Shown: piece after piece, positions 1 to 64,000 of the stretch
Numbering within the stretch: position 1 is the first letter of the stretch
How the letters are laid out: the number at the start of each line of letters is the position of its first letter
NCBI RefSeq assembly: GCF_001613795.1
Contig: NZ_LPVZ01000001.1
Location: 62,001 to 126,000 of the forward strand
DNA from: Thalassospira sp. MCCC 1A01148
GTDB lineage: Bacteria > Pseudomonadota > Alphaproteobacteria > Rhodospirillales > Thalassospiraceae
Length of the DNA: 64,000 nucleotides
Direction: 5' to 3'
Program-made: the position numbers and the translations under genes
The notes under the pieces: model-generated
What the model was told of the DNA's origin: nothing
What the model saw: only the letters and a program-made list of their open reading frames with translations
Databases searched by the model: none

Positions 1-91
1 CGCGCATGGCCTCGTCATCATCGACAATGATGATGTGTGGCGTGATTTCCGGTGCGACGTCATTGTCTTGCGCGCGGTCTTTGGTGGTCAC
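1..91 (-). CDS. DctD-type response regulator, N-terminus only (cut by window edge)
   Basis: Only the first 30 codons are present. They begin at a GTG whose last bases overlap the TGA of the upstream sensor kinase gene (GTGA overlap), so the two are translationally coupled. The visible peptide reaches HIIIVDDDEAMR, the first beta strand and acidic pocket of a receiver domain. With a DctB-like kinase immediately upstream, the likely product is a DctD-type sigma-54 activator for C4-dicarboxylate uptake, but the AAA+ and DNA-binding parts lie outside the window, so another output domain is possible. Confidence 0.7.
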   Translation of the reverse strand, partial: MTTKDRAQDNDVAPEITPHIIIVDDDEAMR

Positions 92-1956
92 GGTGTTTTA
101 CCCTTGAGTAGCGGCAGGCGAACTTCGAAACAGGCCCCGGCGGTTTCGCTGTTATAGGCTTTTATGCTGCCGCCGAAGTCCCGCACAATGCCATAAGTTA
201 CCGAAAGTCCCAATCCCACGCCCTGACCGGGATCCTTGGTGGTGAAAAACGGATCAAACAAAAGAGACAGGGTTTCGTCATTCATGCCCGGCCCGGTATC
301 GGTGATGCGCATGATGACATCGGTCCCGGACTCAGACAGGTCAATATAGATCCGCTTGGGTGCGCTGCCAGCCATGGCGTCAATCGCATTGCGGATAATG
401 TTCACGCAAATCTGTTCGATGCGCACAAGGTCGGCGCGAATTACAAGCGGCGTATCGGGTTCATTGCATTCAATGCCGCATTCTTCCTGCTGTAATTGCG
501 GGCTTAGCAATTGCAGGGCGTTATCAAGTGCGACCTTGAGATCGACCGGTTCCAGAACCCCTGTTGATTTGCGCGAGAATGTCTTGAGCTGGCCGGTGAT
601 GGCGCCCATCCGTTCGGTGAGTGCGGAGATTTGATTGATGTTCTGATCAAGCTTTTCGGTCTTGCCGCGTTCGATCATCAGTTTGGCACTGGCGCAAAAT
701 GTTCGGATGGCGGCAATCGGCTGGTTGATTTCGTGCGCAATGGCGGCCGACATCTGACCAAGGGCTGCGAGCTTTCCGGCCTGCACCAGTTCATTCTGGG
801 TGCCGCGCAGTTCTTCCTCGGTTTTGCGCCGTTCGGTGATTTCTTCTTCAAGACGGGTGTTAAGCGCCTGAATACGTTCAAATTCAAGCGCTTCGCGCTG
901 CGAGGCAAGCTTGAGTTCGCGTTCGCGCAGGAACAGGATCACCAGAATGATCATGCCCCCGGCGATCACCGCGATCAGCATGACCGCCCCTTGGCGGTCC
1001 GTAACCTGATCCATGGATGTCAGATAGAAAATCCGCCAGGCACTGCCGCGGATCGGTTTGCTGTCAAACAGGTAGCGATGCCCATCAATGGCGACGATGC
1101 CCGATCCCTTTGCCAGTTGCTGCCCGACATCAAGGGATGGCAGATCACGACCGGGATATTGCCGGTTGCTTTCGATCCGGGCACGGTCAGCCGGCGACAG
1201 CGGGGACAGTGTTTTGTATTTCCAGTCCCCCTGACTGGTCAGGGTAATCACCCCGTCGGCGTCGGAGACAAAAACGGTCTCGCCCGCGTCCTGCCAGTTC
1301 TGTTCAACTTCATCGAGTTCAAGTTTGACGACAACGACTCCGATGACCTCGTCATTGTCGCTGTCGCGGACCGGGTTGGAAATGAACAGGCCTGCCCGCC
1401 CGGTGGTGACCCCGATGCCAAAAAAGAACCCTTCGTTGCCCTGCAAGGACTGATTGAAATAGGGGCGGAAGGAATAGTCTTCGCCAACAAAGCTGTCTGG
1501 TGTGTTCCAGTTGCTTGAGGCCACGGTTTCACCGGTGTCATCAAGAATATAAAGCGCCGCTGCACCGGACTGATCATTGACCTGTTGAAGATACAGGTTG
1601 GCGGTTTGCGCCGTACTGCGATCTTTGACCGCGCGGGTGACCTGATGATGGCGGGCGACGACATAGGGGAGATAGCGATAGCGATCAATGGCCGCACGAA
1701 GCGAGCTGTCATACAGCGCCAGTCGGGCTTCGCCCGTGGTTTCAAGTTCGCGAATGGTCAGATTTCCGGTCGAGCTGACAGCCGCCCAAATCACCATTGC
1801 CGAAATAAACGTCCCGGCAAAGATCAGGGTTCCGCGGCTGAAATTGCTTAACCAATAGAAAATCGCGACCTCCCCCGGTGATCCGGGATCCTTTTGAAGT
1901 GCCGGGCGTTGGGCGTGGGATGACATATTTACGCCAATTAGGGAACGTGGCGACAT
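88..1956 (-). CDS. DctB-like membrane sensor histidine kinase
   Basis: This 622-residue kinase has a transmembrane helix at about 42-62, a periplasmic double-Cache-type sensor region (about 65-320), a second helix at about 322-344, a coiled coil, and then a HisKA domain with the phospho-acceptor in AIAHEINQPIAAIR (His408). The ATPase domain shows the N box IIRNAIDAM, the G1 box DTGPGM and the G2 box GLGLSVTYGIV. Size and order match the DctB family, which senses C4-dicarboxylates and phosphorylates DctD. The downstream partner overlaps it by 4 bases. A second in-frame ATG lies 10 codons into the gene. No dicarboxylate transporter adjoins it here, so the ligand is inferred from family only. 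Confidence 0.85.
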   Translation of the reverse strand: MSPRSLIGVNMSSHAQRPALQKDPGSPGEVAIFYWLSNFSRGTLIFAGTFISAMVIWAAVSSTGNLTIRELETTGEARLALYDSSLRAAIDRYRYLPYVVARHHQVTRAVKDRSTAQTANLYLQQVNDQSGAAALYILDDTGETVASSNWNTPDSFVGEDYSFRPYFNQSLQGNEGFFFGIGVTTGRAGLFISNPVRDSDNDEVIGVVVVKLELDEVEQNWQDAGETVFVSDADGVITLTSQGDWKYKTLSPLSPADRARIESNRQYPGRDLPSLDVGQQLAKGSGIVAIDGHRYLFDSKPIRGSAWRIFYLTSMDQVTDRQGAVMLIAVIAGGMIILVILFLRERELKLASQREALEFERIQALNTRLEEEITERRKTEEELRGTQNELVQAGKLAALGQMSAAIAHEINQPIAAIRTFCASAKLMIERGKTEKLDQNINQISALTERMGAITGQLKTFSRKSTGVLEPVDLKVALDNALQLLSPQLQQEECGIECNEPDTPLVIRADLVRIEQICVNIIRNAIDAMAGSAPKRIYIDLSESGTDVIMRITDTGPGMNDETLSLLFDPFFTTKDPGQGVGLGLSVTYGIVRDFGGSIKAYNSETAGACFEVRLPLLKGKTP

Positions 1957-2115
1957 AAAGTCAACAAATACAGATGACCAAGGGCCTTGAACGCACGTGT
2001 ATTTGAAGGGCCTTATTTATGCCGCAAGTGGTTATTTTTTCGCCACATTGGAATGTAAATTGTATAGTCACCACACGAATGAGTGAAATGTATCTGTCCA
2101 GTAGATGAGGTCCAG

Positions 2116-2832
2116 GTGAGTAAGATCGCACTTGTTGATGACGACCGGAATATCCTGACGTCGGTTTCGATGGCGTTGGAAGAAGAAGGATATGAGGTCC
2201 TGACATACTCTGATGGTTCGGAGGCACTTCATGCCATCACGAAAGAAGAGCCTGATCTGGCGGTGCTTGATATCAAGATGCCCCGCATGGACGGACTGGA
2301 ACTTCTGACCCATTTGCGCAAAAAAACCGAAATGCCGGTGATCTTCCTGACATCCAAGGATGACGAGGTTGATGAGCTGACTGGCCTGCGCATGGGGGCC
2401 GATGACTATATCAAGAAGCCGTTTTCCCAGCGTTTGCTGATTGAACGTATTCGCACCCTTCTGCGCCGCGCGGAAATCATGCGGGCTGGCGGCGTGCGTC
2501 CGAACGGGTCGGATGATGTTTTGCAGCGCGGTGATCTGGTGCTTGATCCGTCGCGCCATATGTGCAGCTGGAAGGGGCAGCATGTGAACCTGACCGTGAC
2601 GGAGTTCTTGCTGATTCAGGCGCTGGCGAAACATCCGGGGCATGTGAAGAACCGCGATCAGTTGATTGATGCCGCCTATGGCGAGCACATCTATGTTGAC
2701 GACCGCACGATTGACAGCCACATCAAGCGCCTGCGCAAAAAGTTCCGCGAGACCGACAAGGAATTCAAGGAAATCGAGACCCTTTATGGTGTGGGCTATC
2801 GTTATCGCGACACCGCCACGGTGGCGAGCTGA
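2116..2832 (+). CDS. chvI: ChvI response regulator (OmpR family)
   Basis: A 238-residue receiver plus winged-helix regulator. The acidic pocket is in IALVDDDRN, the phospho-acceptor Asp lies in [10 protein letters not shown], and the conserved Lys is in IKKPF. The C-terminal half is a Trans_reg_C winged helix. The GTG at 2116 (peptide [12 protein letters not shown]) is preferred over an upstream in-frame GTG at 2083 because ChvI proteins begin this way and GAGG lies just upstream. It precedes a ChvG-like kinase. ChvI/ChvG (ExoS/ChvI) control envelope, exopolysaccharide and acid responses in alphaproteobacteria. The link of this pair to hprK and the PTS genes is conserved in the class. Confidence 0.93.
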
Positions 2833-2923
2833 CCAGAGATTTTCTGACGCGCCAACGCAATTGACGTTGGCGCGCATCCTTTTGCGGGCCCGATCAACGT
2901 CGGGCCGGTTATTGCAGGTTTGA

Positions 2924-4573
2924 ATGAGCGATCTTGGGACTGGTGATCACGACCAGCACACAGGTCCGTCCGAAACCCGGGCGACACGGATAGAGGAACG
3001 CCACGGGCTTTTTTCGCCGTTGACCTGGCGGATTCTGGCCGTCAATGCGCTGGCACTTTTTGTGCTGGTGGCGGGTATCCTGTATCTGGGGCGCTACAAG
3101 CAGGAGCTTATTCATTCCGAACTGGAAGCCATGGCTGTTCAGGCGGAAATGTATGCGGCGGCCCTTTCGACATCGGCGGTCAGTTCCAGCGATGATGCGA
3201 CCAACCGGGTGAAAATCGAGGTCGCGCGCGAAATGGTGCGCCGACTTGTGGGGATTACCGGCGCACGCACACGGCTGTTTGCCACCAATGGCAGCCTTTT
3301 GGCCGATAGCCGCAATATCCAGTCACTTGGTGCGGGCACCATTCAGGCCGAAGAACTTCCAGCACCGGGCGAAGAAGACGCCTTTGCCGATATCATGCGA
3401 AAACTCACCGATGGGATCCTGACCCTGTTTGAGGGGGAACAACCCCTGCCGCTTTATGTTGATCCGCCCGTGGCAAGTGCAGCGGATTATCCCGAAGTGC
3501 GCGCAGCTTTGGCGGGCTATTCGCGCGGGGTGGTGCGTGTGGACAGTCAGGGGCGCCGGGTTTTGTCCGTGTCAGTCCCGGTTGCGCGCTTTAAACAGGT
3601 TTTGGCATCGGTCATGCTGACCAAAAGCGGCGAGCCGATTGAAAACGCCCTGCACGCGGTACGCCTTGATATCCTGAAAATCTTTGTATTTGCCTTTGGC
3701 ATCACCGTGTTGTTGTCGATCTATCTGGCGGGTGTGATTACGCGGCCGCTTAACCGTTTGGCCCGTGCGGCCGAACGCGTCCGGCGCAGCAAGAACCGCC
3801 AGTTCACCATTCCCGATCTTTCGGGGCGGCGTGATGAAATCGGCGATCTGTCAACGACACTGCGCGATATGACCGAAACGCTGTGGGATCGCATGGATGC
3901 GATTGAGCGTTTTGCCGCCGATGTTGCGCATGAAATCAAGAATCCGCTGACCTCGCTGCGCTCGGCGGTGGAAACCGCCACCCGCCTGAAGGATCCGGAA
4001 CGCCAGCGCCGCCTGATGGAAATCATCGCCGAGGACGTGCAGCGCCTTGATCGCCTGATCAGTGATATTTCCGACTATTCGCGTATGGATGCCGAACTGT
4101 CGCGTGCCGAAAGCGAGGAAGTTGATCTGGGTGTGCTGCTTACGACATTGGGTGAGCTTTATAATGCCGATGTCGATGGTCCGCCGATCAAGGTTTCCGT
4201 TCCTGACAATCTGAATGTTCCCGCCCTTGAAAGCCGTTTGACGCAGGTGTTCAGGAACCTGATTTCCAACGCGATCACCTTTACCCCGGATGGCGGGGAA
4301 GTGCGCGTGCGCGCCTGGCGTGACAAGAACTGGGCGGTGATCACGATCGAGGATGACGGGCCGGGCATCCCGCCCGGCAAGGAAGAGGCAATCTTTAACA
4401 GGTTTTATACCGAGCGTCCGTCGAGCGAGAAATTCGGCCAGCATTCCGGCCTGGGACTTTCGATTTCAAAGCGAATCGTTGCTGCTCATAACGGTGAACT
4501 TACCGCACAGAATCGCATGGTTGATGACGTGATCAAAGGGGCGATCTTCACCATTCGCCTGCCGCTTGATTAA
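2924..4573 (+). CDS. chvG: ChvG sensor histidine kinase
   Basis: This 549-residue membrane kinase lies 91 bases after chvI. A transmembrane helix spans about 37-56, a periplasmic sensor follows to about 250, and a second helix lies at about 252-272. Then come a HAMP linker (TRPLNRLARAAERV), HisKA with the acceptor in ADVAHEIKNPLTSLR (His336), and an ATPase domain with ISNAITFTPDGG, DDGPGIP and HSGLGLSISK. The arrangement is that of ChvG/ExoS. In relatives the periplasmic domain is held inactive by ExoR; no exoR was recognised in this window. Confidence 0.93.
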   Translation: MSDLGTGDHDQHTGPSETRATRIEERHGLFSPLTWRILAVNALALFVLVAGILYLGRYKQELIHSELEAMAVQAEMYAAALSTSAVSSSDDATNRVKIEVAREMVRRLVGITGARTRLFATNGSLLADSRNIQSLGAGTIQAEELPAPGEEDAFADIMRKLTDGILTLFEGEQPLPLYVDPPVASAADYPEVRAALAGYSRGVVRVDSQGRRVLSVSVPVARFKQVLASVMLTKSGEPIENALHAVRLDILKIFVFAFGITVLLSIYLAGVITRPLNRLARAAERVRRSKNRQFTIPDLSGRRDEIGDLSTTLRDMTETLWDRMDAIERFAADVAHEIKNPLTSLRSAVETATRLKDPERQRRLMEIIAEDVQRLDRLISDISDYSRMDAELSRAESEEVDLGVLLTTLGELYNADVDGPPIKVSVPDNLNVPALESRLTQVFRNLISNAITFTPDGGEVRVRAWRDKNWAVITIEDDGPGIPPGKEEAIFNRFYTERPSSEKFGQHSGLGLSISKRIVAAHNGELTAQNRMVDDVIKGAIFTIRLPLD

Positions 4574-4682
4574 GTTTTTTTCTACCCAGAAGCGCGATTT
4601 TCCTATGCGCGAGGTTAAGTCAGCCGCCCTTGCTGCGTTTGGGGTTTGACAACCCAACTTCTGCCAAGCATCGTTTTCCATT

Positions 4683-5123
4683 ATGTCCCAGCTTCATGCA
4701 AATTGTGTCCGGATCGGTGCCCATGCGGTGCTGTTGCGTGGACCATCCGGATCTGGAAAATCCGGGCTTTCGCTGCGTCTGATCGACGCTGGCGGCTTTC
4801 TTGTTTCCGATGATCGAACCGACCTTGTGGCGCGTGACGGGCGTTTGATTGCCAGTGCACCCGAACCGATTGCCGGATTATGCGAAGTGCGCGGCATCGG
4901 GGTTGTGCGTGGTCTGCCGCAAAAACCGGAAGGCGACGTGCGTGTTCTGATTGATCTGAGTTGCGCGCCAACGCAGGTCGAACGTATGCCGGAACAGGAA
5001 CATGAAGAGTTTTGTGGTATTGAGATCCCGCGTTGGACATTATGTGCATCCGATCTGGCTATTGAGGCAAAGATCGGGGTAGCTTTGGCGCTCGCGACAG
5101 GTGAAATGACACTTGAAACGTAA
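4683..5123 (+). CDS. hprK: HPr kinase/phosphorylase, short alphaproteobacterial form
   Basis: At 146 residues this corresponds only to the C-terminal catalytic half of Firmicute HprK (about 310 residues). The Walker A motif is GPSGSGKSGLS at about 20-30, the acidic SDDRTDL follows at about 42-48, and the family signature EVRGIGVV lies at about 64-71. It would phosphorylate HPr on its regulatory serine; the HPr gene is three genes downstream. The truncated form is normal in alphaproteobacteria. The end of the gene may overlap rapZ, depending on the start chosen for rapZ. Confidence 0.92.
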   Translation: MSQLHANCVRIGAHAVLLRGPSGSGKSGLSLRLIDAGGFLVSDDRTDLVARDGRLIASAPEPIAGLCEVRGIGVVRGLPQKPEGDVRVLIDLSCAPTQVERMPEQEHEEFCGIEIPRWTLCASDLAIEAKIGVALALATGEMTLET

Positions 5124-5139
5124 CCCACAGGAAGCCGTT

Positions 5140-6072
5140 TTGCAGAACTCTTCGATGAATTCTTCTGACAGTCAAAACAAGGCCCTTGGCGCATTTGATG
5201 GCAAAAGCGGCCTGGTTCTTGTGACCGGTGTGTCGGGTGCAGGGCGCACCACCACGCTTAAGATTTTGGAAGATTTCGGCTTTGATGCGGTCGATAACCT
5301 GCCGCTTCGGATGCTTTCTGCGCTGGTGCCCAGTGACTGTCGCCCGGAACAGCCGATTGCCATTGGCCTTGATATTCGCAGCAGAGATTTCGGTGTCGAT
5401 CAGTTTGTCGATATTGTCGGCCGCTTGCGCAAGCAGACGGGCATGGATCCGTTGATGATCTATGTCGATGCAGACACAGCAGTATTGCAGCGCCGCTTTA
5501 CCGAAACCAGACGCCCGCATCCGCTTAACCATGATCGGCCTTTGGTCGATGCGATTGAGCATGAAAAACGCCTGATGGCGCCGATTGCCGCCACGGCGGA
5601 TATGCGCATTGATACATCGCGCCTGAAATCAGCCGAGCTTCGCAAGATCCTGCAGGACCAGTTTGATATTGGCGAAACCGAAGGGATGGCGATCTTTGTG
5701 CGCAGCTTTTCGTTCCGCCAGGGGGTGCCGGCAGAAGCCGATCTGGTTTTTGACGTTCGCTTTCTGCGCAACCCGCATTATGATCCCGAGCTTCGCCTGA
5801 TGACCGGGATGAATGCGGCTGTGGGGCGATACATAGAAGAAGACCCGGATTTTGCCGGGTTTGTAAGCCGCCTTAAGGCAATGCTGGAGCCGATTTTGCC
5901 GCGTTATGCGCAGGAAGGTAAAAGCTATCTGACCATTGCGGTCGGATGCACAGGTGGTCAACATCGTTCGGTGTATATCGCGCGGTTACTCAATGACTGG
6001 ATTGCTGATCTGGGGTATGACACACATCTCAGTCATCGGGACAAGCCGGACGAGCCGACCTCGGGGGAGTGA
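5140..6072 (+). CDS. rapZ: RapZ-family nucleotide-binding protein
   Basis: About 310 residues of the RapZ/YvcJ family. The P-loop is GVSGAGRTTTLKILE: the usual invariant Lys is Arg here. The conserved core VDNLPLRML and the C-terminal hallmark GCTGGQHRSVYIA are intact. The TTG at 5140 is chosen because AGGAAG sits 5 bases before it. A TTG at 5113 (which would overlap hprK) and an ATG at 5155 are also possible. In E. coli RapZ steers RNase E to the GlmZ RNA. In alphaproteobacteria its role is unknown, and its place between hprK and the EIIA gene suggests a tie to PTS signalling. Confidence 0.9.
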   Translation: MQNSSMNSSDSQNKALGAFDGKSGLVLVTGVSGAGRTTTLKILEDFGFDAVDNLPLRMLSALVPSDCRPEQPIAIGLDIRSRDFGVDQFVDIVGRLRKQTGMDPLMIYVDADTAVLQRRFTETRRPHPLNHDRPLVDAIEHEKRLMAPIAATADMRIDTSRLKSAELRKILQDQFDIGETEGMAIFVRSFSFRQGVPAEADLVFDVRFLRNPHYDPELRLMTGMNAAVGRYIEEDPDFAGFVSRLKAMLEPILPRYAQEGKSYLTIAVGCTGGQHRSVYIARLLNDWIADLGYDTHLSHRDKPDEPTSGE

Positions 6073-6090
6073 TAAAATGGAGAATACTGC

Positions 6091-6495
6091 ATGATCGGGA
6101 TGGTGCTGGTCACCCACGGCGATCTCGCGAAAGAGTTCGTATCTGCCTTGCAGCATGTTGTTGGCGAACAGGAAAATGTCGAAGCGGTCTGTATCGGGCC
6201 GGATGACGACATGGAACAACGCCGTTCGGACATTCTTTCCAGCGTCGAAAAGGTCGATAGCGGCAAGGGCGTTGTCCTTCTGACCGACATGTTTGGCGGG
6301 ACTCCGTCCAATCTGGCGATTTCCATTATGGAACAGGCAAATGTCGAGGTAATCGCAGGGGTTAATTTACCTTTGCTGATTAAACTCGCTTCTGTTCGCA
6401 TCGATGGCACCCTGGCCGAAACGGTCAATGCGGCCCAGGATGCGGGGCGTAAATATATAAACGTTGCGTCGCGTCTGCTGAGCGGCGAGGAATAA
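6091..6495 (+). CDS. PTS EIIA component, mannose type
   Basis: A stand-alone 134-residue EIIA domain of the mannose/fructose superfamily. The phospho-acceptor is His9 in MIGMVLVTHGDLA, and the conserved LLTDMFGGTPSNLA lies at about 64-77. No EIIB, EIIC or EIID genes are near, so it probably acts in regulation rather than sugar uptake, receiving phosphate from the HPr encoded 64 bases downstream. Such solitary EIIA-Man proteins are usual in the alphaproteobacterial hprK cluster. Confidence 0.9.
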   Translation: MIGMVLVTHGDLAKEFVSALQHVVGEQENVEAVCIGPDDDMEQRRSDILSSVEKVDSGKGVVLLTDMFGGTPSNLAISIMEQANVEVIAGVNLPLLIKLASVRIDGTLAETVNAAQDAGRKYINVASRLLSGEE

Positions 6496-6559
6496 GTCAG
6501 CAACAAAAAGAACAGGGCCGGATGCACCGGGACAGCGCATCTGGCTTGCGGGGACATAG

Positions 6560-6835
6560 ATGGCGCAGAAGGAAAAACGCACTTTAACAATCAGCAACCA
6601 GCGCGGATTGCACGCGCGGGCGGCTGCGAAATTTGTTAAACTGGCAGGCGAATTCAAGTCGAGCATCATGGTGCGCAACCGCGGCACGGAAGTATCGGGT
6701 GTGTCGATCATGGGATTGATGATGCTGGCCGCATCCATCGGCACCGAGATCGAGGTTGAGGCCACAGGCCCGGACGCCACCCAGGCGATTGATGCGCTCA
6801 ATGAACTGGTCGATGCCAAGTTCGACGAAGAATAA
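6560..6835 (+). CDS. HPr phosphocarrier protein
   Basis: A 91-residue HPr. The catalytic His18 is in NQRGLHARAAAKFVKLA. The regulatory serine, target of HprK, is Ser49 in SGVSIMGLMMLA. It carries phosphate from EI, encoded immediately downstream, to the EIIA encoded upstream. Having both phosphorylation sites in a genome segment that also encodes HprK indicates dual control, by PEP through EI and by ATP through HprK. Confidence 0.93.
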   Translation: MAQKEKRTLTISNQRGLHARAAAKFVKLAGEFKSSIMVRNRGTEVSGVSIMGLMMLAASIGTEIEVEATGPDATQAIDALNELVDAKFDEE

Positions 6836-6911
6836 GAACCCACTGGTCACGATTTGAGGCCACGGGCGTCTGACTTTCGGGAAACAACAAGAACGAGTTG
6901 GTAGCGAAGGC

Positions 6912-8708
6912 TTGCAAGTTCCTCCGACGGAGCAAACCGTTTCAGATGAAAACACCTCGGGCGCTCGACGGGTCATTACCGGATTGGGCGCATCGGGCGG
7001 GATTGTTATCGGTCGCGCCTTTGTCCTGGATCGCCAGATCGTTCATGTCAGTCGCAAGCCGATTGCCCCGGATGCCGTTCAGGACGAGTGCAAACGCCTT
7101 CATGATGGTGTTGCCGAAAGCATTGATCAGCTCAAACGCCTGAAATCCCAATCATCGGCCAAGGAAAGTGCCGCATCCGAGGAACTTGGCTTTCTGCTGG
7201 ATGCCTATATCCACATGCTGACGCAATCGCGTCTTGTGCGTGGTGCCGAAGAACTGATCGTTTCCAAAAAACTCAATGCCGTGCATGCGGTCAATGAAGT
7301 GATCGATGCCATTGCCGAACAGTTTTCCGGCATGGATGACAGCTATATCGCGGCGCGTGCGACCGACATTCGCGAGGTTGGCTTGCGCCTGATGCGCTGT
7401 CTGATGGGGGAAACCGACCGCGTCGTCGACAAGGCGCCAAGCGGCTCCATCCTGATTGCCGAGGATGTCAGTCCGGCCGATATGGCGCGCTTTGAACCGG
7501 GCCAGGTGACGGCCTTCGTCACGGCCCTTGGCGGGGCCGAGGGCCACACGGCGATTATGGCCCGTTCGCTTGGTATTCCTGCGGTTCTGGGGGCGACCGA
7601 TATCATTCGCGGTGTGCGCGGTGGTGACCAGATCATTGTCGATGGCGGGCGCGGCGAAGTGATCATTGCGCCGACCGATGCCGATATCGAACATTATACC
7701 CAGCGCCGCGCGGATTGGCTGGCGGCGCGTGAAAAGCTGGCAAGCTTGCGCGATGTGCCGTCCGCCACGCGCGACGGGATTGATATCGATCTGCACGCCA
7801 ATATCGAATTGCCCATTGAGCTGTCGGCAGCACTGGAAAACGGGGCGGCTGGCATCGGGCTGTTGCGCAGCGAGTTCATGTTCATGAACAAGGACTATCT
7901 GCCGGACGAGGACGAGCAATACGAAGAACTGGCCGACATCGTCAAACGCATGGGTGGCAAACCCGTCACCATCCGCACCCTTGATATCGGCGGTGAAAAA
8001 CTGGCCGTCGCCCTTCAGAGCGAAATCGGGTCCGGCCCGAATCCGGCGCTTGGTTTGCGTGGCATCCGCTTGTCCTTGCGCAAAACCGAACTGCTTGAAG
8101 CCCAGTTTGCCGCCATCCTGCGTGCATCCCTGCATGGTCCGGTCCGGGTTCTGATCCCGATGGTGGTGAGCGTGCATGAAATGACCCGTGCCCGTCAGGT
8201 TTACGAGGCCGTGGCCAAGCGCCTGCGCAAGGATGGCCACCCGATCCCCGAAACCCTGCCGCCACTGGGCGCGATGATCGAAATTCCGGCAGCAGCCATT
8301 GCGGTGGATACGCTGGCGCGTGACAGCGATTTCTTTGCGATTGGCACCAATGACCTGACGCAATATACGCTGGCGATTGACCGGACCGATGATCAGGTGG
8401 CGGGGCTGTTTGATCCGCTGCATCCCGCTGTTTTACGCCTGATCCGTGATGTGATCCGGGTGGCGGGCGAACGCGATATTCCGGTCAGTGTCTGCGGCGA
8501 GATGGCCGGTGATCCGCGCTATGTGCCGCTGTTTATCGGGTTTGGCTTGCGCAATCTTTCGATGTCGCCGGTCAATCTGTTGCTGGTCAAGCAACGCTTG
8601 CGTCGCCTTGATAGCCGCAATTCCGAACATCAGGCCAACCGCGTAATGGAACAGTGGGACTCCGCGCGCATTGCCATGATGCTTGATGATTTTAACGATC
8701 TCGCCTGA
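6912..8708 (+). CDS. ptsI: PTS enzyme I
   Basis: A 598-residue EI: an N-terminal PEP-utilisers domain, the swivelling phosphohistidine domain with GGAEGHTAIMARSLGIPAV (His212), and a C-terminal PEP-binding TIM barrel with GLLRSEFMFM, TNDLTQYTLAIDR and SVCGEMAGD (active-site Cys). There is no N-terminal GAF domain, so this is PtsI-like rather than PtsP. The TTG at 6912 is the only reasonable start in the local frame. It is the last gene of the chvI-to-ptsI run, and no sugar-specific EII follows. Confidence 0.92.
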   Translation: MQVPPTEQTVSDENTSGARRVITGLGASGGIVIGRAFVLDRQIVHVSRKPIAPDAVQDECKRLHDGVAESIDQLKRLKSQSSAKESAASEELGFLLDAYIHMLTQSRLVRGAEELIVSKKLNAVHAVNEVIDAIAEQFSGMDDSYIAARATDIREVGLRLMRCLMGETDRVVDKAPSGSILIAEDVSPADMARFEPGQVTAFVTALGGAEGHTAIMARSLGIPAVLGATDIIRGVRGGDQIIVDGGRGEVIIAPTDADIEHYTQRRADWLAAREKLASLRDVPSATRDGIDIDLHANIELPIELSAALENGAAGIGLLRSEFMFMNKDYLPDEDEQYEELADIVKRMGGKPVTIRTLDIGGEKLAVALQSEIGSGPNPALGLRGIRLSLRKTELLEAQFAAILRASLHGPVRVLIPMVVSVHEMTRARQVYEAVAKRLRKDGHPIPETLPPLGAMIEIPAAAIAVDTLARDSDFFAIGTNDLTQYTLAIDRTDDQVAGLFDPLHPAVLRLIRDVIRVAGERDIPVSVCGEMAGDPRYVPLFIGFGLRNLSMSPVNLLLVKQRLRRLDSRNSEHQANRVMEQWDSARIAMMLDDFNDLA

Positions 8709-8842
8709 CAAATCCCGCCAGCCATAGCTTGTCGTCATCTGGACACATCCCAACATAGGGGGAGTTCCGGGCTCCTTATGTCGTTGTCGTCCGTGGTCGA
8801 AATGCCCCGGATTGCAAGGTGTGACGGGGGATGCATCGGTCT

Positions 8843-8865
8843 GAATTTGTGCAGGACACAAATTC
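8843..8865. repeat. Perfect 9-bp inverted repeat upstream of the ahcY promoter
   Basis: GAATTTGTG and CACAAATTC flank the 5-base spacer CAGGA. No T tract follows on either strand in the terminator orientation, so it looks more like a protein-binding dyad than a terminator. It lies 14 bases upstream of the predicted -35 box. Confidence 0.5.
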
Positions 8866-8879
8866 ACACAAAAAAGAAC

Positions 8880-8908
8880 TTGAAAACGATATAAAGATAT
8901 CTTTATAT
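8880..8908 (+). promoter_or_regulatory. Predicted ahcY promoter
   Basis: TTGAAA (8880-8885) and TTATAT (8903-8908) are separated by 17 bases, giving an expected start near 8914-8916. The -10 and most of the spacer lie inside the palindrome at 8889-8908, so a protein bound there would block RNA polymerase. Confidence 0.55.
8889..8908. promoter_or_regulatory. 20-bp palindromic operator at ahcY (SahR-like candidate)
   Basis: ATATAAAGATATCTTTATAT is a perfect palindrome over the predicted -10 element of ahcY. In Proteobacteria, ArsR-family regulators of the SahR type repress S-adenosylhomocysteine and methionine cycle genes through palindromes upstream of ahcY. Assigning this site to such a regulator is an inference from position and form; no candidate regulator gene is in the window. 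Confidence 0.6.
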
Positions 8909-8910
8909 GT

Positions 8911-9002
8911 GTCCTATCGCGGTCGCGGATAGGACCGCAACAGAATTTATCGGCGTATCGGCGGGACATGGTCCCATGCGGATGCGCCATTACTGTTTGA
9001 TT
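8911..9002 (+). promoter_or_regulatory. Foldable ahcY 5' leader
   Basis: Two stems can be drawn by eye. The first is GTCCTATC with GATAGGAC (8 bp, 9-base loop, starting at 8911). The second is GGCGTATC with GATGCGCC (8 bp with one G-U), enclosing an inner GGGAC/GTCCC stem. The depicted consensus of the SAH riboswitch is not recognisable, so no known riboswitch class is claimed. Confidence 0.35.
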
Positions 9003-9011
9003 GGAGACAAC

Positions 9012-10307
9012 ATGTCGAACTTTACCGATTACAAGGTCGCGGACATCTCGCTGGCCGGTTGGGGCCGCAAGGAAATCGCGATTGCCGAAACCGAAATGCC
9101 GGGCCTGATGGCGCTGCGCGAAGAATATGGCAATGCAAAACCGCTGGCTGGCGCACGCATCGTCGGCTGCCTGCACATGACCATTCAGACCGCAGTTCTG
9201 ATCGAGACCCTGACGGCCCTTGGCGCGGAAGTTCGCTGGTCTTCGTGCAACATCTTCTCGACCCAGGATCAGGCTGCTGCGGCAATGGCTGCTGCTGAGA
9301 TCCCGGTATTTGCCTGGAAAGGCGAGACCGAGGAAGAATTCTGGTGGTGCATCGAGCAGACCATCGCGGGCCCGGACGGCTGGAAGCCGAACCTGATTCT
9401 TGATGATGGCGGCGACGTTACCCAGCTGATCCACGAAAAATATCCGGAACTTCTCGAAGACATCAAAGGTCTGTCGGAAGAAACCACCACCGGTGTGCAC
9501 CGCCTCTATGAAATGGCGAAAAAAGGCACGCTCAAGGTTCCGGCGATCAACGTCAATGACTCGGTCACCAAGTCGAAATTCGACAACCTGTATGGCTGCC
9601 GTGAAAGCCTGGTTGATGGCATCAAGCGCGCAACCGACGTGATGGTTGCCGGCAAGGTCGCCGTTGTTGCCGGTTTCGGTGACGTGGGTAAGGGTTCGGC
9701 CGCGTCCATGCGCAGCCAGGGTGCACGTGTTCTTGTGACTGAAATCGATCCGATCTGCGCCCTGCAGGCCGCGATGGAAGGTTACGAAGTCACCACCATG
9801 GAAGACGCAGCTCCGGTTGGCGACATCTTTGTCACCACCACCGGTAACATCGACATCATCACGCTTGACCACATGCGTGCGATGAAAGACCGCGCAATCG
9901 TTTGCAACATCGGTCACTTCGATTCCGAAATCCAGATTGGTTCGCTCAAGAACTACAAGTGGGACAACGTCAAGCCGCAGGTTGACGAAGTCGAATTCCC
10001 GGATGGCAAGCGCCTGATCGTTCTGGCCGAAGGTCGTCTGGTCAACCTTGGTTGCGCAACCGGTCACCCGAGCTTCGTGATGTCGGCATCCTTCACCAAC
10101 CAGGTGCTGGCCCAGATTGAACTGTGGAAAAACCACGCGAACTACGAAAACAAGGTTTATGTCCTGCCCAAACACCTTGATGAGAAAGTTGCAGCCCTGC
10201 ATCTGGAACGTCTTGGTGTGAAACTGACCCAGCTTTCGTCCGAGCAGGCCGAATATATCGGCGTGCCGCAGGCGGGTCCGTTCAAGCCGGAACATTACCG
10301 CTACTAA
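9012..10307 (+). CDS. ahcY: Adenosylhomocysteinase
   Basis: A 431-residue SAH hydrolase that splits S-adenosylhomocysteine to homocysteine and adenosine, relieving product inhibition of methyltransferases. The substrate and NAD region [11 protein letters not shown] and [16 protein letters not shown] is intact. The NAD-binding loop is [12 protein letters not shown], and the C-terminal tail ends in KPEHYRY as in the family. The bacterial insertion expected in this enzyme is present. The start is set by GGAGA ahead of the ATG at 9012. A strong terminator follows. Control is probably by the palindrome overlapping its promoter. Confidence 0.96.
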
Positions 10308-10329
10308 TTGGCATCTGCCGATTTGTATC

Positions 10330-10362
10330 AAAGCCGGTCCGCGTCTGCGGGCCGGCTTTTTT
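10330..10362 (+). terminator. Intrinsic terminator of ahcY
   Basis: A 13-bp stem, AAAGCCGGTCCGC with GCGGGCCGGCTTT (one G-U pair) around a GTCT loop, runs directly into a T tract. It lies 22 bases after the ahcY stop codon. Confidence 0.9.
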
Positions 10363-10421
10363 GTATGCAGATACACTGCAAATTGTTAGAAAAATTCAAA
10401 CCAGTCAGATGGATCGCCATC

Positions 10422-10802
10422 ATGCCCCAGCTCGAAATCGAGTATTCTGCCCAACTGCCGATCAAGGATGAATTATCCAAGCTTGCGGTTGATCTGCATT
10501 ACGTGATTGCCCGCGAAGCCGATGCGGAACTGAGTTCTTTCAAGACCCGTATCACGCCGCTGGAAAATGTCGTGATCGGCGATGGCGACCCGAAAAACGC
10601 CATGGTGCATCTCGATATCCGGCTTTTGTCCGGGCGGATCAATACAGTGAAATTTGCCACGGGTGAGGCCGCCCTTGCCGCCCTGATTGACCGGCTGGAA
10701 TGGCTGGTTGGCGATTATCAGGTGCAGTTCACCGTCGAGGTTCATGACCTTGATCGGGAAAACTATTTCAAGCACATCACCGAAAGGCCGCGATCGTCCT
10801 GA
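10422..10802 (+). CDS. 5-carboxymethyl-2-hydroxymuconate isomerase-like protein
   Basis: A 126-residue protein starting MPQLEIEYSAQL, the N-terminal pattern of the CHMI family of the tautomerase superfamily, in which the N-terminal proline is the catalytic base once Met is removed. The body alternates strands and helices as expected for the fold (SGRINTVKFATGEAALAALI). The ATG at 10422 is chosen because it exposes this proline; upstream sequence in frame is ahcY terminator. No homoprotocatechuate pathway genes adjoin it, so the natural substrate may differ. Confidence 0.75.
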   Translation: MPQLEIEYSAQLPIKDELSKLAVDLHYVIAREADAELSSFKTRITPLENVVIGDGDPKNAMVHLDIRLLSGRINTVKFATGEAALAALIDRLEWLVGDYQVQFTVEVHDLDRENYFKHITERPRSS

Positions 10803-10824
10803 ACAGCTGCCTGCAACGCGGTGC

Positions 10825-11760
10825 CTACATCAACAGGGCTTCGTGGATCGGATGATCCGCGCCATAGCGATCATTCAGCAATTTGATCAGCTCACGCGAG
10901 AAGCCCTTGCCAGCATCCAGAAGTGATCGCAGTTCGGCATCATTGCGATCATGTGGTCCGACGCCATCAAGGCGTGCACGGACTTCAGGATCGGAAAGTT
11001 CGCGCAGGAAACGGTCATAAAGCTCAAGTGCTGCCAGGCTTTTTTCACCAAATACGGTTTGCAGGCGCGTGATAGGTGGAAGCTGTAAAAGTTCCGACAG
11101 CTTTTCACGTTTACCTGCATAATCACGGCCTGCGGTTTCAGCTGCTGCGATAATGCCGCCGAAATAAAGCATCTTGCGTGAAAAAACCAGTTTCAGGCGC
11201 CGCGGTGCCCACGCCTTGCTGGCGTCGCCTTCGCGGGTCTTGATTTCAAAATCGACGCTGATGGTGCGGTAATAACGGATCACGTCATTGACCAGAAAAC
11301 GCGCGATGGAATCGCGCGTCACGGAACTTGTGACGTAATTGGCGATCAGATCGTCAAAGAACTTGCGTTTGCCCGCCTCGTTATAGAGCCACTCACATTC
11401 CAGCAAAAACAGCAGCCGCCGCGTGGTGATCGAGTTGGTATCGCCATCAAGCCCGATGCGGTTCACCAGTTCCTCGGCCGTGATATAGGACGAAAACGGA
11501 CCGTTTACCGCCGGTTTCTTGGTGACCATCTTGCCAAGGATATCGGCAACCTGTTGGTGCGGGGCCTGACTGCGTTCGGCTTCGCGGCCAATGATGAAGT
11601 AATCCAGATCGGATTGATCGGATGCCTCGTGGCGCCCATAGGACCCGGTCACCACCACGCAAAATGTATCGCCCGACAGGCTTTTGCCCAATGCATCGCG
11701 CATCTCGGCCAGACGGGTGGCCGAGTAGTGCTGATTGGTTGCGATGGTTTGCGGTAACAA
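10825..11760 (-). CDS. Stand-alone nucleotidyltransferase-domain protein
   Basis: A 311-residue protein with a Pol-beta-type nucleotidyltransferase core: TGSYGRHEASDQSDLDYFIIG at about 38-58 supplies the GSYGR turn and the metal-binding Asp pair. The rest is mostly helical (RLKLVFSRKMLYFGGI, then LSELLQLPPITRLQTVF) and resembles the regions following such domains in GlnD/DUF294-type proteins, but no second catalytic domain is apparent. The substrate is unknown. It lies 166 bases downstream of an HD phosphohydrolase on the same strand, which could pair synthesis with hydrolysis, but this is only a suggestion from position. Confidence 0.7.
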   Translation of the reverse strand: MLPQTIATNQHYSATRLAEMRDALGKSLSGDTFCVVVTGSYGRHEASDQSDLDYFIIGREAERSQAPHQQVADILGKMVTKKPAVNGPFSSYITAEELVNRIGLDGDTNSITTRRLLFLLECEWLYNEAGKRKFFDDLIANYVTSSVTRDSIARFLVNDVIRYYRTISVDFEIKTREGDASKAWAPRRLKLVFSRKMLYFGGIIAAAETAGRDYAGKREKLSELLQLPPITRLQTVFGEKSLAALELYDRFLRELSDPEVRARLDGVGPHDRNDAELRSLLDAGKGFSRELIKLLNDRYGADHPIHEALLM

Positions 11761-11926
11761 GATCGGAGTTGTTCCTTGTTGCGACTCGTTGAAAACGGCC
11801 TGACCTGATCATTCCCTAACCTTTAAAGATTAAAAGGGCGTTTATCAGGATCTGTTTGAGTATCGCTGTAATCCGGGATTTTGTACCATCCGGACCAAAG
11901 TTGCACCGATCACCGGTGCTGTCGCG

Positions 11927-13183
11927 TTAGTCGAACAGGCTTGCCGCTGCTGCCTGCTGGGCCGGGTCGGTCAGGCTGCCGACGCGCCGCAGGAAGGAAT
12001 GCTTTTCCTCGTAATAGCGTTTTGACAGATCGGCAAAGCAGCGGACTTCGACATCCTTGTTGATGTGAAATTCGCGCCGGGGCACCTTGGCCTCGTGCAG
12101 ATCAAGGGTGCTGGCAGATGCGCTCATCTGATGGTCGACCGCGTCGGCAACGCCATCAAGCTCAATCCGGTTTTTAAGACTATGCAGGAATTTCTTGAAG
12201 GCCGGGTGGCTGTTCAGGAACGCCTTTTCGGTCAGCAGGAAATCATCGGCGGCAAAGTCCGGTGCGTTTTTGACAACAAATTCGCGGCACAGATGGTCGG
12301 TGGCAAAGCACATCGGACCAAAGATGAAATTGCGATAGATGTCCTCTTTCAGCTGCCAGAACTTGTCCAGGCGTTTCAGCGATTCTGCGTCCAGCTTGAC
12401 GGCAGCTTCAAGCAACAGGCGCGGGTGGCAATGCACATGGTTGGGATGGACATAGGTCTTGGTGCGACTGATGCCCTCCAGCGTGTCGATATTGACCGGA
12501 CCGGCAAACAGGGCGGCATGCGGGTGATCGGACTTTTTCGACAGAAGGGCGATCACTTCATCCGGGTCGACACCATGTTTGACCAGCAGATGATTGACCG
12601 ACAGGTCCAGATCGACCTCGCCGGTGATGATCTGATTGGTCAGTTGATGGTGGTTGCGGTTAAAGCGCCTTGCAAATTCCGGTTCCAGCGTATGGGAAAA
12701 CGGACCATGGCCGATATCATGCAAAAGGGCGGCTGCCCCCAAAAGATCGCAATCGGCATCCGATAACCCCATCAAACGGCAATAGCGTTGCGACAGCAAT
12801 GCGACGCCAATCGTGTGGTCATAACGGGAATGACGGATATTGGCCGGGCGTCCGTTGGGGTGGAACAGATAATCAATGGCACCGAGAAACGAGATTTCGC
12901 GCAACCGTTCAAAGGCGGGGGATGCTATCAGTTTCTTGTGCAAGGGCCGGTCAAAGGCCGAGGCGATCTGGGCGCGTTTGAAATGATAGTTATATTGCGG
13001 CACATCGCGAAACAGCAGTTCCCATTCGGCGATATCAGCGGCATTGAAATTGGTATCAAACAGATCGCCGATTTCCGGGGCCGGTTTTGCCGCCGCCTTG
13101 AGCACGGCAGAGTCCTTTTGTGGCGCGGCCTGCTTGGGCTCTGCGCGCTGGGCAAAAAGATCTAACTGCGGTTTTGGGCTCAT
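11927..13183 (-). CDS. HD-superfamily phosphohydrolase
   Basis: A 418-residue HD protein. The first metal ligand is in RHSRYDHTIGVALL (His, at about 119-132), the HD pair in LLHDIGHGPFSHTLE, and a later Asp in VNIDTLEGISRTK. This is the order of the dGTPase/SAMHD1-like HD group. The protein is basic at the start and lacks membrane segments. It could act on a nucleotide or a phosphorylated intermediate, but the substrate cannot be read from sequence. Its ATG overlaps by ATGA the stop of a possible 64-codon frame upstream, and no Shine-Dalgarno sequence is visible. Confidence 0.82.
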   Translation of the reverse strand: MSPKPQLDLFAQRAEPKQAAPQKDSAVLKAAAKPAPEIGDLFDTNFNAADIAEWELLFRDVPQYNYHFKRAQIASAFDRPLHKKLIASPAFERLREISFLGAIDYLFHPNGRPANIRHSRYDHTIGVALLSQRYCRLMGLSDADCDLLGAAALLHDIGHGPFSHTLEPEFARRFNRNHHQLTNQIITGEVDLDLSVNHLLVKHGVDPDEVIALLSKKSDHPHAALFAGPVNIDTLEGISRTKTYVHPNHVHCHPRLLLEAAVKLDAESLKRLDKFWQLKEDIYRNFIFGPMCFATDHLCREFVVKNAPDFAADDFLLTEKAFLNSHPAFKKFLHSLKNRIELDGVADAVDHQMSASASTLDLHEAKVPRREFHINKDVEVRCFADLSKRYYEEKHSFLRRVGSLTDPAQQAAAASLFD

Positions 13184-13374
13184 TTTAGGAATGGTTGATG
13201 TGCTCGGTTGAGAATGTGTGTCCCGCAGACATAAACGGAATCACTGGCCATGTGAATGAGTTTTGAGCCGAAGATTTCGCCATGAAACACGCCATCCGAC
13301 AAGCCTGTTGCCGTGATGATGTGAAACGGTGGTAAAAGCACGACGTTTTCACCATAATAATAGCTCATAAACAC
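13180..13374 (-). CDS. Possible 64-residue protein coupled to the HD phosphohydrolase
   Basis: A GTG-started reading frame (MFMSYYYGENVVLLPPFHII at its start) ends in an ATGA overlap with the HD gene, which itself has no visible ribosome site. That arrangement is what translational coupling would look like. Codon choice is only partly like its neighbours and no family was recognised. It could equally be chance sequence in the upstream region of the HD gene. Confidence 0.25.
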   Translation of the reverse strand: MFMSYYYGENVVLLPPFHIITATGLSDGVFHGEIFGSKLIHMASDSVYVCGTHILNRAHQPFLK

Positions 13375-13456
13375 AAACGGTTAACAACACGTGACACGGC
13401 GAGCATCCGAACAGGCATCCACACAGCTTCGCGCAGGCAAAAAGATAGTGGCGATC

Positions 13457-16006
13457 ATGCGCAGACTGTCTGATTTGTCGCGTCCGGCCTTTTGGCGCAG
13501 CACGGGTGCGATGGTGGCGACGTTTGGTCTGTCGGTAACCGTCCACGCCCAGGAAAAATTCCGCCTCAATACCGCAACAAATGCCGGAGAGGGTACTGCG
13601 CCCGCTTTGGCCCAGGCGGATGGCATTGGTGCAACGATTTTCGGAAGCCTTGCAGGCCTAAGTGATCGCGACTGGCTTGTGGTTGGACTGGCGGCTGTCG
13701 GTGGCGCGGCGATTGCCGGATGGGTTGGTTGGCGGTTGTCGTTGCGCATGCGTCGCCATCTTGAAGAAGTCGAAGATCACGAACATGAACTGGCCGGTGA
13801 GACCGAGCTTTTCACCCAGCTTTTGTTTGCTGGTCCTGACCCGGTTTATTACTGGAGTCACCATGGCTTTGCCGAAGGTGCCAGTCCGTCGCTTAAACGG
13901 GCCTTTCAACTGGGGCATGACGGGCGTTTCCCCGATCTGCTCGACCTTCTGCGTGACGACGATGCCGATGCGCTAAAAGAACGGGTGCGTAACCTTAAAT
14001 CAGGTCATGACAGGTTTGAGCTTTGGGTCACGACCATTGATGAACGCAAATTCCATGTGACCGGCATGGCCGCGCGCAAGGACCGGTCATCGGATGTGCT
14101 GGCGCATGGTTTGTGGTTCCGTGATGAAACGCGTCATTCGCGTGAACGCGAAAACCAGTTTGGCGATTTCCAATTGCTGAAGCACGAAGTATCGGGCCTG
14201 CGCCAGTTGCTTGACAGTCTGCCCTTTCCGGTCTGGCGTCGTGATGGTGAGCTTCGCCTGATTGATTGCAACATCGCCTATGCCGATGCGGTCGAACAGC
14301 AAACCATCGAAGATGCCCTGGCGACACAAGCTGAAATCGGCGCGGGTGTGATCCCCGATCACGGGCGGTCATTGGCGGCATCGGTTCAGCGCAATAATGA
14401 AAGCCTGACACGTGATTTCCATGTCGTCATTCGCGGTGATCGCAAATTGTTGCGGATTACCGAAATGCCGGCTGGCGGTGGGGATGAACCCGATGGTCTG
14501 ATCGGGTTTGCGATTGATTGCACCCCGGTCGAAGAACTGCAGTCCGATCTGTCACGCCATATTCGCGCCCATGCCGAGGTACTTGAAAACCTTGGAACGG
14601 CGATTGCGGTTTATGGCGGGGACAAGGGGCTTATCTTCTTTAACACCGCGTTTACCAAGCTTTGGGATCTTGATGACGAATGGCTCTGGACCGAGCCGAC
14701 CCATGATGATGTTTTGCGACGTTTGCGCGATGAACGCAAGCTACCCGAAGTCACCGATTTCACCCAGTTCCGCAATACCGAAAACCAGCGTTTCACCGAT
14801 CTTCTCAAACCCGAAGAAGACCTGATGCATCTGCCCAATGGCATGACGTTGCGTCGCTTTATCTCGCCCCATCCGTTTGGCGGGCTGATGTTTGTCTATG
14901 AGGATGTCACCGACAAGCTGGTTCTGGAAAGTTCCTATAACACCCTGATTGCGGTTCAGCGTGAAACGCTTGAAAGCTTGCATGAAGCAGTTGGCGTGAT
15001 CAGTGGCGATGGCCGGTTGCGGCTGTATAACCATGGCTTTGCCGATCTTTGGGGGCTTGAAAGCACATTCCTGGATGCCTCCCCGCATTTGGGCGACGTG
15101 GTCGAGAAATCCAAGGACTACTGGCGCGAACGTGATGACTGGGAAAAGTTTAAGAACCGCATGGTCGCACGCATCACCAACCATGAGCCGATGAATGGCC
15201 GCCTGGAACGTGCAGACAATTCGATCGTTGATTTTGCCATCGTGCCGCTGCCCGACGGGGCGGTGATGATGTCCTATATCGATGTGACCGATACCATCCG
15301 GGTTGAACGCGCGCTGCGTGAACGCAACGAGGCACTGCGCACCGCCGACCAGATGAAGTCGGACTTCATTTCGACCGTATCGCGTGAACTGACCAAGCCG
15401 CTTGATCACATCAATGGCGAATCTGATCGTTTGATCCCGCATCTGACCGGCAATGTGGCGCGGTCGGTTGAAACCATCCGTACCGAAGCCCAAAGCATGC
15501 TGGCGCTGGTTGATGACATGCGCGATCTGGCAACCCTTGGATCGGGGCAGGTCGCACTTGAGCTTGATACGGTTGATCCACGGCGTTTGCTGCGCTCGCT
15601 CGAAGCACTGACAAGGGCCCGACTGGCGGAGCTTAACGTATCGCTGCGTCTTTATTGTTCACGGCAGATCGGCTGGATGGTGGCCGATGAACGTCGACTG
15701 AAACAGGCACTGTTCATTCTGGTGACCAACGTGCTGCGCACCGCCCCCGAAGGCAGCGAAGTTTCCGTGATTGCGCGCCGCCGGGGCGAGGATATCGAGA
15801 TTTCGATCTCGCTGTCGGACGAAGCGCCGCAACCGATGCTGTTTGAAGGCCTGCGCGATGGCGAATCCCCATCGGCCCGCCGTGCACTTGGCATGGCGAT
15901 GGTGCGCGCCGTGGTCGAAATCCATGGCGGGCGCGTCAAGATCAGCCGCGATGGCCGCGAAATCGCCTGCATCCTGCCCGCGGGCGAGGAAAGCGATCTG
16001 GGTTAA
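13457..16006 (+). CDS. DivL-like PAS sensor (pseudo-)histidine kinase
   Basis: About 849 residues from the ATG at 13457; a GTG at 13391 would add 22 codons. The ATG is preferred because it begins a signal-like segment ending in VTVHAQ. A transmembrane helix follows (WLVVGLAAVGGAAIAG), then several PAS-like domains and a HisKA-like helix, SDFISTVSRELTKPLDHI. In this motif Arg (643) stands where kinases have His and DivL has Tyr. The ATPase domain keeps VTNVLRTAPEGSEV but has SDEAPQP for the G1 box and ALGMAMV for G2. It lies downstream of ahcY, where alphaproteobacteria often carry DivL. A scaffold or allosteric role in cell-cycle signalling is inferred. Confidence 0.75.
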   Translation: MRRLSDLSRPAFWRSTGAMVATFGLSVTVHAQEKFRLNTATNAGEGTAPALAQADGIGATIFGSLAGLSDRDWLVVGLAAVGGAAIAGWVGWRLSLRMRRHLEEVEDHEHELAGETELFTQLLFAGPDPVYYWSHHGFAEGASPSLKRAFQLGHDGRFPDLLDLLRDDDADALKERVRNLKSGHDRFELWVTTIDERKFHVTGMAARKDRSSDVLAHGLWFRDETRHSRERENQFGDFQLLKHEVSGLRQLLDSLPFPVWRRDGELRLIDCNIAYADAVEQQTIEDALATQAEIGAGVIPDHGRSLAASVQRNNESLTRDFHVVIRGDRKLLRITEMPAGGGDEPDGLIGFAIDCTPVEELQSDLSRHIRAHAEVLENLGTAIAVYGGDKGLIFFNTAFTKLWDLDDEWLWTEPTHDDVLRRLRDERKLPEVTDFTQFRNTENQRFTDLLKPEEDLMHLPNGMTLRRFISPHPFGGLMFVYEDVTDKLVLESSYNTLIAVQRETLESLHEAVGVISGDGRLRLYNHGFADLWGLESTFLDASPHLGDVVEKSKDYWRERDDWEKFKNRMVARITNHEPMNGRLERADNSIVDFAIVPLPDGAVMMSYIDVTDTIRVERALRERNEALRTADQMKSDFISTVSRELTKPLDHINGESDRLIPHLTGNVARSVETIRTEAQSMLALVDDMRDLATLGSGQVALELDTVDPRRLLRSLEALTRARLAELNVSLRLYCSRQIGWMVADERRLKQALFILVTNVLRTAPEGSEVSVIARRRGEDIEISISLSDEAPQPMLFEGLRDGESPSARRALGMAMVRAVVEIHGGRVKISRDGREIACILPAGEESDLG

Positions 16007-16032
16007 GGCGAACGAAAATCACCCGGATACGA

Positions 16033-16060
16033 AAAAGGCGCCGTTTGGCGCCTTTTGTTT
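16033..16060. terminator. Bidirectional intrinsic terminator
   Basis: AAAAGGCGCC and GGCGCCTTTT pair around a GTTT loop between convergent genes. T-rich runs follow the stem in both directions, so it can serve the DivL-like gene on one strand and the dehydrogenase gene on the other. Confidence 0.85.
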
Positions 16061-16083
16061 TGCAGGTCAGGCAGTGCTGCGGT

Positions 16084-17040
16084 TCAGACCGTAAACGGCA
16101 CGTCCTTGCCGGCCACAAAGGCATCGATGTTATCAAGCGCACGGAAGCCCATGGCGTTGCGGGTCTCAACCGTGGCCGATCCCAGATGCGGCAACAGGAA
16201 GGTGTTGGCAAGGTCGCGATAGGCCGGTTCGATGTTCGGCTCACCCGCGAACACATCCAGCCCGGCTGCCGTCAGTTTACCCGATTTGAGCGCGGCAATC
16301 AGGTCCTGATCGTTGACGACATCGCCGCGTGCGGTGTTCACGATGATCGCGCCATCGGGCAGCTTGGCAATGAAATCTGAATTGACCATGCCGCGCGTTT
16401 CGGGCGTGGACGGGCAGTGCAGCGACAGGAAATCACAATAGGGCAAAAGGCCGTCGATGCTGTCGTGATAGGTCGCACCCATTTCCTGATCGGCGGGCAA
16501 TTGGCGGCGGTTGTAATAATGGATATCCATATCAAAACCGCGCGCGCGTTTGGCAACCGCCTGGCCAATGCGCCCCATGCCAACGATGCCCAGTTTCTTG
16601 CCCGTCACTTGCGTTCCCATCAGATGGGTCGGACGCCAGCTTGACCAGGTGGCGTTGCGGACTTCTGCCTCCCCCTCGCTGGCACGGCGGGCAGCCCCAA
16701 GGATCAGAAGCCAGGCAATATCGGCGGTGGCATCGGTCAGCACACCCGGCGTATTGCCGATGATCACGCCCTTTTTCCTCGCGGCTGCCAGATCAATATG
16801 ATCGGTCCCGACCGAGAAGGTGGCGATGATTCTCACGCTGTCGGAAAGATGATCAAAAAACTCGGCATCAATCGGATCGCCCACCGAAACAAGGGCGGCA
16901 TCCGCGCCATGACACAGGGCCAGGATTTCGGCACGGGTCAGGGGATCGTCGTCTTCCTGGGTGCGGATGTCGTAACTTTCAGCAGCGCGCTTTGCAACGG
17001 CATCAGGCAGTCGGCGGGTGACGGCAAGAACGGGTTTCAT
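16084..17040 (-). CDS. D-isomer-specific 2-hydroxyacid dehydrogenase
   Basis: A 318-residue NAD(P)-dependent dehydrogenase. The nucleotide fold has GMGRIGQAVAKRARGFDM. The catalytic triad is visible as Arg in VNTARGDVVND, Glu in FAGEPN and His in LLPHLGSATVETR. Size and motifs match glyoxylate/hydroxypyruvate reductases (GhrB/GyaR type), but the substrate among 2-keto acids cannot be fixed from sequence. It ends at a shared terminator. A membrane protein gene lies 40 bases upstream on the same strand and could be co-transcribed. Confidence 0.87.
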   Translation of the reverse strand: MKPVLAVTRRLPDAVAKRAAESYDIRTQEDDDPLTRAEILALCHGADAALVSVGDPIDAEFFDHLSDSVRIIATFSVGTDHIDLAAARKKGVIIGNTPGVLTDATADIAWLLILGAARRASEGEAEVRNATWSSWRPTHLMGTQVTGKKLGIVGMGRIGQAVAKRARGFDMDIHYYNRRQLPADQEMGATYHDSIDGLLPYCDFLSLHCPSTPETRGMVNSDFIAKLPDGAIIVNTARGDVVNDQDLIAALKSGKLTAAGLDVFAGEPNIEPAYRDLANTFLLPHLGSATVETRNAMGFRALDNIDAFVAGKDVPFTV

Positions 17041-17080
17041 CGTGTGTTTCTCCCTGAAGCGGTTTTGTTTTTAAGATGTC

Positions 17081-17656
17081 CTAGAATAGCTGCCCGACGG
17101 CCAGACGGATACCGATGGATGTGATCACCAGCGACAGCAGGAAATCGGCAAGAACAATGGTGCTGGCGGTCGGGATCGGGACCGACAGGGTCAGCTTGGC
17201 GATATAGACGCCATAAACCAGTGTTGCGATCACCGCGATAAAGACAAAACCACCGGCCCCCAGCGATGGGAAAAGAACGCCCAGCATCAAGGCCGCCAGA
17301 TAAAGCCCCATCTGCAGCACGCTTGCCCAGTTATAAACCGTGATAAACGCGATATAGCGTTCCGCACGCCCCAGCATTGGAATGACGTGGAACATGATCA
17401 ACGGGAAGGCGACCCATTTTATGACATAGGCGATGCTTTCAACCAGCATATAGCGGATGGCCGGGAAATCTTCCGGGGCATCGAAAATATCGTTCCAGCG
17501 CAACAGGACAAAGGCCGGAAACACAATGGCGGCCGCCAGAAATGAGCGCCAGAAGCCTTCGATTGAAAAATTAAAAAATCCAAGACCTTGTTCGTCGCCA
17601 CGGGCAAGACGCCATGTGCCGTAAAGGGCGCGCAGGGTTTCGCTGGATGTACTCAT
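17081..17656 (-). CDS. Predicted inner-membrane protein of unknown function
   Basis: A 191-residue protein with about five hydrophobic helices (for example FLAAAIVFPAFVLL, WVAFPLIMFHVIPML, VLQMGLYLAALMLGVLF, FVFIAVIATLVYGVYIA and IVLADFLLSLVITSIGI). No motif was recognised, though the layout resembles Yip1-like membrane domains. It uses an ATG at 17656, with a TTG three codons earlier. It is on the same strand as the hydroxyacid dehydrogenase that follows. Confidence 0.7.
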   Translation of the reverse strand: MSTSSETLRALYGTWRLARGDEQGLGFFNFSIEGFWRSFLAAAIVFPAFVLLRWNDIFDAPEDFPAIRYMLVESIAYVIKWVAFPLIMFHVIPMLGRAERYIAFITVYNWASVLQMGLYLAALMLGVLFPSLGAGGFVFIAVIATLVYGVYIAKLTLSVPIPTASTIVLADFLLSLVITSIGIRLAVGQLF

Positions 17657-17835
17657 CTGGGGCAATTTTCCGGATTTTGGGGCAACTCTGATCCCGATTG
17701 TCTAGCAGTCTGCCAAACGAAGGGAAACAGCTTATCGCTGATTGACCATCCTTCACAAGGTGGGGTTGCCAAACGTCTTTTCTCTGCACGGCCCGGCGGG
17801 CCTTTGACATGTGAAAACGAGGTGGCGGGATCAGG

Positions 17836-18450
17836 ATGACGGACAATACGGACGAAGAATATGCGTTGCGCTTGTCCTATCTTGAACAGACCGATCCCAA
17901 CTCGCTTGCGGTCGCGCGACTTTATCTTGAAATGGCCAGCAACCATCCCCCCGAAGAACGAGAAGCGGCATTGAAGCTGTTTGATGCTGCGGATGAAATT
18001 TTCTCTTTTCATTTGCCGACGGCGCGCGATGCTGCGGTGGCGGGGCTTGCGCTTAGTCTTAACAACCGCGCAGCGCTTGAGATCGAGGCGGGCGAATGGG
18101 ACTGGGCGGTTGATGCTGCCTGTCAGGCGAACGAATTGCGGCAGGACCGGTTGCGCAATTGTGTCGGGCGCAGAGACGACAGCGAACGCCTTGATCTTGG
18201 TTATTCGCTGGCGGCTCTTGTTCTGGCCCTGCAAGGGGCGGGCAAGCTTGATCTGGCGCGCGATGCGGCCAGCGATGCGGTTGAAGTGCTTGGCACCTTT
18301 GCGGGGATGCGCAATCAGGATGCCTTTATCCTGCTGACCAAGCTGATCTGTATATATGCCGATCTGTGCAGCCGGACCGACCAGTTACCCAATGCGGGCG
18401 TATTGTTGCCGTTGGCAAAGGCATTTTATGGTGCGCGCGGCAAGCCCTAA
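17836..18450 (+). CDS. Helical-repeat (TPR-like) protein of unknown function
   Basis: A 204-residue, Ala- and Leu-rich helical protein. Pairs of helices with TPR-like spacing are visible, for instance LALSLNNRAALEIEAGEWDW and LAALVLALQGAGKLDLARDA. There is no signal peptide or membrane segment. The family was not recognised. It is convergent with the DUF4139 gene and divergent from the membrane protein gene. Confidence 0.65.
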   Translation: MTDNTDEEYALRLSYLEQTDPNSLAVARLYLEMASNHPPEEREAALKLFDAADEIFSFHLPTARDAAVAGLALSLNNRAALEIEAGEWDWAVDAACQANELRQDRLRNCVGRRDDSERLDLGYSLAALVLALQGAGKLDLARDAASDAVEVLGTFAGMRNQDAFILLTKLICIYADLCSRTDQLPNAGVLLPLAKAFYGARGKP

Positions 18451-18468
18451 CAGCACCGCGCAAAGCAA

Positions 18469-18507
18469 AACGACCACAAGGACAAGGTTCTTATCCATGT
18501 GGTCGTT
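18469..18507 (-). terminator. Hairpin terminator of the DUF4139 gene
   Basis: AACGACCACA and TGTGGTCGTT form a perfect 10-bp stem with a 19-base loop between convergent genes. Read on the minus strand, the stem is followed by TTTTGCTTTG. The long loop makes it weaker than a classical terminator. Confidence 0.55.
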
Positions 18508-18533
18508 CTGTTGAAGGGGCCTGTTTGGTGGGA

Positions 18534-19991
18534 TCAGCGGGTGCTGGCCACCGACCATGTCAGGGTGACGTCACTGTTTGCCGGAACATCGATTTCCCAA
18601 CTGACCTGTCCGGGTTGCGGACGGTCGTGCTTGTGGCTTTCGGCAGTGACTTTCCAGTCAACCGGCAGATGTTCGCGGATGGTGATGGTTTCTGCACGAT
18701 CACCGGTGTTGCTGATGGTCCATTCGAGATCGGCTTTGACCTCGTCTGGCAGGTTCGGACGCGCCTTGCGGTCAAGGGATGTGACATTGCGCGTGCCTGT
18801 CAGGTCGCTTGCCTTGCCCAGACGCAGGGTCGCATCGCGCCCAACCGGGGTGAGTGAAATCATGTCCTCGGACAGATAGCCGGTATCACCTGCCGGGGTT
18901 TTGGCATAGATGCGCACGATGCCATCGGGCCATGGACTTTTGGCATCTGTGCCGCCCGCATTGGTAATCTCGATTTCAAGATCCGGGCGTACGAACGTCT
19001 CAGAGCCGTTCTGACCCATATTATAGGCGTTGCTGGATGCGGTAAAAATCGCGTGGCGTTTGACCGGCAAGACCTGTGGGTCAAGCAGTGGTAAAATCAC
19101 CGTATCGCCATCCTGCATCGAAAGACCGTCAAACGGACCATAAACATGCAGGTTTTCGAAACTTGCGCGGTCCGGTTCTTCATTGGACGGTGCGCCACCA
19201 TCAGCCATGGCCGACATCATCATTTCGGTACGCGCAGCCTTGACCATCGGGGGCTGATGAACGCGGTTCGGGTCACCCGCAACCAGACGCAGGCTGGCGT
19301 TGTTATACTCGCTACCCGATGCGTTCATCACCTGGGCAATCGCGGTGAGTTTGAGCGTGTTTTCCCCGCGGTCATAATACGCGGTATAGGATGTATTCCA
19401 GCCAATGCCGCCCAGAAGGTATGCCATGGAAACATGATCCAGCGGGGCACTGGTGGCGATGTCCGCATCAAGGGTGGGTGTGGTGGTGAAGTCATCAGGC
19501 AACTCGGAAATAATCACCTGATCAAGCGCGACCCGTTCAATCCCGGCATCGGTTTGCACCAGGGCCACATGGGTCACCGCGACCAGCGTACCGTCGATCA
19601 GGTCATCTTCACGACGAATGGTGACGGTCTTGCCGATCTGATCACGTAGCAGGTCATCAAGGATGTTGGAACCGTTCGTGCGGTTACGCAGGGACATCCA
19701 GACAAGATCGGCGTCCCTTGCGCTGCCAAGCAGGAAGGAATCATTCATGATGGTGCGTGGCAGGCCATCAATGCGAAGGGTGCTTTGGCCTTCGGGGATG
19801 GATACGTCGCGTTGTTCGGCAATCAGCGAAAGATTGCCCGGATAAACGGTGAGCTGCAGGTTGGTACGGTCATCTGCAGACAGATCAACCGAGGGGCCCT
19901 GTGCGCGGGCAGCTTCGATATCCGGCCCGAAAAACACCGCCGAGCCCAACAAAGCGGCCAGTGCGAAACGATTGCGCAATGCTGCGGACAT
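18534..19991 (-). CDS. Secreted DUF4139-type protein
   Basis: A 485-residue exported protein. The signal peptide is FALAALLGSAVFFGPDIEAA followed by a probable cut after ARA. The body shows the DUF4139 pattern: an N-terminal beta region on which SLRNRTNGSNILDDLL lies, and the YLLGGIGWNTSYTAYYD block in the middle that is typical of the family. The C-terminal half is beta-rich (PANSDVTLTWSVAS). The ATG at 19991 is preferred to longer forms because it starts the signal peptide and has AAGGGA upstream. The family function is unknown. Confidence 0.78.
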   Translation of the reverse strand: MSAALRNRFALAALLGSAVFFGPDIEAARAQGPSVDLSADDRTNLQLTVYPGNLSLIAEQRDVSIPEGQSTLRIDGLPRTIMNDSFLLGSARDADLVWMSLRNRTNGSNILDDLLRDQIGKTVTIRREDDLIDGTLVAVTHVALVQTDAGIERVALDQVIISELPDDFTTTPTLDADIATSAPLDHVSMAYLLGGIGWNTSYTAYYDRGENTLKLTAIAQVMNASGSEYNNASLRLVAGDPNRVHQPPMVKAARTEMMMSAMADGGAPSNEEPDRASFENLHVYGPFDGLSMQDGDTVILPLLDPQVLPVKRHAIFTASSNAYNMGQNGSETFVRPDLEIEITNAGGTDAKSPWPDGIVRIYAKTPAGDTGYLSEDMISLTPVGRDATLRLGKASDLTGTRNVTSLDRKARPNLPDEVKADLEWTISNTGDRAETITIREHLPVDWKVTAESHKHDRPQPGQVSWEIDVPANSDVTLTWSVASTR

Positions 19992-20188
19992 TCCCGATCC
20001 CTTTTTATGGTGGCATGCAAAGTTCTGCTTCAATCCTGCTACTTTTGCTTGAAAAAGTGGCAGGATCAAGGACATGTGGCGACGATTTGAAGAATCGGGC
20101 AAGGGCAGGCAGCACGAATGGCATGCGGCTAGATGTGCGGCTATTGGCACGTGCAATGGGGCTGAATGTCACAAAGAAAGACGACGGA

Positions 20189-20674
20189 TCAGCCAAGCTC
20201 GTGATGGAAGGAATAGCCGCCAGCTTCGGGCAGGTGATGCTGATAGGCGGCTTGGCGACCGGTATCAATAATGATCGGGGCGCGAAGATTGACCGACATG
20301 CTAACCGGCCCGTCATCGGGTTTGTGCAGGGTAACGATCAGCAACACTGCGCCATCGTTCTTCTTGATGCCATGAATGGCAAAGGCCTGTTCAAGATGTT
20401 CTGGCCGGATGGTGTCGCTTTCAAGGTTATAGGGCGCAACAATAAAGGCCAGTTCCGGTTCGGTCAGGCATTGCATCAAAAGGAAGGCATTGCCGCTTTC
20501 TCCGGGGAAGCTGGCAAGGGCGAAAACGTTGTGATCAGGAAACCCCTTAAGCCCGGCCGGGAAGTAAATCGCCTTGTCCCAGACAAATTCCCGTTCGCCA
20601 AAAAGGGTGGTCAGTTTGACGGCGGACGGCACGGCATCCGTGGTCGTGGTGTTCGGGCCTGTCGTGGTCGCCAT
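20189..20674 (-). CDS. fliW: Flagellar assembly factor FliW
   Basis: A 161-residue FliW, recognisable by FPAGLKGFPDHNVFAL near the start, LAFIVAPYNLES in the middle and LLIVTLHKPDDGPVSMSVNL then RAPIIID toward the end. FliW binds flagellin and sequesters CsrA, coupling hook-basal body completion to flagellin translation. AGGAGG 7 bases before the ATG at 20674 fixes the start. Neither csrA nor fliC is within this window, so the gene is detached from flagellar genes here. Confidence 0.88.
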   Translation of the reverse strand: MATTTGPNTTTTDAVPSAVKLTTLFGEREFVWDKAIYFPAGLKGFPDHNVFALASFPGESGNAFLLMQCLTEPELAFIVAPYNLESDTIRPEHLEQAFAIHGIKKNDGAVLLIVTLHKPDDGPVSMSVNLRAPIIIDTGRQAAYQHHLPEAGGYSFHHELG

Positions 20675-20791
20675 CGCGTCCTCCTGCTGATCCGTTTTCA
20701 TGCTGCGCCAGAAGTTATCAAAGCATTTTGGATTGGTATGCCCGATATTCAAGGGTTTGGCAGACCAGGCAGCATTCTATCGCCCGTTTAT

Positions 20792-22156
20792 TTAGCAGTT
20801 GTTAAAGAACACTCTGACAGGTTCGCTAAATCCTTTGACCTGAATTGTTTGCGTCTGCCCATAGCGCGCTAGCAGGGTTGGGGCCGCGACAGGCACTTCG
20901 CTGTGCAGGCGGTTGGCGAATTGTTCGCTCAGGACCGCATCGCTGCCAAGTTCGCGGGTGGCTTTTTCAAGCCGGGCAGCCAGATTAACCGTCGCCCCGA
21001 TCACGGCAGGTGTCACAGCTTCGCGCTGGCCGATATCGCCAACAACCGCCGGACCGAAATTAAGACCCACGCCGATTTCAAGCGGCGCGCCACCGTTGGC
21101 CGGGTCTTCTGCCTGCCATTCGGCGACCTGGGCGATGATGGCCTGTGCGGCACAATAGGCGTTGGCAGCAGGGTGTTCGAGATCATCAAAGGCAGCGAAA
21201 CTCGCCATCACGGCATCACCGATATATTTCTCGACAATCCCGCCATAGGCCCCGATTTGCGATGTGGCGATATAATGGAACTGGTTGAGAAAGCGCATGA
21301 CTTCCTGTGGATCGCGCTTTTCGGCAAAGCGTGAAAAGCCAATAACATCGGCAAACAGAATGACGCATTCGCGCCGCTCACCCACGCGCACCGGTTCGTC
21401 ACGATCAGCCAGCTGATCGGCAAGGACTGTCGGGAAATAGCGGGCCAGATTGCCATGCGCGCGTTCGGATGCAGCCGACTGGTTGATCAGAACCCGTAAC
21501 CGCGAAACCATCACCGCACAGGCCAGCGTAAAGACGATGACAATGATCACCTGTTCGGCCAAGGCGGAAATATCGACAAATTCGGGCAGGTTATAGGTAT
21601 CGATAATTTCCTGCTGCGTGGGGTTCCATTCATCGCCGAAATGCTGGGAGACGATGACGCCGGGCCGGGTCATCAACCACCAGATCGCCCCGCACCAAGA
21701 TACAAACAGCCAGAAGCCAAACCACAGGATCAGGCGCGGCGAAAAGGTCATGATGATGATCGCCATCATGATCATGGAAAAGACCACGCCACGGTCGCGA
21801 ACGACAAAGCCATACAGCCAGGCCGGTTGTTCCAGCAATGGATTGAGCGGATCGGGCACGACCGAGACATAGACGATCAGGACCGCATCAATCACCGCCA
21901 GCAGATAAATCATCCAGTATGACTTGTCGCCGCGAAAGGCGACGAAGAGCTGGACGAATACGCCGGGAACGAACCAGGCGAGAACCTCAAGCAGGGTGTA
22001 AAGCTTGCCGGTCGGGGAATCGGGTTTGCTAAACAGCAGCAGGATAAATGCCAGCAGGCAGATGCGCAGGAAGGCGACAAGGATCAGCCCGCGCTTTTCT
22101 TCGCGGGCAACAAGACGTTCAAAGATCGAATCCGAAGGTTCAGTTTTTGACGGCAT
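20792..22156 (-). CDS. Membrane class III adenylate/guanylate cyclase
   Basis: A 454-residue protein with about six hydrophobic helices (1-260) and a C-terminal class III cyclase domain. The metal-binding Asp residues are in ILFADVIGFSRFA and VEKYIGDAVMASF. The catalytic Asn/Arg helix is GATVNLAARLEKATR. Its ATG overlaps the end of the upstream Crp-type gene by 17 bases, so the two are translated together. A product of cAMP is likely given this partner, though class III cyclases can also make cGMP, and the sequence alone does not decide. Confidence 0.9.
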   Translation of the reverse strand: MPSKTEPSDSIFERLVAREEKRGLILVAFLRICLLAFILLLFSKPDSPTGKLYTLLEVLAWFVPGVFVQLFVAFRGDKSYWMIYLLAVIDAVLIVYVSVVPDPLNPLLEQPAWLYGFVVRDRGVVFSMIMMAIIIMTFSPRLILWFGFWLFVSWCGAIWWLMTRPGVIVSQHFGDEWNPTQQEIIDTYNLPEFVDISALAEQVIIVIVFTLACAVMVSRLRVLINQSAASERAHGNLARYFPTVLADQLADRDEPVRVGERRECVILFADVIGFSRFAEKRDPQEVMRFLNQFHYIATSQIGAYGGIVEKYIGDAVMASFAAFDDLEHPAANAYCAAQAIIAQVAEWQAEDPANGGAPLEIGVGLNFGPAVVGDIGQREAVTPAVIGATVNLAARLEKATRELGSDAVLSEQFANRLHSEVPVAAPTLLARYGQTQTIQVKGFSEPVRVFFNNC

Positions 22157-22883
22157 CAGCAAGAAGTTGTTTCAGCCCTTCGCTGTCCTTGATGACCAGA
22201 CGACCATCACGGCGCGTGATCATCCCCTGTTTTTCAAGTTCACGCAGTTTCTTGTTCACCGCTTCACGCGTGACACCCAGCATCAGGCCAAGTTCCTGTT
22301 GTGACAAGGGCAGGGCAATTCGGATGCCTTCGGGGTCCGGGCCGCCATGGCGTTCGGCCAGCCACAGGATACGCTTGATCAGGCGTGCCGTCAGATCCAG
22401 GAAGTTGGCATCTTCAAGCAGGTCACTGACCCAGCGCAGGCGACGGCACAGAAGGGCCGTGATGTGACGGCGCAGCGGTGCCTCGCGGTCAAAGATTTCA
22501 AAGAAATCATCGCGCGATATAAACAGGGTCCGGGTCGGGCCAACCGCCCGCGCGGTTGCGGTGCGGGGTTCCCCGTCAAGCAATGCGATTTCGCCAAAGA
22601 CAGCACCGGGTGCAAGAACATTAAGGACGATTTCCTTGCCGGTTTCCGACACAGAGGAAATGCGAACCTTGCCCGCCTCAACCGCGTAAAGGCCGTCTGC
22701 CGGTGCACCCTTTTCAAACAGCAACTGCCCATCTTCCAGTCGTCGCACGGTTGCCTGGTTTGAAAGCTGTTCAAGCAGTTCGGGATCAAGATCCTCGAAC
22801 AGGAAGCTGCCTGCCAGAATGCGCGAAGCGACTTTCGCAAGTTGCGGTGATTTGGGACCGGTTACACTGTTCACGGGGTTCAC
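22140..22883 (-). CDS. Crp/Fnr-family transcriptional regulator
   Basis: A 247-residue regulator. The cyclic-nucleotide pocket signature is FGEIALLDGEPRTATARAVG, with the Arg-Thr that contacts the phosphate. The C-terminal HTH is LSQQELGLMLGVTREAVNKK. It lacks Fnr-type cysteines for an Fe-S cluster, so ligand binding rather than oxygen sensing is expected. The gene overlaps the following cyclase, pairing a cAMP receptor with its synthase. It begins at a GTG without a visible Shine-Dalgarno sequence. Confidence 0.88.
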   Translation of the reverse strand: MNPVNSVTGPKSPQLAKVASRILAGSFLFEDLDPELLEQLSNQATVRRLEDGQLLFEKGAPADGLYAVEAGKVRISSVSETGKEIVLNVLAPGAVFGEIALLDGEPRTATARAVGPTRTLFISRDDFFEIFDREAPLRRHITALLCRRLRWVSDLLEDANFLDLTARLIKRILWLAERHGGPDPEGIRIALPLSQQELGLMLGVTREAVNKKLRELEKQGMITRRDGRLVIKDSEGLKQLLADAVKN

Positions 22884-23324
22884 TTTGAAAAGGGTTTCGT
22901 TTCAGAGGGCGAATCGAAATATTTAACTGCCAAAGTAGCACAATTATCCTGTTTTGCTGCAAGCTGTTTTGCAAGCTGTCTCAGGCGGATGTACCTGTGG
23001 CCGCAGCGATTGTGCGCGCGGGCTTTAGCGCCGTTTTAGTTCTCTGTGGTTTGAAATTCAGGCTGCTCTCCCCCAAGCGTAAAGATGTTAAATCATCGCT
23101 TTTTGTCAGGAATTTGACGGTAAATCCGCTGCTGGCGCACGGACATGAATTGATTGCGATTGGTCTGAAAGCCTTGGTATCTGCGACTTTAGGCTAAAAT
23201 ATAGAACGTTTGACAAAATCTCCTATGTTTTTTAAATTATCCCAATTCCGAACAAGGGCCGCTTAGAACAAGAGTGTAAAAAGCAACCTCGGTCTGCGGA
23301 TGTCGTTTTAATCGGGAGGAAGTA
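22884..23324 (+). other. Intergenic region between the Crp gene and the TRAP operon
   Basis: This 441-base stretch is divergent regulatory DNA. It contains the predicted TRAP operon promoter at 23210-23238 and GGGAGGAAG just before the dctP start. A 66-codon frame at 22997-23197 has no ribosome site or recognisable features and is not called. No GntR operator was identified by eye. Confidence 0.5.
23210..23238 (+). promoter_or_regulatory. Predicted promoter of the quinate/shikimate TRAP operon
   Basis: A perfect TTGACA at 23210-23215 and TAAATT at 23233-23238 are 17 bases apart. Transcription would start near 23245, about 80 bases before dctP. The GntR regulator encoded in the operon is the obvious candidate to act here. 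Confidence 0.6.
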
Positions 23325-24350
23325 ATGAAGATGATCTCCAAAGGTGCCTTGTTTGGCGCCGCTTCAATGGTCGCCGCGTCATTTGGTTTTAACGCGCAGG
23401 CAGCCGATGTGACCCTGAACTTTGCCCATGTTGACCCGGCAGAGTGGACCACCTCGAAAAAAGGTGCGGCGTCACAGGTCTTTAAAAACATTGTCGAAGC
23501 AGAATCCGGTGGCCGTATTGAGGTCGGACTGTTCCCGGCCGGTGCGCTGGGCGGTGAAACCGATCTGCTGCAGAATACACAGGACGGTACCCTTGCCATG
23601 TCGATGGTTTCCGGTCCGTTCTCCAAGGTCTGCCCTGAAGCGGCTGTTCTTGATATTCCTTATGTTTTCCCGAACGCCAACGTTGCGTGGAAAGTTCTGG
23701 ATGGTGACTTCGGTGAAGAGCTTGCGGCTCACTGCCTGGAAAAAACTGGCCTGCGTACACTGGCTTATGGCGAAACCGGTTTCCGTAACTTTACCAACTC
23801 CCAGCGCGCGATTGCCGAGCCGAAAGACATGGAAGGTCTGAAAATCCGTGTCATGACCGTTCCGCTGTTCGTGGAAATGGTCAAGGCACTCGGCGGTGAT
23901 CCGACCCCAATTCCGTGGCCGGAAGTTCCGACGGCACTGACCACTGGTACGGTTGATGGTCAGGAAAACCCGATCAGTGTGATCTACGCCAACAAGTTTT
24001 ATGAAATGCAGAAATACCTGACGCTTGATCGTCATGTATATGGCACCGACTTCATTGTTATCAACGAAGCAACCTATCAGAGCCTTTCGGAAGCTGATCA
24101 GGCGCTTCTGCGTCGCGCAGCCGGTGTTGCATCGAACGTGGGCCGTGCGGTTCAGCAATTCAACTCTGCCGAAGGCGTTGCCAAACTGGCAGAGGAAGGC
24201 ATGGAAGTAACCACCCCGACCGCCGAACAGCTCAAGATGTTCCGTGACGCGGCACAGCCAGCTGTCATCGAATGGCTCTCGGGTGAGATCGATGCTGCAT
24301 GGATCGAAAAACTGCAAACTGCCGTTTCCGAAGCCGAAGCTTCAATGTAA
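23325..24350 (+). CDS. TRAP transporter solute-binding protein (DctP family)
   Basis: A 341-residue periplasmic binding protein with a signal peptide ending in FGFNAQA. DctP-family features include GALGGETDLLQNTQDGTLAM, the region IRVMTVPLFVEMVKALGGDP with the Arg that binds the carboxylate, and PWPEVPTALTTGTVDGQE. GGGAGGAAG precedes the ATG. It is the first gene of an operon whose other products degrade quinate and shikimate, so these acids are the inferred ligands. A strong hairpin after it would keep its transcript in excess over the permease. Confidence 0.9.
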   Translation: MKMISKGALFGAASMVAASFGFNAQAADVTLNFAHVDPAEWTTSKKGAASQVFKNIVEAESGGRIEVGLFPAGALGGETDLLQNTQDGTLAMSMVSGPFSKVCPEAAVLDIPYVFPNANVAWKVLDGDFGEELAAHCLEKTGLRTLAYGETGFRNFTNSQRAIAEPKDMEGLKIRVMTVPLFVEMVKALGGDPTPIPWPEVPTALTTGTVDGQENPISVIYANKFYEMQKYLTLDRHVYGTDFIVINEATYQSLSEADQALLRRAAGVASNVGRAVQQFNSAEGVAKLAEEGMEVTTPTAEQLKMFRDAAQPAVIEWLSGEIDAAWIEKLQTAVSEAEASM

Positions 24351-24360
24351 TCGGTGTTTG

Positions 24361-24402
24361 GCGGGTCGGGTGCTCCTCCTTGCACCTGACCTGCCCTTTT
24401 TT
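24361..24402 (+). terminator. Attenuating terminator between dctP and dctQ
   Basis: A 13-bp stem (24361-24373 with 24382-24394, two G-U pairs) and an 8-base loop precede six T residues. Lying inside the operon, it probably acts as a partial terminator that makes binding protein more abundant than membrane subunits. Confidence 0.75.
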
Positions 24403-24460
24403 CCCGCTAACTTGCTTTTAGAAGCATAATAATAATTTTCAGAGTGATCCGGGGGAACCC

Positions 24461-24943
24461 ATGCAGCGCACCGAAAATGCGTTTAAGCGTTTGCTCGCCG
24501 GGCTTTCGGGGTTGAGTATCCTCGTTGTCTTCGGTGTTGTTTTTGCCGGCAGTGTCAGCCGCTATCTGTTTTCTTCCCCGCTGCAATGGAGCGAAGAAGT
24601 CGCGAAATACGCGATGATCTATGGCTGCATGTTCGGTGTGGCCTATGCCTATCTGCAGGGTACCCAGATCACCTTCAGCATTGTTGTTGATACCATTCCC
24701 GCACGTATCCGCCGCAAGCTTGCAGTCATTGTTGATGCAGCGACGCTGGTTCTGGGCGGTATCCTTGCCTATGCAGGCTACGTATTTGCCGCCAAGCGCG
24801 GGGGTATTGTTGCCTCGGGCATTGGCATTCAGATGTATTGGGCGCAAATCGCCATTACCGTGGGTGGTGTCTGCCTCGTAATTGCAGCCGCCTTGCGTCT
24901 TGCTTCGTACTTCAAAGAGAATTCTGCGCGGGGTGAGGCATGA
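24461..24943 (+). CDS. TRAP transporter small permease (DctQ family)
   Basis: A 160-residue protein with four predicted membrane helices, the first LLAGLSGLSILVVFGVVFAG. The family region SSPLQWSEEVAKYAMIYG is present. It forms the membrane pair with the large subunit encoded next, and its stop overlaps that start by ATGA. Confidence 0.9.
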   Translation: MQRTENAFKRLLAGLSGLSILVVFGVVFAGSVSRYLFSSPLQWSEEVAKYAMIYGCMFGVAYAYLQGTQITFSIVVDTIPARIRRKLAVIVDAATLVLGGILAYAGYVFAAKRGGIVASGIGIQMYWAQIAITVGGVCLVIAAALRLASYFKENSARGEA

Positions 24944-26208
24944 TTACCGGTGTTACCCTTCTGACCCTGCTTGCAATTGGTGCGCCGGTCGCATTTGCAA
25001 TCGCGCTTGGCCTTGTTGCCTATATCAGTACGGGCACGTTTGGCCTTGATCTTCTGCCGCAGCGTATTTTTGCCGGTCTGGACAGTTTCACAATTCTGGC
25101 AATCCCGCTGTTTGTGCTGGCGGGCGAGTTGATGAATGCCAGCGGCATCACATCGCGCGTGATCAACCTGGCCAATGCGCTTGTCGGGCACGCCAAGGCC
25201 GGTCTGGCGCAGGTCAACATCTGGTCTTCTGTGATCTTTGCCGGTCTTTCTGGGTCGGCGGTTGCCGATACATCCGCGATTGGGCGTATCTTTATTCCGT
25301 CAATGGAAAAAGAGGGCTATCCGCGCGATTTTGCCGCCGCCCTGACCGCCGCATCATCGGTGATCGGCCCGATCATTCCACCCAGTATCCCGGTGATTAT
25401 CTATGCGCTGATCACCACCAATGTCTCTGTGCCTGCCCTGTTCCTTGCCGGGATTGTGCCGGGTGTTTTGCTGGCGCTTGCGCTGTCGGTTTATGTGCGG
25501 TTCTTTGTCAAAAACCACGCAAAACCGCGCGAACGCATGAATGTGGGCGAGAAGCTCAAAGCCATCTGGAATGGTCTTATTCCATTGTTCATGCCGGTCT
25601 TTGTGATTGGGTCGATCCTGGCGGGGATTGTCACGCCTACCGAGGCGGCAAGCTTTGCGGTGTTCTATGCGCTGGTTGTTGGGTTGTTCGTGTTTCGCGA
25701 ACTGAAACCGGGCGATCTGCCGGCAATTTTCGCAGGCGCGATGCGCGATTCTTCAAGCATCCTGATCATTATGGCAACGGTTGCTGCGGCAAACTGGTTC
25801 ATGACCTTTGCCGGTATTCCGCAAACCGTCAGCAAGTTCGTTCTGGGGTATGTCGACAGCCCGGTCACCTTCCTGATCCTGATCAACCTGATGCTGCTCG
25901 CTGTTGGTCTGGTGCTTGAGGGGATTGCTGCAATGCTGGTGCTGGTGCCGATCCTGCACCCGATTGCGCTTAGCCTTGGCATTGATCCGACCCATTTCGG
26001 GATCATTGTGATCTTTAACCTGATGATCGGCCTGATTACGCCGCCGATGGGGCTGTGTCTGTTCGTTGCAGACGCGGTGGCCGGTGTCGGGATGGCACGC
26101 ATGATCCGCGCCATCATGCCGTTCTTTATCGTCGAACTGATGGTGTTGCTAATCATCACCTTTGTTCCGGGCATCGTTACATTCCTGCCCGAACTGTTTG
26201 GATTTTAG
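24940..26208 (+). CDS. TRAP transporter large permease (DctM family)
   Basis: A 422-residue protein with about 12 hydrophobic helices. DctM landmarks are SSVIFAGLSGSAVADTSAIG at about 92-111, then ALTAASSVIGPIIPPSIPVI, and GLITPPMGLCLFVADAVAGV near the end. It is the ion-coupled transport subunit of the inferred quinate/shikimate carrier. Confidence 0.92.
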   Translation: MITGVTLLTLLAIGAPVAFAIALGLVAYISTGTFGLDLLPQRIFAGLDSFTILAIPLFVLAGELMNASGITSRVINLANALVGHAKAGLAQVNIWSSVIFAGLSGSAVADTSAIGRIFIPSMEKEGYPRDFAAALTAASSVIGPIIPPSIPVIIYALITTNVSVPALFLAGIVPGVLLALALSVYVRFFVKNHAKPRERMNVGEKLKAIWNGLIPLFMPVFVIGSILAGIVTPTEAASFAVFYALVVGLFVFRELKPGDLPAIFAGAMRDSSSILIIMATVAAANWFMTFAGIPQTVSKFVLGYVDSPVTFLILINLMLLAVGLVLEGIAAMLVLVPILHPIALSLGIDPTHFGIIVIFNLMIGLITPPMGLCLFVADAVAGVGMARMIRAIMPFFIVELMVLLIITFVPGIVTFLPELFGF

Positions 26209-26219
26209 GATACCTGTCC

Positions 26220-27068
26220 ATGTTGAAACTCGGTCTTATCGGTAAAGGCATTTCACGGAGTCAGTCGGCACGACTGCACGTATTGCTGGGCCGTATGTGC
26301 GGTATGGATGTCACGTACGAATACCTCGACAGTGATGTGATCAAGAATTTTGACCTGATCAAGCAGCTGACCACCTGTGCGGAAACCGGCTATGCCGGGG
26401 TTAATGTGACCCATCCTTACAAAACAAGTGCGCGCAAACTTATTACGCCGCGCAAACGTCTGCCCGAAGCCTTGGGTTCGGTGAACACGGTTGTTTTCCG
26501 CGACGATGGCTGGCGTGGCGATAATACCGACTTTGTCGGCTTCATGCGCGGGTATCGGGGGCAGTTCGGCGATGCCAAGCCGGGCACGGTTTTACAGATG
26601 GGTGCTGGTGGTGTCGGTCTTGCGACGGCCTTTGGCCTGCGCGGGCTTGGTGCGGACAAGATCCTGATCCATGAAAAGGACGCCGCGCGCGGTGAGGAAC
26701 TGGTCGCGACCCTTGTTGCGGCCAATGCCAATGCGGCCTTTGTCGGTGAAGATGACCTTTCTGACGCGGTGCGCGCGTCCGATGGTTTGATCAACTGCAC
26801 GCCGGTTGGCATGAACCAGTATCCGGGCTGTCCGTTTGATGCCGATCTGTTTGGTGGACAGAAATGGGCGTTTGATGCGGTCTATACTCCGGTTCAAACC
26901 GCGTTCCTGCGCGCCGCGGCCAAATCGGGCATTGAAGTCATGACCGGCTTTGAACTCTTCTTCTTTCAGGGTATTGAAGCATTTGAAGTTTTCAGCGGGG
27001 CAGAGATAGATGCCGACGCTGCAAGGGACGAATACTTCAATGCCTATCCCGAGGCATTGACAGGCTAG
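26220..27068 (+). CDS. Quinate/shikimate dehydrogenase (AroE superfamily)
   Basis: A 282-residue protein of the shikimate dehydrogenase family. The substrate motif is AGVNVTHPYKTSARK with the catalytic Lys, followed by the catalytic Asp in GDNTDFVGFMRG and the nucleotide loop GAGGVGLATAFG. NVTHPYK rather than NVTIPFK is the pattern seen in catabolic quinate/shikimate dehydrogenases. The loop and GLRGLGADKILIHEKD suggest NAD preference, which is an inference. The start at 26220 follows AGGA and lies 12 bases after the TRAP gene. It oxidises quinate or shikimate to 3-dehydroquinate or 3-dehydroshikimate. Confidence 0.87.
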   Translation: MLKLGLIGKGISRSQSARLHVLLGRMCGMDVTYEYLDSDVIKNFDLIKQLTTCAETGYAGVNVTHPYKTSARKLITPRKRLPEALGSVNTVVFRDDGWRGDNTDFVGFMRGYRGQFGDAKPGTVLQMGAGGVGLATAFGLRGLGADKILIHEKDAARGEELVATLVAANANAAFVGEDDLSDAVRASDGLINCTPVGMNQYPGCPFDADLFGGQKWAFDAVYTPVQTAFLRAAAKSGIEVMTGFELFFFQGIEAFEVFSGAEIDADAARDEYFNAYPEALTG

Positions 27069-27078
27069 GGGAAGACAT

Positions 27079-27732
27079 ATGAGCAGCAGCACCGTTGCCG
27101 AGACAGTCTATAACGAAATTCGCGATGACATCCTGTATGGCGAATTGCAGCCGGGCGTGAAGCTTAAGCTTGAAGCGCTGCGCGAACGTTATAGCGTCGG
27201 GGTCAACACACTGCGTGAAGTGCTTAACCGTCTTGTCGCTTCGGGCTTTGTGTTTGTCGAAGGCCAGAAGGGCTTCCGGGTTGTTGAAACATCGCCATCC
27301 AATTTCAAGGAATTGACCGCGATGCGGCTTTTGCTTGAGCGCGATGGTCTGGCGGCCTCGATCAAGCATGGTGATGTGGAATGGGAAGCCCGGGTTGCGG
27401 CCGCCCATCACAAGCTTGCCGCTGTTGAAAAGCAGATGCTTGATCGTGACAGCCGTGAACTGACCGTACGCTGGAGCCAGTATGACCGCGAATTTCATCA
27501 GGCGCTGATTTCGGCCTGTGGCTCGAACCTGCATATGCGTCTGCACCACGAGATTTTCGATCAGTTCCGCCGTTATGTGGTGATCGAACTCAAAACCCAT
27601 GGTTTCCGTGCCCAGGAAATCATCGATGAGCATCGCGAAATCTGTGAGCTGTCCCTTGCACGGGATCTGGATGGCGCGATTGCCAAACTGACCGACCATA
27701 TCGAAACCTATCGGCGCCGTTCACAGCATTGA
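27079..27732 (+). CDS. GntR-family regulator (FCD subgroup)
   Basis: A 217-residue repressor-type protein. The N-terminal winged HTH has LRERYSVGVNTLREVLNRLV. The C-terminal FCD domain has metal-ligand candidates in YDREFHQALIS, IDEHREICE and KLTDHIETY. It lies within the quinate/shikimate operon, 10 bases after the dehydrogenase gene, so it is most likely the operon's own regulator and its effector an operon substrate or intermediate. Confidence 0.87.
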   Translation: MSSSTVAETVYNEIRDDILYGELQPGVKLKLEALRERYSVGVNTLREVLNRLVASGFVFVEGQKGFRVVETSPSNFKELTAMRLLLERDGLAASIKHGDVEWEARVAAAHHKLAAVEKQMLDRDSRELTVRWSQYDREFHQALISACGSNLHMRLHHEIFDQFRRYVVIELKTHGFRAQEIIDEHREICELSLARDLDGAIAKLTDHIETYRRRSQH

Positions 27733-27813
27733 TCTGCGCGCGGGCGTTGTCCCGCGATTGCTGCATCCTTCTGTGAATGTGCCGGTGCCCCACATGCATC
27801 CCGGAGGGATAAA

Positions 27814-29691
27814 ATGCTGACCTCAATTGCCACAGTTTCACTGTCGGGCGATCTTCAGGAAAAACTCGATGCCATTGCCGCTGCCGGCTTTGACGGGGTC
27901 GAGATTTTTGAAAATGATCTTCTGTCCTTTGATGGATCGCCAGAAGATGTCGGCAAGACGATCCGTGATCTGGGTCTGAAACTGGTCACCTTCCAGCCGT
28001 TCCGCGATTTCGAAGGCATGCCCGAACCCCAGCGTACCCGCGCGTTCGAGCGCGCCGAGCGCAAGTTCGACCTGATGGAAGAACTGGGAACGGATCTTTT
28101 GATGGTCTGTTCGAACGTCTCCCCGCAATCATTGGGTGGGCTTGATCGCGCCGCCAGGGATCTGGCAGAGCTTGGTGATCGTGCGGCCAAACGTGGCCTG
28201 CGTGTCGCGTTCGAGGCCCTTTCATGGGGCAAGCATATCAGCGACTATCGCGACAGTTGGGAAGTCGTGCGGCGCGCCAATCACCCGAATGTTGGTCTTG
28301 TGCTTGATACCTTCCATATCATGGCGCGCAAGGTGCCGCTTGATGCGATTTCATCGATTCCGGGTGACAAGATTTTCCTCGTGCAAGTTGCCGATGCACC
28401 GATCCTTGAAATGGATGCCCTGTCCTGGAGCCGTCATTTCCGCTGCTTCCCGGGGCAGGGGGACTTCCCGCTCGGTGAATTCATGCGTAACCTTGCCATG
28501 ACCGGTTATGACGGGCCGCTGTCGCTTGAGATTTTCAACGATCAGTTCCGCTCAAGCTCGACCAAGAACGTGGCCAAGGATGGCTTGCGCTCCCTGATCT
28601 ATCTGGGCGACGGCATTGAAGGCGTTCAGGTTGGTGAAAAGGGCACAGCCCTGCCGCCCAAGGCGCATGCCAAGGAAGTCGGTTTTGTCGAGTTCGCGGT
28701 CGAGGAAGAAAATGCCGAAAAGCTTGCCACGCTTTTCGCAGCCCTTGGCTTTGAAAAACGCGGCAGTCACAAAACCAAAGCGGTGACCTGGTGGAAACAG
28801 GGTGACATCAATCTTGTGATCAATTGTGACAAGGATGGCTTTGCGCATTCCTATAACATCGTGCATGGCCCGTCGGTCTGTGCGGTGGGGCTTAAGGTTG
28901 ATGATGCCAAGGCAACGATGGATCGTGCGCAATCATTGCTTGCCGCACCCTTCAGTCAGGCGGTTGGCAAAGGCGAAATTGAAATGCCGGCCATCCGGGG
29001 TGTTGGCGGCAGCCTTGTTTACTTCCTTGATGATCACAGCGAACTTTCGCGTATCTGGGATGTCGAGTTCGAACCCGAAAAGGGCACGGACGCAGACGCC
29101 GGAAAGGCGAAACTTCGCAAGGTCGACCATGTGTCATACTCGATGCAGTATGAGGAAATGCTGACCTGGCTTTTGTATTTCACCTCGATCTTTGATCTCG
29201 GCAAAATGCCGACCCTCGATATCCCTGATCCGGGCGGGCTTGTGCAAAGTCAGGTGGTGCAAAGTGATGCGGTGCGTCTGATCCTCAATGGTTCGCAAAG
29301 CCCGCATACCCAGCATTCCCAGTTCCTCAACGAGTTCTTTGGCAGCGGTGTGCAGCATCTGGCCTTTGCCAGCGACGATATCTTTGCATCAGTGGATTAC
29401 TGCAGGGCGCATGGGGTTGAAATCCTGCCGATCCCGGAAAACTATTATGACGATATCGAAGCACGTTTCGGGCTGGAGCCGGAACTTCTTGATCGGTTGC
29501 GCGCACGTAATATTCTTTATGATCGTGACGATGAAGGTGAGTATTATCAGGTCTATACGCGGACCTTTGCCAATCGATTCTTCTTTGAATTGGTGGAGCG
29601 TCGCGCGTATCGTGGCTTCGGGGCGGCCAATGCGCCGATCCGGCTTGCGTCACAGACGCGCATGAACCGTCGTAACGATGCGGCGAAATAA
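27814..29691 (+). CDS. quiC: 3-Dehydroshikimate dehydratase fused to a HPPD-like domain
   Basis: A 625-residue fusion. Residues 1-280 form a sugar-phosphate-isomerase-like TIM barrel with metal ligands expected in RVAFEALSWGKH, GLVLDTFHIMAR and GPLSLEIFNDQF. The second half is a VOC/4-hydroxyphenylpyruvate-dioxygenase-like region (KVDHVSYSMQYEEMLTWLLY to the C-terminal FFELVERR). This is the architecture of QuiC1/QsuB, which dehydrate 3-dehydroshikimate to protocatechuate. GGAGGG precedes the ATG. The role of the HPPD-like half is not clear in the family. Confidence 0.88.
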   Translation: MLTSIATVSLSGDLQEKLDAIAAAGFDGVEIFENDLLSFDGSPEDVGKTIRDLGLKLVTFQPFRDFEGMPEPQRTRAFERAERKFDLMEELGTDLLMVCSNVSPQSLGGLDRAARDLAELGDRAAKRGLRVAFEALSWGKHISDYRDSWEVVRRANHPNVGLVLDTFHIMARKVPLDAISSIPGDKIFLVQVADAPILEMDALSWSRHFRCFPGQGDFPLGEFMRNLAMTGYDGPLSLEIFNDQFRSSSTKNVAKDGLRSLIYLGDGIEGVQVGEKGTALPPKAHAKEVGFVEFAVEEENAEKLATLFAALGFEKRGSHKTKAVTWWKQGDINLVINCDKDGFAHSYNIVHGPSVCAVGLKVDDAKATMDRAQSLLAAPFSQAVGKGEIEMPAIRGVGGSLVYFLDDHSELSRIWDVEFEPEKGTDADAGKAKLRKVDHVSYSMQYEEMLTWLLYFTSIFDLGKMPTLDIPDPGGLVQSQVVQSDAVRLILNGSQSPHTQHSQFLNEFFGSGVQHLAFASDDIFASVDYCRAHGVEILPIPENYYDDIEARFGLEPELLDRLRARNILYDRDDEGEYYQVYTRTFANRFFFELVERRAYRGFGAANAPIRLASQTRMNRRNDAAK

Positions 29692-29729
29692 CCACAGGGC
29701 ACCAAGCGCATAAAGGCGGGAACAAGGAA

Positions 29730-30176
29730 ATGAGCGTGCAGGAAATTCTAGTCATCAATGGACCGAACCTGAACCTGCTAGGGCAGCGCCAGCCAGAGAT
29801 TTACGGCTATGACACGCTGGCCTCGATTGAGGAAAAGTGCAGTGCGCTTGCCACGGAACTTGGTGTTTCGGTGCGTTTTGGCCAGTCCAACCACGAGGGT
29901 GCGATCATTGACATGATCCACGAGGCCCGCACCAAATCAGCCGCCCTGATCATCAATGCCGGTGCCTATACCCATACATCCATTGCGATCCATGACGCTC
30001 TCAAGACCTTTGAGGGCTATATCATCGAGCTGCATATTTCCAACCCGCACGCGCGCGAGGAATTCCGCCATACCAGCTGGATCAGCCCGGTCGCCGATGC
30101 GGTGATGGCCGGGGCTGGTGCCTATGGCTATGAGCTGGCAACACGCCTTGCTGCAGAAAAGATCGCGGCGGCCTGA
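29730..30176 (+). CDS. aroQ: 3-Dehydroquinate dehydratase, type II
   Basis: A 148-residue type II dehydroquinase. All landmarks are present: INGPNLNLLGQRQPEIYGYD with the catalytic Tyr, SNHEGAIIDMIHEA, INAGAYTHTSIAIHDAL and ELHISNPHAREEFRHTSWIS with the catalytic His. At the end of the quinate/shikimate operon it converts 3-dehydroquinate to 3-dehydroshikimate, so here it is catabolic, though it could also feed aromatic amino acid synthesis. Confidence 0.95.
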   Translation: MSVQEILVINGPNLNLLGQRQPEIYGYDTLASIEEKCSALATELGVSVRFGQSNHEGAIIDMIHEARTKSAALIINAGAYTHTSIAIHDALKTFEGYIIELHISNPHAREEFRHTSWISPVADAVMAGAGAYGYELATRLAAEKIAAA

Positions 30177-30266
30177 AAAAAGCTCTGAATTATTCAATCC
30201 TGTCTCGGTGAGGTTCTTTGATTCCGCCCGAAGAAAATTTGAATAATCACGACATTGACAGTAATC

Positions 30267-30371
30267 GTCATTCCCGCAAAGCCTGCCCCCGCGAAGGCGG
30301 GGGGCGGGAATCCAGTCTGCTTGCGGCGATATGGATTCCGGGTCTGTGCTCCGCTTCGCCCGGAATGATGG
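30267..30371. repeat. Intergenic palindromic (REP-like) repeat
   Basis: The segment opens with GTCATTCCCGC and closes with CCCGGAATGATG, with inner copies GCGGGAATCCAG and TGGATTCCGG. It also contains the hairpin CCCCCGC/GCGGGGG around GAAG. The sequence style is that of dispersed extragenic palindromes in proteobacteria. It sits between the convergent aroQ and recR genes. Copy number in the genome cannot be judged here. Confidence 0.6.
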
Positions 30372-30378
30372 CCGATCT

Positions 30379-30975
30379 TTAGACGGAACTGCGTGACCGC
30401 AACGCGGCCGCCAGTGTGCCGTCATCAAGATAATCAAGCTCACCACCCACCGGCACGCCATGGGCAAGGCGGGTGACCTTGACCCCGGTTTCCATCAGCC
30501 GTTCGGTGATGTAATGCGCGGTTGTCTGGCCATCGACCGTGGCGTTGGTGGCAAGGATTACCTCGGCCACAGCATTTTCGCGCACGCGATTGACCAGCTG
30601 ATCGATTTTAAGGTCATCCGGACCGACACCATCAAGTGGTGACAGGGTGCCGCCCAGAACATGATAGCGCCCCTTGAACGCGGCACCGCGTTCCAGCGCC
30701 CAAAGGTCCTGAACTTCCTCGACCACACAGATCGTCTCCGAGCTGCGGTTGTGATCGGCACAGATATGGCAGGGATCGGTGACATCAATATTGCCGCAAT
30801 TGGAGCAGGTCGTCATGACCTCGGCCGTGGCATGGAGTGCGTCGGCCAGCGGGATCATCAAGGTTTCGGGTTTCTTGAGCATCTGCAAAACCGCACGCCG
30901 TGCCGAACGCGGCCCAAGGCCGGGCAGGCGTGAAAGCAGTTTGATCAGATTTTCAATTTCCCGTCCGGTCATCAT
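30379..30975 (-). CDS. recR: Recombination protein RecR
   Basis: A 198-residue RecR. The helix-hairpin-helix region is [20 protein letters not shown]. The zinc finger is [16 protein letters not shown], followed by the Toprim domain with [13 protein letters not shown] and the conserved [21 protein letters not shown]. It loads RecA at gaps with RecF and RecO. It is in the conserved ffs-dnaX-ybaB-recR order. Confidence 0.96.
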
Positions 30976-31097
30976 GACCCCGTGCTGGTAAAGTTTGATC
31001 GTTACATATTGCTTGTATCAAAAACAAAGAGCGGCGCAATGCCACCCTTTGCCGCGTACCTTTAATGTACGAAATTTATCGCGTGTCCGATGAAAGA

Positions 31098-31421
31098 TCA
31101 GAATGGCAGTTTGAAGCCTTCCGGCAGGTTCATGCCGCCGGTGACGTCTTTCATCTTTTCCTGAACGGCAGCCTCGACCTTGACCTTGGCGTCGTTATAG
31201 GCGGCAACGATCAGGTCTTCGAGGACTTCGGTGTCTTCGGGGTCAACAATGCTTTTATCAAGCGAAAGGCCGCGCATTTCGCCTTTGCCATTGAGCATCA
31301 CTTTGACCATGCCCGCACCGGACTGGCCTTCGATTTCGAGTTCAACCAGTCCTTCCTGCATTTCCTGCATTTTGGACTGCATCTGCTGGGCCTGTTTGAG
31401 CATCCCTGCAAGGTTCTTCAT
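31098..31421 (-). CDS. ybaB: YbaB/EbfC nucleoid-associated protein
   Basis: A 107-residue protein of the YbaB/EbfC DNA-binding family. It has the Met- and Gln-rich helix MLKQAQQMQSKMQEMQEGL and then the conserved GMVKVMLNGKGEMRGLSLD. Its start overlaps the dnaX stop by ATGA, so the two are coupled. Confidence 0.95.
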   Translation of the reverse strand: MKNLAGMLKQAQQMQSKMQEMQEGLVELEIEGQSGAGMVKVMLNGKGEMRGLSLDKSIVDPEDTEVLEDLIVAAYNDAKVKVEAAVQEKMKDVTGGMNLPEGFKLPF

Positions 31422-33310
31422 AGCTCGTCGTCTCCTTCGAGATAAAATGCGTCGTCATATACGGAACCGCTTTCGTCCTCTTCACCCTCGGGATTTTCCT
31501 GTCCGGGTGGCAGGTGGACGGCAACGATTTTTGCTTTGGGTAAACCATCAAGAATGGCCCTGACCAGCGGATCTTGCGAGGCATCCGCCTTGCGCTGTTC
31601 AAGGGCTTCAAGTTCCTGTTCCTTAAGGGTCGGTGCCCCTTCTTCGCGCTCCGACACACTGACCAGCCAACGATTTCCGGTCAGGCCATTAAGCGCCTTG
31701 ATCAGTTTGGTCGAAAGGTCCGATCCTGCCCCGCGTGCCGGGCGAAATTCGATGCGACCCGGCTCATACTTCACCAGATGCATATAGTTTTTGACCTGCA
31801 TGGCAAGACCGGTGGTTTCACGGTCCTTGCCAAGCAACTCGGCAACTTCTTCGAACGTTTCGGGCATCCTGGCATAGACAGGTTGTTCGACCTGTTCGGG
31901 TTCGCCAAGCGGGTCGGGTCGGCGCTGTGCCACGGCAGCTGCACCACCGCCGCCACCATTGACCACCTGCATGCGGGGCCCTGGGCCGCCGCTACCGCCG
32001 CCATTGCCACCGCCTTGCGGTGCACCGCCGCCATTGCCGGCATTGTTCATATCCTGACGGAGCTTCTTGATCAGGTCACCGGGCGGTGGCATTTCCGCGG
32101 CATAGGCCAGACGGATCAGGATCATTTCAGCGGCCTGAATGGGGGATGGCGCAATCCGCGTTTCTTCAAGCCCCTTAAGCAACATTTGCCACGCGCGGGT
32201 CAGTTGCGGCATGGCAAGCTTGGCGGCGATTTCCTTGCCGCGTTCGCGTTCGATCTGTGACACGCCGGGATCATTGGCCGCATCAGGCGACAGCTTTACC
32301 CGGGTCAGCCAGTGGGTCAGATCGAGCATATCCTGCAACATCACCGGCGGATCACCGCCAAGGGCATATTGCGCGCCCAAAAGGTCGAGCGCCTCGTTAA
32401 TCTCGCCCTTCATGGTGTGATCAAACAAATCGAATATGCGTGACCGGTCCGAAAGGCCCAGCATGTCACGCACCTGCTGGGTGGTGACCTTGCCCGCACC
32501 ATGCGAAATCGCCTGGTCTAGCAAGCTCATGCCATCGCGCACCGATCCATCGGCGGCACGCGCGATCAGGGTGACGGCTTCTTCTTCGATCTCGGCATTT
32601 TCAAGCCCGGCGATGCGGCCATAGTGCGCGGCCAGTTCATCGGTCTGCACGCGGCGCAAGTCAAAGCGCTGACAGCGCGACAGGACCGTGATCGGGATTT
32701 TGCGGATTTCGGTGGTGGCAAAGATGAATTTCACATGCTCTGGCGGTTCTTCAAGCGTTTTGAGAAGCGCGTTAAACGCACTTTTCGAAAGCATGTGCAC
32801 TTCATCGATGATGTAGATCTTGTAGCGCGCCGAAGTCGGGCGATAGCGCACACCTTCGATCAGTTCGCGAATGTCATCCACACCGGTGCGCGACGCCGCA
32901 TCCATTTCCAGAACATCAACATGGCGGTCTTCGGCAATCGCGCGGCAATGCTCACAGACACCGCATGGCTCGATCGTTGCGCCGCCATTGCCGTCTGCGC
33001 CAATGCAGTTCAGCGCACGCGCAATGATACGCGCGGTTGTGGTTTTACCAATACCGCGCACCCCGGTCAGGATGAAGGCATGGGCCAGTCGGCCGCTTTC
33101 AAGCGCGTTTGACAGCGTCTTGACCATCGGCCCGTGGCCGATCAGCTCATCAAAGGATTTCGGGCGGTATTTGCGCGCAAGAACCTGATATTCGCTTTTG
33201 GCTTCGGGTTCGGCCACAGCAGCGGGGGCGGTTGTTTCCGCACCGGTACTTTCTGATGCCGTTTCACCTTCTGGCGCTGTTTCGCTCGCGGTCTCGATCT
33301 GATCGCTCAT
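31418..33310 (-). CDS. dnaX: DNA polymerase III subunits gamma and tau
   Basis: A 630-residue clamp-loader ATPase. Walker A is GVRGIGKTTTARIIARALNC, zinc ligands are in CGVCEHC, Walker B is IIDEVHMLS and the sensor I stretch is FIFATTEIRKIPITVLSRCQ. Domains IV and V, needed for DnaB and alpha contacts, follow. A Gly-rich linker (GGGAPQGGGNGGGSGG) separates the ATPase from the C-terminal tau region. No programmed frameshift site was confirmed, so whether gamma is made separately is unknown. Confidence 0.96.
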   Translation of the reverse strand: MSDQIETASETAPEGETASESTGAETTAPAAVAEPEAKSEYQVLARKYRPKSFDELIGHGPMVKTLSNALESGRLAHAFILTGVRGIGKTTTARIIARALNCIGADGNGGATIEPCGVCEHCRAIAEDRHVDVLEMDAASRTGVDDIRELIEGVRYRPTSARYKIYIIDEVHMLSKSAFNALLKTLEEPPEHVKFIFATTEIRKIPITVLSRCQRFDLRRVQTDELAAHYGRIAGLENAEIEEEAVTLIARAADGSVRDGMSLLDQAISHGAGKVTTQQVRDMLGLSDRSRIFDLFDHTMKGEINEALDLLGAQYALGGDPPVMLQDMLDLTHWLTRVKLSPDAANDPGVSQIERERGKEIAAKLAMPQLTRAWQMLLKGLEETRIAPSPIQAAEMILIRLAYAAEMPPPGDLIKKLRQDMNNAGNGGGAPQGGGNGGGSGGPGPRMQVVNGGGGGAAAVAQRRPDPLGEPEQVEQPVYARMPETFEEVAELLGKDRETTGLAMQVKNYMHLVKYEPGRIEFRPARGAGSDLSTKLIKALNGLTGNRWLVSVSEREEGAPTLKEQELEALEQRKADASQDPLVRAILDGLPKAKIVAVHLPPGQENPEGEEDESGSVYDDAFYLEGDDEL

Positions 33311-33465
33311 TCATCCGGTCCGGACTGTTTTAATTCTCAGTTGGTTTTAGCAGCTTCGCGACCGTATGGGAAAGGCCAAGTGGGAAATTTCCCATACAAA
33401 AAGCCTTCTGCCCGCGAATGTCAGGGGCATGGCAAATATCAGCGATTTCAAAGGGAGAAATGAAA

Positions 33466-33569
33466 GGGTGAGAGACTGAACAGCGACCCGGAAAAACTCG
33501 TTACGGCTGCTACCTTCCGGTCCTGACCGGGTTGGCGAGCGGTCCGTCCACTGCCAGCCTCTCGCCCCC
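33466..33569 (-). ncRNA. ffs: Signal recognition particle RNA, small (4.5S) type
   Basis: Read on the minus strand, the apical hairpin CCGGTCAGGACCGG with AAGGTAGCAGCCGTAAC matches the conserved SRP54-binding region of bacterial 4.5S RNA. The ends GGGGGCGAGAGGCTG and CAGTCTCTCACCC pair to close the rod. It lies upstream of dnaX, as in many Proteobacteria. Confidence 0.93.
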
Positions 33570-33634
33570 TATATCGCGCAAGCGTTCACAAAACGCAAGG
33601 GGGCATTCGGAATTTTAGTGCTGCGCGCACGTCA

Positions 33635-34102
33635 TCAGTTGCATGCAGGGTCCGCATCGCGGGTGCCGTTTGATACCCGGCCGTCGCGATTGTCGCGCGC
33701 CCAGCTCGAAAGCGCGTTGCGCGCCGCATTTGCCGCCGTATTGGCAGGCAACAGAATGTTCCAGTGTCCTACCGGATCATTATCATATTCAACCTGATAG
33801 CCGTCAGGTCCGGAAAGGTCATAGGTTTCATCGACCACCGGGTCACCGTCCACGACGGCGGTAAAACGGAACAGGCATGGCTTGTTGTTATTGTTGCCAA
33901 TGTTGTCTGCGTCGAAGTTTGAAACACCGCCACCGCGATAGGTAAATTCACCATTTGAAAGATTGGCCCGCCCGGTGTTGGCGTTGCTCAGGCCGACACC
34001 ATGATAAATATCCACATCTGCATGGGCCGGGTTTTCAAAGGTAACCTGCACGGACAGCGCACCAATGATGAATGCGCCATAGGCTGTGAGTTTTGAAAGC
34101 AT
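33635..34102 (-). CDS. Secreted protein of unknown function
   Basis: A 155-residue protein with a signal peptide (LTAYGAFIIGALSVQVTFEN, cut near AHA). The mature part is beta-rich and Asn/Gly/Asp-rich (FDADNIGNNNNKPCLFRF). It has two Cys residues, at about 76 and 154, that could form a disulfide. No family was recognised. It stands alone, with its own upstream region of 220 bases. Confidence 0.65.
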   Translation of the reverse strand: MLSKLTAYGAFIIGALSVQVTFENPAHADVDIYHGVGLSNANTGRANLSNGEFTYRGGGVSNFDADNIGNNNNKPCLFRFTAVVDGDPVVDETYDLSGPDGYQVEYDNDPVGHWNILLPANTAANAARNALSSWARDNRDGRVSNGTRDADPACN

Positions 34103-34322
34103 GATTGTTTTCCTTTCTATGTGCTGTGATTAGCAGGGAAAACGACGAGGCCCCGTCATGGATGTGAAGGAAATTGGCATGGCTTTGCCTGCGGTCGGAA
34201 CGTTGATCGGGGAGATCGCAGTTGTCTTTTATGCGCGCAGCTTTAAAGTCTGAGCCAAATTTTGGCCGATAGGTAAATCGGTCGCTGCAGCCGAGTTTTT
34301 GAAAGAAGGAGCACCAGGGGTC

Positions 34323-35249
34323 ATGACAAGGCAATTCTTCGAAGCCGCTGATCTTGATCGTGATGCGAGCCTTCGAAAATCTGAGAACTGGCAACAGCTT
34401 CTGTTGGCCGAGGAGTCGCTGCGCATCCTGATTTGTCATGCGGGTGATCCACTTTTTGCCTGGCCCGAAGACATGGATGCCCACGAGCTTGTGGTACTGG
34501 GTGCCCCGGCGGTGCCGCATCTTGATGTCGATCTGTATGGCGGGGAGTGGATTTACCTTGGCCGCGATGTTGGCGGGCCAGTGATCGCGGTGGATATTGC
34601 CCCGGTGGTTTCAGATCGTGAAGAGGCCGTGCGCAAGCTGGGTGGTGGTTTTGGCGACATGCGCACCCGCATGGCGTGCCTGTCCGTTGACGAGGCCGCC
34701 CTTGCTGCGCAGGCGCGCGCCATCTTTCACTGGCATCAGGGGCATAAATTCTGCGGCGCCTGCGGGTATCCCAACGCGGTGGTCGAGGCGGGCTATCGCC
34801 TGCAATGCACCAATCCGGTTTGTGGCAAGCCCCATTTCCCGCGGACCGATCCGGCGGTAATCATGCTGATTCACCATCAGGATCATGTGTTGCTGGCGCG
34901 CTCTCCCCAATTCCTGCCCGGTATGGTGTCTGTGCTGGCGGGTTTTGTGGAGCCGGGCGAGAGCCTTGAACAAGCCGTGGCGCGTGAGGTGTTCGAGGAA
35001 GTCGGGATCAAGATCAAGCGTCCGGAGTATGTGGCGTCGCAACCCTGGCCGTTTCCGGGCTCGCTTATGCTGGGGTTTGTGGCGGAGGCCGAAACCACAG
35101 ACCTTGTTCTTGATGACGAAGAAATAGAATTTGCGATGTGGGTGCATCGCGATGATGTGCAAAACCTTCCTGAAAAGGACATTAATTTACCCCGCCCGAT
35201 TTCAATTGCGCGCTTCCTTCTGGAAAATTGGTGCGCGGGACGCATATAG
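34323..35249 (+). CDS. nudC: NADH pyrophosphatase (Nudix, NudC type)
   Basis: A 308-residue enzyme. The zinc ribbon has Cys pairs in FCGACGYPN and CTNPVCGKPH. The Nudix box is GFVEPGESLEQAVAREVFEE followed by VGI, and the NudC-specific tail SQPWPFPGSLMLGF follows it. It hydrolyses NADH and can remove NAD caps from RNA. The ATG at 34323 is chosen over a TTG eight codons earlier. The downstream gene starts 87 bases after its stop. Confidence 0.9.
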   Translation: MTRQFFEAADLDRDASLRKSENWQQLLLAEESLRILICHAGDPLFAWPEDMDAHELVVLGAPAVPHLDVDLYGGEWIYLGRDVGGPVIAVDIAPVVSDREEAVRKLGGGFGDMRTRMACLSVDEAALAAQARAIFHWHQGHKFCGACGYPNAVVEAGYRLQCTNPVCGKPHFPRTDPAVIMLIHHQDHVLLARSPQFLPGMVSVLAGFVEPGESLEQAVAREVFEEVGIKIKRPEYVASQPWPFPGSLMLGFVAEAETTDLVLDDEEIEFAMWVHRDDVQNLPEKDINLPRPISIARFLLENWCAGRI

Positions 35250-35335
35250 TATCCAAAGCGTCTTTTTTCACCGTTTTGATGGTGGGCATGCCTTTGCCGT
35301 TCGTCAGCAAGTTTCGGGGGAGCATTTTGATACCT

Positions 35336-36127
35336 ATGCGTTTGGCACGTAATGCGGCGTTGAGCGGCTTTGTCTTGGGCATGCTTCTGGTTCTTTCCGG
35401 GGGGATGGTTGCCAAAGCCCATGAACCGATACCGGTCAAGGTCGGCGCCTATGAATATGGGGTTGTCTATTTTTATCAGGATGGTGAACCCCGCGGCATG
35501 GCGCCGAGCCTGATTGATCTTCTGAATGATTTTCAGGATGAGTACGCGTTTGAGCTTTCCGAAACGTCATCGCGACGGCGCTATCAGGCCGTGGTCGATG
35601 GCGAGGTCGATCTTGTCCTGCTTGAAAGCTCGAAATGGGACTGGGAAAACTATGATGTCCGGTTCTCTGGCCCGATCGTTCAGGAAGAGGATCTCTATGT
35701 CGCGCTGGCTGATCGCGGAAATGCCGAAGCACTGTTTTCCGATATCGCCAGCTATCCGATGCTTTGCGTGCTGGGTTTCCATTACGGGTTTGCCGATTTC
35801 AACGCAGATCCGGCGTATCTGCGTCAGAATTTCGATGTCTTGCTGCGCTATAACGAAAAAGAAGTTCTTGCAGGATTGTTGGCCGGAGAAGCACCGATCG
35901 GTATCGTATCCGCAGGCTTTTTGGCCGCGCAATTCGGCGAGATTCCCGGTTTGCGCAATAGTCTTGTGATCGCCGATCAGCCCGATGCAACCTATGATCT
36001 GGTGTCGGTGCTCTCGGAGGGTTCGGCCATTCCGCTTGAGCGGTTCAATCAGCTGGTATCCGAGCTGCGTGCCACCGGCGAGGTGGAAAGATTGTGGCAG
36101 CAATTTCGGGCGGGCCTTGCCGGATAG
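35336..36127 (+). CDS. Orphan periplasmic solute-binding protein (family 3)
   Basis: A 263-residue SBP_bac_3-type protein with a signal peptide (LSGFVLGMLLVLSGGMVAKA). The mature start is VKVGAYEYGVVYFYQDGEPR. Such proteins normally feed amino-acid ABC importers, but no permease or ATPase gene adjoins it, so it may be a sensor or a stray homologue. Its start was set to the ATG at 35336, although in-frame upstream starts exist. Confidence 0.7.
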   Translation: MRLARNAALSGFVLGMLLVLSGGMVAKAHEPIPVKVGAYEYGVVYFYQDGEPRGMAPSLIDLLNDFQDEYAFELSETSSRRRYQAVVDGEVDLVLLESSKWDWENYDVRFSGPIVQEEDLYVALADRGNAEALFSDIASYPMLCVLGFHYGFADFNADPAYLRQNFDVLLRYNEKEVLAGLLAGEAPIGIVSAGFLAAQFGEIPGLRNSLVIADQPDATYDLVSVLSEGSAIPLERFNQLVSELRATGEVERLWQQFRAGLAG

Positions 36128-36130
36128 CCC

Positions 36131-36508
36131 CTAGTCCAGAGGCGGAATACGGGCAATGACATTGCGCCGCAAAGCGTCGGGACGTTCCCGCCAGGCAACG
36201 ATGCCCTTTTCACTTTCGGCATATTTTGACGCCAGTTCACACAGATCATCAATCATGCTGTCTGGATCGACATTGCCGTAAACATATCCCCACTTTCCCG
36301 ATCCGTTCAGCGCGACCGAGCAGCCAGAATTGCAATTGGTCAGACATTCAACTGCCTTGAGCTCGAACGGCAGTTCGCGCTTGGCACAGATTTCTTGCAT
36401 GCGTTTGAACAATGTCTGGCCATGCCGCGGATTTGTTGATGCCTCGGCGTTTGAGGCCGTGCAGGTGGTGCAGATGTTCAGGCGTGGCTTGGTCGTCATG
36501 CGGGTCAT
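36131..36508 (-). CDS. DUF1636 metal-binding protein
   Basis: A 125-residue protein. The cysteine pattern ICTTC near the N-terminus and ECLTNCNSGCSVAL at about 53-66 is that of DUF1636, a thioredoxin-like 2Fe-2S ferredoxin fold linked in other genomes to cobalamin and metal-chaperone genes. None of those are adjacent here. The reading frame can start at ATG 36508 or 36499. Confidence 0.75.
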   Translation of the reverse strand: MTRMTTKPRLNICTTCTASNAEASTNPRHGQTLFKRMQEICAKRELPFELKAVECLTNCNSGCSVALNGSGKWGYVYGNVDPDSMIDDLCELASKYAESEKGIVAWRERPDALRRNVIARIPPLD

Positions 36509-36549
36509 TTTATCCAAAATGGGGGTAAGCGATCAGGGCGCGCATCCAA

Positions 36550-37428
36550 TCAGCTTGCGACCGGTCTGGTCAAGTCATCATCAAGATGATGGGCAACATA
36601 TTCCTGAATGGCACCGGCCAGTTGGCGGCTCACCAGTGGATGGGAATCCTCGGCCAGCATGACGGCCACACCAACCGCGGGCAGCGGCGGGAAACCGTCA
36701 CGGGAATCCAAAATCTTAAACTCGTCGGAGACACTGGCCGCCGCAAGGGCAGCAACACCCAGCCCGTTGCGCACCAGATGCAAAAGTGACGCCGCCTGAC
36801 GCGAGGTGGCATACAGCGTGAAAGGCCGATTGGATTTGGAAAATGCATCAATTGCCCACGCATGAAACTTGCAATCCTCAGCAGGCAAAACCAGTGGCAG
36901 TGGATCGAGCTTGTGTTGCTTGTGCAGCGGTGAAGATGCCCAGACACCGGGCTCGTGACGCAGGAAATATCCTTCTTCGCCCTTTTCGGACCGACTGATG
37001 ATCGACAGGTCAAGTTCGCCCTGATCAAGCATTCGGCGCAAAAGGATCGTCGGGTTAACCGATACAAAGAACCGCGCATTCGGATAGGCCGTGCTGATGG
37101 CCCGCAAGACAACGGGCAGGATCTTTTGCGCGTAATCATCAGGGCAGCCAATACGGATCGGGCGGCTGGCATCCTGGGCGCGTAACTTGCCCATGGCTTC
37201 GTCTTGCAGCGACAGAATGCGGCGTGCATAGCCGACAAAGGTAATGCCTTCATGGGTCAGTTGGACATTGCGACCGTCACGTTCGAACAGTTTGTTATCA
37301 ACCAGTTCTTCAAGGCGCTTCATCTGCATGGAAAAGGCCGATGGTGTGCGCCCGATACGGTCGGCTGCACGATTGAAACTGCCGCATTCGGCAAAGGCCA
37401 CGAAACTTCGTAACAGGTCGGAATCCAT
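36550..37428 (-). CDS. LysR-family transcriptional regulator
   Basis: A 292-residue LysR protein. The N-terminal HTH has AAFAECGSFNRAADRIGRT-like LysR spacing (SFVAFAECGSFNRAADRIG at about 8-26). The C-terminal co-inducer domain follows, with IRIGCPDDYAQ opening it. It is divergent from a glutathione S-transferase gene, with a TTGATC-type dyad between them, so it probably controls that gene and itself. Confidence 0.85.
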   Translation of the reverse strand: MDSDLLRSFVAFAECGSFNRAADRIGRTPSAFSMQMKRLEELVDNKLFERDGRNVQLTHEGITFVGYARRILSLQDEAMGKLRAQDASRPIRIGCPDDYAQKILPVVLRAISTAYPNARFFVSVNPTILLRRMLDQGELDLSIISRSEKGEEGYFLRHEPGVWASSPLHKQHKLDPLPLVLPAEDCKFHAWAIDAFSKSNRPFTLYATSRQAASLLHLVRNGLGVAALAAASVSDEFKILDSRDGFPPLPAVGVAVMLAEDSHPLVSRQLAGAIQEYVAHHLDDDLTRPVAS

Positions 37429-37439
37429 ATGGCGTCCCT

Positions 37440-37483
37440 TTGATCAGAAAGTTTGATCAAGAATCTTGAACAATTGGATCAAA
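37440..37483. promoter_or_regulatory. Candidate LysR box between lysR and gst
   Basis: TTGATC (37440-37445) and GATCAA (37455-37460) form a dyad with a 9-base spacer, matching the T-N11-A form of LysR sites. A further TTGGATCAA lies at about 37474-37482. It sits just upstream of the LysR start. Confidence 0.4.
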
Positions 37484-37587
37484 ACTATTCGATTGTCGGA
37501 ATGCGATCCAGCGGCAAATATCAAACCCGGCCGGCCAATGCAGTTTTCAGTGAATGCTTTAACGCATGTGCCACAAGGAATATCACG

Positions 37588-38196
37588 ATGATTTTGAACG
37601 ATTATTTGATGTCGGGGAACGGCTATAAGGTCCGTTTGCTGCTTTCGATTCTGGGTCAACCGTTTGAATATGTTGAACGCGACATCATGAAGGGCGAAAC
37701 CCGCACGCCGGAGTATCTTGAAAAGATCAACCCGCACGGCAAGATCCCGACCCTTGTGCTGGATGACGGTCGGACATTGGCCGAAAGCAACGCCATTCTG
37801 ACCTATCTGGCCGAAGGAACCAACTTTATCCCCCGGGACGCTTATGAACGGGCCGAGATGATGAGTTGGCTATTCTTTGAGCAATATGATCATGAGCCCA
37901 ACGTGGCTGTTCTGATTTCCTGGCACGAGATCAAAGGATTGCCTGACAATGCCGATATCCTGGAGCCGATGAAACAGGCCGGGGCGAAACGTGCGCTTGA
38001 GCTGATGGAAAAGCGGTTGTCGGGTCACAACTGGCTGGTGGGTGAGGCGCTCAGCATTGCGGACATTTCGCTATATGCCTACACGCACCGGGCCGAGCTT
38101 GGCAAAATCAGCCTTGCACCTTATCCCGGCATTCGCGCTTGGCTTGACCGGATAGCAGCACTTCCGGGCTATGTACCGATCACCTGGACGCCATAA
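37588..38196 (+). CDS. Glutathione S-transferase-family protein
   Basis: A 202-residue GST. The N-terminal thioredoxin fold has YLMSGNGYKVRLLLSILGQP, and the glutathione-contact turn is PHGKIPTLVLDDGRTLAESN with the cis-Pro and Ser. The helical C-terminal domain has SIADISLYAY with its N-capping box. The ATG at 37588 has AAGGA 8 bases before it, and the upstream sequence is the LysR site. The detoxified substrate is unknown. Confidence 0.87.
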   Translation: MILNDYLMSGNGYKVRLLLSILGQPFEYVERDIMKGETRTPEYLEKINPHGKIPTLVLDDGRTLAESNAILTYLAEGTNFIPRDAYERAEMMSWLFFEQYDHEPNVAVLISWHEIKGLPDNADILEPMKQAGAKRALELMEKRLSGHNWLVGEALSIADISLYAYTHRAELGKISLAPYPGIRAWLDRIAALPGYVPITWTP

Positions 38197-38207
38197 GACT
38201 GAAAAGA

Positions 38208-38277
38208 AGCCACCACAAACAGGCTATTGCCCATGGGGTTGGGGATCGGGGGATTATTATCCCTGTCTGTGGTGGCT
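38208..38277. repeat. Long imperfect inverted repeat downstream of gst
   Basis: AGCCACCACAAACAGG and CCTGTCTGTGGTGGCT pair over 15 of 16 positions with a 38-base loop. It lies 12 bases after the gst stop, between convergent genes. There is no T tract, so termination is uncertain. Confidence 0.5.
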
Positions 38278-38281
38278 AAGT

Positions 38282-38313
38282 ACCCTGACGTAATTAAGGG
38301 GAAACGTCAGGGT
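38282..38313. repeat. Perfect 10-bp hairpin between convergent GST genes
   Basis: ACCCTGACGT and ACGTCAGGGT pair around a 12-base loop. It abuts the preceding repeat and lies just before the stop codon of the opposing GST gene at 38319. Confidence 0.55.
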
Positions 38314-38318
38314 GGCGG

Positions 38319-38987
38319 TCAGGCAGATTTCAAAAGTTTTTCGGGCAAAAGAGGATCGGTTTGTGCCGCAGAACCCCGTGCCCTGAAGCGCATAAAGGCA
38401 TCTTCGACATTGGGCGCGTCGGTCAGCATTTCCGGCCCGCCGGGCATGGCGTTCAGGTAATGGATCATTGGCATGATCATCATGTCCGGGATGGTAAAGC
38501 GATCACCGCATATCCAGCCATCTGCGTAAGCCGGATCAAGGACAGAAAGATTATGACGGATGATATCGGCCATCCGGTTCATCTGGATGGCAAATCCCGG
38601 ATCATGGCGCTTGGCATCGTCGGTTAGAACCATCGGAATGACGAAATTACGGATGATGTTCTGATCAAGCCGTGTCATGGCAAGGCTGATCCACTGGTTC
38701 ATCCGCGCCACTTTTTGCGCACTTACAGGACGAAGCAGCGGGCCCGGAAACCGGTCATCGACATAACGACAGATCGCGGCGGTTTCATACAGCACAAAGG
38801 GGCCGTCATTCAGGACCGGTACCTTGCCAAACGGATTGCTGCGCAACAGTTCGGGCGTTGGCGGATGTCCCGGGGTCTGGACATTTTTGGTGCTGAATTC
38901 AAAGGCGATTTCCTTTTCCAGACAGGCAATACGAACAGTGCGTGTAAGATTGCTGCGCGGCATTCCGATGATTGTCACGACCGACAT
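38319..38987 (-). CDS. Glutathione S-transferase-family protein (second copy type)
   Basis: A 222-residue GST with PRSNLTRTVRIACLEKEIAF at its start, the GSH turn NPFGKVPVLNDGPFVLYETA (cis-Pro in KVPVL) and a C-terminal helical domain with FTIPDMMIMPMI. It is only distantly similar by eye to the gene at 37588. It is divergent from a TetR gene, and the palindrome between them indicates regulation by that TetR protein. Confidence 0.87.
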   Translation of the reverse strand: MSVVTIIGMPRSNLTRTVRIACLEKEIAFEFSTKNVQTPGHPPTPELLRSNPFGKVPVLNDGPFVLYETAAICRYVDDRFPGPLLRPVSAQKVARMNQWISLAMTRLDQNIIRNFVIPMVLTDDAKRHDPGFAIQMNRMADIIRHNLSVLDPAYADGWICGDRFTIPDMMIMPMIHYLNAMPGGPEMLTDAPNVEDAFMRFRARGSAAQTDPLLPEKLLKSA

Positions 38988-39037
38988 GGCAAGGTCCCTT
39001 TTTGCTAGGTGAGCTTGCCCACAGCATTACGTCGGCC

Positions 39038-39061
39038 ATAATATGTTCAAGAACATATTAT
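39038..39061. promoter_or_regulatory. Perfect 11-bp dyad operator between gst and tetR
   Basis: Arms ATAATATGTTC and GAACATATTAT are separated by AA. The site lies midway between the divergent start codons at 38987 and 39125, as expected for an autoregulated TetR operator. Confidence 0.75.
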
Positions 39062-39124
39062 TATGATGTGTCATGATTGCATTCTGTCCAGGGCCGGATG
39101 CCCGAACACGCGGTGGAGATTGAA

Positions 39125-39799
39125 ATGCCCTATAGCCCGTCCCACAAACCGAAAACCCGTATCCGCATCGTTAATGCGGCCAGCGCGTTGTTCAAAAAGC
39201 ACGGGTTTGAAAATGTCACGATTGATCAGGTCATGGCGGCTGCCGGGCTGACACGTGGCGGGTTCTATGCGCATTTCAAAAACAAGGAAGATCTGTTTGT
39301 CGCCTGTGTGGAAAACGGCATGTCGCTTTTATCGTCACCCGTGTTGGCGAAATTGCGCAAGGCAGAGTTATCCGGCGACGACTGGGTGACATCCTTTGCG
39401 GAACTTTATCTGTCGCGGGTGCATATTGATAATCCCGACCTTGGATGTGCTTTGCCGACATTATCGACAGAGGTATCGCGTTCCGGTGACCTGGCACGGG
39501 CAGCGTTTTCAAAGCTGATTGAACAGGCATCAGGCAAGCTCGCCTGGAAGCTGGCAAAGGAGGATGGCGTTCCGGGTATGGATAAACCGGTGCCGGTTGA
39601 CGGCGAGTCCGTGCTGCCGGATGTCCCCGACGGCTATCGCCGGGAAGCCACATCAATGCTGGCGATGATGGTTGGTGCGGTTGTGCTGGGTCGTGCGGTC
39701 GATGATGACACTGCCGACGATATTCTGGCGTCCACGCGCGATACGATCGTGCAATCGCGGGACCGACTGCCAAAAGAAGCCGGTCTCAAGACCGGCTGA
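39125..39799 (+). CDS. TetR-family transcriptional regulator
   Basis: A 224-residue regulator. The N-terminal HTH is visible as FKKHGFENVTIDQVMAAAGL followed by TRGGFYAHFKNKEDL. The ligand domain is variable. GGTGGAGA precedes the ATG at 39125; an earlier in-frame start would place the N-terminus in the operator region. It is divergent from the second GST gene, the likely target. Confidence 0.87.
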   Translation: MPYSPSHKPKTRIRIVNAASALFKKHGFENVTIDQVMAAAGLTRGGFYAHFKNKEDLFVACVENGMSLLSSPVLAKLRKAELSGDDWVTSFAELYLSRVHIDNPDLGCALPTLSTEVSRSGDLARAAFSKLIEQASGKLAWKLAKEDGVPGMDKPVPVDGESVLPDVPDGYRREATSMLAMMVGAVVLGRAVDDDTADDILASTRDTIVQSRDRLPKEAGLKTG

Positions 39800-40939
39800 T
39801 CAGTCGTAGAAACCTGACAGGATTTCCGCATAGATCTTCACAAGGTTTTCGATGTCATCGACCATGGCGTGTTCATCGACCTTGTGCATGCTTTGCCCGA
39901 CCAGACCGAATTCAGCGACCTCGGTGTATTTCTGAATGAAGCGCGCATCGGATGTGCCGCCCGTCGTGCTCATTTCCGGGCGTTTGCCGGTAACCTTTTC
40001 CGAAGCATCGGCAATCAGGCTTGCGAGTTTGCCCGGCGTGGACAGGAACGCCTCGCCAGAAATCTTGACCCTGAGATCGTGCGCACCGGCATGCTCGGCA
40101 CAGACATCCTCAATCCATTTTTTAAGATCCGCACCCTTGTGCTGATCGTTAAAGCGGATGTTGAACGCGGCGCTGACCTTGGCGGGCACCACATTGGTTG
40201 CGGTATTGCCCGCATCGACGGTGGTGATTTCAAGATTGCTGGGCTGGAAATGATCGGTGCCCTGATCAAGTTCACGCGAATTAAGCACATCCAGCGTCTT
40301 GATCATGCGCGGAACCGGATTGTCCGCCAGATGCGGATAGGCGACGTGGCCCTGTGCGCCATAAACCGTCAGCCAGCCGGTGATGGAGCCACGGCGGCCA
40401 ACCTTCATCATCTCGCCCAGATATTTCGGGTTGGTCGGTTCGCCCACCAGACAGGCGTCAAATTTTTCGCCCTGCTGATCACACCATTCGACCAGCTTGA
40501 CCGTGCCGTTGATCGCGTCGGCTTCTTCGTCACCGGTGATCAGGAACGAGATGCTTTCATCAAAATCCGGATTGGCAGCAAGAAAGGCGTCAACGCCGCC
40601 AACAAAGCAGGCGATACCGGTTTTCATATCAACCGCACCCCGGCCAAACAGACGGCCGTCTTTGACTTCGCCACCGAACGGATCAACCGTCCATGCGCCA
40701 GCATCGCCAGCCGGGACGACATCCGTATGCCCGGCAAAACAGAAATTGCGGCCCTTGGTCCCAAGACGGGCATAAAGGTTGTCGATCGCGTCACTGCCAT
40801 CACCGTCAAAGACCTTGCGCGTGCAATCAAAGCCGCGTGCCTCAAGCGCCTTTTGCAACACATCAAGCGCGCCTTCATCGGCAGGTGTTACCGACGGGCA
40901 GCGGATCAGGGATTGTGCAAGTTCAAGGGCGGTCGACAT
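39800..40939 (-). CDS. dapE: Succinyl-diaminopimelate desuccinylase
   Basis: A 379-residue M20 metallopeptidase. The zinc ligand His and catalytic Asp are in CFAGHTDVVPAG, the bridging Asp in GRGAVDMKTGIA, the catalytic Glu in ITGDEEADAI, and the later His in GLVGQSMHKVDEHA. The dimerisation domain lies between. It makes LL-diaminopimelate for lysine and peptidoglycan. The gene for the preceding step, dapD, lies upstream on the same strand. The ATG at 40939 is chosen over a GTG two codons earlier. Confidence 0.95.
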   Translation of the reverse strand: MSTALELAQSLIRCPSVTPADEGALDVLQKALEARGFDCTRKVFDGDGSDAIDNLYARLGTKGRNFCFAGHTDVVPAGDAGAWTVDPFGGEVKDGRLFGRGAVDMKTGIACFVGGVDAFLAANPDFDESISFLITGDEEADAINGTVKLVEWCDQQGEKFDACLVGEPTNPKYLGEMMKVGRRGSITGWLTVYGAQGHVAYPHLADNPVPRMIKTLDVLNSRELDQGTDHFQPSNLEITTVDAGNTATNVVPAKVSAAFNIRFNDQHKGADLKKWIEDVCAEHAGAHDLRVKISGEAFLSTPGKLASLIADASEKVTGKRPEMSTTGGTSDARFIQKYTEVAEFGLVGQSMHKVDEHAMVDDIENLVKIYAEILSGFYD

Positions 40940-40997
40940 TGGCACTCTCTTGGTCTTTGGGTGTTAGGCAGTAATAGGAATTTTAGCCTATTTTATA

Positions 40998-41013
40998 TGT
41001 TTCATGTGAAACA
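40998..41013. other. parS-like ParB-binding site (one mismatch)
   Basis: TGTTTCATGTGAAACA differs from the conserved parS sequence TGTTTCACGTGAAACA at one central position. It is nested in a 22-bp dyad with ATATGTTTCA arms (40995-41016). One half-site, GTGAAACA, is perfect. The position, upstream of dapE in an otherwise AT-rich spacer, could also make it a promoter-region dyad. Confidence 0.45.
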
Positions 41014-41034
41014 TATCAGGAACAAATATACATT

Positions 41035-41066
41035 AAGGGGCGAAACAGCCATCCGTTTCGCCCCTT
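41035..41066. terminator. Hairpin between dapD and dapE
   Basis: AAGGGGCGAAAC and GTTTCGCCCCTT are a perfect 12-bp stem with an 8-base loop, 29 bases after the dapD stop in the direction of transcription. The T tract is short, so it may be a partial terminator between dapD and dapE. Confidence 0.6.
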
Positions 41067-41094
41067 ATATCATGATCACATTGCGTGTCGCAGA

Positions 41095-41940
41095 TCAGTC
41101 GCGCAGCAGTTCGTTGATCGAGGTTTTCGAGCGGGTCTTTTCATCAACACGTTTGATGATGACCGCGCAATACAGGCTCGGCCCCGGGGTGCCATCGGGA
41201 AGCGGCTTGCCCGGAATGCTGCCCGGAACGACCACGGAATATGCCGGAACGCGACCGACAAAGGTCTCGCCGGTGGTGCGGTCGATGATTTTGGTCGATG
41301 CGCCGATGAAGACACCCATCGAAATGACAGCACCTTCTTCGACAATCACACCTTCAACGATTTCCGAACGCGCCCCGATGAAAGCATTGTCTTCGATGAT
41401 GACCGGACCGGCCTGAAGCGGCTCAAGCACGCCACCGATACCCGCACCACCCGACAGGTGAACGTTCTTGCCGATCTGTGCGCAGGAACCAACAGTCGCC
41501 CAGGTGTCGACCATGACGCCGGTATCAACATAGGCGCCCAGGTTCACAAAGGACGGCATCAAAACGGTGCCCGGTGCGACATAGGCCGAGCGGCGCACGA
41601 TGCTGCCTGGGACCGCGCGGAAACCGGCTTCCTTGAATTGGGCATCGCCCCAACCTTCGAACTTGGACGGGACCTTGTCCCACCAGTTGGTGTTTTCGCC
41701 CGGACCGCCTGCGATGGTGGTCATGTCATTGAGGCGGAACGACAGCAGAACTGCCTTTTTCGCCCACTGATTGACGACCCATTTGCCATCAACCTTTTCG
41801 GCAACGCGCAGTTCGCCGGAATCCATCGCGCGAAGCGATTGTTCAACAGCTTTGCGGATTTCGCCCTGGGTGGCGGAATTGATTTCGTCGCGGTTTTCCC
41901 AGGCGACGTTGATCACGCCTTCAAGCTCTGTCTTGTTCAT
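41095..41940 (-). CDS. dapD: Tetrahydrodipicolinate N-succinyltransferase
   Basis: A 281-residue left-handed beta-helix transferase. The hexapeptide part runs through [20 protein letters not shown], then [20 protein letters not shown] and [20 protein letters not shown]. It transfers succinyl-CoA to tetrahydrodipicolinate, giving the substrate chain for DapC and DapE. The ATG at 41940 has AAGGACC upstream and gives a normal DapD length. Confidence 0.95.
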
Positions 41941-42188
41941 GTTTCGAAGGTCCTTGCGGTCAGCCAAAATTGCGTCGGCGGAGAATGGTCAAAGCCGACC
42001 TTGAAGTCAACTCCGCCAGTTTACGTAGAAATGCCTGTTTAAGGCAGATTTCCGTTCCTGATCCCTGTTTTGCCCGTCTATCCCGTCCAATGGGCGCGAT
42101 AGAAATAAACGATCAGAAGGCCAAGCTCAATCCTGGAACGATGACAAATCGGCCAAGTCGGCAATTTGATCCGCCAGGGGCATCCGCG

Positions 42189-42884
42189 TCAGGCGCCTTT
42201 GGACAATCCACGCAAGAAGTCGACAAGATCATCCGTTTCATGATCAATGCGCGGATCATCGCGCCCATCCTGTGCCCATTCGATATCGGTATGCACCCAG
42301 ACGGTCGTCATACCCATATCCTTGGCAGGCAGCAGGTTTTTGGCCATGTCTTCGAAATAGACAGCCCGGGTCGGATCAATGCCATCGCGCGCCAAAAGCC
42401 GGTCATAGGGTTCCTGCTTTGGCTTGGGGATATAATTGGCATCGACAATGTCAAAGATGGTTTCGAAATGATCTGAAATGCCCAAGCGGTCCATCACCCG
42501 TTCGGCATGGCCACGCGATGCATTGGTAAAGATCAGTTTTCGGCCCGGAAGATCATCAAGTGCAGTTGCCAAATCCGGTGCCGGTGACACCACCGACAGA
42601 TCAATGTCATGGACCTTGGCCAGATAATCAGCCGGATCAACTTCATGTTCGCTCATCAGGCCGCGTAAGGTGGTGCCATAGCGATGGAAATAGTCCTTTT
42701 GCACCCGATAGGCTTCGCTGGCTTCAAGCTTCAGCGCATCGCGGACATACTGTCCAATCAGATCAGAAACCTGCGAAAACAGATTGCAGGCCGCCGGATA
42801 AAGCGTGTTGTCGAGATCAAAGATCAGCACGCTGTCATCATTAAGGCGGGGCAGTGCGGATGTGCGTTTCGGGGCGGTGGTCAT
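42189..42884 (-). CDS. HAD-superfamily pyrimidine 5'-nucleotidase-like phosphatase
   Basis: A 231-residue HAD hydrolase. Motif I is IFDLDNTLYPA (nucleophile Asp), motif II KLIFTNASRGH, motif III the Lys in NYIPKPKQEPYD, and motif IV YFEDMAKNL. The small helical cap and the DNTLYPAACNLFSQV start match the SDT1/pyrimidine 5'-nucleotidase group. The family acts on UMP or CMP and on related monophosphates; this is not proven here. Confidence 0.85.
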   Translation of the reverse strand: MTTAPKRTSALPRLNDDSVLIFDLDNTLYPAACNLFSQVSDLIGQYVRDALKLEASEAYRVQKDYFHRYGTTLRGLMSEHEVDPADYLAKVHDIDLSVVSPAPDLATALDDLPGRKLIFTNASRGHAERVMDRLGISDHFETIFDIVDANYIPKPKQEPYDRLLARDGIDPTRAVYFEDMAKNLLPAKDMGMTTVWVHTDIEWAQDGRDDPRIDHETDDLVDFLRGLSKGA

Positions 42885-43301
42885 GAACGGGGCCTTCCAC
42901 AGTATGCATAGGTCGATGACGGGTCAGGGCGCCGACATTTGTAAGCGATCCTTACGGTCTTGCAAACCATCAGGATCACTCATTGACGTGTTCATGCATT
43001 CTGACATTGCGTCGGTGGGTATGTGCCACGCCGAGATATGGCCGCAGGGGTTTAAATTTTCCCGCAAGACCAAACATATAGAGTGCTTTTGGCCGGTCCG
43101 ATGTCCGGGACGTTGGTGCGTGAAATCGTGCGTCCGGTTTGACCGGTCTTGTTTGTCTGAAGAGGTTTTCGGCTTTTTGTAAAACCATTGTTAATCAGGA
43201 TCGGTTGATGATTGGCAAAAGACACAAAGAAAATCAGGACGGTTTCCGTGTTCGGGGGAAGGGGAAATTGTCTTTAGATCCAGGCAGTGTGAGAGGGTGC
43301 G
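42885..43301 (+). other. 417-base intergenic region before the EAL gene
   Basis: No gene, tRNA or strong terminator was recognised. A minor dyad, GTAAG/CTTAC, lies near 42940. Short reading frames here lack ribosome sites. GAGAGGG just before the TTG at 43302 is the ribosome site of the next gene. Confidence 0.4.
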
Positions 43302-44984
43302 TTGGATAAACTTATAAAAGCTCGGACAACCGAACTTCGAAATGAAAGAAACCGTTTTGCGGCTTTGGCCTTTGTCTGGGGGGACCTTCTTCTTGAGCTG
43401 GACGGCGATCTGAAGATTGTTTTTGCCTCTGGCGCATCAGACGGCATTCTTGGTCAGCAACCACAGGACCTGGCGGGCAAACCGTTTACCGGGTTTTTGT
43501 CAAAGCAGTTCAGGCCACTGGTAACCGAAATGTTGCAGGTCGCACGTCGACGCGGGCGGATGGATAACATTCAGGTGCGGTTTAACCAGCAAGGCGAATT
43601 GTTAAGCCCGCCCGTTTCCATGAGCGGCTATTTCCTGCCGGATCTTGGCGATCATTTCTTTGTCGCATTGCGTGTGACGATCAATGCGCTGTCACCCGAT
43701 ATTGCCGCCACCCTTCAGCGCGACAACGCCACGGGGCTTCTGGATGAGGAAAGCCTGTCAAAGGTCGTCACGGAACGGTTGATGGCGCGCCGTGAAACCG
43801 GGATCGAGCACAAATTTACCCTGATGACCCTGAATGCGTTTGATCCGCTATGCGCGCGGATGAAACAGATCGAACAGGCTGAAATGATGGCCAGCGTCGG
43901 TGCCTTTTTGCGTGCCCATTCGGTCGCGGGCGACACGGCCGGGCGACTGGGGACTGAACAATTTGGCATGTTGCATCGCGCCGATGTGCCGATTGGCGAT
44001 CTTGAAAAACGGATCGGGGAATGCATTCGTGATGCCGATCCGGCAGGGGTGGGTGTCGATGTCAGTTCGACAGTGACCGATTTTACAACAGAGATTATTC
44101 CACCTGGCGATCTGGCGCGGGGTGTTTTGTACTCGATCCGGCGATTCTGTGACCGTCAGGAACACAGTTTTACCTTCTCGCGGTTGATGGGGCAGGCCGA
44201 CAATCTGGTCAACAACACTTTTTCCGCGATGCAGGATTTCGGCATGCGGGTCGATCAACTGAAGTTCGATACGGTCTATCAGCCGATCGTGCGCCTGCCG
44301 ACAGCCGAGATCCACCATTTCGAGGTTCTGGTGCGGTTCTATGATGATGACGGCAATCTGATCCCGACTGAACAGCTGATTACCTTTGCCGAACAGGTCA
44401 ATATGGTCCACCGTCTTGATCTGGCGATGTTGCGCAGAAACATCAAATGGATCAGATCACAACTTGATGAGGGTATTACAGTTCGGGTTGCCGTGAATAT
44501 TTCCGGTCATTCAATTGAAAACCCGGATTTCTGCCGGTCTGTGATCGCGCTTTTTGAACGGAATCGCGACGCCCTTGGTCAATTGATGCTTGAGGTTACT
44601 GAAACAGCCGAAATCAACGACATCGATACCGCGGCGAAGTGGATAAGCCGTTTCCGAGAGTTCGGTGTTGAAATCTGTCTGGATGATTTCGGCACTGGCG
44701 CGTCGAACTTCCGCTATCTGAGTGCGATGGATATTGATTATGTGAAGATTGATGGTGAATCGATCCGCCAATCGACCAAGACAGCCAAGGGATTGGCGTT
44801 CCTGCGGTCACTGGTCGAGTTATGCCACGAGATCAATGTCGAAGTGGTCGCTGAAATGATCGAAACCGACAAGATGCGCGAGCTGGTTACCAAGGCCGGG
44901 TTTGATTATGCCCAAGGGTATCTTTTCGGAAAGCCCGAAGCCGATATCACACTTTACTGGCGCGATGCAGCTGCCCGACGTTGA
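43302..44984 (+). CDS. PAS-GGDEF(degenerate)-EAL protein
   Basis: A 560-residue cytoplasmic protein: a PAS-like domain (about 25-125), a degenerate GGDEF domain with GTEQF where GGDEF is expected (about 140-300), and a C-terminal EAL domain. The EAL signature reads EVLVRFY. The metal and catalytic residues are otherwise kept: NISGHSIEN, LEVTETAEI, LDDFGTGASNF, DYVKIDGE, VVAEMIE and AQGYLFGKP. It probably cleaves c-di-GMP but does not make it. The TTG at 43302 is the only start, as an in-frame stop lies four codons upstream. Confidence 0.85.
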   Translation: MDKLIKARTTELRNERNRFAALAFVWGDLLLELDGDLKIVFASGASDGILGQQPQDLAGKPFTGFLSKQFRPLVTEMLQVARRRGRMDNIQVRFNQQGELLSPPVSMSGYFLPDLGDHFFVALRVTINALSPDIAATLQRDNATGLLDEESLSKVVTERLMARRETGIEHKFTLMTLNAFDPLCARMKQIEQAEMMASVGAFLRAHSVAGDTAGRLGTEQFGMLHRADVPIGDLEKRIGECIRDADPAGVGVDVSSTVTDFTTEIIPPGDLARGVLYSIRRFCDRQEHSFTFSRLMGQADNLVNNTFSAMQDFGMRVDQLKFDTVYQPIVRLPTAEIHHFEVLVRFYDDDGNLIPTEQLITFAEQVNMVHRLDLAMLRRNIKWIRSQLDEGITVRVAVNISGHSIENPDFCRSVIALFERNRDALGQLMLEVTETAEINDIDTAAKWISRFREFGVEICLDDFGTGASNFRYLSAMDIDYVKIDGESIRQSTKTAKGLAFLRSLVELCHEINVEVVAEMIETDKMRELVTKAGFDYAQGYLFGKPEADITLYWRDAAARR

Positions 44985-45085
44985 CGCACGGGGGTGACGC
45001 ACAGGGTTGAAGCCGGGCTTTGGATTGTTTGGGGCCACGGGCGCAAGCGTTTTTGGTTAATGCCCAAGGTCTGGACCGGGTGTGA

Positions 45086-45961
45086 TCAGTCTTGTAGTGG
45101 CGGGCCGTCTTTGCGGGTCACCCCGTACTTTGCGAGGATGCTGTCAAACAATCCATTCTCACGAATGGTGGTCAGGCCGGTATTGAGTTCGTTAAGCAGT
45201 GCTGCTGGATTTTTAGCATTGCGCGAAATGCAGGAATAATAGGGATTGTTGGAAATTATCTTGTCTTGAATAGACTTGATTCCGGGAAGCTGCCGGTCTG
45301 GATTGCGCAATTCGTGATCCATGGGGGCCTTGTAACTCAGGGCCACGTCCAGCCGGCGTGAAAGCAACATATCAATCAGTGTGGCTTCACTGTTGACCAG
45401 CAGCACATCCAGTCCGGCGTCACGTGCGGATGCCTCAAGGCTATAGCCGTTGACGATGCCAACGGTCATGTCCTGGGCGTCCTTGATTTCCTCAAGCGTT
45501 TTCAGGTTGTTGGTTCCGACGGCATAGAATGCCACCCGGACATGTCCCAGCAAATTGGAATAGAAAAACTCATCTTCACGTTCGGGCAGGTAGCTGCATG
45601 AACACAGTCCATCAACCTGACCGCTGTTGGCCATGAAATACGCCCGCCGCCACGGATAGAACGGTGTAATCAGGGTAATGTTACGTGTGGCAAAGGCAGC
45701 ACGCAAAATCTCGACATCATAGCCTGGCTTGGCTGGATCCTCGCCGATTTTGGATGGCGGAAACGGATTACAGGCAAGCGTAACGGTGTCTTGATTGCCG
45801 GGCGGAGAGATCAGTGTATTTTGCGCAGCGACCGGCGCTGCCCCATAGAAATACAGGAACAGTGCAAGACAGGCCGGGAAAAGCGAAAGGCGCAATACTA
45901 CGTCCACGTCGGCCAGAAGGCGACGCGAGAAAAGGTATGGGATAGAAGCAGCCCTTTTCAT
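45086..45961 (-). CDS. Orphan periplasmic solute-binding protein (family 3)
   Basis: A 291-residue SBP_bac_3-type protein with a signal peptide (SLFPACLALFLYFYGAAPVA). The mature region holds PFPPSKIGEDPAKPGYDVEI and a cysteine cluster, GLCSCSYLPE. A third Cys pair is NPYYSC. No transporter genes adjoin it. The protein may work as a sensor, or with a permease elsewhere. Confidence 0.72.
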   Translation of the reverse strand: MKRAASIPYLFSRRLLADVDVVLRLSLFPACLALFLYFYGAAPVAAQNTLISPPGNQDTVTLACNPFPPSKIGEDPAKPGYDVEILRAAFATRNITLITPFYPWRRAYFMANSGQVDGLCSCSYLPEREDEFFYSNLLGHVRVAFYAVGTNNLKTLEEIKDAQDMTVGIVNGYSLEASARDAGLDVLLVNSEATLIDMLLSRRLDVALSYKAPMDHELRNPDRQLPGIKSIQDKIISNNPYYSCISRNAKNPAALLNELNTGLTTIRENGLFDSILAKYGVTRKDGPPLQD

Positions 45962-46079
45962 CTCGACTACGCTTTAATTGTTCCAAATTCTATAGCGAGA
46001 TCAAAATACTAACAGGTTTATCGCCAATTGTGCGAACGGAATCTCGCACCGCAATCAAACGGTGGCACCGGGGCCAAAG

Positions 46080-46110
46080 AAAAAGGCCGGTGACAAGCAC
46101 CGGCCTTTTT
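46080..46110. terminator. Terminator of pckA (bidirectional form)
   Basis: AAAAAGGCCGGTG and CACCGGCCTTTTT form a 13-bp stem around ACAAG. It lies 19 bases after the pckA stop on the minus strand, and read in that direction the stem ends in a T run. Confidence 0.9.
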
Positions 46111-46128
46111 GCAGATTGACGCCTGATA

Positions 46129-47754
46129 TTATTCGGCGGCTTTTACTTCGGCACTGCTGCGAATTGCAGCGGCGCGTACACCGTCGTCAACATGTTCTTC
46201 GAACTTCGCGAAGTTCTTTTCGAACAGGCCAGTCAGGTTTGCTGCGGCCTTGTCATAGGCGGCTTTGTCCTTCCAGCTTTCGCGCGGGTTAAGCACGTCT
46301 GCCGGAATGTTGCCGCACGCCGTCGGATATTCCAGACCGAAGAACGGGTCGGTTGCGAATTCGGCATTTTCGAGATCACCATTCAGTGCTGCATTCAGCA
46401 GACCACGGGTGTAAGCGATCTTCATGCGCGAACCAACGCCATAGCCGCCACCGGACCAGCCGGTGTTGACAAGCCAGCAATTGGCTTCGTGCTTTTCCAT
46501 CATTTCGCCAAGCAGCTTGGCATAGACCGACGGATGACGCGGCATGAACGGCGCACCAAAGCAGGCAGAGAAGGCCGCAGTCGGTTCCTTGACACCTTTT
46601 TCGGTACCGGCAACTTTTGCGGTATAGCCCGACAGGAAGTGATACATCGCCTGTGCCGAGGACAGTTTTGCAATCGGGGGCAGAACCCCGAACGCATCAC
46701 AGGTCAGCATGATGATGTTTTTCGGATGGTTGCCACGGCCGTCTTCCGATGCATTCGGAATGAATTCGATCGGATAGGAAGAGCGGGTGTTTTCGGTGTG
46801 ACGGGCATCGTCGAGATCAAGCTCGCGCGACTGCTTGTTCATCACAACGTTTTCAAGCACGGTTCCGAAACGCTCGGTCGTGGCATGAATTTCCGGTTCG
46901 GCTTCTTTGGAAAGCTTGATGACTTTCGCATAGCAGCCGCCTTCGAAGTTAAACACGCCATCTTCGCCCCAGCCATGTTCGTCATCACCGATCAGGGTGC
47001 GCGACGCATCGGCAGAAAGGGTGGTTTTACCCGTGCCCGACAGGCCAAAGAAGATGGCGGTGTCGCCGTCCTTGCCCATATTGGCCGAGCAATGCATCGG
47101 CATGACGCCCTTGGCCGGCAGGATGTGGTTAAGAACCGAGAAGATCGACTTCTTCATTTCACCGGCATACCAAGTGCCGCCAATGATAACCATTTTGCGT
47201 TCGAAGCTGACCATCACGAAGACGTCGGAGCGGGTGCCGTCGACTTCCGGATCCGCCTGAAGGCCCGGTGCATGAAGAATGGTGAATTCTGGCGAGAAGT
47301 CGCGCAGTTCCTCTTTTTGCGGCTGGATAAACATGTTCCGCGCAAAAAGGTTATGCCATGCATTTTCGTTGATCACACGTACCGGCAGGCGGAAACGCGG
47401 ATCGGAACCGGCAAAGCAATCCTGAACGAACAGCTCGGTGCCCTGGAAATATGCGCGCACTTTCTGATACAGGCGCTCAAATACGTCCGGGCTGACCGGG
47501 CGGTTTACATCGCCCCAGTCAATATCTGCCTTGGTGCTTTCTTCTTCGACGATGAAGCGATCCAGCGGGGAACGGCCGGTATGTTCGCCGGTCAGGGCGA
47601 CAAAGGCACCGCCTTTGGCGATTTTACCTTCGTTGCGACGGATCGCATGTTCATAAAGGCCGGCAGCGTCGAGGTTCCAGTGAACGGCGCCAAGGTTTTT
47701 GAGGCCATGAGTTTCAAGGCCTACACGGCTGACAACGGGTCCTGATTGCAGCAC
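46129..47754 (-). CDS. pckA: Phosphoenolpyruvate carboxykinase (ATP)
   Basis: A 541-residue PEPCK of the ATP type. The substrate and P-loop regions are visible as [32 protein letters not shown] and [11 protein letters not shown], followed by IGDDEHGW and [10 protein letters not shown]. It drives gluconeogenesis from oxaloacetate. The GTG at 47754 is preferred because AGGAGAG lies 4 bases before it; the upstream in-frame region is the leader. ChvI/ChvG and the PTS lie elsewhere in this window and could be part of the same carbon control, but no direct link is visible. Confidence 0.95.
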
Positions 47755-47894
47755 GAATCTCTCCTGGTGGGAATTAAAAGAGCTGGGGGTTAATGTCCTA
47801 TTCCACACAACAAATTGTGGGTAATTCATTGCGTTGAGACATATTGTTACAAAGGTGTCTTAAAAGCAACCGCTCCTTTTGCCTAATACCTAGG

Positions 47895-47910
47895 AAAACG
47901 TAAGCGTTTT
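47895..47910. promoter_or_regulatory. Dyad in the pckA upstream region
   Basis: AAAACG-TAAG-CGTTTT is a perfect 6-4-6 dyad about 140 bases upstream of the pckA start, next to TGCGTTTGCG. The shape is similar to LacI-family operators. Its binder is unknown. Confidence 0.35.
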
Positions 47911-47974
47911 TGCGTTTGCGAAAATTACCTTTTCAGGGTCGCGGGTTTAATGTTCGGAATGCAAATAGTCCGAT

Positions 47975-48727
47975 TTATGCGCGTGATTTTTTGCACATTT
48001 CGACCAAAATATCGCGTGCGTCACCCGGAGTCCGGATCGGTGCGGGGAAGTCGATTCTGAGCATGTCGGGATTGCCTGTCTTGGCGGTCAAAACCATGCC
48101 GTCGCAATCAATCGCATGCATCTTCCATCCCGTGTTCGGGTCGGCGTTGCTGAAATGCCCGACGATGTCGCAAAGTGCATCAAGATGATCAGCATTCATA
48201 TGGGCAACGATATCGTCATGCCCGTCAGTCAGTGCCTGACAGTCCGGCAGGATCAGTTTATCGCCAGGCAGGCGGCGTTGTTTGCCAAATCCGCCAACCC
48301 AGTAGGCTGCATCGACAGAAACCCGATAGAACCCGAAATCGGCAAAGTCGGCATACTGGGCAGCATCCGGATTGGCGCGCAGATAGCACGCGCGAATTGC
48401 CGGGGCATCATCACGCACAGCACGCCCAAATACGGTCAGACGTGCCGTATCCGTTTCAATCATCGCAGCCCCGTCTGCCAAAGTTGGCGGCGGGGTAAAC
48501 AAAAGGGAAACCCGGTCGTCGGCCAGAATGTGACGGGTGTGATCTGCCAGTTCGGAAATCAGCAACAGCGGGGTGCCGTCGATGTAAATGGCCGGAACCA
48601 CCATCGAGGTGACGGGCCAGCCGTCTTCGACCTGCTTGTGGCCAATTGCAATTGTTGCCAGGGTCGCGTGGTTTGCAGCGCGCATCAAATGACGCAGTGA
48701 TGTTGCAGAAGCTGTGCTTTCTGACAT
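47975..48727 (-). CDS. Pyridoxamine 5'-phosphate oxidase-like protein with DUF2470 (HugZ type)
   Basis: A 250-residue protein. The split-barrel FMN-binding domain shows HATLATIAIG, DGWPVTSMVVPAIYIDGT and LLLISELADHTRHILADDRV. The C-terminal DUF2470 domain has IVAHMNADHLDALCDIVG, with the heme-site type His pair. Homologues such as HugZ degrade heme for iron, but others are of unknown role and no heme uptake genes are here. The ATG at 48727 fits the family start. Confidence 0.83.
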   Translation of the reverse strand: MSESTASATSLRHLMRAANHATLATIAIGHKQVEDGWPVTSMVVPAIYIDGTPLLLISELADHTRHILADDRVSLLFTPPPTLADGAAMIETDTARLTVFGRAVRDDAPAIRACYLRANPDAAQYADFADFGFYRVSVDAAYWVGGFGKQRRLPGDKLILPDCQALTDGHDDIVAHMNADHLDALCDIVGHFSNADPNTGWKMHAIDCDGMVLTAKTGNPDMLRIDFPAPIRTPGDARDILVEMCKKSRA

Positions 48728-48812
48728 TCCCGGTTCCTTCTTTGTCTTATGGCAAACTAATTGCCGCAATCAGGTCGGGCAAGTGGTTGAAAGAAGAAGC
48801 ACCGGCAGGGGA

Positions 48813-49001
48813 TCAGTCTTGACTGGACTTGGCGGGAGTGTTGGCCTTGCGCTTTTGCGCGCTGGCGATAACGCGCTTTTTGGCACCGTCGCTCATACTC
48901 ATCCAGGCGCCGATTTCATCACCGGTGCGATAACACCCCATACAATGGCCCGCTTTCGGGTCGAGCACACAGGTGCCAATGCAAGGCGATTTGATGGGCA
49001 T
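48813..49001 (-). CDS. DUF1289 small cysteine protein
   Basis: A 62-residue protein with the DUF1289 pattern SPCIGTCVLDPKAGHCMGCY and RTGDEIGAW. The four Cys are placed as for a metal or Fe-S site. It starts MPIKSPCIG at 49001. The family is widespread in Proteobacteria without a known function. Confidence 0.85.
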   Translation of the reverse strand: MPIKSPCIGTCVLDPKAGHCMGCYRTGDEIGAWMSMSDGAKKRVIASAQKRKANTPAKSSQD

Positions 49002-49136
49002 GATGATGGGCCTATAACCGGAAAAACAGGATTTCAGCGCCATAAAAAGCAGTTTCGCGCGCAGCAATCAAGTGGGGGATCGTGCTGCGCGCGAAACAAA
49101 ATCGTTTATGGCCGTTTGTGGTCTAAACCTTGTCGG

Positions 49137-49334
49137 TTAGAGGCGATTGAACCATTCGCGGACCTGACGGTCAGCTTCTTCGCGTTCAATGCCATAAGCT
49201 TCCTGAATCCGGCCGACCAGTTTGTCTTGCTGGCCATCAATGGCATCGACATCATCGTCGGTCAGGCGACCCCATTGTTTTTTAATGTCACCGGTAAGCT
49301 GTTTCCAACGTCCTTCGATTTGGTCCCAATTCAT
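49137..49334 (-). CDS. CsbD-family stress protein
   Basis: A 65-residue CsbD-like protein starting MNWDQIEGRWKQLTGDIKK, with the family motif WGRLTDDDVDAIDGQQDKL. CAGGAGA precedes its ATG. CsbD proteins are abundant in stress, but their mechanism is unclear. It is divergent from the methyltransferase gene that follows. Confidence 0.92.
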   Translation of the reverse strand: MNWDQIEGRWKQLTGDIKKQWGRLTDDDVDAIDGQQDKLVGRIQEAYGIEREEADRQVREWFNRL

Positions 49335-49573
49335 GATTGTCTCCTGCTTTGGTTTGAGGTTTGCTCGATCAAGGGATGTTGTGCCCTTTGTATGATTCAA
49401 CGAAACAGCCGCATTCTTGTTCCAGCTTGTTTGGCCCGGCGGGACACAGCATTGCCAGTGGTGTGCTTGCCTTATGGGGCCTGTGGGGGTATAGCCCCTA
49501 CAGTTTCTGTTCATGGAGTTGTTTTCGCACCGGCCCGTATCGGCGGGCTGTGTTGTGCGGTACGGAGGAAGAT

Positions 49574-50191
49574 ATGCGCGGCTATTTCGGGATTGGAATT
49601 GAAGGGGCAAGCAAGCCTTTGAATGTGGGCACCCTGTTTCGTTCCGCCCACGCCTTTGGCGCAAGCTTTGCGTTTACGGTGGATGCAGCGTTTCGACAGG
49701 AACGCTCCAACATTACCGACACGTCAAAGTCGGGCGAACAGATGCCCTATTACCATTTCCCGGATCACGACAACATGTTGCTGCCATCGGGGTGCCGCTT
49801 GGTTGGCATTGAACTGACCCCCGATGCGATTGAGCTGCCAAGCTTCAAGCATCCGTCGCAGGCCGCCTATATTCTTGGCCCGGAACGCGGAAACCTGTCT
49901 GATGAAATGCAGGAAAAATGCGATTTCATCATCAAGATCCCGATGAGCTTCTGTGTCAATGTGGCGATTGCCGCCAATATCGTGATGTATGACCGCCTGA
50001 TCAATCTCGGCCGGTTTGCGCCGCGCCCGGTGCGCGCTGGTGGCCCGACCGAACCAAAGCCCGAAGGACAGTATGGCGGCTGGATTTCTCGGACCCGTGA
50101 AAAGCGCAAGGGTGATCCGGAAAAGTTCCGCCAGGCCCCGCCGCCGGATTATTCGGTGATTGACGGTTCGCTTGATGACGACGACGCCTAG
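49574..50191 (+). CDS. SpoU/TrmH-family RNA methyltransferase
   Basis: A 205-residue SPOUT methyltransferase. Motif 1 is LNVGTLFRSAHAFGAS, motif 2 ILGPERGNLSDEM, and motif 3 KIPMSFCVNVAIAANIVMYD, where the Asn-Val-Ala-Ile pattern supplies the AdoMet knot. GGAGGAAG precedes the ATG at 49574. It probably makes a 2'-O-methyl on tRNA or rRNA. The substrate cannot be named. Confidence 0.87.
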   Translation: MRGYFGIGIEGASKPLNVGTLFRSAHAFGASFAFTVDAAFRQERSNITDTSKSGEQMPYYHFPDHDNMLLPSGCRLVGIELTPDAIELPSFKHPSQAAYILGPERGNLSDEMQEKCDFIIKIPMSFCVNVAIAANIVMYDRLINLGRFAPRPVRAGGPTEPKPEGQYGGWISRTREKRKGDPEKFRQAPPPDYSVIDGSLDDDDA

Positions 50192-50201
50192 AGCGCATCT
50201 A

Positions 50202-51128
50202 TCAGGAGTTTGGCAGGTGGTTGGCCTGTTCGAGCTGTTGGTGGGCATAGCGGGCAGGCGGTTGCCCTACCTTGCGCGAAAAGGCCACGCTAAACGCGCT
50301 GGTTGATCCATACCCGACTTTTTCGGCAATTTCCGCAAGGTTGTATTCGCGCTGTCGCAGCATGGATTTGGCAAGTGATATCCGCCAGTTCAAAATATAT
50401 TCCATGGGTGCCAGACCCAGCTTGCGATTGAATTTTGTAAAGAAGGCGGAACGCGACATTCCTGCTGCCCGCGCAAGATCAGCAACCGTCCAGACGGTTT
50501 GTGGTGCTGCGTGGATTTGACGCAGGGCGCGGGCGATTTTCGGGTCTGAAAGCCCTTTTACCAGCCCTTTGCTGTCACTGGTTTCACCGGCCGAACGCAA
50601 AGTTTCAATCAGCAATACCTGTAGCAGATGATCAAGAACAACATCGCGTGCCGGGCGCGCAGCCAGTGCTTCTTCGCGCACCAGTTTGGCAATGTTTTCA
50701 AGGCGTCGTTCTTTGCGCACGACAAAAAAGTCCGGCAACAAGGAAACCAGTAATTCAGCATCCGGTGCACCAAACTGGCAGTAACCGATCAGGAGCCGGA
50801 CGTCTGGTGCGCAATCGGTTTGTCCCAGCCGAACAGTTGCGTTTGCTTGAACAACCGGTTCGGTCTCCAGGCCGACGGGGGCGTGTGGATTGTTGCTCGA
50901 CATTGCAAAATTGTAGGCTGCCGGAACAAGCACAAAATCCCCGTCCTCAAGATTAATCGGGTCATGCCCGTCGACATCGAGAAAACAGCTTCCGGCAAGG
51001 ACCAAGCAGTAAAAGGCGTTGCCAACTTCGCTGCGTTGGACGCGCCACGCACCGGATGCATCGACCTGCTTCGAATGGCGGGCACTTGGTTGAAGCAGTG
51101 CGATCATTTCGGCAAGGGGATCGGGCAA
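50202..51128 (-). CDS. AraC-family transcriptional regulator
   Basis: A 308-residue regulator: an N-terminal cupin-like domain (DFVLVPAAYNFAMSS) and a C-terminal double HTH with LARAAGMSRSAFFTKFNRKL then LAEIAEKVGYGSTSAFSVAF. It is divergent from a short-chain dehydrogenase gene across 100 bases and likely controls it. Confidence 0.87.
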   Translation of the reverse strand: MPDPLAEMIALLQPSARHSKQVDASGAWRVQRSEVGNAFYCLVLAGSCFLDVDGHDPINLEDGDFVLVPAAYNFAMSSNNPHAPVGLETEPVVQANATVRLGQTDCAPDVRLLIGYCQFGAPDAELLVSLLPDFFVVRKERRLENIAKLVREEALAARPARDVVLDHLLQVLLIETLRSAGETSDSKGLVKGLSDPKIARALRQIHAAPQTVWTVADLARAAGMSRSAFFTKFNRKLGLAPMEYILNWRISLAKSMLRQREYNLAEIAEKVGYGSTSAFSVAFSRKVGQPPARYAHQQLEQANHLPNS

Positions 51129-51228
51129 TCTGTACTCTCACTAAATAAACATGGACTTCCTGTTATAGTACGTACAGTTTCTGACGTCTAGGATGTGCCC
51201 ATTCCAATTGCGAAAATGAGGCACCGAT

Positions 51229-51978
51229 ATGAATAGCGTAATGATCACCGGATGTTCTTCAGGGTTCGGCCATGCGATTGCGTGCGCCTTTCTGGACCGT
51301 GGCTGGCGGGTGGTTGCAACCATGCGCACCCCGCGCGCCGACCTTTTTCCGGCATCGGAGAACCTTCTTGTTTTACCCTTTGATGTGACTGACGAGGACA
51401 GCATCGGACGTGCGGTCGCAGCGGCCGGACAGATTGATGTGCTGGTCAATAATGCCGGGATTGGGTGGCTGAATGCGTTGGAAGGGACGTCAGATGACGT
51501 CATCCGCACGATTTTTGAAACCAACACATTTGGGACAATGGCAATGACCCGCGAGGTGCTGGCGCAATTTCGCGCGCAAGGATCGGGCGTGGTTATCAAT
51601 GTGTCGTCGTCAACAGCTTTGGCGCCGATGGATCTGCTGTCGGTCTATGGCGCGAGCAAGGCGGCGGTAAACCATTTCACCGAAACACTGGCGCTTGAGC
51701 TGCCGCCGTTTGGCATTCGGGCGCGGTTGGTCGTCCCGGGGCATGCGCCAGAAACACCGTTCGGGACCACGGCTAAACTGCGCATCAAAGATGCCGGTGG
51801 TTTCCCCGAAGCATATCAGGATCATGTTACCAAGGTTTTTGCCAAGCTTGAGCAATCATCAGACGGTTTGATGACCACAGTCGAAGACGTAGTGGATGCT
51901 GTCTGGCAGGCGGCAACCGACCCGGACAGTCCCATTCGGATACTTGCAGGTGCCGATACCAAGGCGATCGTTGGCTGA
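51229..51978 (+). CDS. Short-chain dehydrogenase/reductase
   Basis: A 249-residue SDR. The nucleotide motif is TGCSSGFGHAIACAFL, the structural motif NNAGIGW, and the catalytic Ser-Tyr-Lys lie in NVSSSTALAP and YGASKAAVNHF. The substrate is unknown. It is divergent from the AraC gene, which is its likely regulator. Confidence 0.87.
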   Translation: MNSVMITGCSSGFGHAIACAFLDRGWRVVATMRTPRADLFPASENLLVLPFDVTDEDSIGRAVAAAGQIDVLVNNAGIGWLNALEGTSDDVIRTIFETNTFGTMAMTREVLAQFRAQGSGVVINVSSSTALAPMDLLSVYGASKAAVNHFTETLALELPPFGIRARLVVPGHAPETPFGTTAKLRIKDAGGFPEAYQDHVTKVFAKLEQSSDGLMTTVEDVVDAVWQAATDPDSPIRILAGADTKAIVG

Positions 51979-52004
51979 GATTGTCCGGCAGCCCCAAAAA
52001 GAAA

Positions 52005-52039
52005 AGCAACGGCCGCGAGGGAGGAGCGCGGCCGTTGCT
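52005..52039 (-). terminator. Terminator of trpEG
   Basis: AGCAACGGCCGCG and CGCGGCCGTTGCT form a perfect 13-bp stem with a 9-base loop. Read on the minus strand it is followed by TTTTCTTTTT. It may also stop transcription from the opposing SDR gene. Confidence 0.88.
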
Positions 52040-52118
52040 GTGTTTGATCTGCGGGTTTGCGGTGCCTTTACAGGGGGGGGCTTGGCACGCCACGCAGATC
52101 AGGGTGTCGTGATGGGTG

Positions 52119-54383
52119 TCAGGCGGCCTTGTGATCGGTCGCTGTATCTTCCTTGTTTGTCGTGTCGTCCTGTTCGGGTTCTTCGATCTCGTCATCAGGG
52201 CGCTGGCCATGCGGGTTGCGCAAAAGGTTTGCGATCATGCGCATGCCGACATCGCCCTGAAGGGTGAGCAGGCTTTCAGGGTGGAACTGAACGGCACTGA
52301 TCGGCAGGCTTTTGTGGCGGATTCCCATGATGACGCCATCGTCACTGCGCGCGGTGACTTCGATATCCGCTGGCATTTCAGCCGCCTTGGCAAACAGGGA
52401 ATGGTAGCGCCCGACAACGATGTCTTCGGGCAGTCCATCAAACAGCGGATCGGTTGTATCGAGTTTCACCTTTGACGGTTTGCCATGCATCGGTGTGACA
52501 AGTTGCCCCAGTGATCCGCCAAAGAATTCGACAATTCCCTGTAATCCAAGGCAAACCCCGAACACCGGCAGCCCGGCAGCAAGAGCGCGTTCGATACTAT
52601 CACGCAGGTGATAGTCTTCCGGGCGCCCGGGACCCGGCGACAGGAACACCAGATCAGGTTTGAAATCCTCGAACGCCTGATCGGGGAAGCCCGGACGAAG
52701 TGTGAGGGTTTCTGCCCCCGTGGCGCGGATGTAACTGGCAAGGTTCTGCACAAAGCTGTCTTCGTGATCGATCAGCAGCACGCGTTTGCCAACGCCAGAT
52801 ACCGTCGGATCAAGGGGAAGCTCATCCTTGGCATCGCGGGTGACGGCATCAATCATTGCCGATGCCTTCAGCACGGTTTCGGCTTCTTCGGCGTCCGGTT
52901 CGCTATCAAACAGAAGCGTCGCGCCAGCCCGGACTTCGGCGACACCCTGTTTAAGGCGGACAGTACGCAGCGTCAGGCCAGTGTTCAGATCGCCATTGCA
53001 CAAAACCGCCCCAATCGCCCCGCCATACCAGGCGCGGGAACTGCGTTCGACGGTTTCGATATGTTTCATCGCGGCGCGTTTGGGCGCGCCGGTCACGGTC
53101 ACGGCCCAGCAATGGGTCAGGAAGGCATCGAGCGCATCAAACCCGTCACGCAGGCGGCCTTCGACGTGATCGACCGTGTGGATCAGGCGCGAATACATTT
53201 CGATCTGACGCCGACCCAGAATGCGGATGCTGCCCGGTTTGCAGACGCGCGCCTTGTCGTTGCGGTCGACATCGGTGCACATGGTGAGTTCCGATTCTTC
53301 CTTGGCGGAGTTCAAAAGAGTTCGGATGTTTTCGGCATCCTCAATCGCGTCGCGGCCACGCGCGATGGTGCCGGAAATCGGGCAGGTTTCGATACGCTGT
53401 CCCTTGACCCGGACATACATTTCCGGCGATGCGCCAATCAGATGTTCACCGTCCCCGAGATTGATCAGGAAGCCATAGGGCGCAGGGTTGCGACGTTTGA
53501 GGCGCCGGAAGATTTCCGATGGCCTGGTATCGCACGGGGTGCGGAAAACGCGGCTTGGCACGACTTCGAACAATTCCCCACGGGCAAAGCGTTGCTTGGC
53601 GTCGTCAACAATGGCGGCATATTCGCCTTGTTTCATATCGTTTTCGATGGTGGCGTTGTTGCCACGTGATGGCGGGTGGGGTTGGGAAATGCGCTCAAGA
53701 CCCGCAGTGCTGCGGCCATCGGGTGCGATAAATTCATAATCAAAGCGGGTCGCCACGTGCGAGGCATGGTCGACTGTCACCAGTTGATCGGGCAGGAACA
53801 GGTGGATGTCCTTATGATCGGCCGGGCGGTCCTGAGCCAGATTGATCTGTTCGAAATGAAGCGCGATGTCATAGCCAAACGCCCCATAAAGCCCAAGCCG
53901 TTCATCGCCCTTGTGCCCGAACAGATCGCGCAGTGCGCGAACAACGGAAAACAGGCTGGGTTGCTGGCTGCGTTCTTCTTCGGGGAACCAGGCGGCGGGT
54001 TTTTTGACCACGCCATAAAGCCCGTCTTCGCCGTTGGTCAGGCTTTCGACATGGGGATGGTTTTCAAGCGCCGCTGAAATGGTATCCAGCAATACCTGCC
54101 CGCGATCATTCAGTGCATGCACCGCAAAGCCGCGTTCACGCCCGACAATTTCAAGCGGCGGGGCATCAAAACCCATATCCCAGCGTGAATAGCGCCCCGG
54201 AAACTCATAGCTTGAAGACAGCAACACACCCTTGGTGCCATCAAGGGCATCAATCAGGCCCTCGGTTGCGTTTTCGTATGGCATTTCGGTCATGCGGCGA
54301 ATGACCGAAACACCGCCATCGGTGGTATAGCGATATTCGCTGCTGTCAGCGGAAATGCCGGTTTGGCTTGTCGGGGTCGTCAC
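52119..54383 (-). CDS. trpEG: Fused anthranilate synthase (TrpE-TrpG)
   Basis: A 754-residue fusion. The N-terminal TrpE half has the Trp-binding region LLSSSYEFPGRYSRWDMGFD and the chorismate-site CPISGTIARGRDAIEDAENI. The C-terminal glutaminase, from about residue 525, has the nucleophile Cys in PVFGVCLGLQGI and the His in AVQFHPES. Fusion of both subunits is typical of alphaproteobacteria. Expression is predicted to be attenuated by the Trp leader upstream. TrpF is encoded three genes away; trpA, B, C and D were not seen. Confidence 0.95.
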   Translation of the reverse strand: MTTPTSQTGISADSSEYRYTTDGGVSVIRRMTEMPYENATEGLIDALDGTKGVLLSSSYEFPGRYSRWDMGFDAPPLEIVGRERGFAVHALNDRGQVLLDTISAALENHPHVESLTNGEDGLYGVVKKPAAWFPEEERSQQPSLFSVVRALRDLFGHKGDERLGLYGAFGYDIALHFEQINLAQDRPADHKDIHLFLPDQLVTVDHASHVATRFDYEFIAPDGRSTAGLERISQPHPPSRGNNATIENDMKQGEYAAIVDDAKQRFARGELFEVVPSRVFRTPCDTRPSEIFRRLKRRNPAPYGFLINLGDGEHLIGASPEMYVRVKGQRIETCPISGTIARGRDAIEDAENIRTLLNSAKEESELTMCTDVDRNDKARVCKPGSIRILGRRQIEMYSRLIHTVDHVEGRLRDGFDALDAFLTHCWAVTVTGAPKRAAMKHIETVERSSRAWYGGAIGAVLCNGDLNTGLTLRTVRLKQGVAEVRAGATLLFDSEPDAEEAETVLKASAMIDAVTRDAKDELPLDPTVSGVGKRVLLIDHEDSFVQNLASYIRATGAETLTLRPGFPDQAFEDFKPDLVFLSPGPGRPEDYHLRDSIERALAAGLPVFGVCLGLQGIVEFFGGSLGQLVTPMHGKPSKVKLDTTDPLFDGLPEDIVVGRYHSLFAKAAEMPADIEVTARSDDGVIMGIRHKSLPISAVQFHPESLLTLQGDVGMRMIANLLRNPHGQRPDDEIEEPEQDDTTNKEDTATDHKAA

Positions 54384-54454
54384 GTCTTTTTACTCCTGTG
54401 TGGGCCTTTCGCCGCAGGAGCAATGTGATCTAAAGACAGGGAAGAAGAAGTCTG

Positions 54455-54487
54455 AAAACACAAAGCCGCCTGCAAGAATGAGGCGGC
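54455..54487 (-). terminator. trp attenuator terminator hairpin
   Basis: On the minus strand GCCGCCT and AGGCGGC pair around a 9-base loop and are followed by TTTGTGTTTT. The upstream stem half overlaps the antiterminator element, so the two structures exclude each other. Confidence 0.8.
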
Positions 54488-54517
54488 CGGTATGTTCAGG
54501 GCATGATTTTGGCCGCC
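54482..54517 (-). promoter_or_regulatory. trp antiterminator pairing
   Basis: GGCGGCC (minus strand, 54517-54511) just after the leader peptide stop can pair with GGCCGCC (54488-54482), which includes bases of the terminator stem. Ribosome stalling at the three Trp codons would favour this pairing and expression of trpEG. Confidence 0.7.
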
Positions 54518-54520
54518 CGC

Positions 54521-54580
54521 TTAAGCGAGCCACCACCAATGATTTGCAATGCGGGTCGGGTTCATGCCGTGTGTTTTCAT
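54521..54580 (-). CDS. trpL: trp leader peptide
   Basis: A 19-residue leader, MKTHGMNPTRIANHWWWLA, with three consecutive Trp codons just before the stop. It lies 137 bases upstream of trpEG, and the antiterminator and terminator hairpins begin right after its stop. The form is that of classical Trp attenuation control, in which charged tRNA-Trp decides termination. Confidence 0.88.
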   Translation of the reverse strand: MKTHGMNPTRIANHWWWLA

Positions 54581-54611
54581 AGCTCAACCATGTGCCCAAA
54601 AAAACCGGGCG

Positions 54612-55604
54612 TCAAGACTTTTGCGTCGGTGGGGGTGTTTCGGCGTCGTGCAGCTCAAGATGCAGTGGCTGATGGCAATGCGGACAGGTCAGGATTTCGT
54701 CGCTTTCATTGTGATGCACATCGCGGATGTCCTCGATAATTGATTGGGCCTGTTCTTCGCTGATGCCAAGCTCTTCCTGATGGGAACGCAGCTTGTGTCG
54801 GACCCGCTCAGTCAGGCGTTTGCCCAGCAACTGGCGGGTGGCCTTGTGGCGATATTCGTTTTCGCGGCGGCGCAGTTCGGCGTTGAAGGCCGATGCCAGA
54901 ATACCGGCTGGCACGGCAACAATCCCGATACCGGTCAATGAGATGATGCTGGCCAGAAATTTGCCAAATGGCGTGACGGGAACAACATCGCCATAGCCAA
55001 CCGTGGCAAGGGTGATGACGCTCCAATAGAGTGCATCAAGAAGATTGCCGAATTTTTCTGGCTGGGCCTGGTGTTCGGCGAGGTAAATCGCCCCGGCACT
55101 AAAGACCAGCATGCAGGCAAGGGCGGCACTGGCGGCACCGAAGATGCCCATTTGCTGGCGAAACACCAGCATCATCAGCTCCAGCCCGGTTGAATAGCGG
55201 GTGAACTTCAAAAGACGCAGCAACCGGACGATGCGGATAAAGCGCAAATCAATGCTGGTAAAGAACCACAGGAAGATCGGCAGGATTGCCAGAAGATCAA
55301 TCAGTGCCATCGGGGTCAGCATATAGCGCAGACGTGCAAAGCGGCCACTAAAGCGCGGATTGTCGGGGGCGGACCAGACACGCAAGCCATATTCGAGTGC
55401 GAAAATCAGGGTGCAGACGATCTCGATTGTGGCAAACAGAATGAAATAGCGTTCGGCAAAGGCGTGGACCGAATCAAAGATGACTGAAACGACATTGATG
55501 ATGATCGCACTGGCCAAAACCAGATGCACAAACAGGGAAAATCGTGATTCCCGGTCCACACCATGCAGAAGTTTCTGGGTTCTTGATCGAAGGGTCGGTT
55601 TCAT
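54612..55604 (-). CDS. Voltage-gated K+ channel-type protein
   Basis: A 330-residue six-helix ion channel. S4 is a regular array of Arg residues in DLRFIRIVRLLRLLKFTRY, and the selectivity filter is TLATVGYGDVVP. The pore helix and S6 are in YWSVITLATVGYGD and SIISLTGIGIVAVPAGILAS. A cytoplasmic tail ends in CPHCHQPLHLELHD, which looks like part of a metal-binding ribbon. K+ selectivity is inferred from GYGD. The ATG at 55604 is used; a GTG lies 11 codons upstream. Confidence 0.88.
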   Translation of the reverse strand: MKPTLRSRTQKLLHGVDRESRFSLFVHLVLASAIIINVVSVIFDSVHAFAERYFILFATIEIVCTLIFALEYGLRVWSAPDNPRFSGRFARLRYMLTPMALIDLLAILPIFLWFFTSIDLRFIRIVRLLRLLKFTRYSTGLELMMLVFRQQMGIFGAASAALACMLVFSAGAIYLAEHQAQPEKFGNLLDALYWSVITLATVGYGDVVPVTPFGKFLASIISLTGIGIVAVPAGILASAFNAELRRRENEYRHKATRQLLGKRLTERVRHKLRSHQEELGISEEQAQSIIEDIRDVHHNESDEILTCPHCHQPLHLELHDAETPPPTQKS

Positions 55605-55699
55605 GGCGCGCGTACTTTGTCCGGGCAGTGGTTGCACTTTTGCCCGCCAAGTTTTGCGCCAATCATTTCAGAAAAGGTTAAACCACCTGATCAGGATGT

Positions 55700-56344
55700 T
55701 CAGTAACCCTTTGCCGCCTGGATGAAGGCGGAGATCTTGCGCGGGTCCTTGACGCCCTTGGTGCGTTCCACACCCGATGACACGTCCACCCATGGTGCGC
55801 CGGAAATCTTGACGGCTTCGGCGACATTGCTGGGATCAAGGCCACCGGCCAGCATCCAGTTGCTTTGGAAATTCTGCCCCGTCAGAAGCGTCCAGTCGAA
55901 TGAAACCGCATTGCCGCCCGGAAGAACGCTGTCCTTGGGGGGCTTGGCATCAAACAACAGAAAATCGGCAACACCGTCATAGGTCTTCTTGGCGTTTTCG
56001 ATGTCATCGGCCGTGCTGACCGAAATGGCTTTCATGACCTTAAGGCCAAAGCGTTCCTTGACCTCGGCCACGCGTTCGGGGCTTTCCTTGCCGTGAAGCT
56101 GAATGACATCAAGGTTGCCGGCCGTGATTGCGTTTTCAAGCGCCTCATCACCGGCTTCAACAAACAGGCCGACCTTGTAAATGCTGTTGGGGACGCGTTC
56201 GGTGAGCGTCTTGGCCCCTTTAAGCGATATATGACGCGGGCTTGGCGGGAAGAAGACATATCCAAGGGCATCTGCCCCGGCACTCATGGCGGCAATCGCG
56301 GCATCTTCGCTGTTAATTCCACAGATTTTGACCATGCAGCTCAT
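55700..56344 (-). CDS. trpF: Phosphoribosylanthranilate isomerase
   Basis: A 214-residue TIM barrel. The catalytic Cys is in MVKICGINSEDAAIAA and the Asp in FLLFDAKPPKD. The phosphate site is at MLAGGLDPSNVAEA and VDVSSGVERTKGVKDPRKIS. It makes the third step of Trp synthesis. It is on the same strand as trpEG but separated by the channel gene. The adjacent ubiE is divergent. Confidence 0.95.
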   Translation of the reverse strand: MSCMVKICGINSEDAAIAAMSAGADALGYVFFPPSPRHISLKGAKTLTERVPNSIYKVGLFVEAGDEALENAITAGNLDVIQLHGKESPERVAEVKERFGLKVMKAISVSTADDIENAKKTYDGVADFLLFDAKPPKDSVLPGGNAVSFDWTLLTGQNFQSNWMLAGGLDPSNVAEAVKISGAPWVDVSSGVERTKGVKDPRKISAFIQAAKGY

Positions 56345-56500
56345 CGGGCTATCCTGTCCTTGTCTTCACTCTAATCTTCTTGGCAAACGCTTGGTGCGTC
56401 TGATTGACTTACCAGAAATGACCACGATCCAACAGGATATTTGCGTATTGGCGTGGCTTTCCACTGGCAGGATAATCATTGCTGCGCTATTTTCCCGCCC

Positions 56501-57274
56501 ATGAGTAAGAACACAGACCCTGCCGCGGGCGAAACCGGCGAAAACACAACCCACTTTGGTTTTCGTGATGTTCCCGAAAGCCAGAAGGCATCCATGGTGC
56601 GTGAGGTGTTCGACACTGTCGCGTCCAAGTATGATTTGATGAACGATCTGATGAGCGGTGGGGTGCATCGCTTGTGGAAGGACAGCTTCATCAACGAGCT
56701 CAAGCCGCGTCCGGGAATGAAGCTTCTCGACGTTGCCGGGGGCACCGGGGATATTGCGTTTCGCTTTCTGAAAAATGGCGGTGGTTCTGTCACGGTTTGT
56801 GACATCAACTATGAGATGCTCCATGTCGGGCGCGACCGCGCGGTTGATCACGGGCTTCTTAAAAACATCAACTGGACCGTCGGTGATGCGCAGAAATTGC
56901 CGCTGCCCGATCAGTCGGTTGATGCCTATACCATTGCCTTTGGCATTCGCAATGTGACGCGCATCGACGAAGCGCTTTCGGAAGCCTACCGCGTGCTGCG
57001 TCCGGGCGGAAAATTCCAGTGCCTTGAGTTTTCCAAGGTCATCGTGCCGGGCTTTGACAAGCTTTACGATACCTATTCGTTCAAGCTGTTGCCGGAAATC
57101 GGCCGTTTTATTGCGGGCAATCGCGAGGCCTATCAGTATCTGGCGGAAAGCATTCGCAAGTTCCCGGATCAGGAAACTTTTGCATCGATGATCCGCGCTG
57201 CCGGGTTTGAGCGGGTGAAATATCGTAACCTGTCTGGCGGAATTGCGGCCATACATTCCGGTTGGCGGATTTGA
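56501..57274 (+). CDS. ubiE: Demethylmenaquinone/2-polyprenyl-benzoquinol methyltransferase
   Basis: A 257-residue class I methyltransferase. [20 protein letters not shown] is the UbiE signature. The AdoMet site is [16 protein letters not shown], and the C-terminal [20 protein letters not shown] is conserved. It methylates quinone precursors. UbiB starts 13 bases after its stop. The ATG at 56501 is chosen. Confidence 0.95.
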
Positions 57275-57287
57275 GGGCGTTTGACGC

Positions 57288-58850
57288 ATGATCCGTTTTG
57301 TTCGTAACAGTTTCCGCCTGCTTGCCATGGCGCGCACTTTGGCGCGCTATGATGCGCTGTTCCCGCTGGCCCTTGTGCCGGGCGGCAAGCTTGTGGCTTT
57401 TCTGGCCCGCCTGACAGCACCGTTTTCGCGCCGCTCCGACCTGCCGCCGGGCAAACGACTGGCGCGTGCGCTTGAGGAACTCGGCCCGGCCTTTATCAAG
57501 CTTGGCCAGACCCTTGCGACCCGGTCCGATTTGATCGGGGACGATGTGGCGGCAGATCTGTCATCCCTTCAGGATCGACTGCCACCATTTTCGGCGAAGA
57601 TTGCCAAGCGCATCATCACCGAACAGCTTGATGAGCCGTTTGACGTGCTGTTTGCCGAATTTGATGAACAGCCGGTTGCCGCAGCATCCATCGCACAGGT
57701 GCATTTCGCGACCACGACCGACGGACGGGAAGTCGCCGTCAAGGTCCTGCGCCCGGATATCAAGGTGCGTTTTGCCCGCGATATGGACCTGTTTTACTGG
57801 GTTGCGGAAATTGTCGAGCTGACCCAGCCGCGCCTGCGTCGTCTTAAACCGATTGAAACGGTCAAGGCACTTGAAGACAGCGTGCATCTTGAAATGGATT
57901 TGCGGTTTGAGGCGGCGGCAGCATCGGAATTCCGTGACAATTTCGAAGATGACCCGTCCTATTACATTCCCCAGATTGACTGGGAACGCACCGCCGAACA
58001 CGTGATGACCATGGAACGGGTCAAGGGTGTGCGGATTGATAATGTCGAGGCGCTTGACCGCATGGGCATTGATCGGTCCGACTTGCTTGCCAAGGCGGCC
58101 GGGGCATTTTTCCAGCAGGTCTTCCGTGACGGATTTTTCCACGCGGACATGCATCCGGGCAACCTGTTTGTTGATGAAAACGGTCGGGTCAGCCTGGTTG
58201 ATTTCGGCATTATGGGCCGGGTGGACAAACAGACCCGCCTTTATCTGGCCGAGATGCTTCTGGGCTTTTTGACCCGCGATTATCACCGCGTGGCCGAGGT
58301 TCATTTCGAAGCGGGTTACGTGCCGCGCAATCAGTCGCTTGAACATTTTCAGCAGGCTTGTCGTTCGATTGGCGAGCCGATCCTGGGCAAGGAACTGGCC
58401 GATATTTCGGTCGGGCGCTTGTTGGGGCAGCTTTTCCAGATTACCGAACAGTTCGGTATGGAAACCCAGCCACAGCTTCTGATGTTGCAGAAAACCATGA
58501 TCGTCGCCGAGGGACTTTCACGCATTCTGAGCCCGAATGAGAACATGTGGGAGCTTTCGCGTCCGTTGATTGAAGACTGGATGCGCGAAAACCTTGGTCC
58601 GGAAGCCAAGGTCAAGGAAGCGACCCTTCAGGCGGGAACGATGCTGCGCCGTCTGCCCCGTGTGCTTGAAGCCGCCGAACAGGCGTCCGCCGTCTTCACC
58701 GAACAGGGGCTTCGTCTCCATCCTGATACGGTTGCAGCGATGCGCGGTAAATCAGGCAATGGTCAGCGCAAATCTGGTGGTGTTTCACGCCAGACATTGG
58801 TTCTGTGGGTGGCGATTGCGGCACTGGCTGTTGCTGTTTATCTGAAATAA
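57288..58850 (+). CDS. ubiB: UbiB, ABC1-family atypical kinase for ubiquinone synthesis
   Basis: A 520-residue UbiB/COQ8-family protein. The KxGQ helix is GPAFIKLGQTLATRSDLIGD. The Ala-rich P-loop is PVAAASIAQVHFA, the Lys is in VAVKVLRPDI, and HADMHPGNLFVDENGRVS with VDFGIMG forms the catalytic and metal loops. The C-terminal helix LVLWVAIAALAVAVYL anchors it to the membrane. Operon with ubiE. Confidence 0.95.
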   Translation: MIRFVRNSFRLLAMARTLARYDALFPLALVPGGKLVAFLARLTAPFSRRSDLPPGKRLARALEELGPAFIKLGQTLATRSDLIGDDVAADLSSLQDRLPPFSAKIAKRIITEQLDEPFDVLFAEFDEQPVAAASIAQVHFATTTDGREVAVKVLRPDIKVRFARDMDLFYWVAEIVELTQPRLRRLKPIETVKALEDSVHLEMDLRFEAAAASEFRDNFEDDPSYYIPQIDWERTAEHVMTMERVKGVRIDNVEALDRMGIDRSDLLAKAAGAFFQQVFRDGFFHADMHPGNLFVDENGRVSLVDFGIMGRVDKQTRLYLAEMLLGFLTRDYHRVAEVHFEAGYVPRNQSLEHFQQACRSIGEPILGKELADISVGRLLGQLFQITEQFGMETQPQLLMLQKTMIVAEGLSRILSPNENMWELSRPLIEDWMRENLGPEAKVKEATLQAGTMLRRLPRVLEAAEQASAVFTEQGLRLHPDTVAAMRGKSGNGQRKSGGVSRQTLVLWVAIAALAVAVYLK

Positions 58851-58874
58851 CCAACGCGCCCGGATGGGAGCCCC

Positions 58875-59318
58875 ATGATGGCAGATGGCGATAAAACCAT
58901 TGAAATCAGTATGGATCGGGCGCGGCTTGATCTTGATTGCTGCTATGATTTTATCGCCGCGTCCTATTGGTCTGGTGGGCGGACACGCGGTGAATTTGAC
59001 CGGTCTGTGGAAATGTCCTTTCCCGTTGGGGCTTATTGCGATGGGCGTCAGGTTGGTTTTGCGCGTGTGGTCAGTGACCTGATCGCCATCGCCTATGTTG
59101 CCGATGTCTTTGTGGATCCTGAGTACCGGCGCATGGGGATTGCGGCAAAGATGCTTGATGCCTTGCATGCCCATCGGGAATTGCAGCGTGTGAAACGCTG
59201 GCTTTTGGCAACAGCGGATATGCAGGCGCTTTATCGTTTGCATGGTTATGCTGATCTCGACGACATGATGATGATGCGCCTTGATATGGACGCGCAAAAA
59301 CGCGATCCATTGCGTTAG
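58875..59318 (+). CDS. GNAT-family acetyltransferase
   Basis: A 147-residue GNAT protein. The AcCoA loop is DVFVDPEYRRMGIAAKMLDA. It has the family's strand 4/5 layout, ending MLDALHAHRELQRVKRWLL. Substrate unknown. It lies downstream of ubiB on the same strand and could be in the same transcript. ATG codons at 58875 and 58878 both fit. Confidence 0.85.
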   Translation: MMADGDKTIEISMDRARLDLDCCYDFIAASYWSGGRTRGEFDRSVEMSFPVGAYCDGRQVGFARVVSDLIAIAYVADVFVDPEYRRMGIAAKMLDALHAHRELQRVKRWLLATADMQALYRLHGYADLDDMMMMRLDMDAQKRDPLR

Positions 59319-59561
59319 GGCCGTAGCCCGAAGACCCGCGTGCAGCCAAGAATAACTGCCTGGCGTGGTTAATATTTCATTTCGATAAACCACATGAATA
59401 AATCCACTTATTGGTAAGGCTTTTTTGCTAAATTAGGTTTTTGCTAATAGGGCTGCGCCGTGCCGCAACGTCCGGTGAGGGATGTGGTCCGTCTTTTTTT
59501 GAAATGCCTTTACGGGGCGATGGCTTTTGCCTGATCCGGGCAGAAGCACAGGGGAGCGCGC
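59319..59561 (+). other. AT-rich intergenic region before the TPR gene
   Basis: This 243-base gap is AT-rich near 59370-59450, likely promoter DNA for the TPR gene. CAGGGGAGC precedes its start. No terminator or RNA gene was seen. Confidence 0.4.
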
Positions 59562-61115
59562 ATGGCGAAAGCGGCAACAACACGCAAGAAGCGGTCGGCA
59601 AAGAAGACACCGAAATCTTCGGCGAAAAGCAAAACAGCCAATCAGGATGATGCGGTTACTGCCGCCAGTGCGGCGACGACCAATTCAGATGAAGTCGAGG
59701 CATCAACCGCCAGCGCAGCTGCACAGCAAAGTGAAGACGTTGCCGTGCAGCGCCGTCAGGTGATCAGTGATCTGTTCCAGCGTGGCCTTGCCGCCCATCA
59801 GGCGGGCCAGATTGATGATGCCATTCGACTTTACAGTACCGCCCTTCGTCAGAACCCCAATCAGCCAGATGTATGGAACAACCTTGGTGTCGCACTGCGT
59901 CGAAGCAAGAAGTTCGACGCAGCCCTGATTGCATATCGCAGGGCCGCCGACATTCGGCCGGGAAATGCCGGGTTGTGGTCGAATATGGGCAATTGCCTGC
60001 GCGAAATGATGCGTTTTGAAGAGGCGCTTGTTGCCCACAAGAAGGCACTTGAGCTTGATGACACCGTCAAGTCGCACACGTTTAATGCCGGGCTTGTCTA
60101 TCGTGATATGAACCGCTTTGAGGCGGCGCTGGAGTATTTTGAGCGCGCCCTGGAAATCGACCCGGATTATGTCGATGCAAACTGGGACCGGTCATTGGCC
60201 CATCTGGCCCTTGGTAACTATGCCGAAGGCTGGGCAGGATATGAAACCCGTCGCAAGCTTGCTGATAATCCGATCCGCCCGCTTGATTCTGCGCCGGAGT
60301 GGGATGGCAAGACGGACCTGCGCGGCAAGCGTATTTTGCTGCGCGCCGAGCAGGGCTTTGGCGACATGATCCAGTTTGCCCGCTTTGTGCCATTGGTGGC
60401 CAAGAAGGCGGGTCATGTCATCCTTGAATGCCGCAAGGAACTGGTCCCGATCATGAAGACCGTGGCCGGCGTCGATACGGTGGTTGAGAAGGGCCGTGCC
60501 GTTCCGGAATTTGATGTGCATGTGCCACTTCTGAGCCTGCCGCATGTGATGGGCATCGGTGAAAAGGACCTTCAGAAAACTTCGACCGATAGTTACCTTG
60601 CGCCGCCGCAAGGCAAGCGGGCCCGACTGGCACCGCCACCGGGGACGGCGCTGAAGGTCGGGCTGATTTGGGCAGGCAAACTTAACCCGCGCGATCGATC
60701 CTGCCCGCTTGAGACATTCTTGCCGATGTTGTCTGCCAAGGGTGCGGCGTTCTACAGTTTCCAGATTGATGAACGCCGGGCCGATATCGACCGACTTGGC
60801 CTGCATGCATTTGTCACCGATCTTGGCGATCATATTCATGATTTCGGTGATAGTGCTGCACTGATGCGCGAAATGGATCTGGTGATCACGATTGACAGTT
60901 CACCCGCCCATCTTGCTGGCGCACTTGGCATTCCGGTCTGGATGCTGCAGCTTTATACAACTGACTGGCGGTGGATGGTTGATCGGTCCGACAGCCCCTG
61001 GTACCCGACCATGCGCATCTACCGACAGGAAAAGCCCGGTGACTGGTCCGCGCCCGTCGAGAAACTGGGCAAGGATTTTTCGACCTTGCTGCAGGCACGG
61101 ATGAATTCACAGTAA
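59562..61115 (+). CDS. TPR protein with a C-terminal glycosyltransferase-like domain
   Basis: A 517-residue protein. The first 65 residues are Lys/Ala/Ser-rich and basic. About four TPR repeats follow (HQAGQIDDAIRLYSTALRQN, FDAALIAYRRAADIRP, FEEALVAHKKALELDD and FEAALEYFERALEIDP). The C-terminal half resembles glycosyltransferase family 9 or 41 folds, with VGLIWAGKLNPRDRSCPLE, DLVITIDSSPAHLAGALGIP and WYPTMRIYRQ. It could glycosylate a surface or flagellar protein, but no acceptor is nearby. Confidence 0.78.
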   Translation: MAKAATTRKKRSAKKTPKSSAKSKTANQDDAVTAASAATTNSDEVEASTASAAAQQSEDVAVQRRQVISDLFQRGLAAHQAGQIDDAIRLYSTALRQNPNQPDVWNNLGVALRRSKKFDAALIAYRRAADIRPGNAGLWSNMGNCLREMMRFEEALVAHKKALELDDTVKSHTFNAGLVYRDMNRFEAALEYFERALEIDPDYVDANWDRSLAHLALGNYAEGWAGYETRRKLADNPIRPLDSAPEWDGKTDLRGKRILLRAEQGFGDMIQFARFVPLVAKKAGHVILECRKELVPIMKTVAGVDTVVEKGRAVPEFDVHVPLLSLPHVMGIGEKDLQKTSTDSYLAPPQGKRARLAPPPGTALKVGLIWAGKLNPRDRSCPLETFLPMLSAKGAAFYSFQIDERRADIDRLGLHAFVTDLGDHIHDFGDSAALMREMDLVITIDSSPAHLAGALGIPVWMLQLYTTDWRWMVDRSDSPWYPTMRIYRQEKPGDWSAPVEKLGKDFSTLLQARMNSQ

Positions 61116-61263
61116 CCAATGTGCCAGCGAATACTTGCCTTCCTGTCCAACTCGGCGTAGTTAAGCGGCTTGATTTTGTGGAATGCGGGTCTGGATGAAG
61201 GTGCCTTGTGGTGATGTCCGGGCACATTCATTTGGCGAACTGATCTGGCGCAGGAGAATTCTT

Positions 61264-61743
61264 GTGAGCGAAGCTGCTTATAACAAAGGTTTCCCGGTTT
61301 CCTGGGAACAGATGCATCGCGACGCCCGTGCACTGGCATGGCGACTTTTGGAACAAGGCCCGTACAAGGGAATCGTGGCAATCACCCGCGGTGGTCTTGT
61401 GCCTGCGGCCATCATTGCACGCGAACTTGATATTCGCCTGATTGATACCGTCTGTGTTCGTAGTTACTCTGACAAGACGCGTGGTGATCTGGAATGGCTG
61501 AAAGACATCGAAGGTGACGGCACCGATATGCTGATCATCGATGATCTGGTCGATACCGGCAAAACCGCCAAGGCTGTGCGTGAAAGACTTCCGAAAGCGC
61601 ATTTCGCAACCGTTTACGCCAAGCCGCTTGGCCGCGAAATTGTTGATAGCTTTGTGACCGAAGTGTCTCAGGATACGTGGATTTACTTCCCGTGGGACAT
61701 GGAACTGTCGGTCAACGCCCCGATCTCTGAACGCGTTCGTTAA
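61264..61743 (+). CDS. gpt: Xanthine phosphoribosyltransferase
   Basis: A 159-residue enzyme of the Gpt family. Residues include the PRPP loop [17 protein letters not shown] and the N-terminal [27 protein letters not shown] is the family C-terminal base-site region. AGGAG lies 7 bases before the GTG at 61264, which gives normal Gpt length. It salvages xanthine and guanine to nucleotides. Confidence 0.92.
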
Positions 61744-61805
61744 TCGACCTGGGGAAACCAACCGTATCCCTTGTAAGGCCGATTGCCAGACAAGGAGATT
61801 TCAGG

Positions 61806-62963
61806 ATGACCCGATATTTACGCCCGGACTTCCGTCGCCAGTTGCACAGCGCACGCCGATGGGCCGGGCGTTTGTGTTTGTGCACCCTTGCTGTCGTGGC
61901 GATGTCGGCAACAAGCCTTTCAGCCAATGCCCAACAGGTTTCTGAGAGGGTCGCACGCGTGCAGTCATTGCTAAGTGCGGAAAGCGGCTATCGCCTGTCG
62001 GTCTTTGCCGAGGTTCCCAACGCCCGAACCATCGCAGTGGCCCCGGAACTGGGCGGCATTTTTGTCGGCACGCGCGGACCCAATCTTTATTTTGTCCGTG
62101 ATGAAGACAGCGATGGCGTTGGCGAGGAGGTCAATCTGATTGCTGATGATTTCAAGCAGGCCAACGGCATTGTCTATAAACCGGGGACCCTGTTTGTTGC
62201 CGATCAGCATCGTATTGTTTCTTACGACCTTGCCAATTTTGATGGCGAACGTCTTGGCCCGCCGCGCATCCTGTTTACCAATCTGCCCGATAAAAGCCAT
62301 CACGGCTGGCGCTATGCGACCCTTTCGCCGAATGGCGATCGCCTGTTTGTTGCGGTTGGGGCACCGTGCAATATCTGCAAGGTCAGTGGCCTTGAAGGCA
62401 CGATCATTTCCATTCCGGTCAATGGGGGCGCGCCCGAAGTTTATGCAAGCGGGATTCGCAACTCTGTCGGGCTGACGTTCCATCCTGAAACGGACGAACT
62501 TTGGTTTACCGACAATGGGGGCGATCATCTGGGCGACAATGTCCCGCGCGAGGAGCTTAATCGCGCCCGTCAGTCCGGCCAGTTTTTCGGGTATCCGTGG
62601 TATGCGGGCAATGACACCAGAAGCCCGCAATTTGCCGATGAAACGGTCCCGGAAGAGGTCATTTTCCCGGAATTTACCTTTAATGCCCACAATGCGCCGC
62701 TTGGGTTTGCCTTTGATGACGGTGATGCACTGGTTGCGCTGCATGGATCGTGGAACCGAACCGTCCCGGACGGGTACGAGGTGGTCCGGGTTGAATTCAT
62801 CAATGGCAAGCCAGTGACAGAAAACCCGTTCCTTAGCGGATTCCTGCGCAGCAATGGCGAAGTGATCGGGCGTCCGGTTGATGTGAAACACTATATCGAC
62901 GGGTCGATCCTGATTTCAGATGACAATGCCAGCGCGATCTGGCGCATGATGCCGGATGGCTAA
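61806..62963 (+). CDS. Exported sorbosone dehydrogenase-like beta-propeller protein
   Basis: A 385-residue protein with a signal peptide (LCLCTLAVVAMSATSLSANA) and a six-bladed propeller of the PQQ-dependent sorbosone/glucose dehydrogenase type, with YATLSPNGDRLFVAVGAPCN, GLTFHPETDELWFTDNGGDH and ALVALHGSWNRT. Homologues include enzymes and inactive scaffolds. Whether PQQ binds cannot be told from sequence alone. No PQQ synthesis genes are near. Confidence 0.83.
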   Translation: MTRYLRPDFRRQLHSARRWAGRLCLCTLAVVAMSATSLSANAQQVSERVARVQSLLSAESGYRLSVFAEVPNARTIAVAPELGGIFVGTRGPNLYFVRDEDSDGVGEEVNLIADDFKQANGIVYKPGTLFVADQHRIVSYDLANFDGERLGPPRILFTNLPDKSHHGWRYATLSPNGDRLFVAVGAPCNICKVSGLEGTIISIPVNGGAPEVYASGIRNSVGLTFHPETDELWFTDNGGDHLGDNVPREELNRARQSGQFFGYPWYAGNDTRSPQFADETVPEEVIFPEFTFNAHNAPLGFAFDDGDALVALHGSWNRTVPDGYEVVRVEFINGKPVTENPFLSGFLRSNGEVIGRPVDVKHYIDGSILISDDNASAIWRMMPDG

Positions 62964-63057
62964 GATTTTCCGGATTTGATCAGGGAAATTAAATCGGTGG
63001 ATCGGAATGTGACCGGCTTGCGTTGATTGGAAAAGCGGGCTATAAATCGCGCGCTTC

Positions 63058-63131
63058 GCGGGTGTAGTTCAATGGTAGAACAGCAGCTTCCCAAGCTGCA
63101 TACGAGGGTTCGATTCCCTTCACCCGCTCCA
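63058..63131 (+). tRNA. tRNA-Gly (CCC anticodon)
   Basis: The cloverleaf is complete: acceptor GCGGGTG with CACCCGC, D arm with TAGTTCAATGGTAGAAC, anticodon stem GCAGC/GCTGC around TTCCCAA, and T arm GAGGGTTCGATTCCCTT. The discriminator T and an encoded CCA end it at 63131. The anticodon CCC reads GGG glycine codons. Confidence 0.93.
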
Positions 63132-63165
63132 AGCTTTTCCTGACAAAATCACGTTTTGAAAATCC

Positions 63166-63750
63166 TCAGTCTGCTGCGCATGATGTAGCGGTTATGCATG
63201 TCCGTTCGCATGTCGACATGCCCCCGTCCGGGCAACAGGCGATCATTCGGTTTCGCAGGCGTTTGCGCGCGCGTTGAATGCGTGATTTGACGGTTGGCAG
63301 CGCAAGGTTGTTCTGGGTTGCAAAGTCGATCTGGCGGGTGCGGTTGAGGTCAATGGCGCGCAGAATATTCTGATCACCGGCAGCCATTGTCGAGATGATC
63401 CCGGTCAGACAATCGTTCAGACCATTAACATCCGCATCATCATCAGTTGTTCGGTTCAAATTGTTTGGTGTTTCTGTTGTCGGGTCTGATTGCAGGGCGT
63501 CAAGCGCACTGCGTTCGCGACTTTTCTTGCGATAGTAATCAACAAGTTTGCTGCGTGCGGTGGCATAAATCCATGCCGATGGATTGGATGCGATGGCAAG
63601 GCTTGATCTGTTGCGAATGATGGCTTCGAGAATATCTGAGACAACGTCATCAACCGCGTCACGCGGGACGCGACTTTGAACAAATCTGTGCAGGCCCTTT
63701 TGCAGGGCCTGCCAATCAGAAGATGTGTCGGAAACGGGGGCGAATTTCAT
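63166..63750 (-). CDS. ECF sigma factor with a Cys-rich C-terminal tail (SigZ-like)
   Basis: A 194-residue ECF sigma factor. Region 2 is VDDVVSDILEAIIRNRS and region 2.4 NPSAWIYATARSKLVDYYRK. Region 4 has the HTH around FATQNNLALPTVKSRIQRAR. The tail after region 4 has six Cys in about 20 residues (ACCPDGGMSTCERTCITATS then C). The ATG at 63750 is chosen; it lies 4 bases after the stop of an ArsI/CadI-type lyase gene. Metal or metalloid sensing by the tail is an inference. No anti-sigma gene is visible. Confidence 0.8.
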   Translation of the reverse strand: MKFAPVSDTSSDWQALQKGLHRFVQSRVPRDAVDDVVSDILEAIIRNRSSLAIASNPSAWIYATARSKLVDYYRKKSRERSALDALQSDPTTETPNNLNRTTDDDADVNGLNDCLTGIISTMAAGDQNILRAIDLNRTRQIDFATQNNLALPTVKSRIQRARKRLRNRMIACCPDGGMSTCERTCITATSCAAD

Positions 63751-63754
63751 GGCG

Positions 63755-64000
63755 TCAGGCGCAACATACCTGTTGAGTTTCTGATTCCTTGCCGGGCTGT
63801 TGGCCGCAACACCCCGCACTTGATGAACCGGTTTCATTTTGAGCGCTGTCGGGATCATCATCAAGGATGCGATACCATTCCCACGCCAGACCGTCTGGTT
63901 CCTTTGTCCAGAATTTTGATTGTTTGGCGTGACAGCAACCTGTCTCAGCGACATCGCTTGTGCTCAGATTGCCCGCATGCAGGCGATCTGATGCCGCGTC
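63755..64000 (-). CDS. ArsI/CadI-type glyoxalase-fold lyase, C-terminus (cut by window edge)
   Basis: The last 81 codons of a gene that enters from the right edge. The end of a VOC-domain protein is recognisable in ETGCCHAKQSKFWTKEPDGL followed by AWEWYRILDD. These contain the Cys pair, the Trp-x-x-Pro-Asp-Gly and the C-terminal Trp-Glu-Trp-Tyr expected of ArsI/CadI, which cleave C-As bonds of methyl or aryl arsenicals. The tail continues with further Cys pairs (SAGCCGQQ and QVCCA). Its stop is 4 bases before the sigma factor ATG, so the two share a transcript. The N-terminal half and any arsR neighbour are outside the window. Confidence 0.75.
   Translation of the reverse strand, partial: DAASDRLHAGNLSTSDVAETGCCHAKQSKFWTKEPDGLAWEWYRILDDDPDSAQNETGSSSAGCCGQQPGKESETQQVCCA

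Follow-up and report, generated by a model that had tools for sequence, protein, structure and literature searches.

A cysteine-tailed SigZ-clade sigma factor as candidate controller of an ArsI-type lyase gene in Thalassospira

At the right edge of the window (the whole stretch of 64,000 nucleotides analysed from Thalassospira sp. MCCC 1A01148), an ArsI/CadI-type lyase gene and an ECF sigma factor gene form a two-gene unit on the minus strand (Table 1). With moderate confidence, this unit is read as a self-contained, autoregulated module in which a sigma factor of the SigZ clade, set by its own cysteines, is switched on by metal(loid) binding. In the mechanism proposed, the sigma factor would direct RNA polymerase to one promoter of its own genome, located before arsI, and would thereby transcribe both arsI and itself. 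No anti-sigma gene adjoins it, and control would rest with the cysteines of the protein itself: Cys114 in the linker, Cys172/173 and the other tail cysteines would bind a thiol-reactive metal(loid), and this binding would switch the sigma factor on. Methylarsenite or another trivalent organoarsenical is the most likely ligand. ArsI would then cleave the C-As bond and remove the signal. The gene pair, the clade, the promoter, the co-occurrence of promoter and sigma factor, the cysteine signature and the neighbours of the family were obtained by computation; from these we infer that the sigma factor reads the promoter, that its cysteines bind the signal, what the signal is, and that binding activates rather than inhibits.

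Table 1. Features of the arsI-sigma unit and its immediate surroundings, in coordinates of the window and of its extension to the right
Feature	Position	Strand	Remarks
ECF sigma factor gene, SigZ clade	63166..63750	-	194 aa, stop included in coordinates; ORF and start
Cys-rich C-terminal tail, residues 172-194	63169..63237	-	alignment; low AlphaFold2 confidence, likely disordered
Cys114 codon, sigma2-sigma4 linker region	63409..63411	-	conserved across SigZ clade
4-nt gap (CGCC), arsI stop to sigma ATG	63751..63754	-	sequence read
ArsI/CadI-type lyase gene, 3' part	63755..64000	-	runs beyond window to 64213; 152 aa in total
Conserved promoter TGCATCTTTT-N12-CGTCTT	64250-64277 (L002:2250-2277)	-	upstream of arsI, outside window
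tRNA-Gly(CCC)	63058..63131	+	convergent neighbour of sigma gene; locus marker
Nuclease-like ORF (by eye)	64310-65068	- (same strand as arsI)	just upstream of arsI; no Pfam match

The initial annotation had placed the sigma gene four bases past the lyase stop and a tRNA-Gly next to the pair, and both placements are confirmed. Extension of the sequence to the right located the start of the lyase gene and no ArsR-type gene there, and an anti-sigma gene on that side, which the same annotation had regarded as counter-evidence, was not found up to ~10 kb right of the window. In agreement with its remark that no anti-sigma gene is near, neither an anti-sigma nor an ArsR-type gene lies beside arsI and sigma among the genes scanned (a stretch starting at ~58.9 kb of the window and reaching ~10 kb past its right end); the families matched among these flanking genes are GNAT, TPR, phosphoribosyltransferase, GSDH, TrkH, DUF3012, semialdehyde dehydrogenase and GGDEF. 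Elsewhere in the genome, on contig C19, two ArsR-like genes belong to an acr3 cluster that has no motif site, no ArsM over cut-off was found in the genome, and none of its three PF03773 permeases has a motif site; thus, in this organism, ArsR appears to handle inorganic arsenic and the sigma factor to handle arsI. Both the missing regulator genes beside the unit and the remote, motif-free ArsR-like genes weigh against an improbable alternative, namely that the sigma factor senses nothing and is a positive-feedback amplifier under another regulator or under an anti-sigma factor encoded elsewhere, its cysteines serving in folding. The cluster on C19 (~343462-346350 of G000:C19; L259, L271) comprises acr3, two divergent ArsR-like genes and a permease, with GAPDH-like and MFS-like ORFs recognized by eye.

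The window lyase scores 171.3 bits against NF041414, where the cut-off is 116, and the extra CC pairs at its C-terminus are invariant in 11/11 aligned genus homologues, so the ArsI-like C-terminus with extra CC pairs described initially is upheld. Gln4, His60, Glu112 and the vicinal pair Cys93-Cys94 are likewise invariant in 11/11 genus homologues, and the ligand residues align with solved chains, the solved relatives being matched at E 8e-30. These residues match those reported for ArsI of Thermomonospora curvata and Bacillus MD1, the accessible text on the T. curvata enzyme naming Gln/His/Glu metal ligands and vicinal cysteines (PMC12607644). Judged from its sequence, the window lyase probably breaks down toxic methylated arsenic. 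It differs from ArsI in setting: the accessible text of an arsenic-gene survey reports ArsI always inside ars operons (PMC6205960), whereas the window arsI stands alone with a sigma factor. As NF041414 pools ArsI and CadI in one NCBI family, the match also suits a very improbable reading in which the lyase is the cadmium-linked CadI rather than ArsI and the sigma factor cysteines bind Zn(II)/Cd(II), structurally or as signal, in the manner of CorE2; permease neighbours matching the SO_0444 Cu/Zn efflux model, below its cut-off, lean the same way, but the neighbours of the relatives include ArsM, ArsH, ACR3, ArsA, ArsD and ArsI.

The best NCBIfam matches of the sigma factor are the SigZ models NF007215 and TIGR02959, both under cut-off. 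Against TIGR02959 it reaches about 89 bits (89.0-89.5), short of the SigZ cut-off of 168.65, and because ordinary ECF sigma factors score nearly as high on the SigZ model, the score alone is indecisive. Pfam recovers Sigma70_r2 over cut-off and Sigma70_r4_2 under it, with region 2 at about residues 12-88 and region 4 at about residues 104-173, and AlphaFold2 (12 sequences; mean pLDDT 73, pTM 0.40) models the protein as two helical domains followed by a tail whose pLDDT is mostly <50. In a tree of 81 proteins (36 SigZ at 117 bits or more, 14 Thalassospira, 6 enterobacterial plasmid, L108 and 24 control ECFs), the window sigma factor falls on the SigZ side of a 100/100 branch with the 24 control ECFs opposite. 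L108, which was taken as a 25th control, also falls on the SigZ side, on a very long branch flagged as unsure, and has both of the signature cysteines discussed below; it is a plasmid sigma factor of Paracoccus sediminicola (L108:4869-5510), and its listed neighbours include no arsenic gene.

As the window protein lies within the clade but below the SigZ cut-off and without the CorE motifs, it is called a diverged SigZ-clade sigma factor that may work like CorE. With SigZ (TIGR02959/NF007215) it shares both signature cysteines, the same promoter motif and similar neighbours; it differs in its tail, which reads CC-X7-C-X3-C-X5-C where SigZ tails carry CC and then, ~20 residues on, C-X2-C/CC, or NCQVR..VCCF, so that the CC is retained and the remainder remodelled. 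Locus L038, from a different family of this order, offers a natural intermediate: its arsI is followed by a sigma factor scoring 153 bits to SigZ and ending in a CC...CC tail.

The tail of the window sigma factor holds five cysteines (C172, C173, C181, C185 and C191) and not the six counted initially, the sixth conserved cysteine, C114, sitting in the linker region. Across 14 genus sequences the five are retained in 14, 14, 13, 13 and 13, respectively, in tails whose length and letters change, and because most other tail columns vary, the alignment indicates that this conservation exceeds chance. Such retention while most of the tail drifts also speaks against cysteines of the folding type in a sigma factor that merely amplifies, an idea to which one genome lends some weight: in L015 (G005) the ordered cysteine tail is gone, with one CC and a later CC left, and arsI and the promoter are retained. 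The sigma factor of L008 is without the last tail cysteine. Both losses count against the module reading.

A two-cysteine signature, defined in the present analysis rather than taken from a published criterion, extends these observations beyond the genus and is present in the window sigma factor. In an alignment of 90 proteins (65 SigZ-type and 25 controls), Cys114, in the linker at the start of region 4, is a cysteine in 64/65 SigZ-type proteins and 1/25 controls, and Cys173, right after region 4, in 65/65 and 2/25, respectively; L108 is one control in each count, and without it they become 0 and 1 of 24. Other tail cysteines differ by lineage in the clade. At least two cysteines occur within the last 45 residues in 35/36 SigZ proteins vs 1/24 control ECFs, a count that is partly circular since the SigZ profile may contain cysteines, the Thalassospira and plasmid proteins not having been chosen by profile. 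The initial annotation proposed sensing by the sigma factor through its own tail; with the linker cysteine equally conserved, a sensor confined to the tail is too narrow a view. Two near-universal cysteines are sufficient for a disulfide, which suits an unlikely alternative in which the sigma factor is a thiol-redox or electrophile sensor, working by a Cys114-Cys173 disulfide or by electrophile modification, with arsenicals as one trigger and a regulon that restores thiols and removes thiol poisons; the three to five cysteines found within the last 45 residues of 33/36 SigZ tails are, however, more than a disulfide needs.

Control of an ECF sigma factor by its own cysteines has precedents, and although the initial annotation's one-component design with a link to arsI is strengthened by the relatives, its description of that design as unusual is weakened by CorE, CorE2 and OrbS. 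According to the accessible text of two papers, CorE and CorE2 are regulated by a linker CXC and a Cys-rich C-terminal extension (PMC8999054, PMC9023288). These Myxococcus xanthus proteins (former ECF44, now ECF238 or unclassified) resemble the window sigma factor, in what those texts state, in the Cys-rich extension, the linker cysteine and the metal-linked targets. They differ in the linker, where the window protein has a single cysteine (C114) and not the CXC given in the accessible definition (PMC8999054), in the tail, which in CorE2 is CC-X3-C-X2-C-X1-C, and in the metals, Cu or Cd/Zn there compared to an arsenic link here; membership of the window protein in CorE was dropped, the CXC being absent and the cysteine spacing different. 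The response of CorE2 to Cd(II)/Zn(II) through that tail, as the accessible text has it (PMC9023288), is a further point in favour of Zn(II)/Cd(II) binding. OrbS of Burkholderia cenocepacia also has a C-terminal cysteine cluster, whose last spacings, C-X3-C-X5-C, are those of the window tail, but in the accessible text it is an iron-starvation sigma factor inhibited by Fe(II), for which no arsenic link is stated (PMC9023288). Among the literature matches listed, titles and abstracts naming SigZ give no function for it, and, within openly available papers, none links SigZ or another sigma factor to arsI or ars promoters; the word "sigma" is absent from the arsenic-gene survey (PMC6205960).

The preferred module reading is carried further by the promoter. 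The motif TGCATCYTTT-N12-CGTCTT stands before arsI in 12/12 aligned Thalassospira loci (one with a single change), within an otherwise variable spacer, and in 14/14 sigma-bearing Thalassospira genomes, 13 of them exact; in the genome of the window, the arsI site is the only motif site at one mismatch or fewer. The sigma factor very likely reads TGCATCTTTT-N12-CGTCTT before arsI, going by this distribution and that described below. A degenerate form, TGCRTCYTTT-N12-CGTYTW, was derived from the distant arsI loci L110, L111 and L129 and four plasmid loci. The comparison was drawn from 398 Pseudomonadota genomes, of which the 36 best SigZ matches (35 genomes) were set against 24 control loci, other ECFs chosen from the next matches outside Thalassospira; loci were fetched with ~6 kb each side where the contig allowed, several SigZ contigs being short.

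At one mismatch or fewer, the motif is found in 19/36 SigZ loci and 0/24 control ECF loci, compared to a mean of 0.15 sites over 20 rounds of shuffled loci; leaving out L110, L111 and L129, which had been seen before the degenerate form was written, the count is 16/33 (p 4e-5). At two mismatches or fewer it is 25/36 vs 3/24. The 19 sites precede arsI (3), arsM (1), GST genes (2), PF03773-type permeases (12) and a cytochrome c'-like gene (1, L139), the permeases having been recognized in some cases by profile and in the remainder by alignment or likeness; those PF03773 permeases scanned score below both the SaoE and the Cu/Zn efflux cut-offs, and their substrate is uncertain, which counts against the preferred reading. 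In L129 the arsI frame is interrupted near its start.

Over whole genomes, the exact motif occurs in 22/398, namely 15/38 sigma-bearing genomes vs 7/360 others (p 3e-12), where sigma-bearing means a SigZ match of at least 117 bits or the Thalassospira sigma factor, and where a SigZ-clade sigma factor under 117 bits, like that of the window, would escape detection among the 360. Without the Thalassospira carriers the figures are 13/35 vs 7/360 (p 1e-10). A reversed pattern used as chance control is found exactly in 2/398 genomes and, at one mismatch or fewer, in 7/60 genomes compared to 23/60 for the motif. The exact sites of the seven other genomes comprise L199-L203, which have no comparable target, and L215 and L217, both on short contigs and possibly genuine, where the motif precedes an ORF resembling TolC or a permease. 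The order offers a parallel view: among ten of its loci matching the lyase profile (L038-L047, seven over cut-off), L038-L040 (two from Thalassospira, and L038 from another family) have both sigma factor and motif, and L041-L047 have neither within 1.5 kb.

Motif sites also occur, at one mismatch or fewer, in 7/15 sigma-less genus genomes. In the five loci read (L177, L178, L184, L190 and L197, the last being a second site in the sigma-bearing G015), the motif is antisense inside one conserved ORF, exact in four and with one mismatch in L178; these five copies within conserved Thalassospira coding sequence are apparently coincidence. Other sites occur in G006, G021, G027, G044 and G047, and additional ones in G003, G012, G016 and G017. 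In two Bacteroidota loci no site is present at two mismatches or fewer (L256, L257); the sigma factor of L256 is beside thioredoxin and permease genes, and that of L257 has arsC/acr3 genes at a distance of ~2 kb. In Rhodococcus L252 the sole site carries 2 mismatches and lacks a clear target. In Priestia, a motif-like site with 2 mismatches (L251:3927-3954) is divergent from sigZ and precedes an aldo/keto reductase gene; a protein that resembles this enzyme by eye is encoded ahead of SigZ in L113 as well.

The genes around SigZ lend a second line of support. Arsenic-type genes, sought by tblastn with ArsI, ArsP-type permease, ACR3, ArsC and ArsR as queries (E <= 1e-5, half or more of the query covered), are near 22/36 SigZ loci and 0/24 control ECF loci (Fisher p 3e-7), counts which are not independent as 18/36 SigZ loci come from one family. 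The 14/36 loci without such a match, a point against the preferred reading, include some on short contigs and L112, which has an adjoining arsM, a gene outside the query set. The initial annotation had held that homologues lacking the cysteine tail and a conserved ars link would tell against it; the cysteine tail is kept, and the arsenic link is found in many, not all, loci. Direct neighbours of SigZ include ArsP_1, GST, HTH_20 (ArsR-type), ArsM and one thioredoxin-like protein, and no anti-sigma family is seen beside SigZ among 25 families listed of 73 (Pfam, +1/-1 ORFs, 36 loci, 70 proteins), while NrsF and NepR are seen among 25 families listed of 34 for the 24 control ECF loci (48 proteins); neighbour ORFs came from a simple ORF picker, which missed arsI in L129. 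The GST-like proteins encoded right after SigZ in L113, L114, L115, L117 and L122 end in a CC pair. A terminal CC pair is unusual for GSTs.

What the sigma factor responds to is suggested by its putative targets. ArsI, ArsH, ArsP and ArsM form the organoarsenical set in the accessible text of the survey (PMC6205960), and members of this set, as well as GST and glutathione genes, are found repeatedly either downstream of the motif or next to the sigma factor; the signal is probably trivalent organoarsenicals. The 17 exact sites in the 15 sigma-bearing genomes precede arsI (5), permease-type genes (6), PatB C-S lyase genes (2), and one each of arsM, glutathione synthase, outer-membrane efflux and cytochrome c'-like genes. 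Because these other targets are C-S lyases and glutathione synthase, general thiol stress fits as well, and the PatB sites (two genomes), the glutathione synthase site (one), the GST genes beside sigma in several loci and the thioredoxin-like neighbour all suit a thiol-redox sensor, against which the motif also precedes arsI and arsM. The sites before PatB genes and before the glutathione synthase gene, which is of eukaryote type (L205, L206, L219; G402, G230), point to thiol supply as part of a putative SigZ regulon.

The metalloid-responsive reading is held more tentatively for the family as a whole. It is plausible, though well short of established, that SigZ proteins are widespread one-component metalloid-sensing sigma factors whose bipartite cysteine site, made up of the linker cysteine and the tail, would bind trivalent organoarsenicals or arsenite directly and whose single conserved motif, TGCATCyTTT-N12-CGTCTT, would control the detoxification of organoarsenicals and thiol detoxification in carriers as diverse as marine alphaproteobacteria and the plasmids of clinical enterobacteria. 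In Ideonella dechloratans the order is HTH gene, arsI, arsC, arsC, acr3, sigma, exact motif, permease, thioredoxin and arsA; in Sulfuricella denitrificans it is acr3, permease, arsM, arsC, sigma, motif (1 mismatch) and TolC/RND efflux; and Citrobacter amalonaticus Y19 has an ars cluster, the sigma factor and three motif copies at one mismatch or fewer. Klebsiella and Salmonella plasmids carry an arsR-type gene, arsH, sigma and the motif (1 mismatch), followed by arsD (L105, L106, L109) and arsA (L106); ArsR could control the sigma factor there, which is a point for the amplifier alternative. On the named plasmids L092, L105, L106, L107, L109, L254, L255 and L258, the sigma factor is in or beside ars genes with the motif behind it. 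In Citrobacter L093 the sigma factor is followed by the exact motif, a permease and thioredoxin, ars genes not being among those listed. Arsenic genes are not adjacent to SigZ in Priestia, Rhodococcus and Vibrio; in Vibrio cortegadensis a GST gene follows a variant of the motif at a distance of 2 kb from sigZ.

DNA resembling the sigma-arsD stretch of L105 is present in 1,262/72,556 plasmid records, and DNA resembling its sigma gene in 40/5,426 E. coli genomes. In L105, L106, L107, L109 and L255, all enterobacterial plasmids, the sigma factor has a SigZ-type tail with three cysteines, and a copy of the motif follows its gene. In the accessible text of a plasmid transcriptome study, the gene that separates arsH from arsD is called a hypothetical protein (PMC6286996). 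If the proposal is true, sigma factors join arsenic regulation, a gene is explained that more than 1,200 records of enterobacterial plasmids carry in their ars operons, and the little-understood SigZ family gains a likely job; the promoter, the target set and the cysteine signature make SigZ function directly testable, and a compact biosensor for organoarsenicals could be made from the arsI-sigma-promoter cassette.

A homologue scan of a named collection found 11 loci, of which ten bear the title Thalassospira and the other that of a Rhodospirillales MAG; this was too narrow for the family question, for which profile searches were therefore used. Within the genus, a close sigma factor is present in 14/29 genomes searched (own included), and the lyase gene is directly upstream of it in 14/14 carriers, with a gap of 4-6 nt; in the order sample, the 14 genus genomes listed divide into 8 with the lyase, all sigma carriers, and 6 without it, none of them carriers. 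A tRNA-Gly is beside the sigma gene in 12/14 carriers, L004 and L015 being the exceptions. In four sigma-less species (L225, L231, L232, L234) the GSDH-family gene, tRNA-Gly and nuclease-like gene follow with nothing in between, and because the site is empty there, the arsI-sigma unit is a presence/absence cassette; in three further sigma-less loci (L228, L235, L238) the fetched stretch contains the nuclease-like and TrkH genes but lacks tRNA-Gly. The suggestion of a tRNA insertion site made initially is not supported in the form of integrase-type mobile insertion at tRNA-Gly: despite the empty site, the 16 kb of L002 read contain no second copy of the 3' end of the tRNA, and the unit adjoins the same tRNA in 12/14 carriers. 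The sigma factor of L004 (L004:1495-2061, G017) looks mosaic by eye, its N-terminal half resembling one genus group and its C-terminal half that of the window, which suggests recombination inside the gene.
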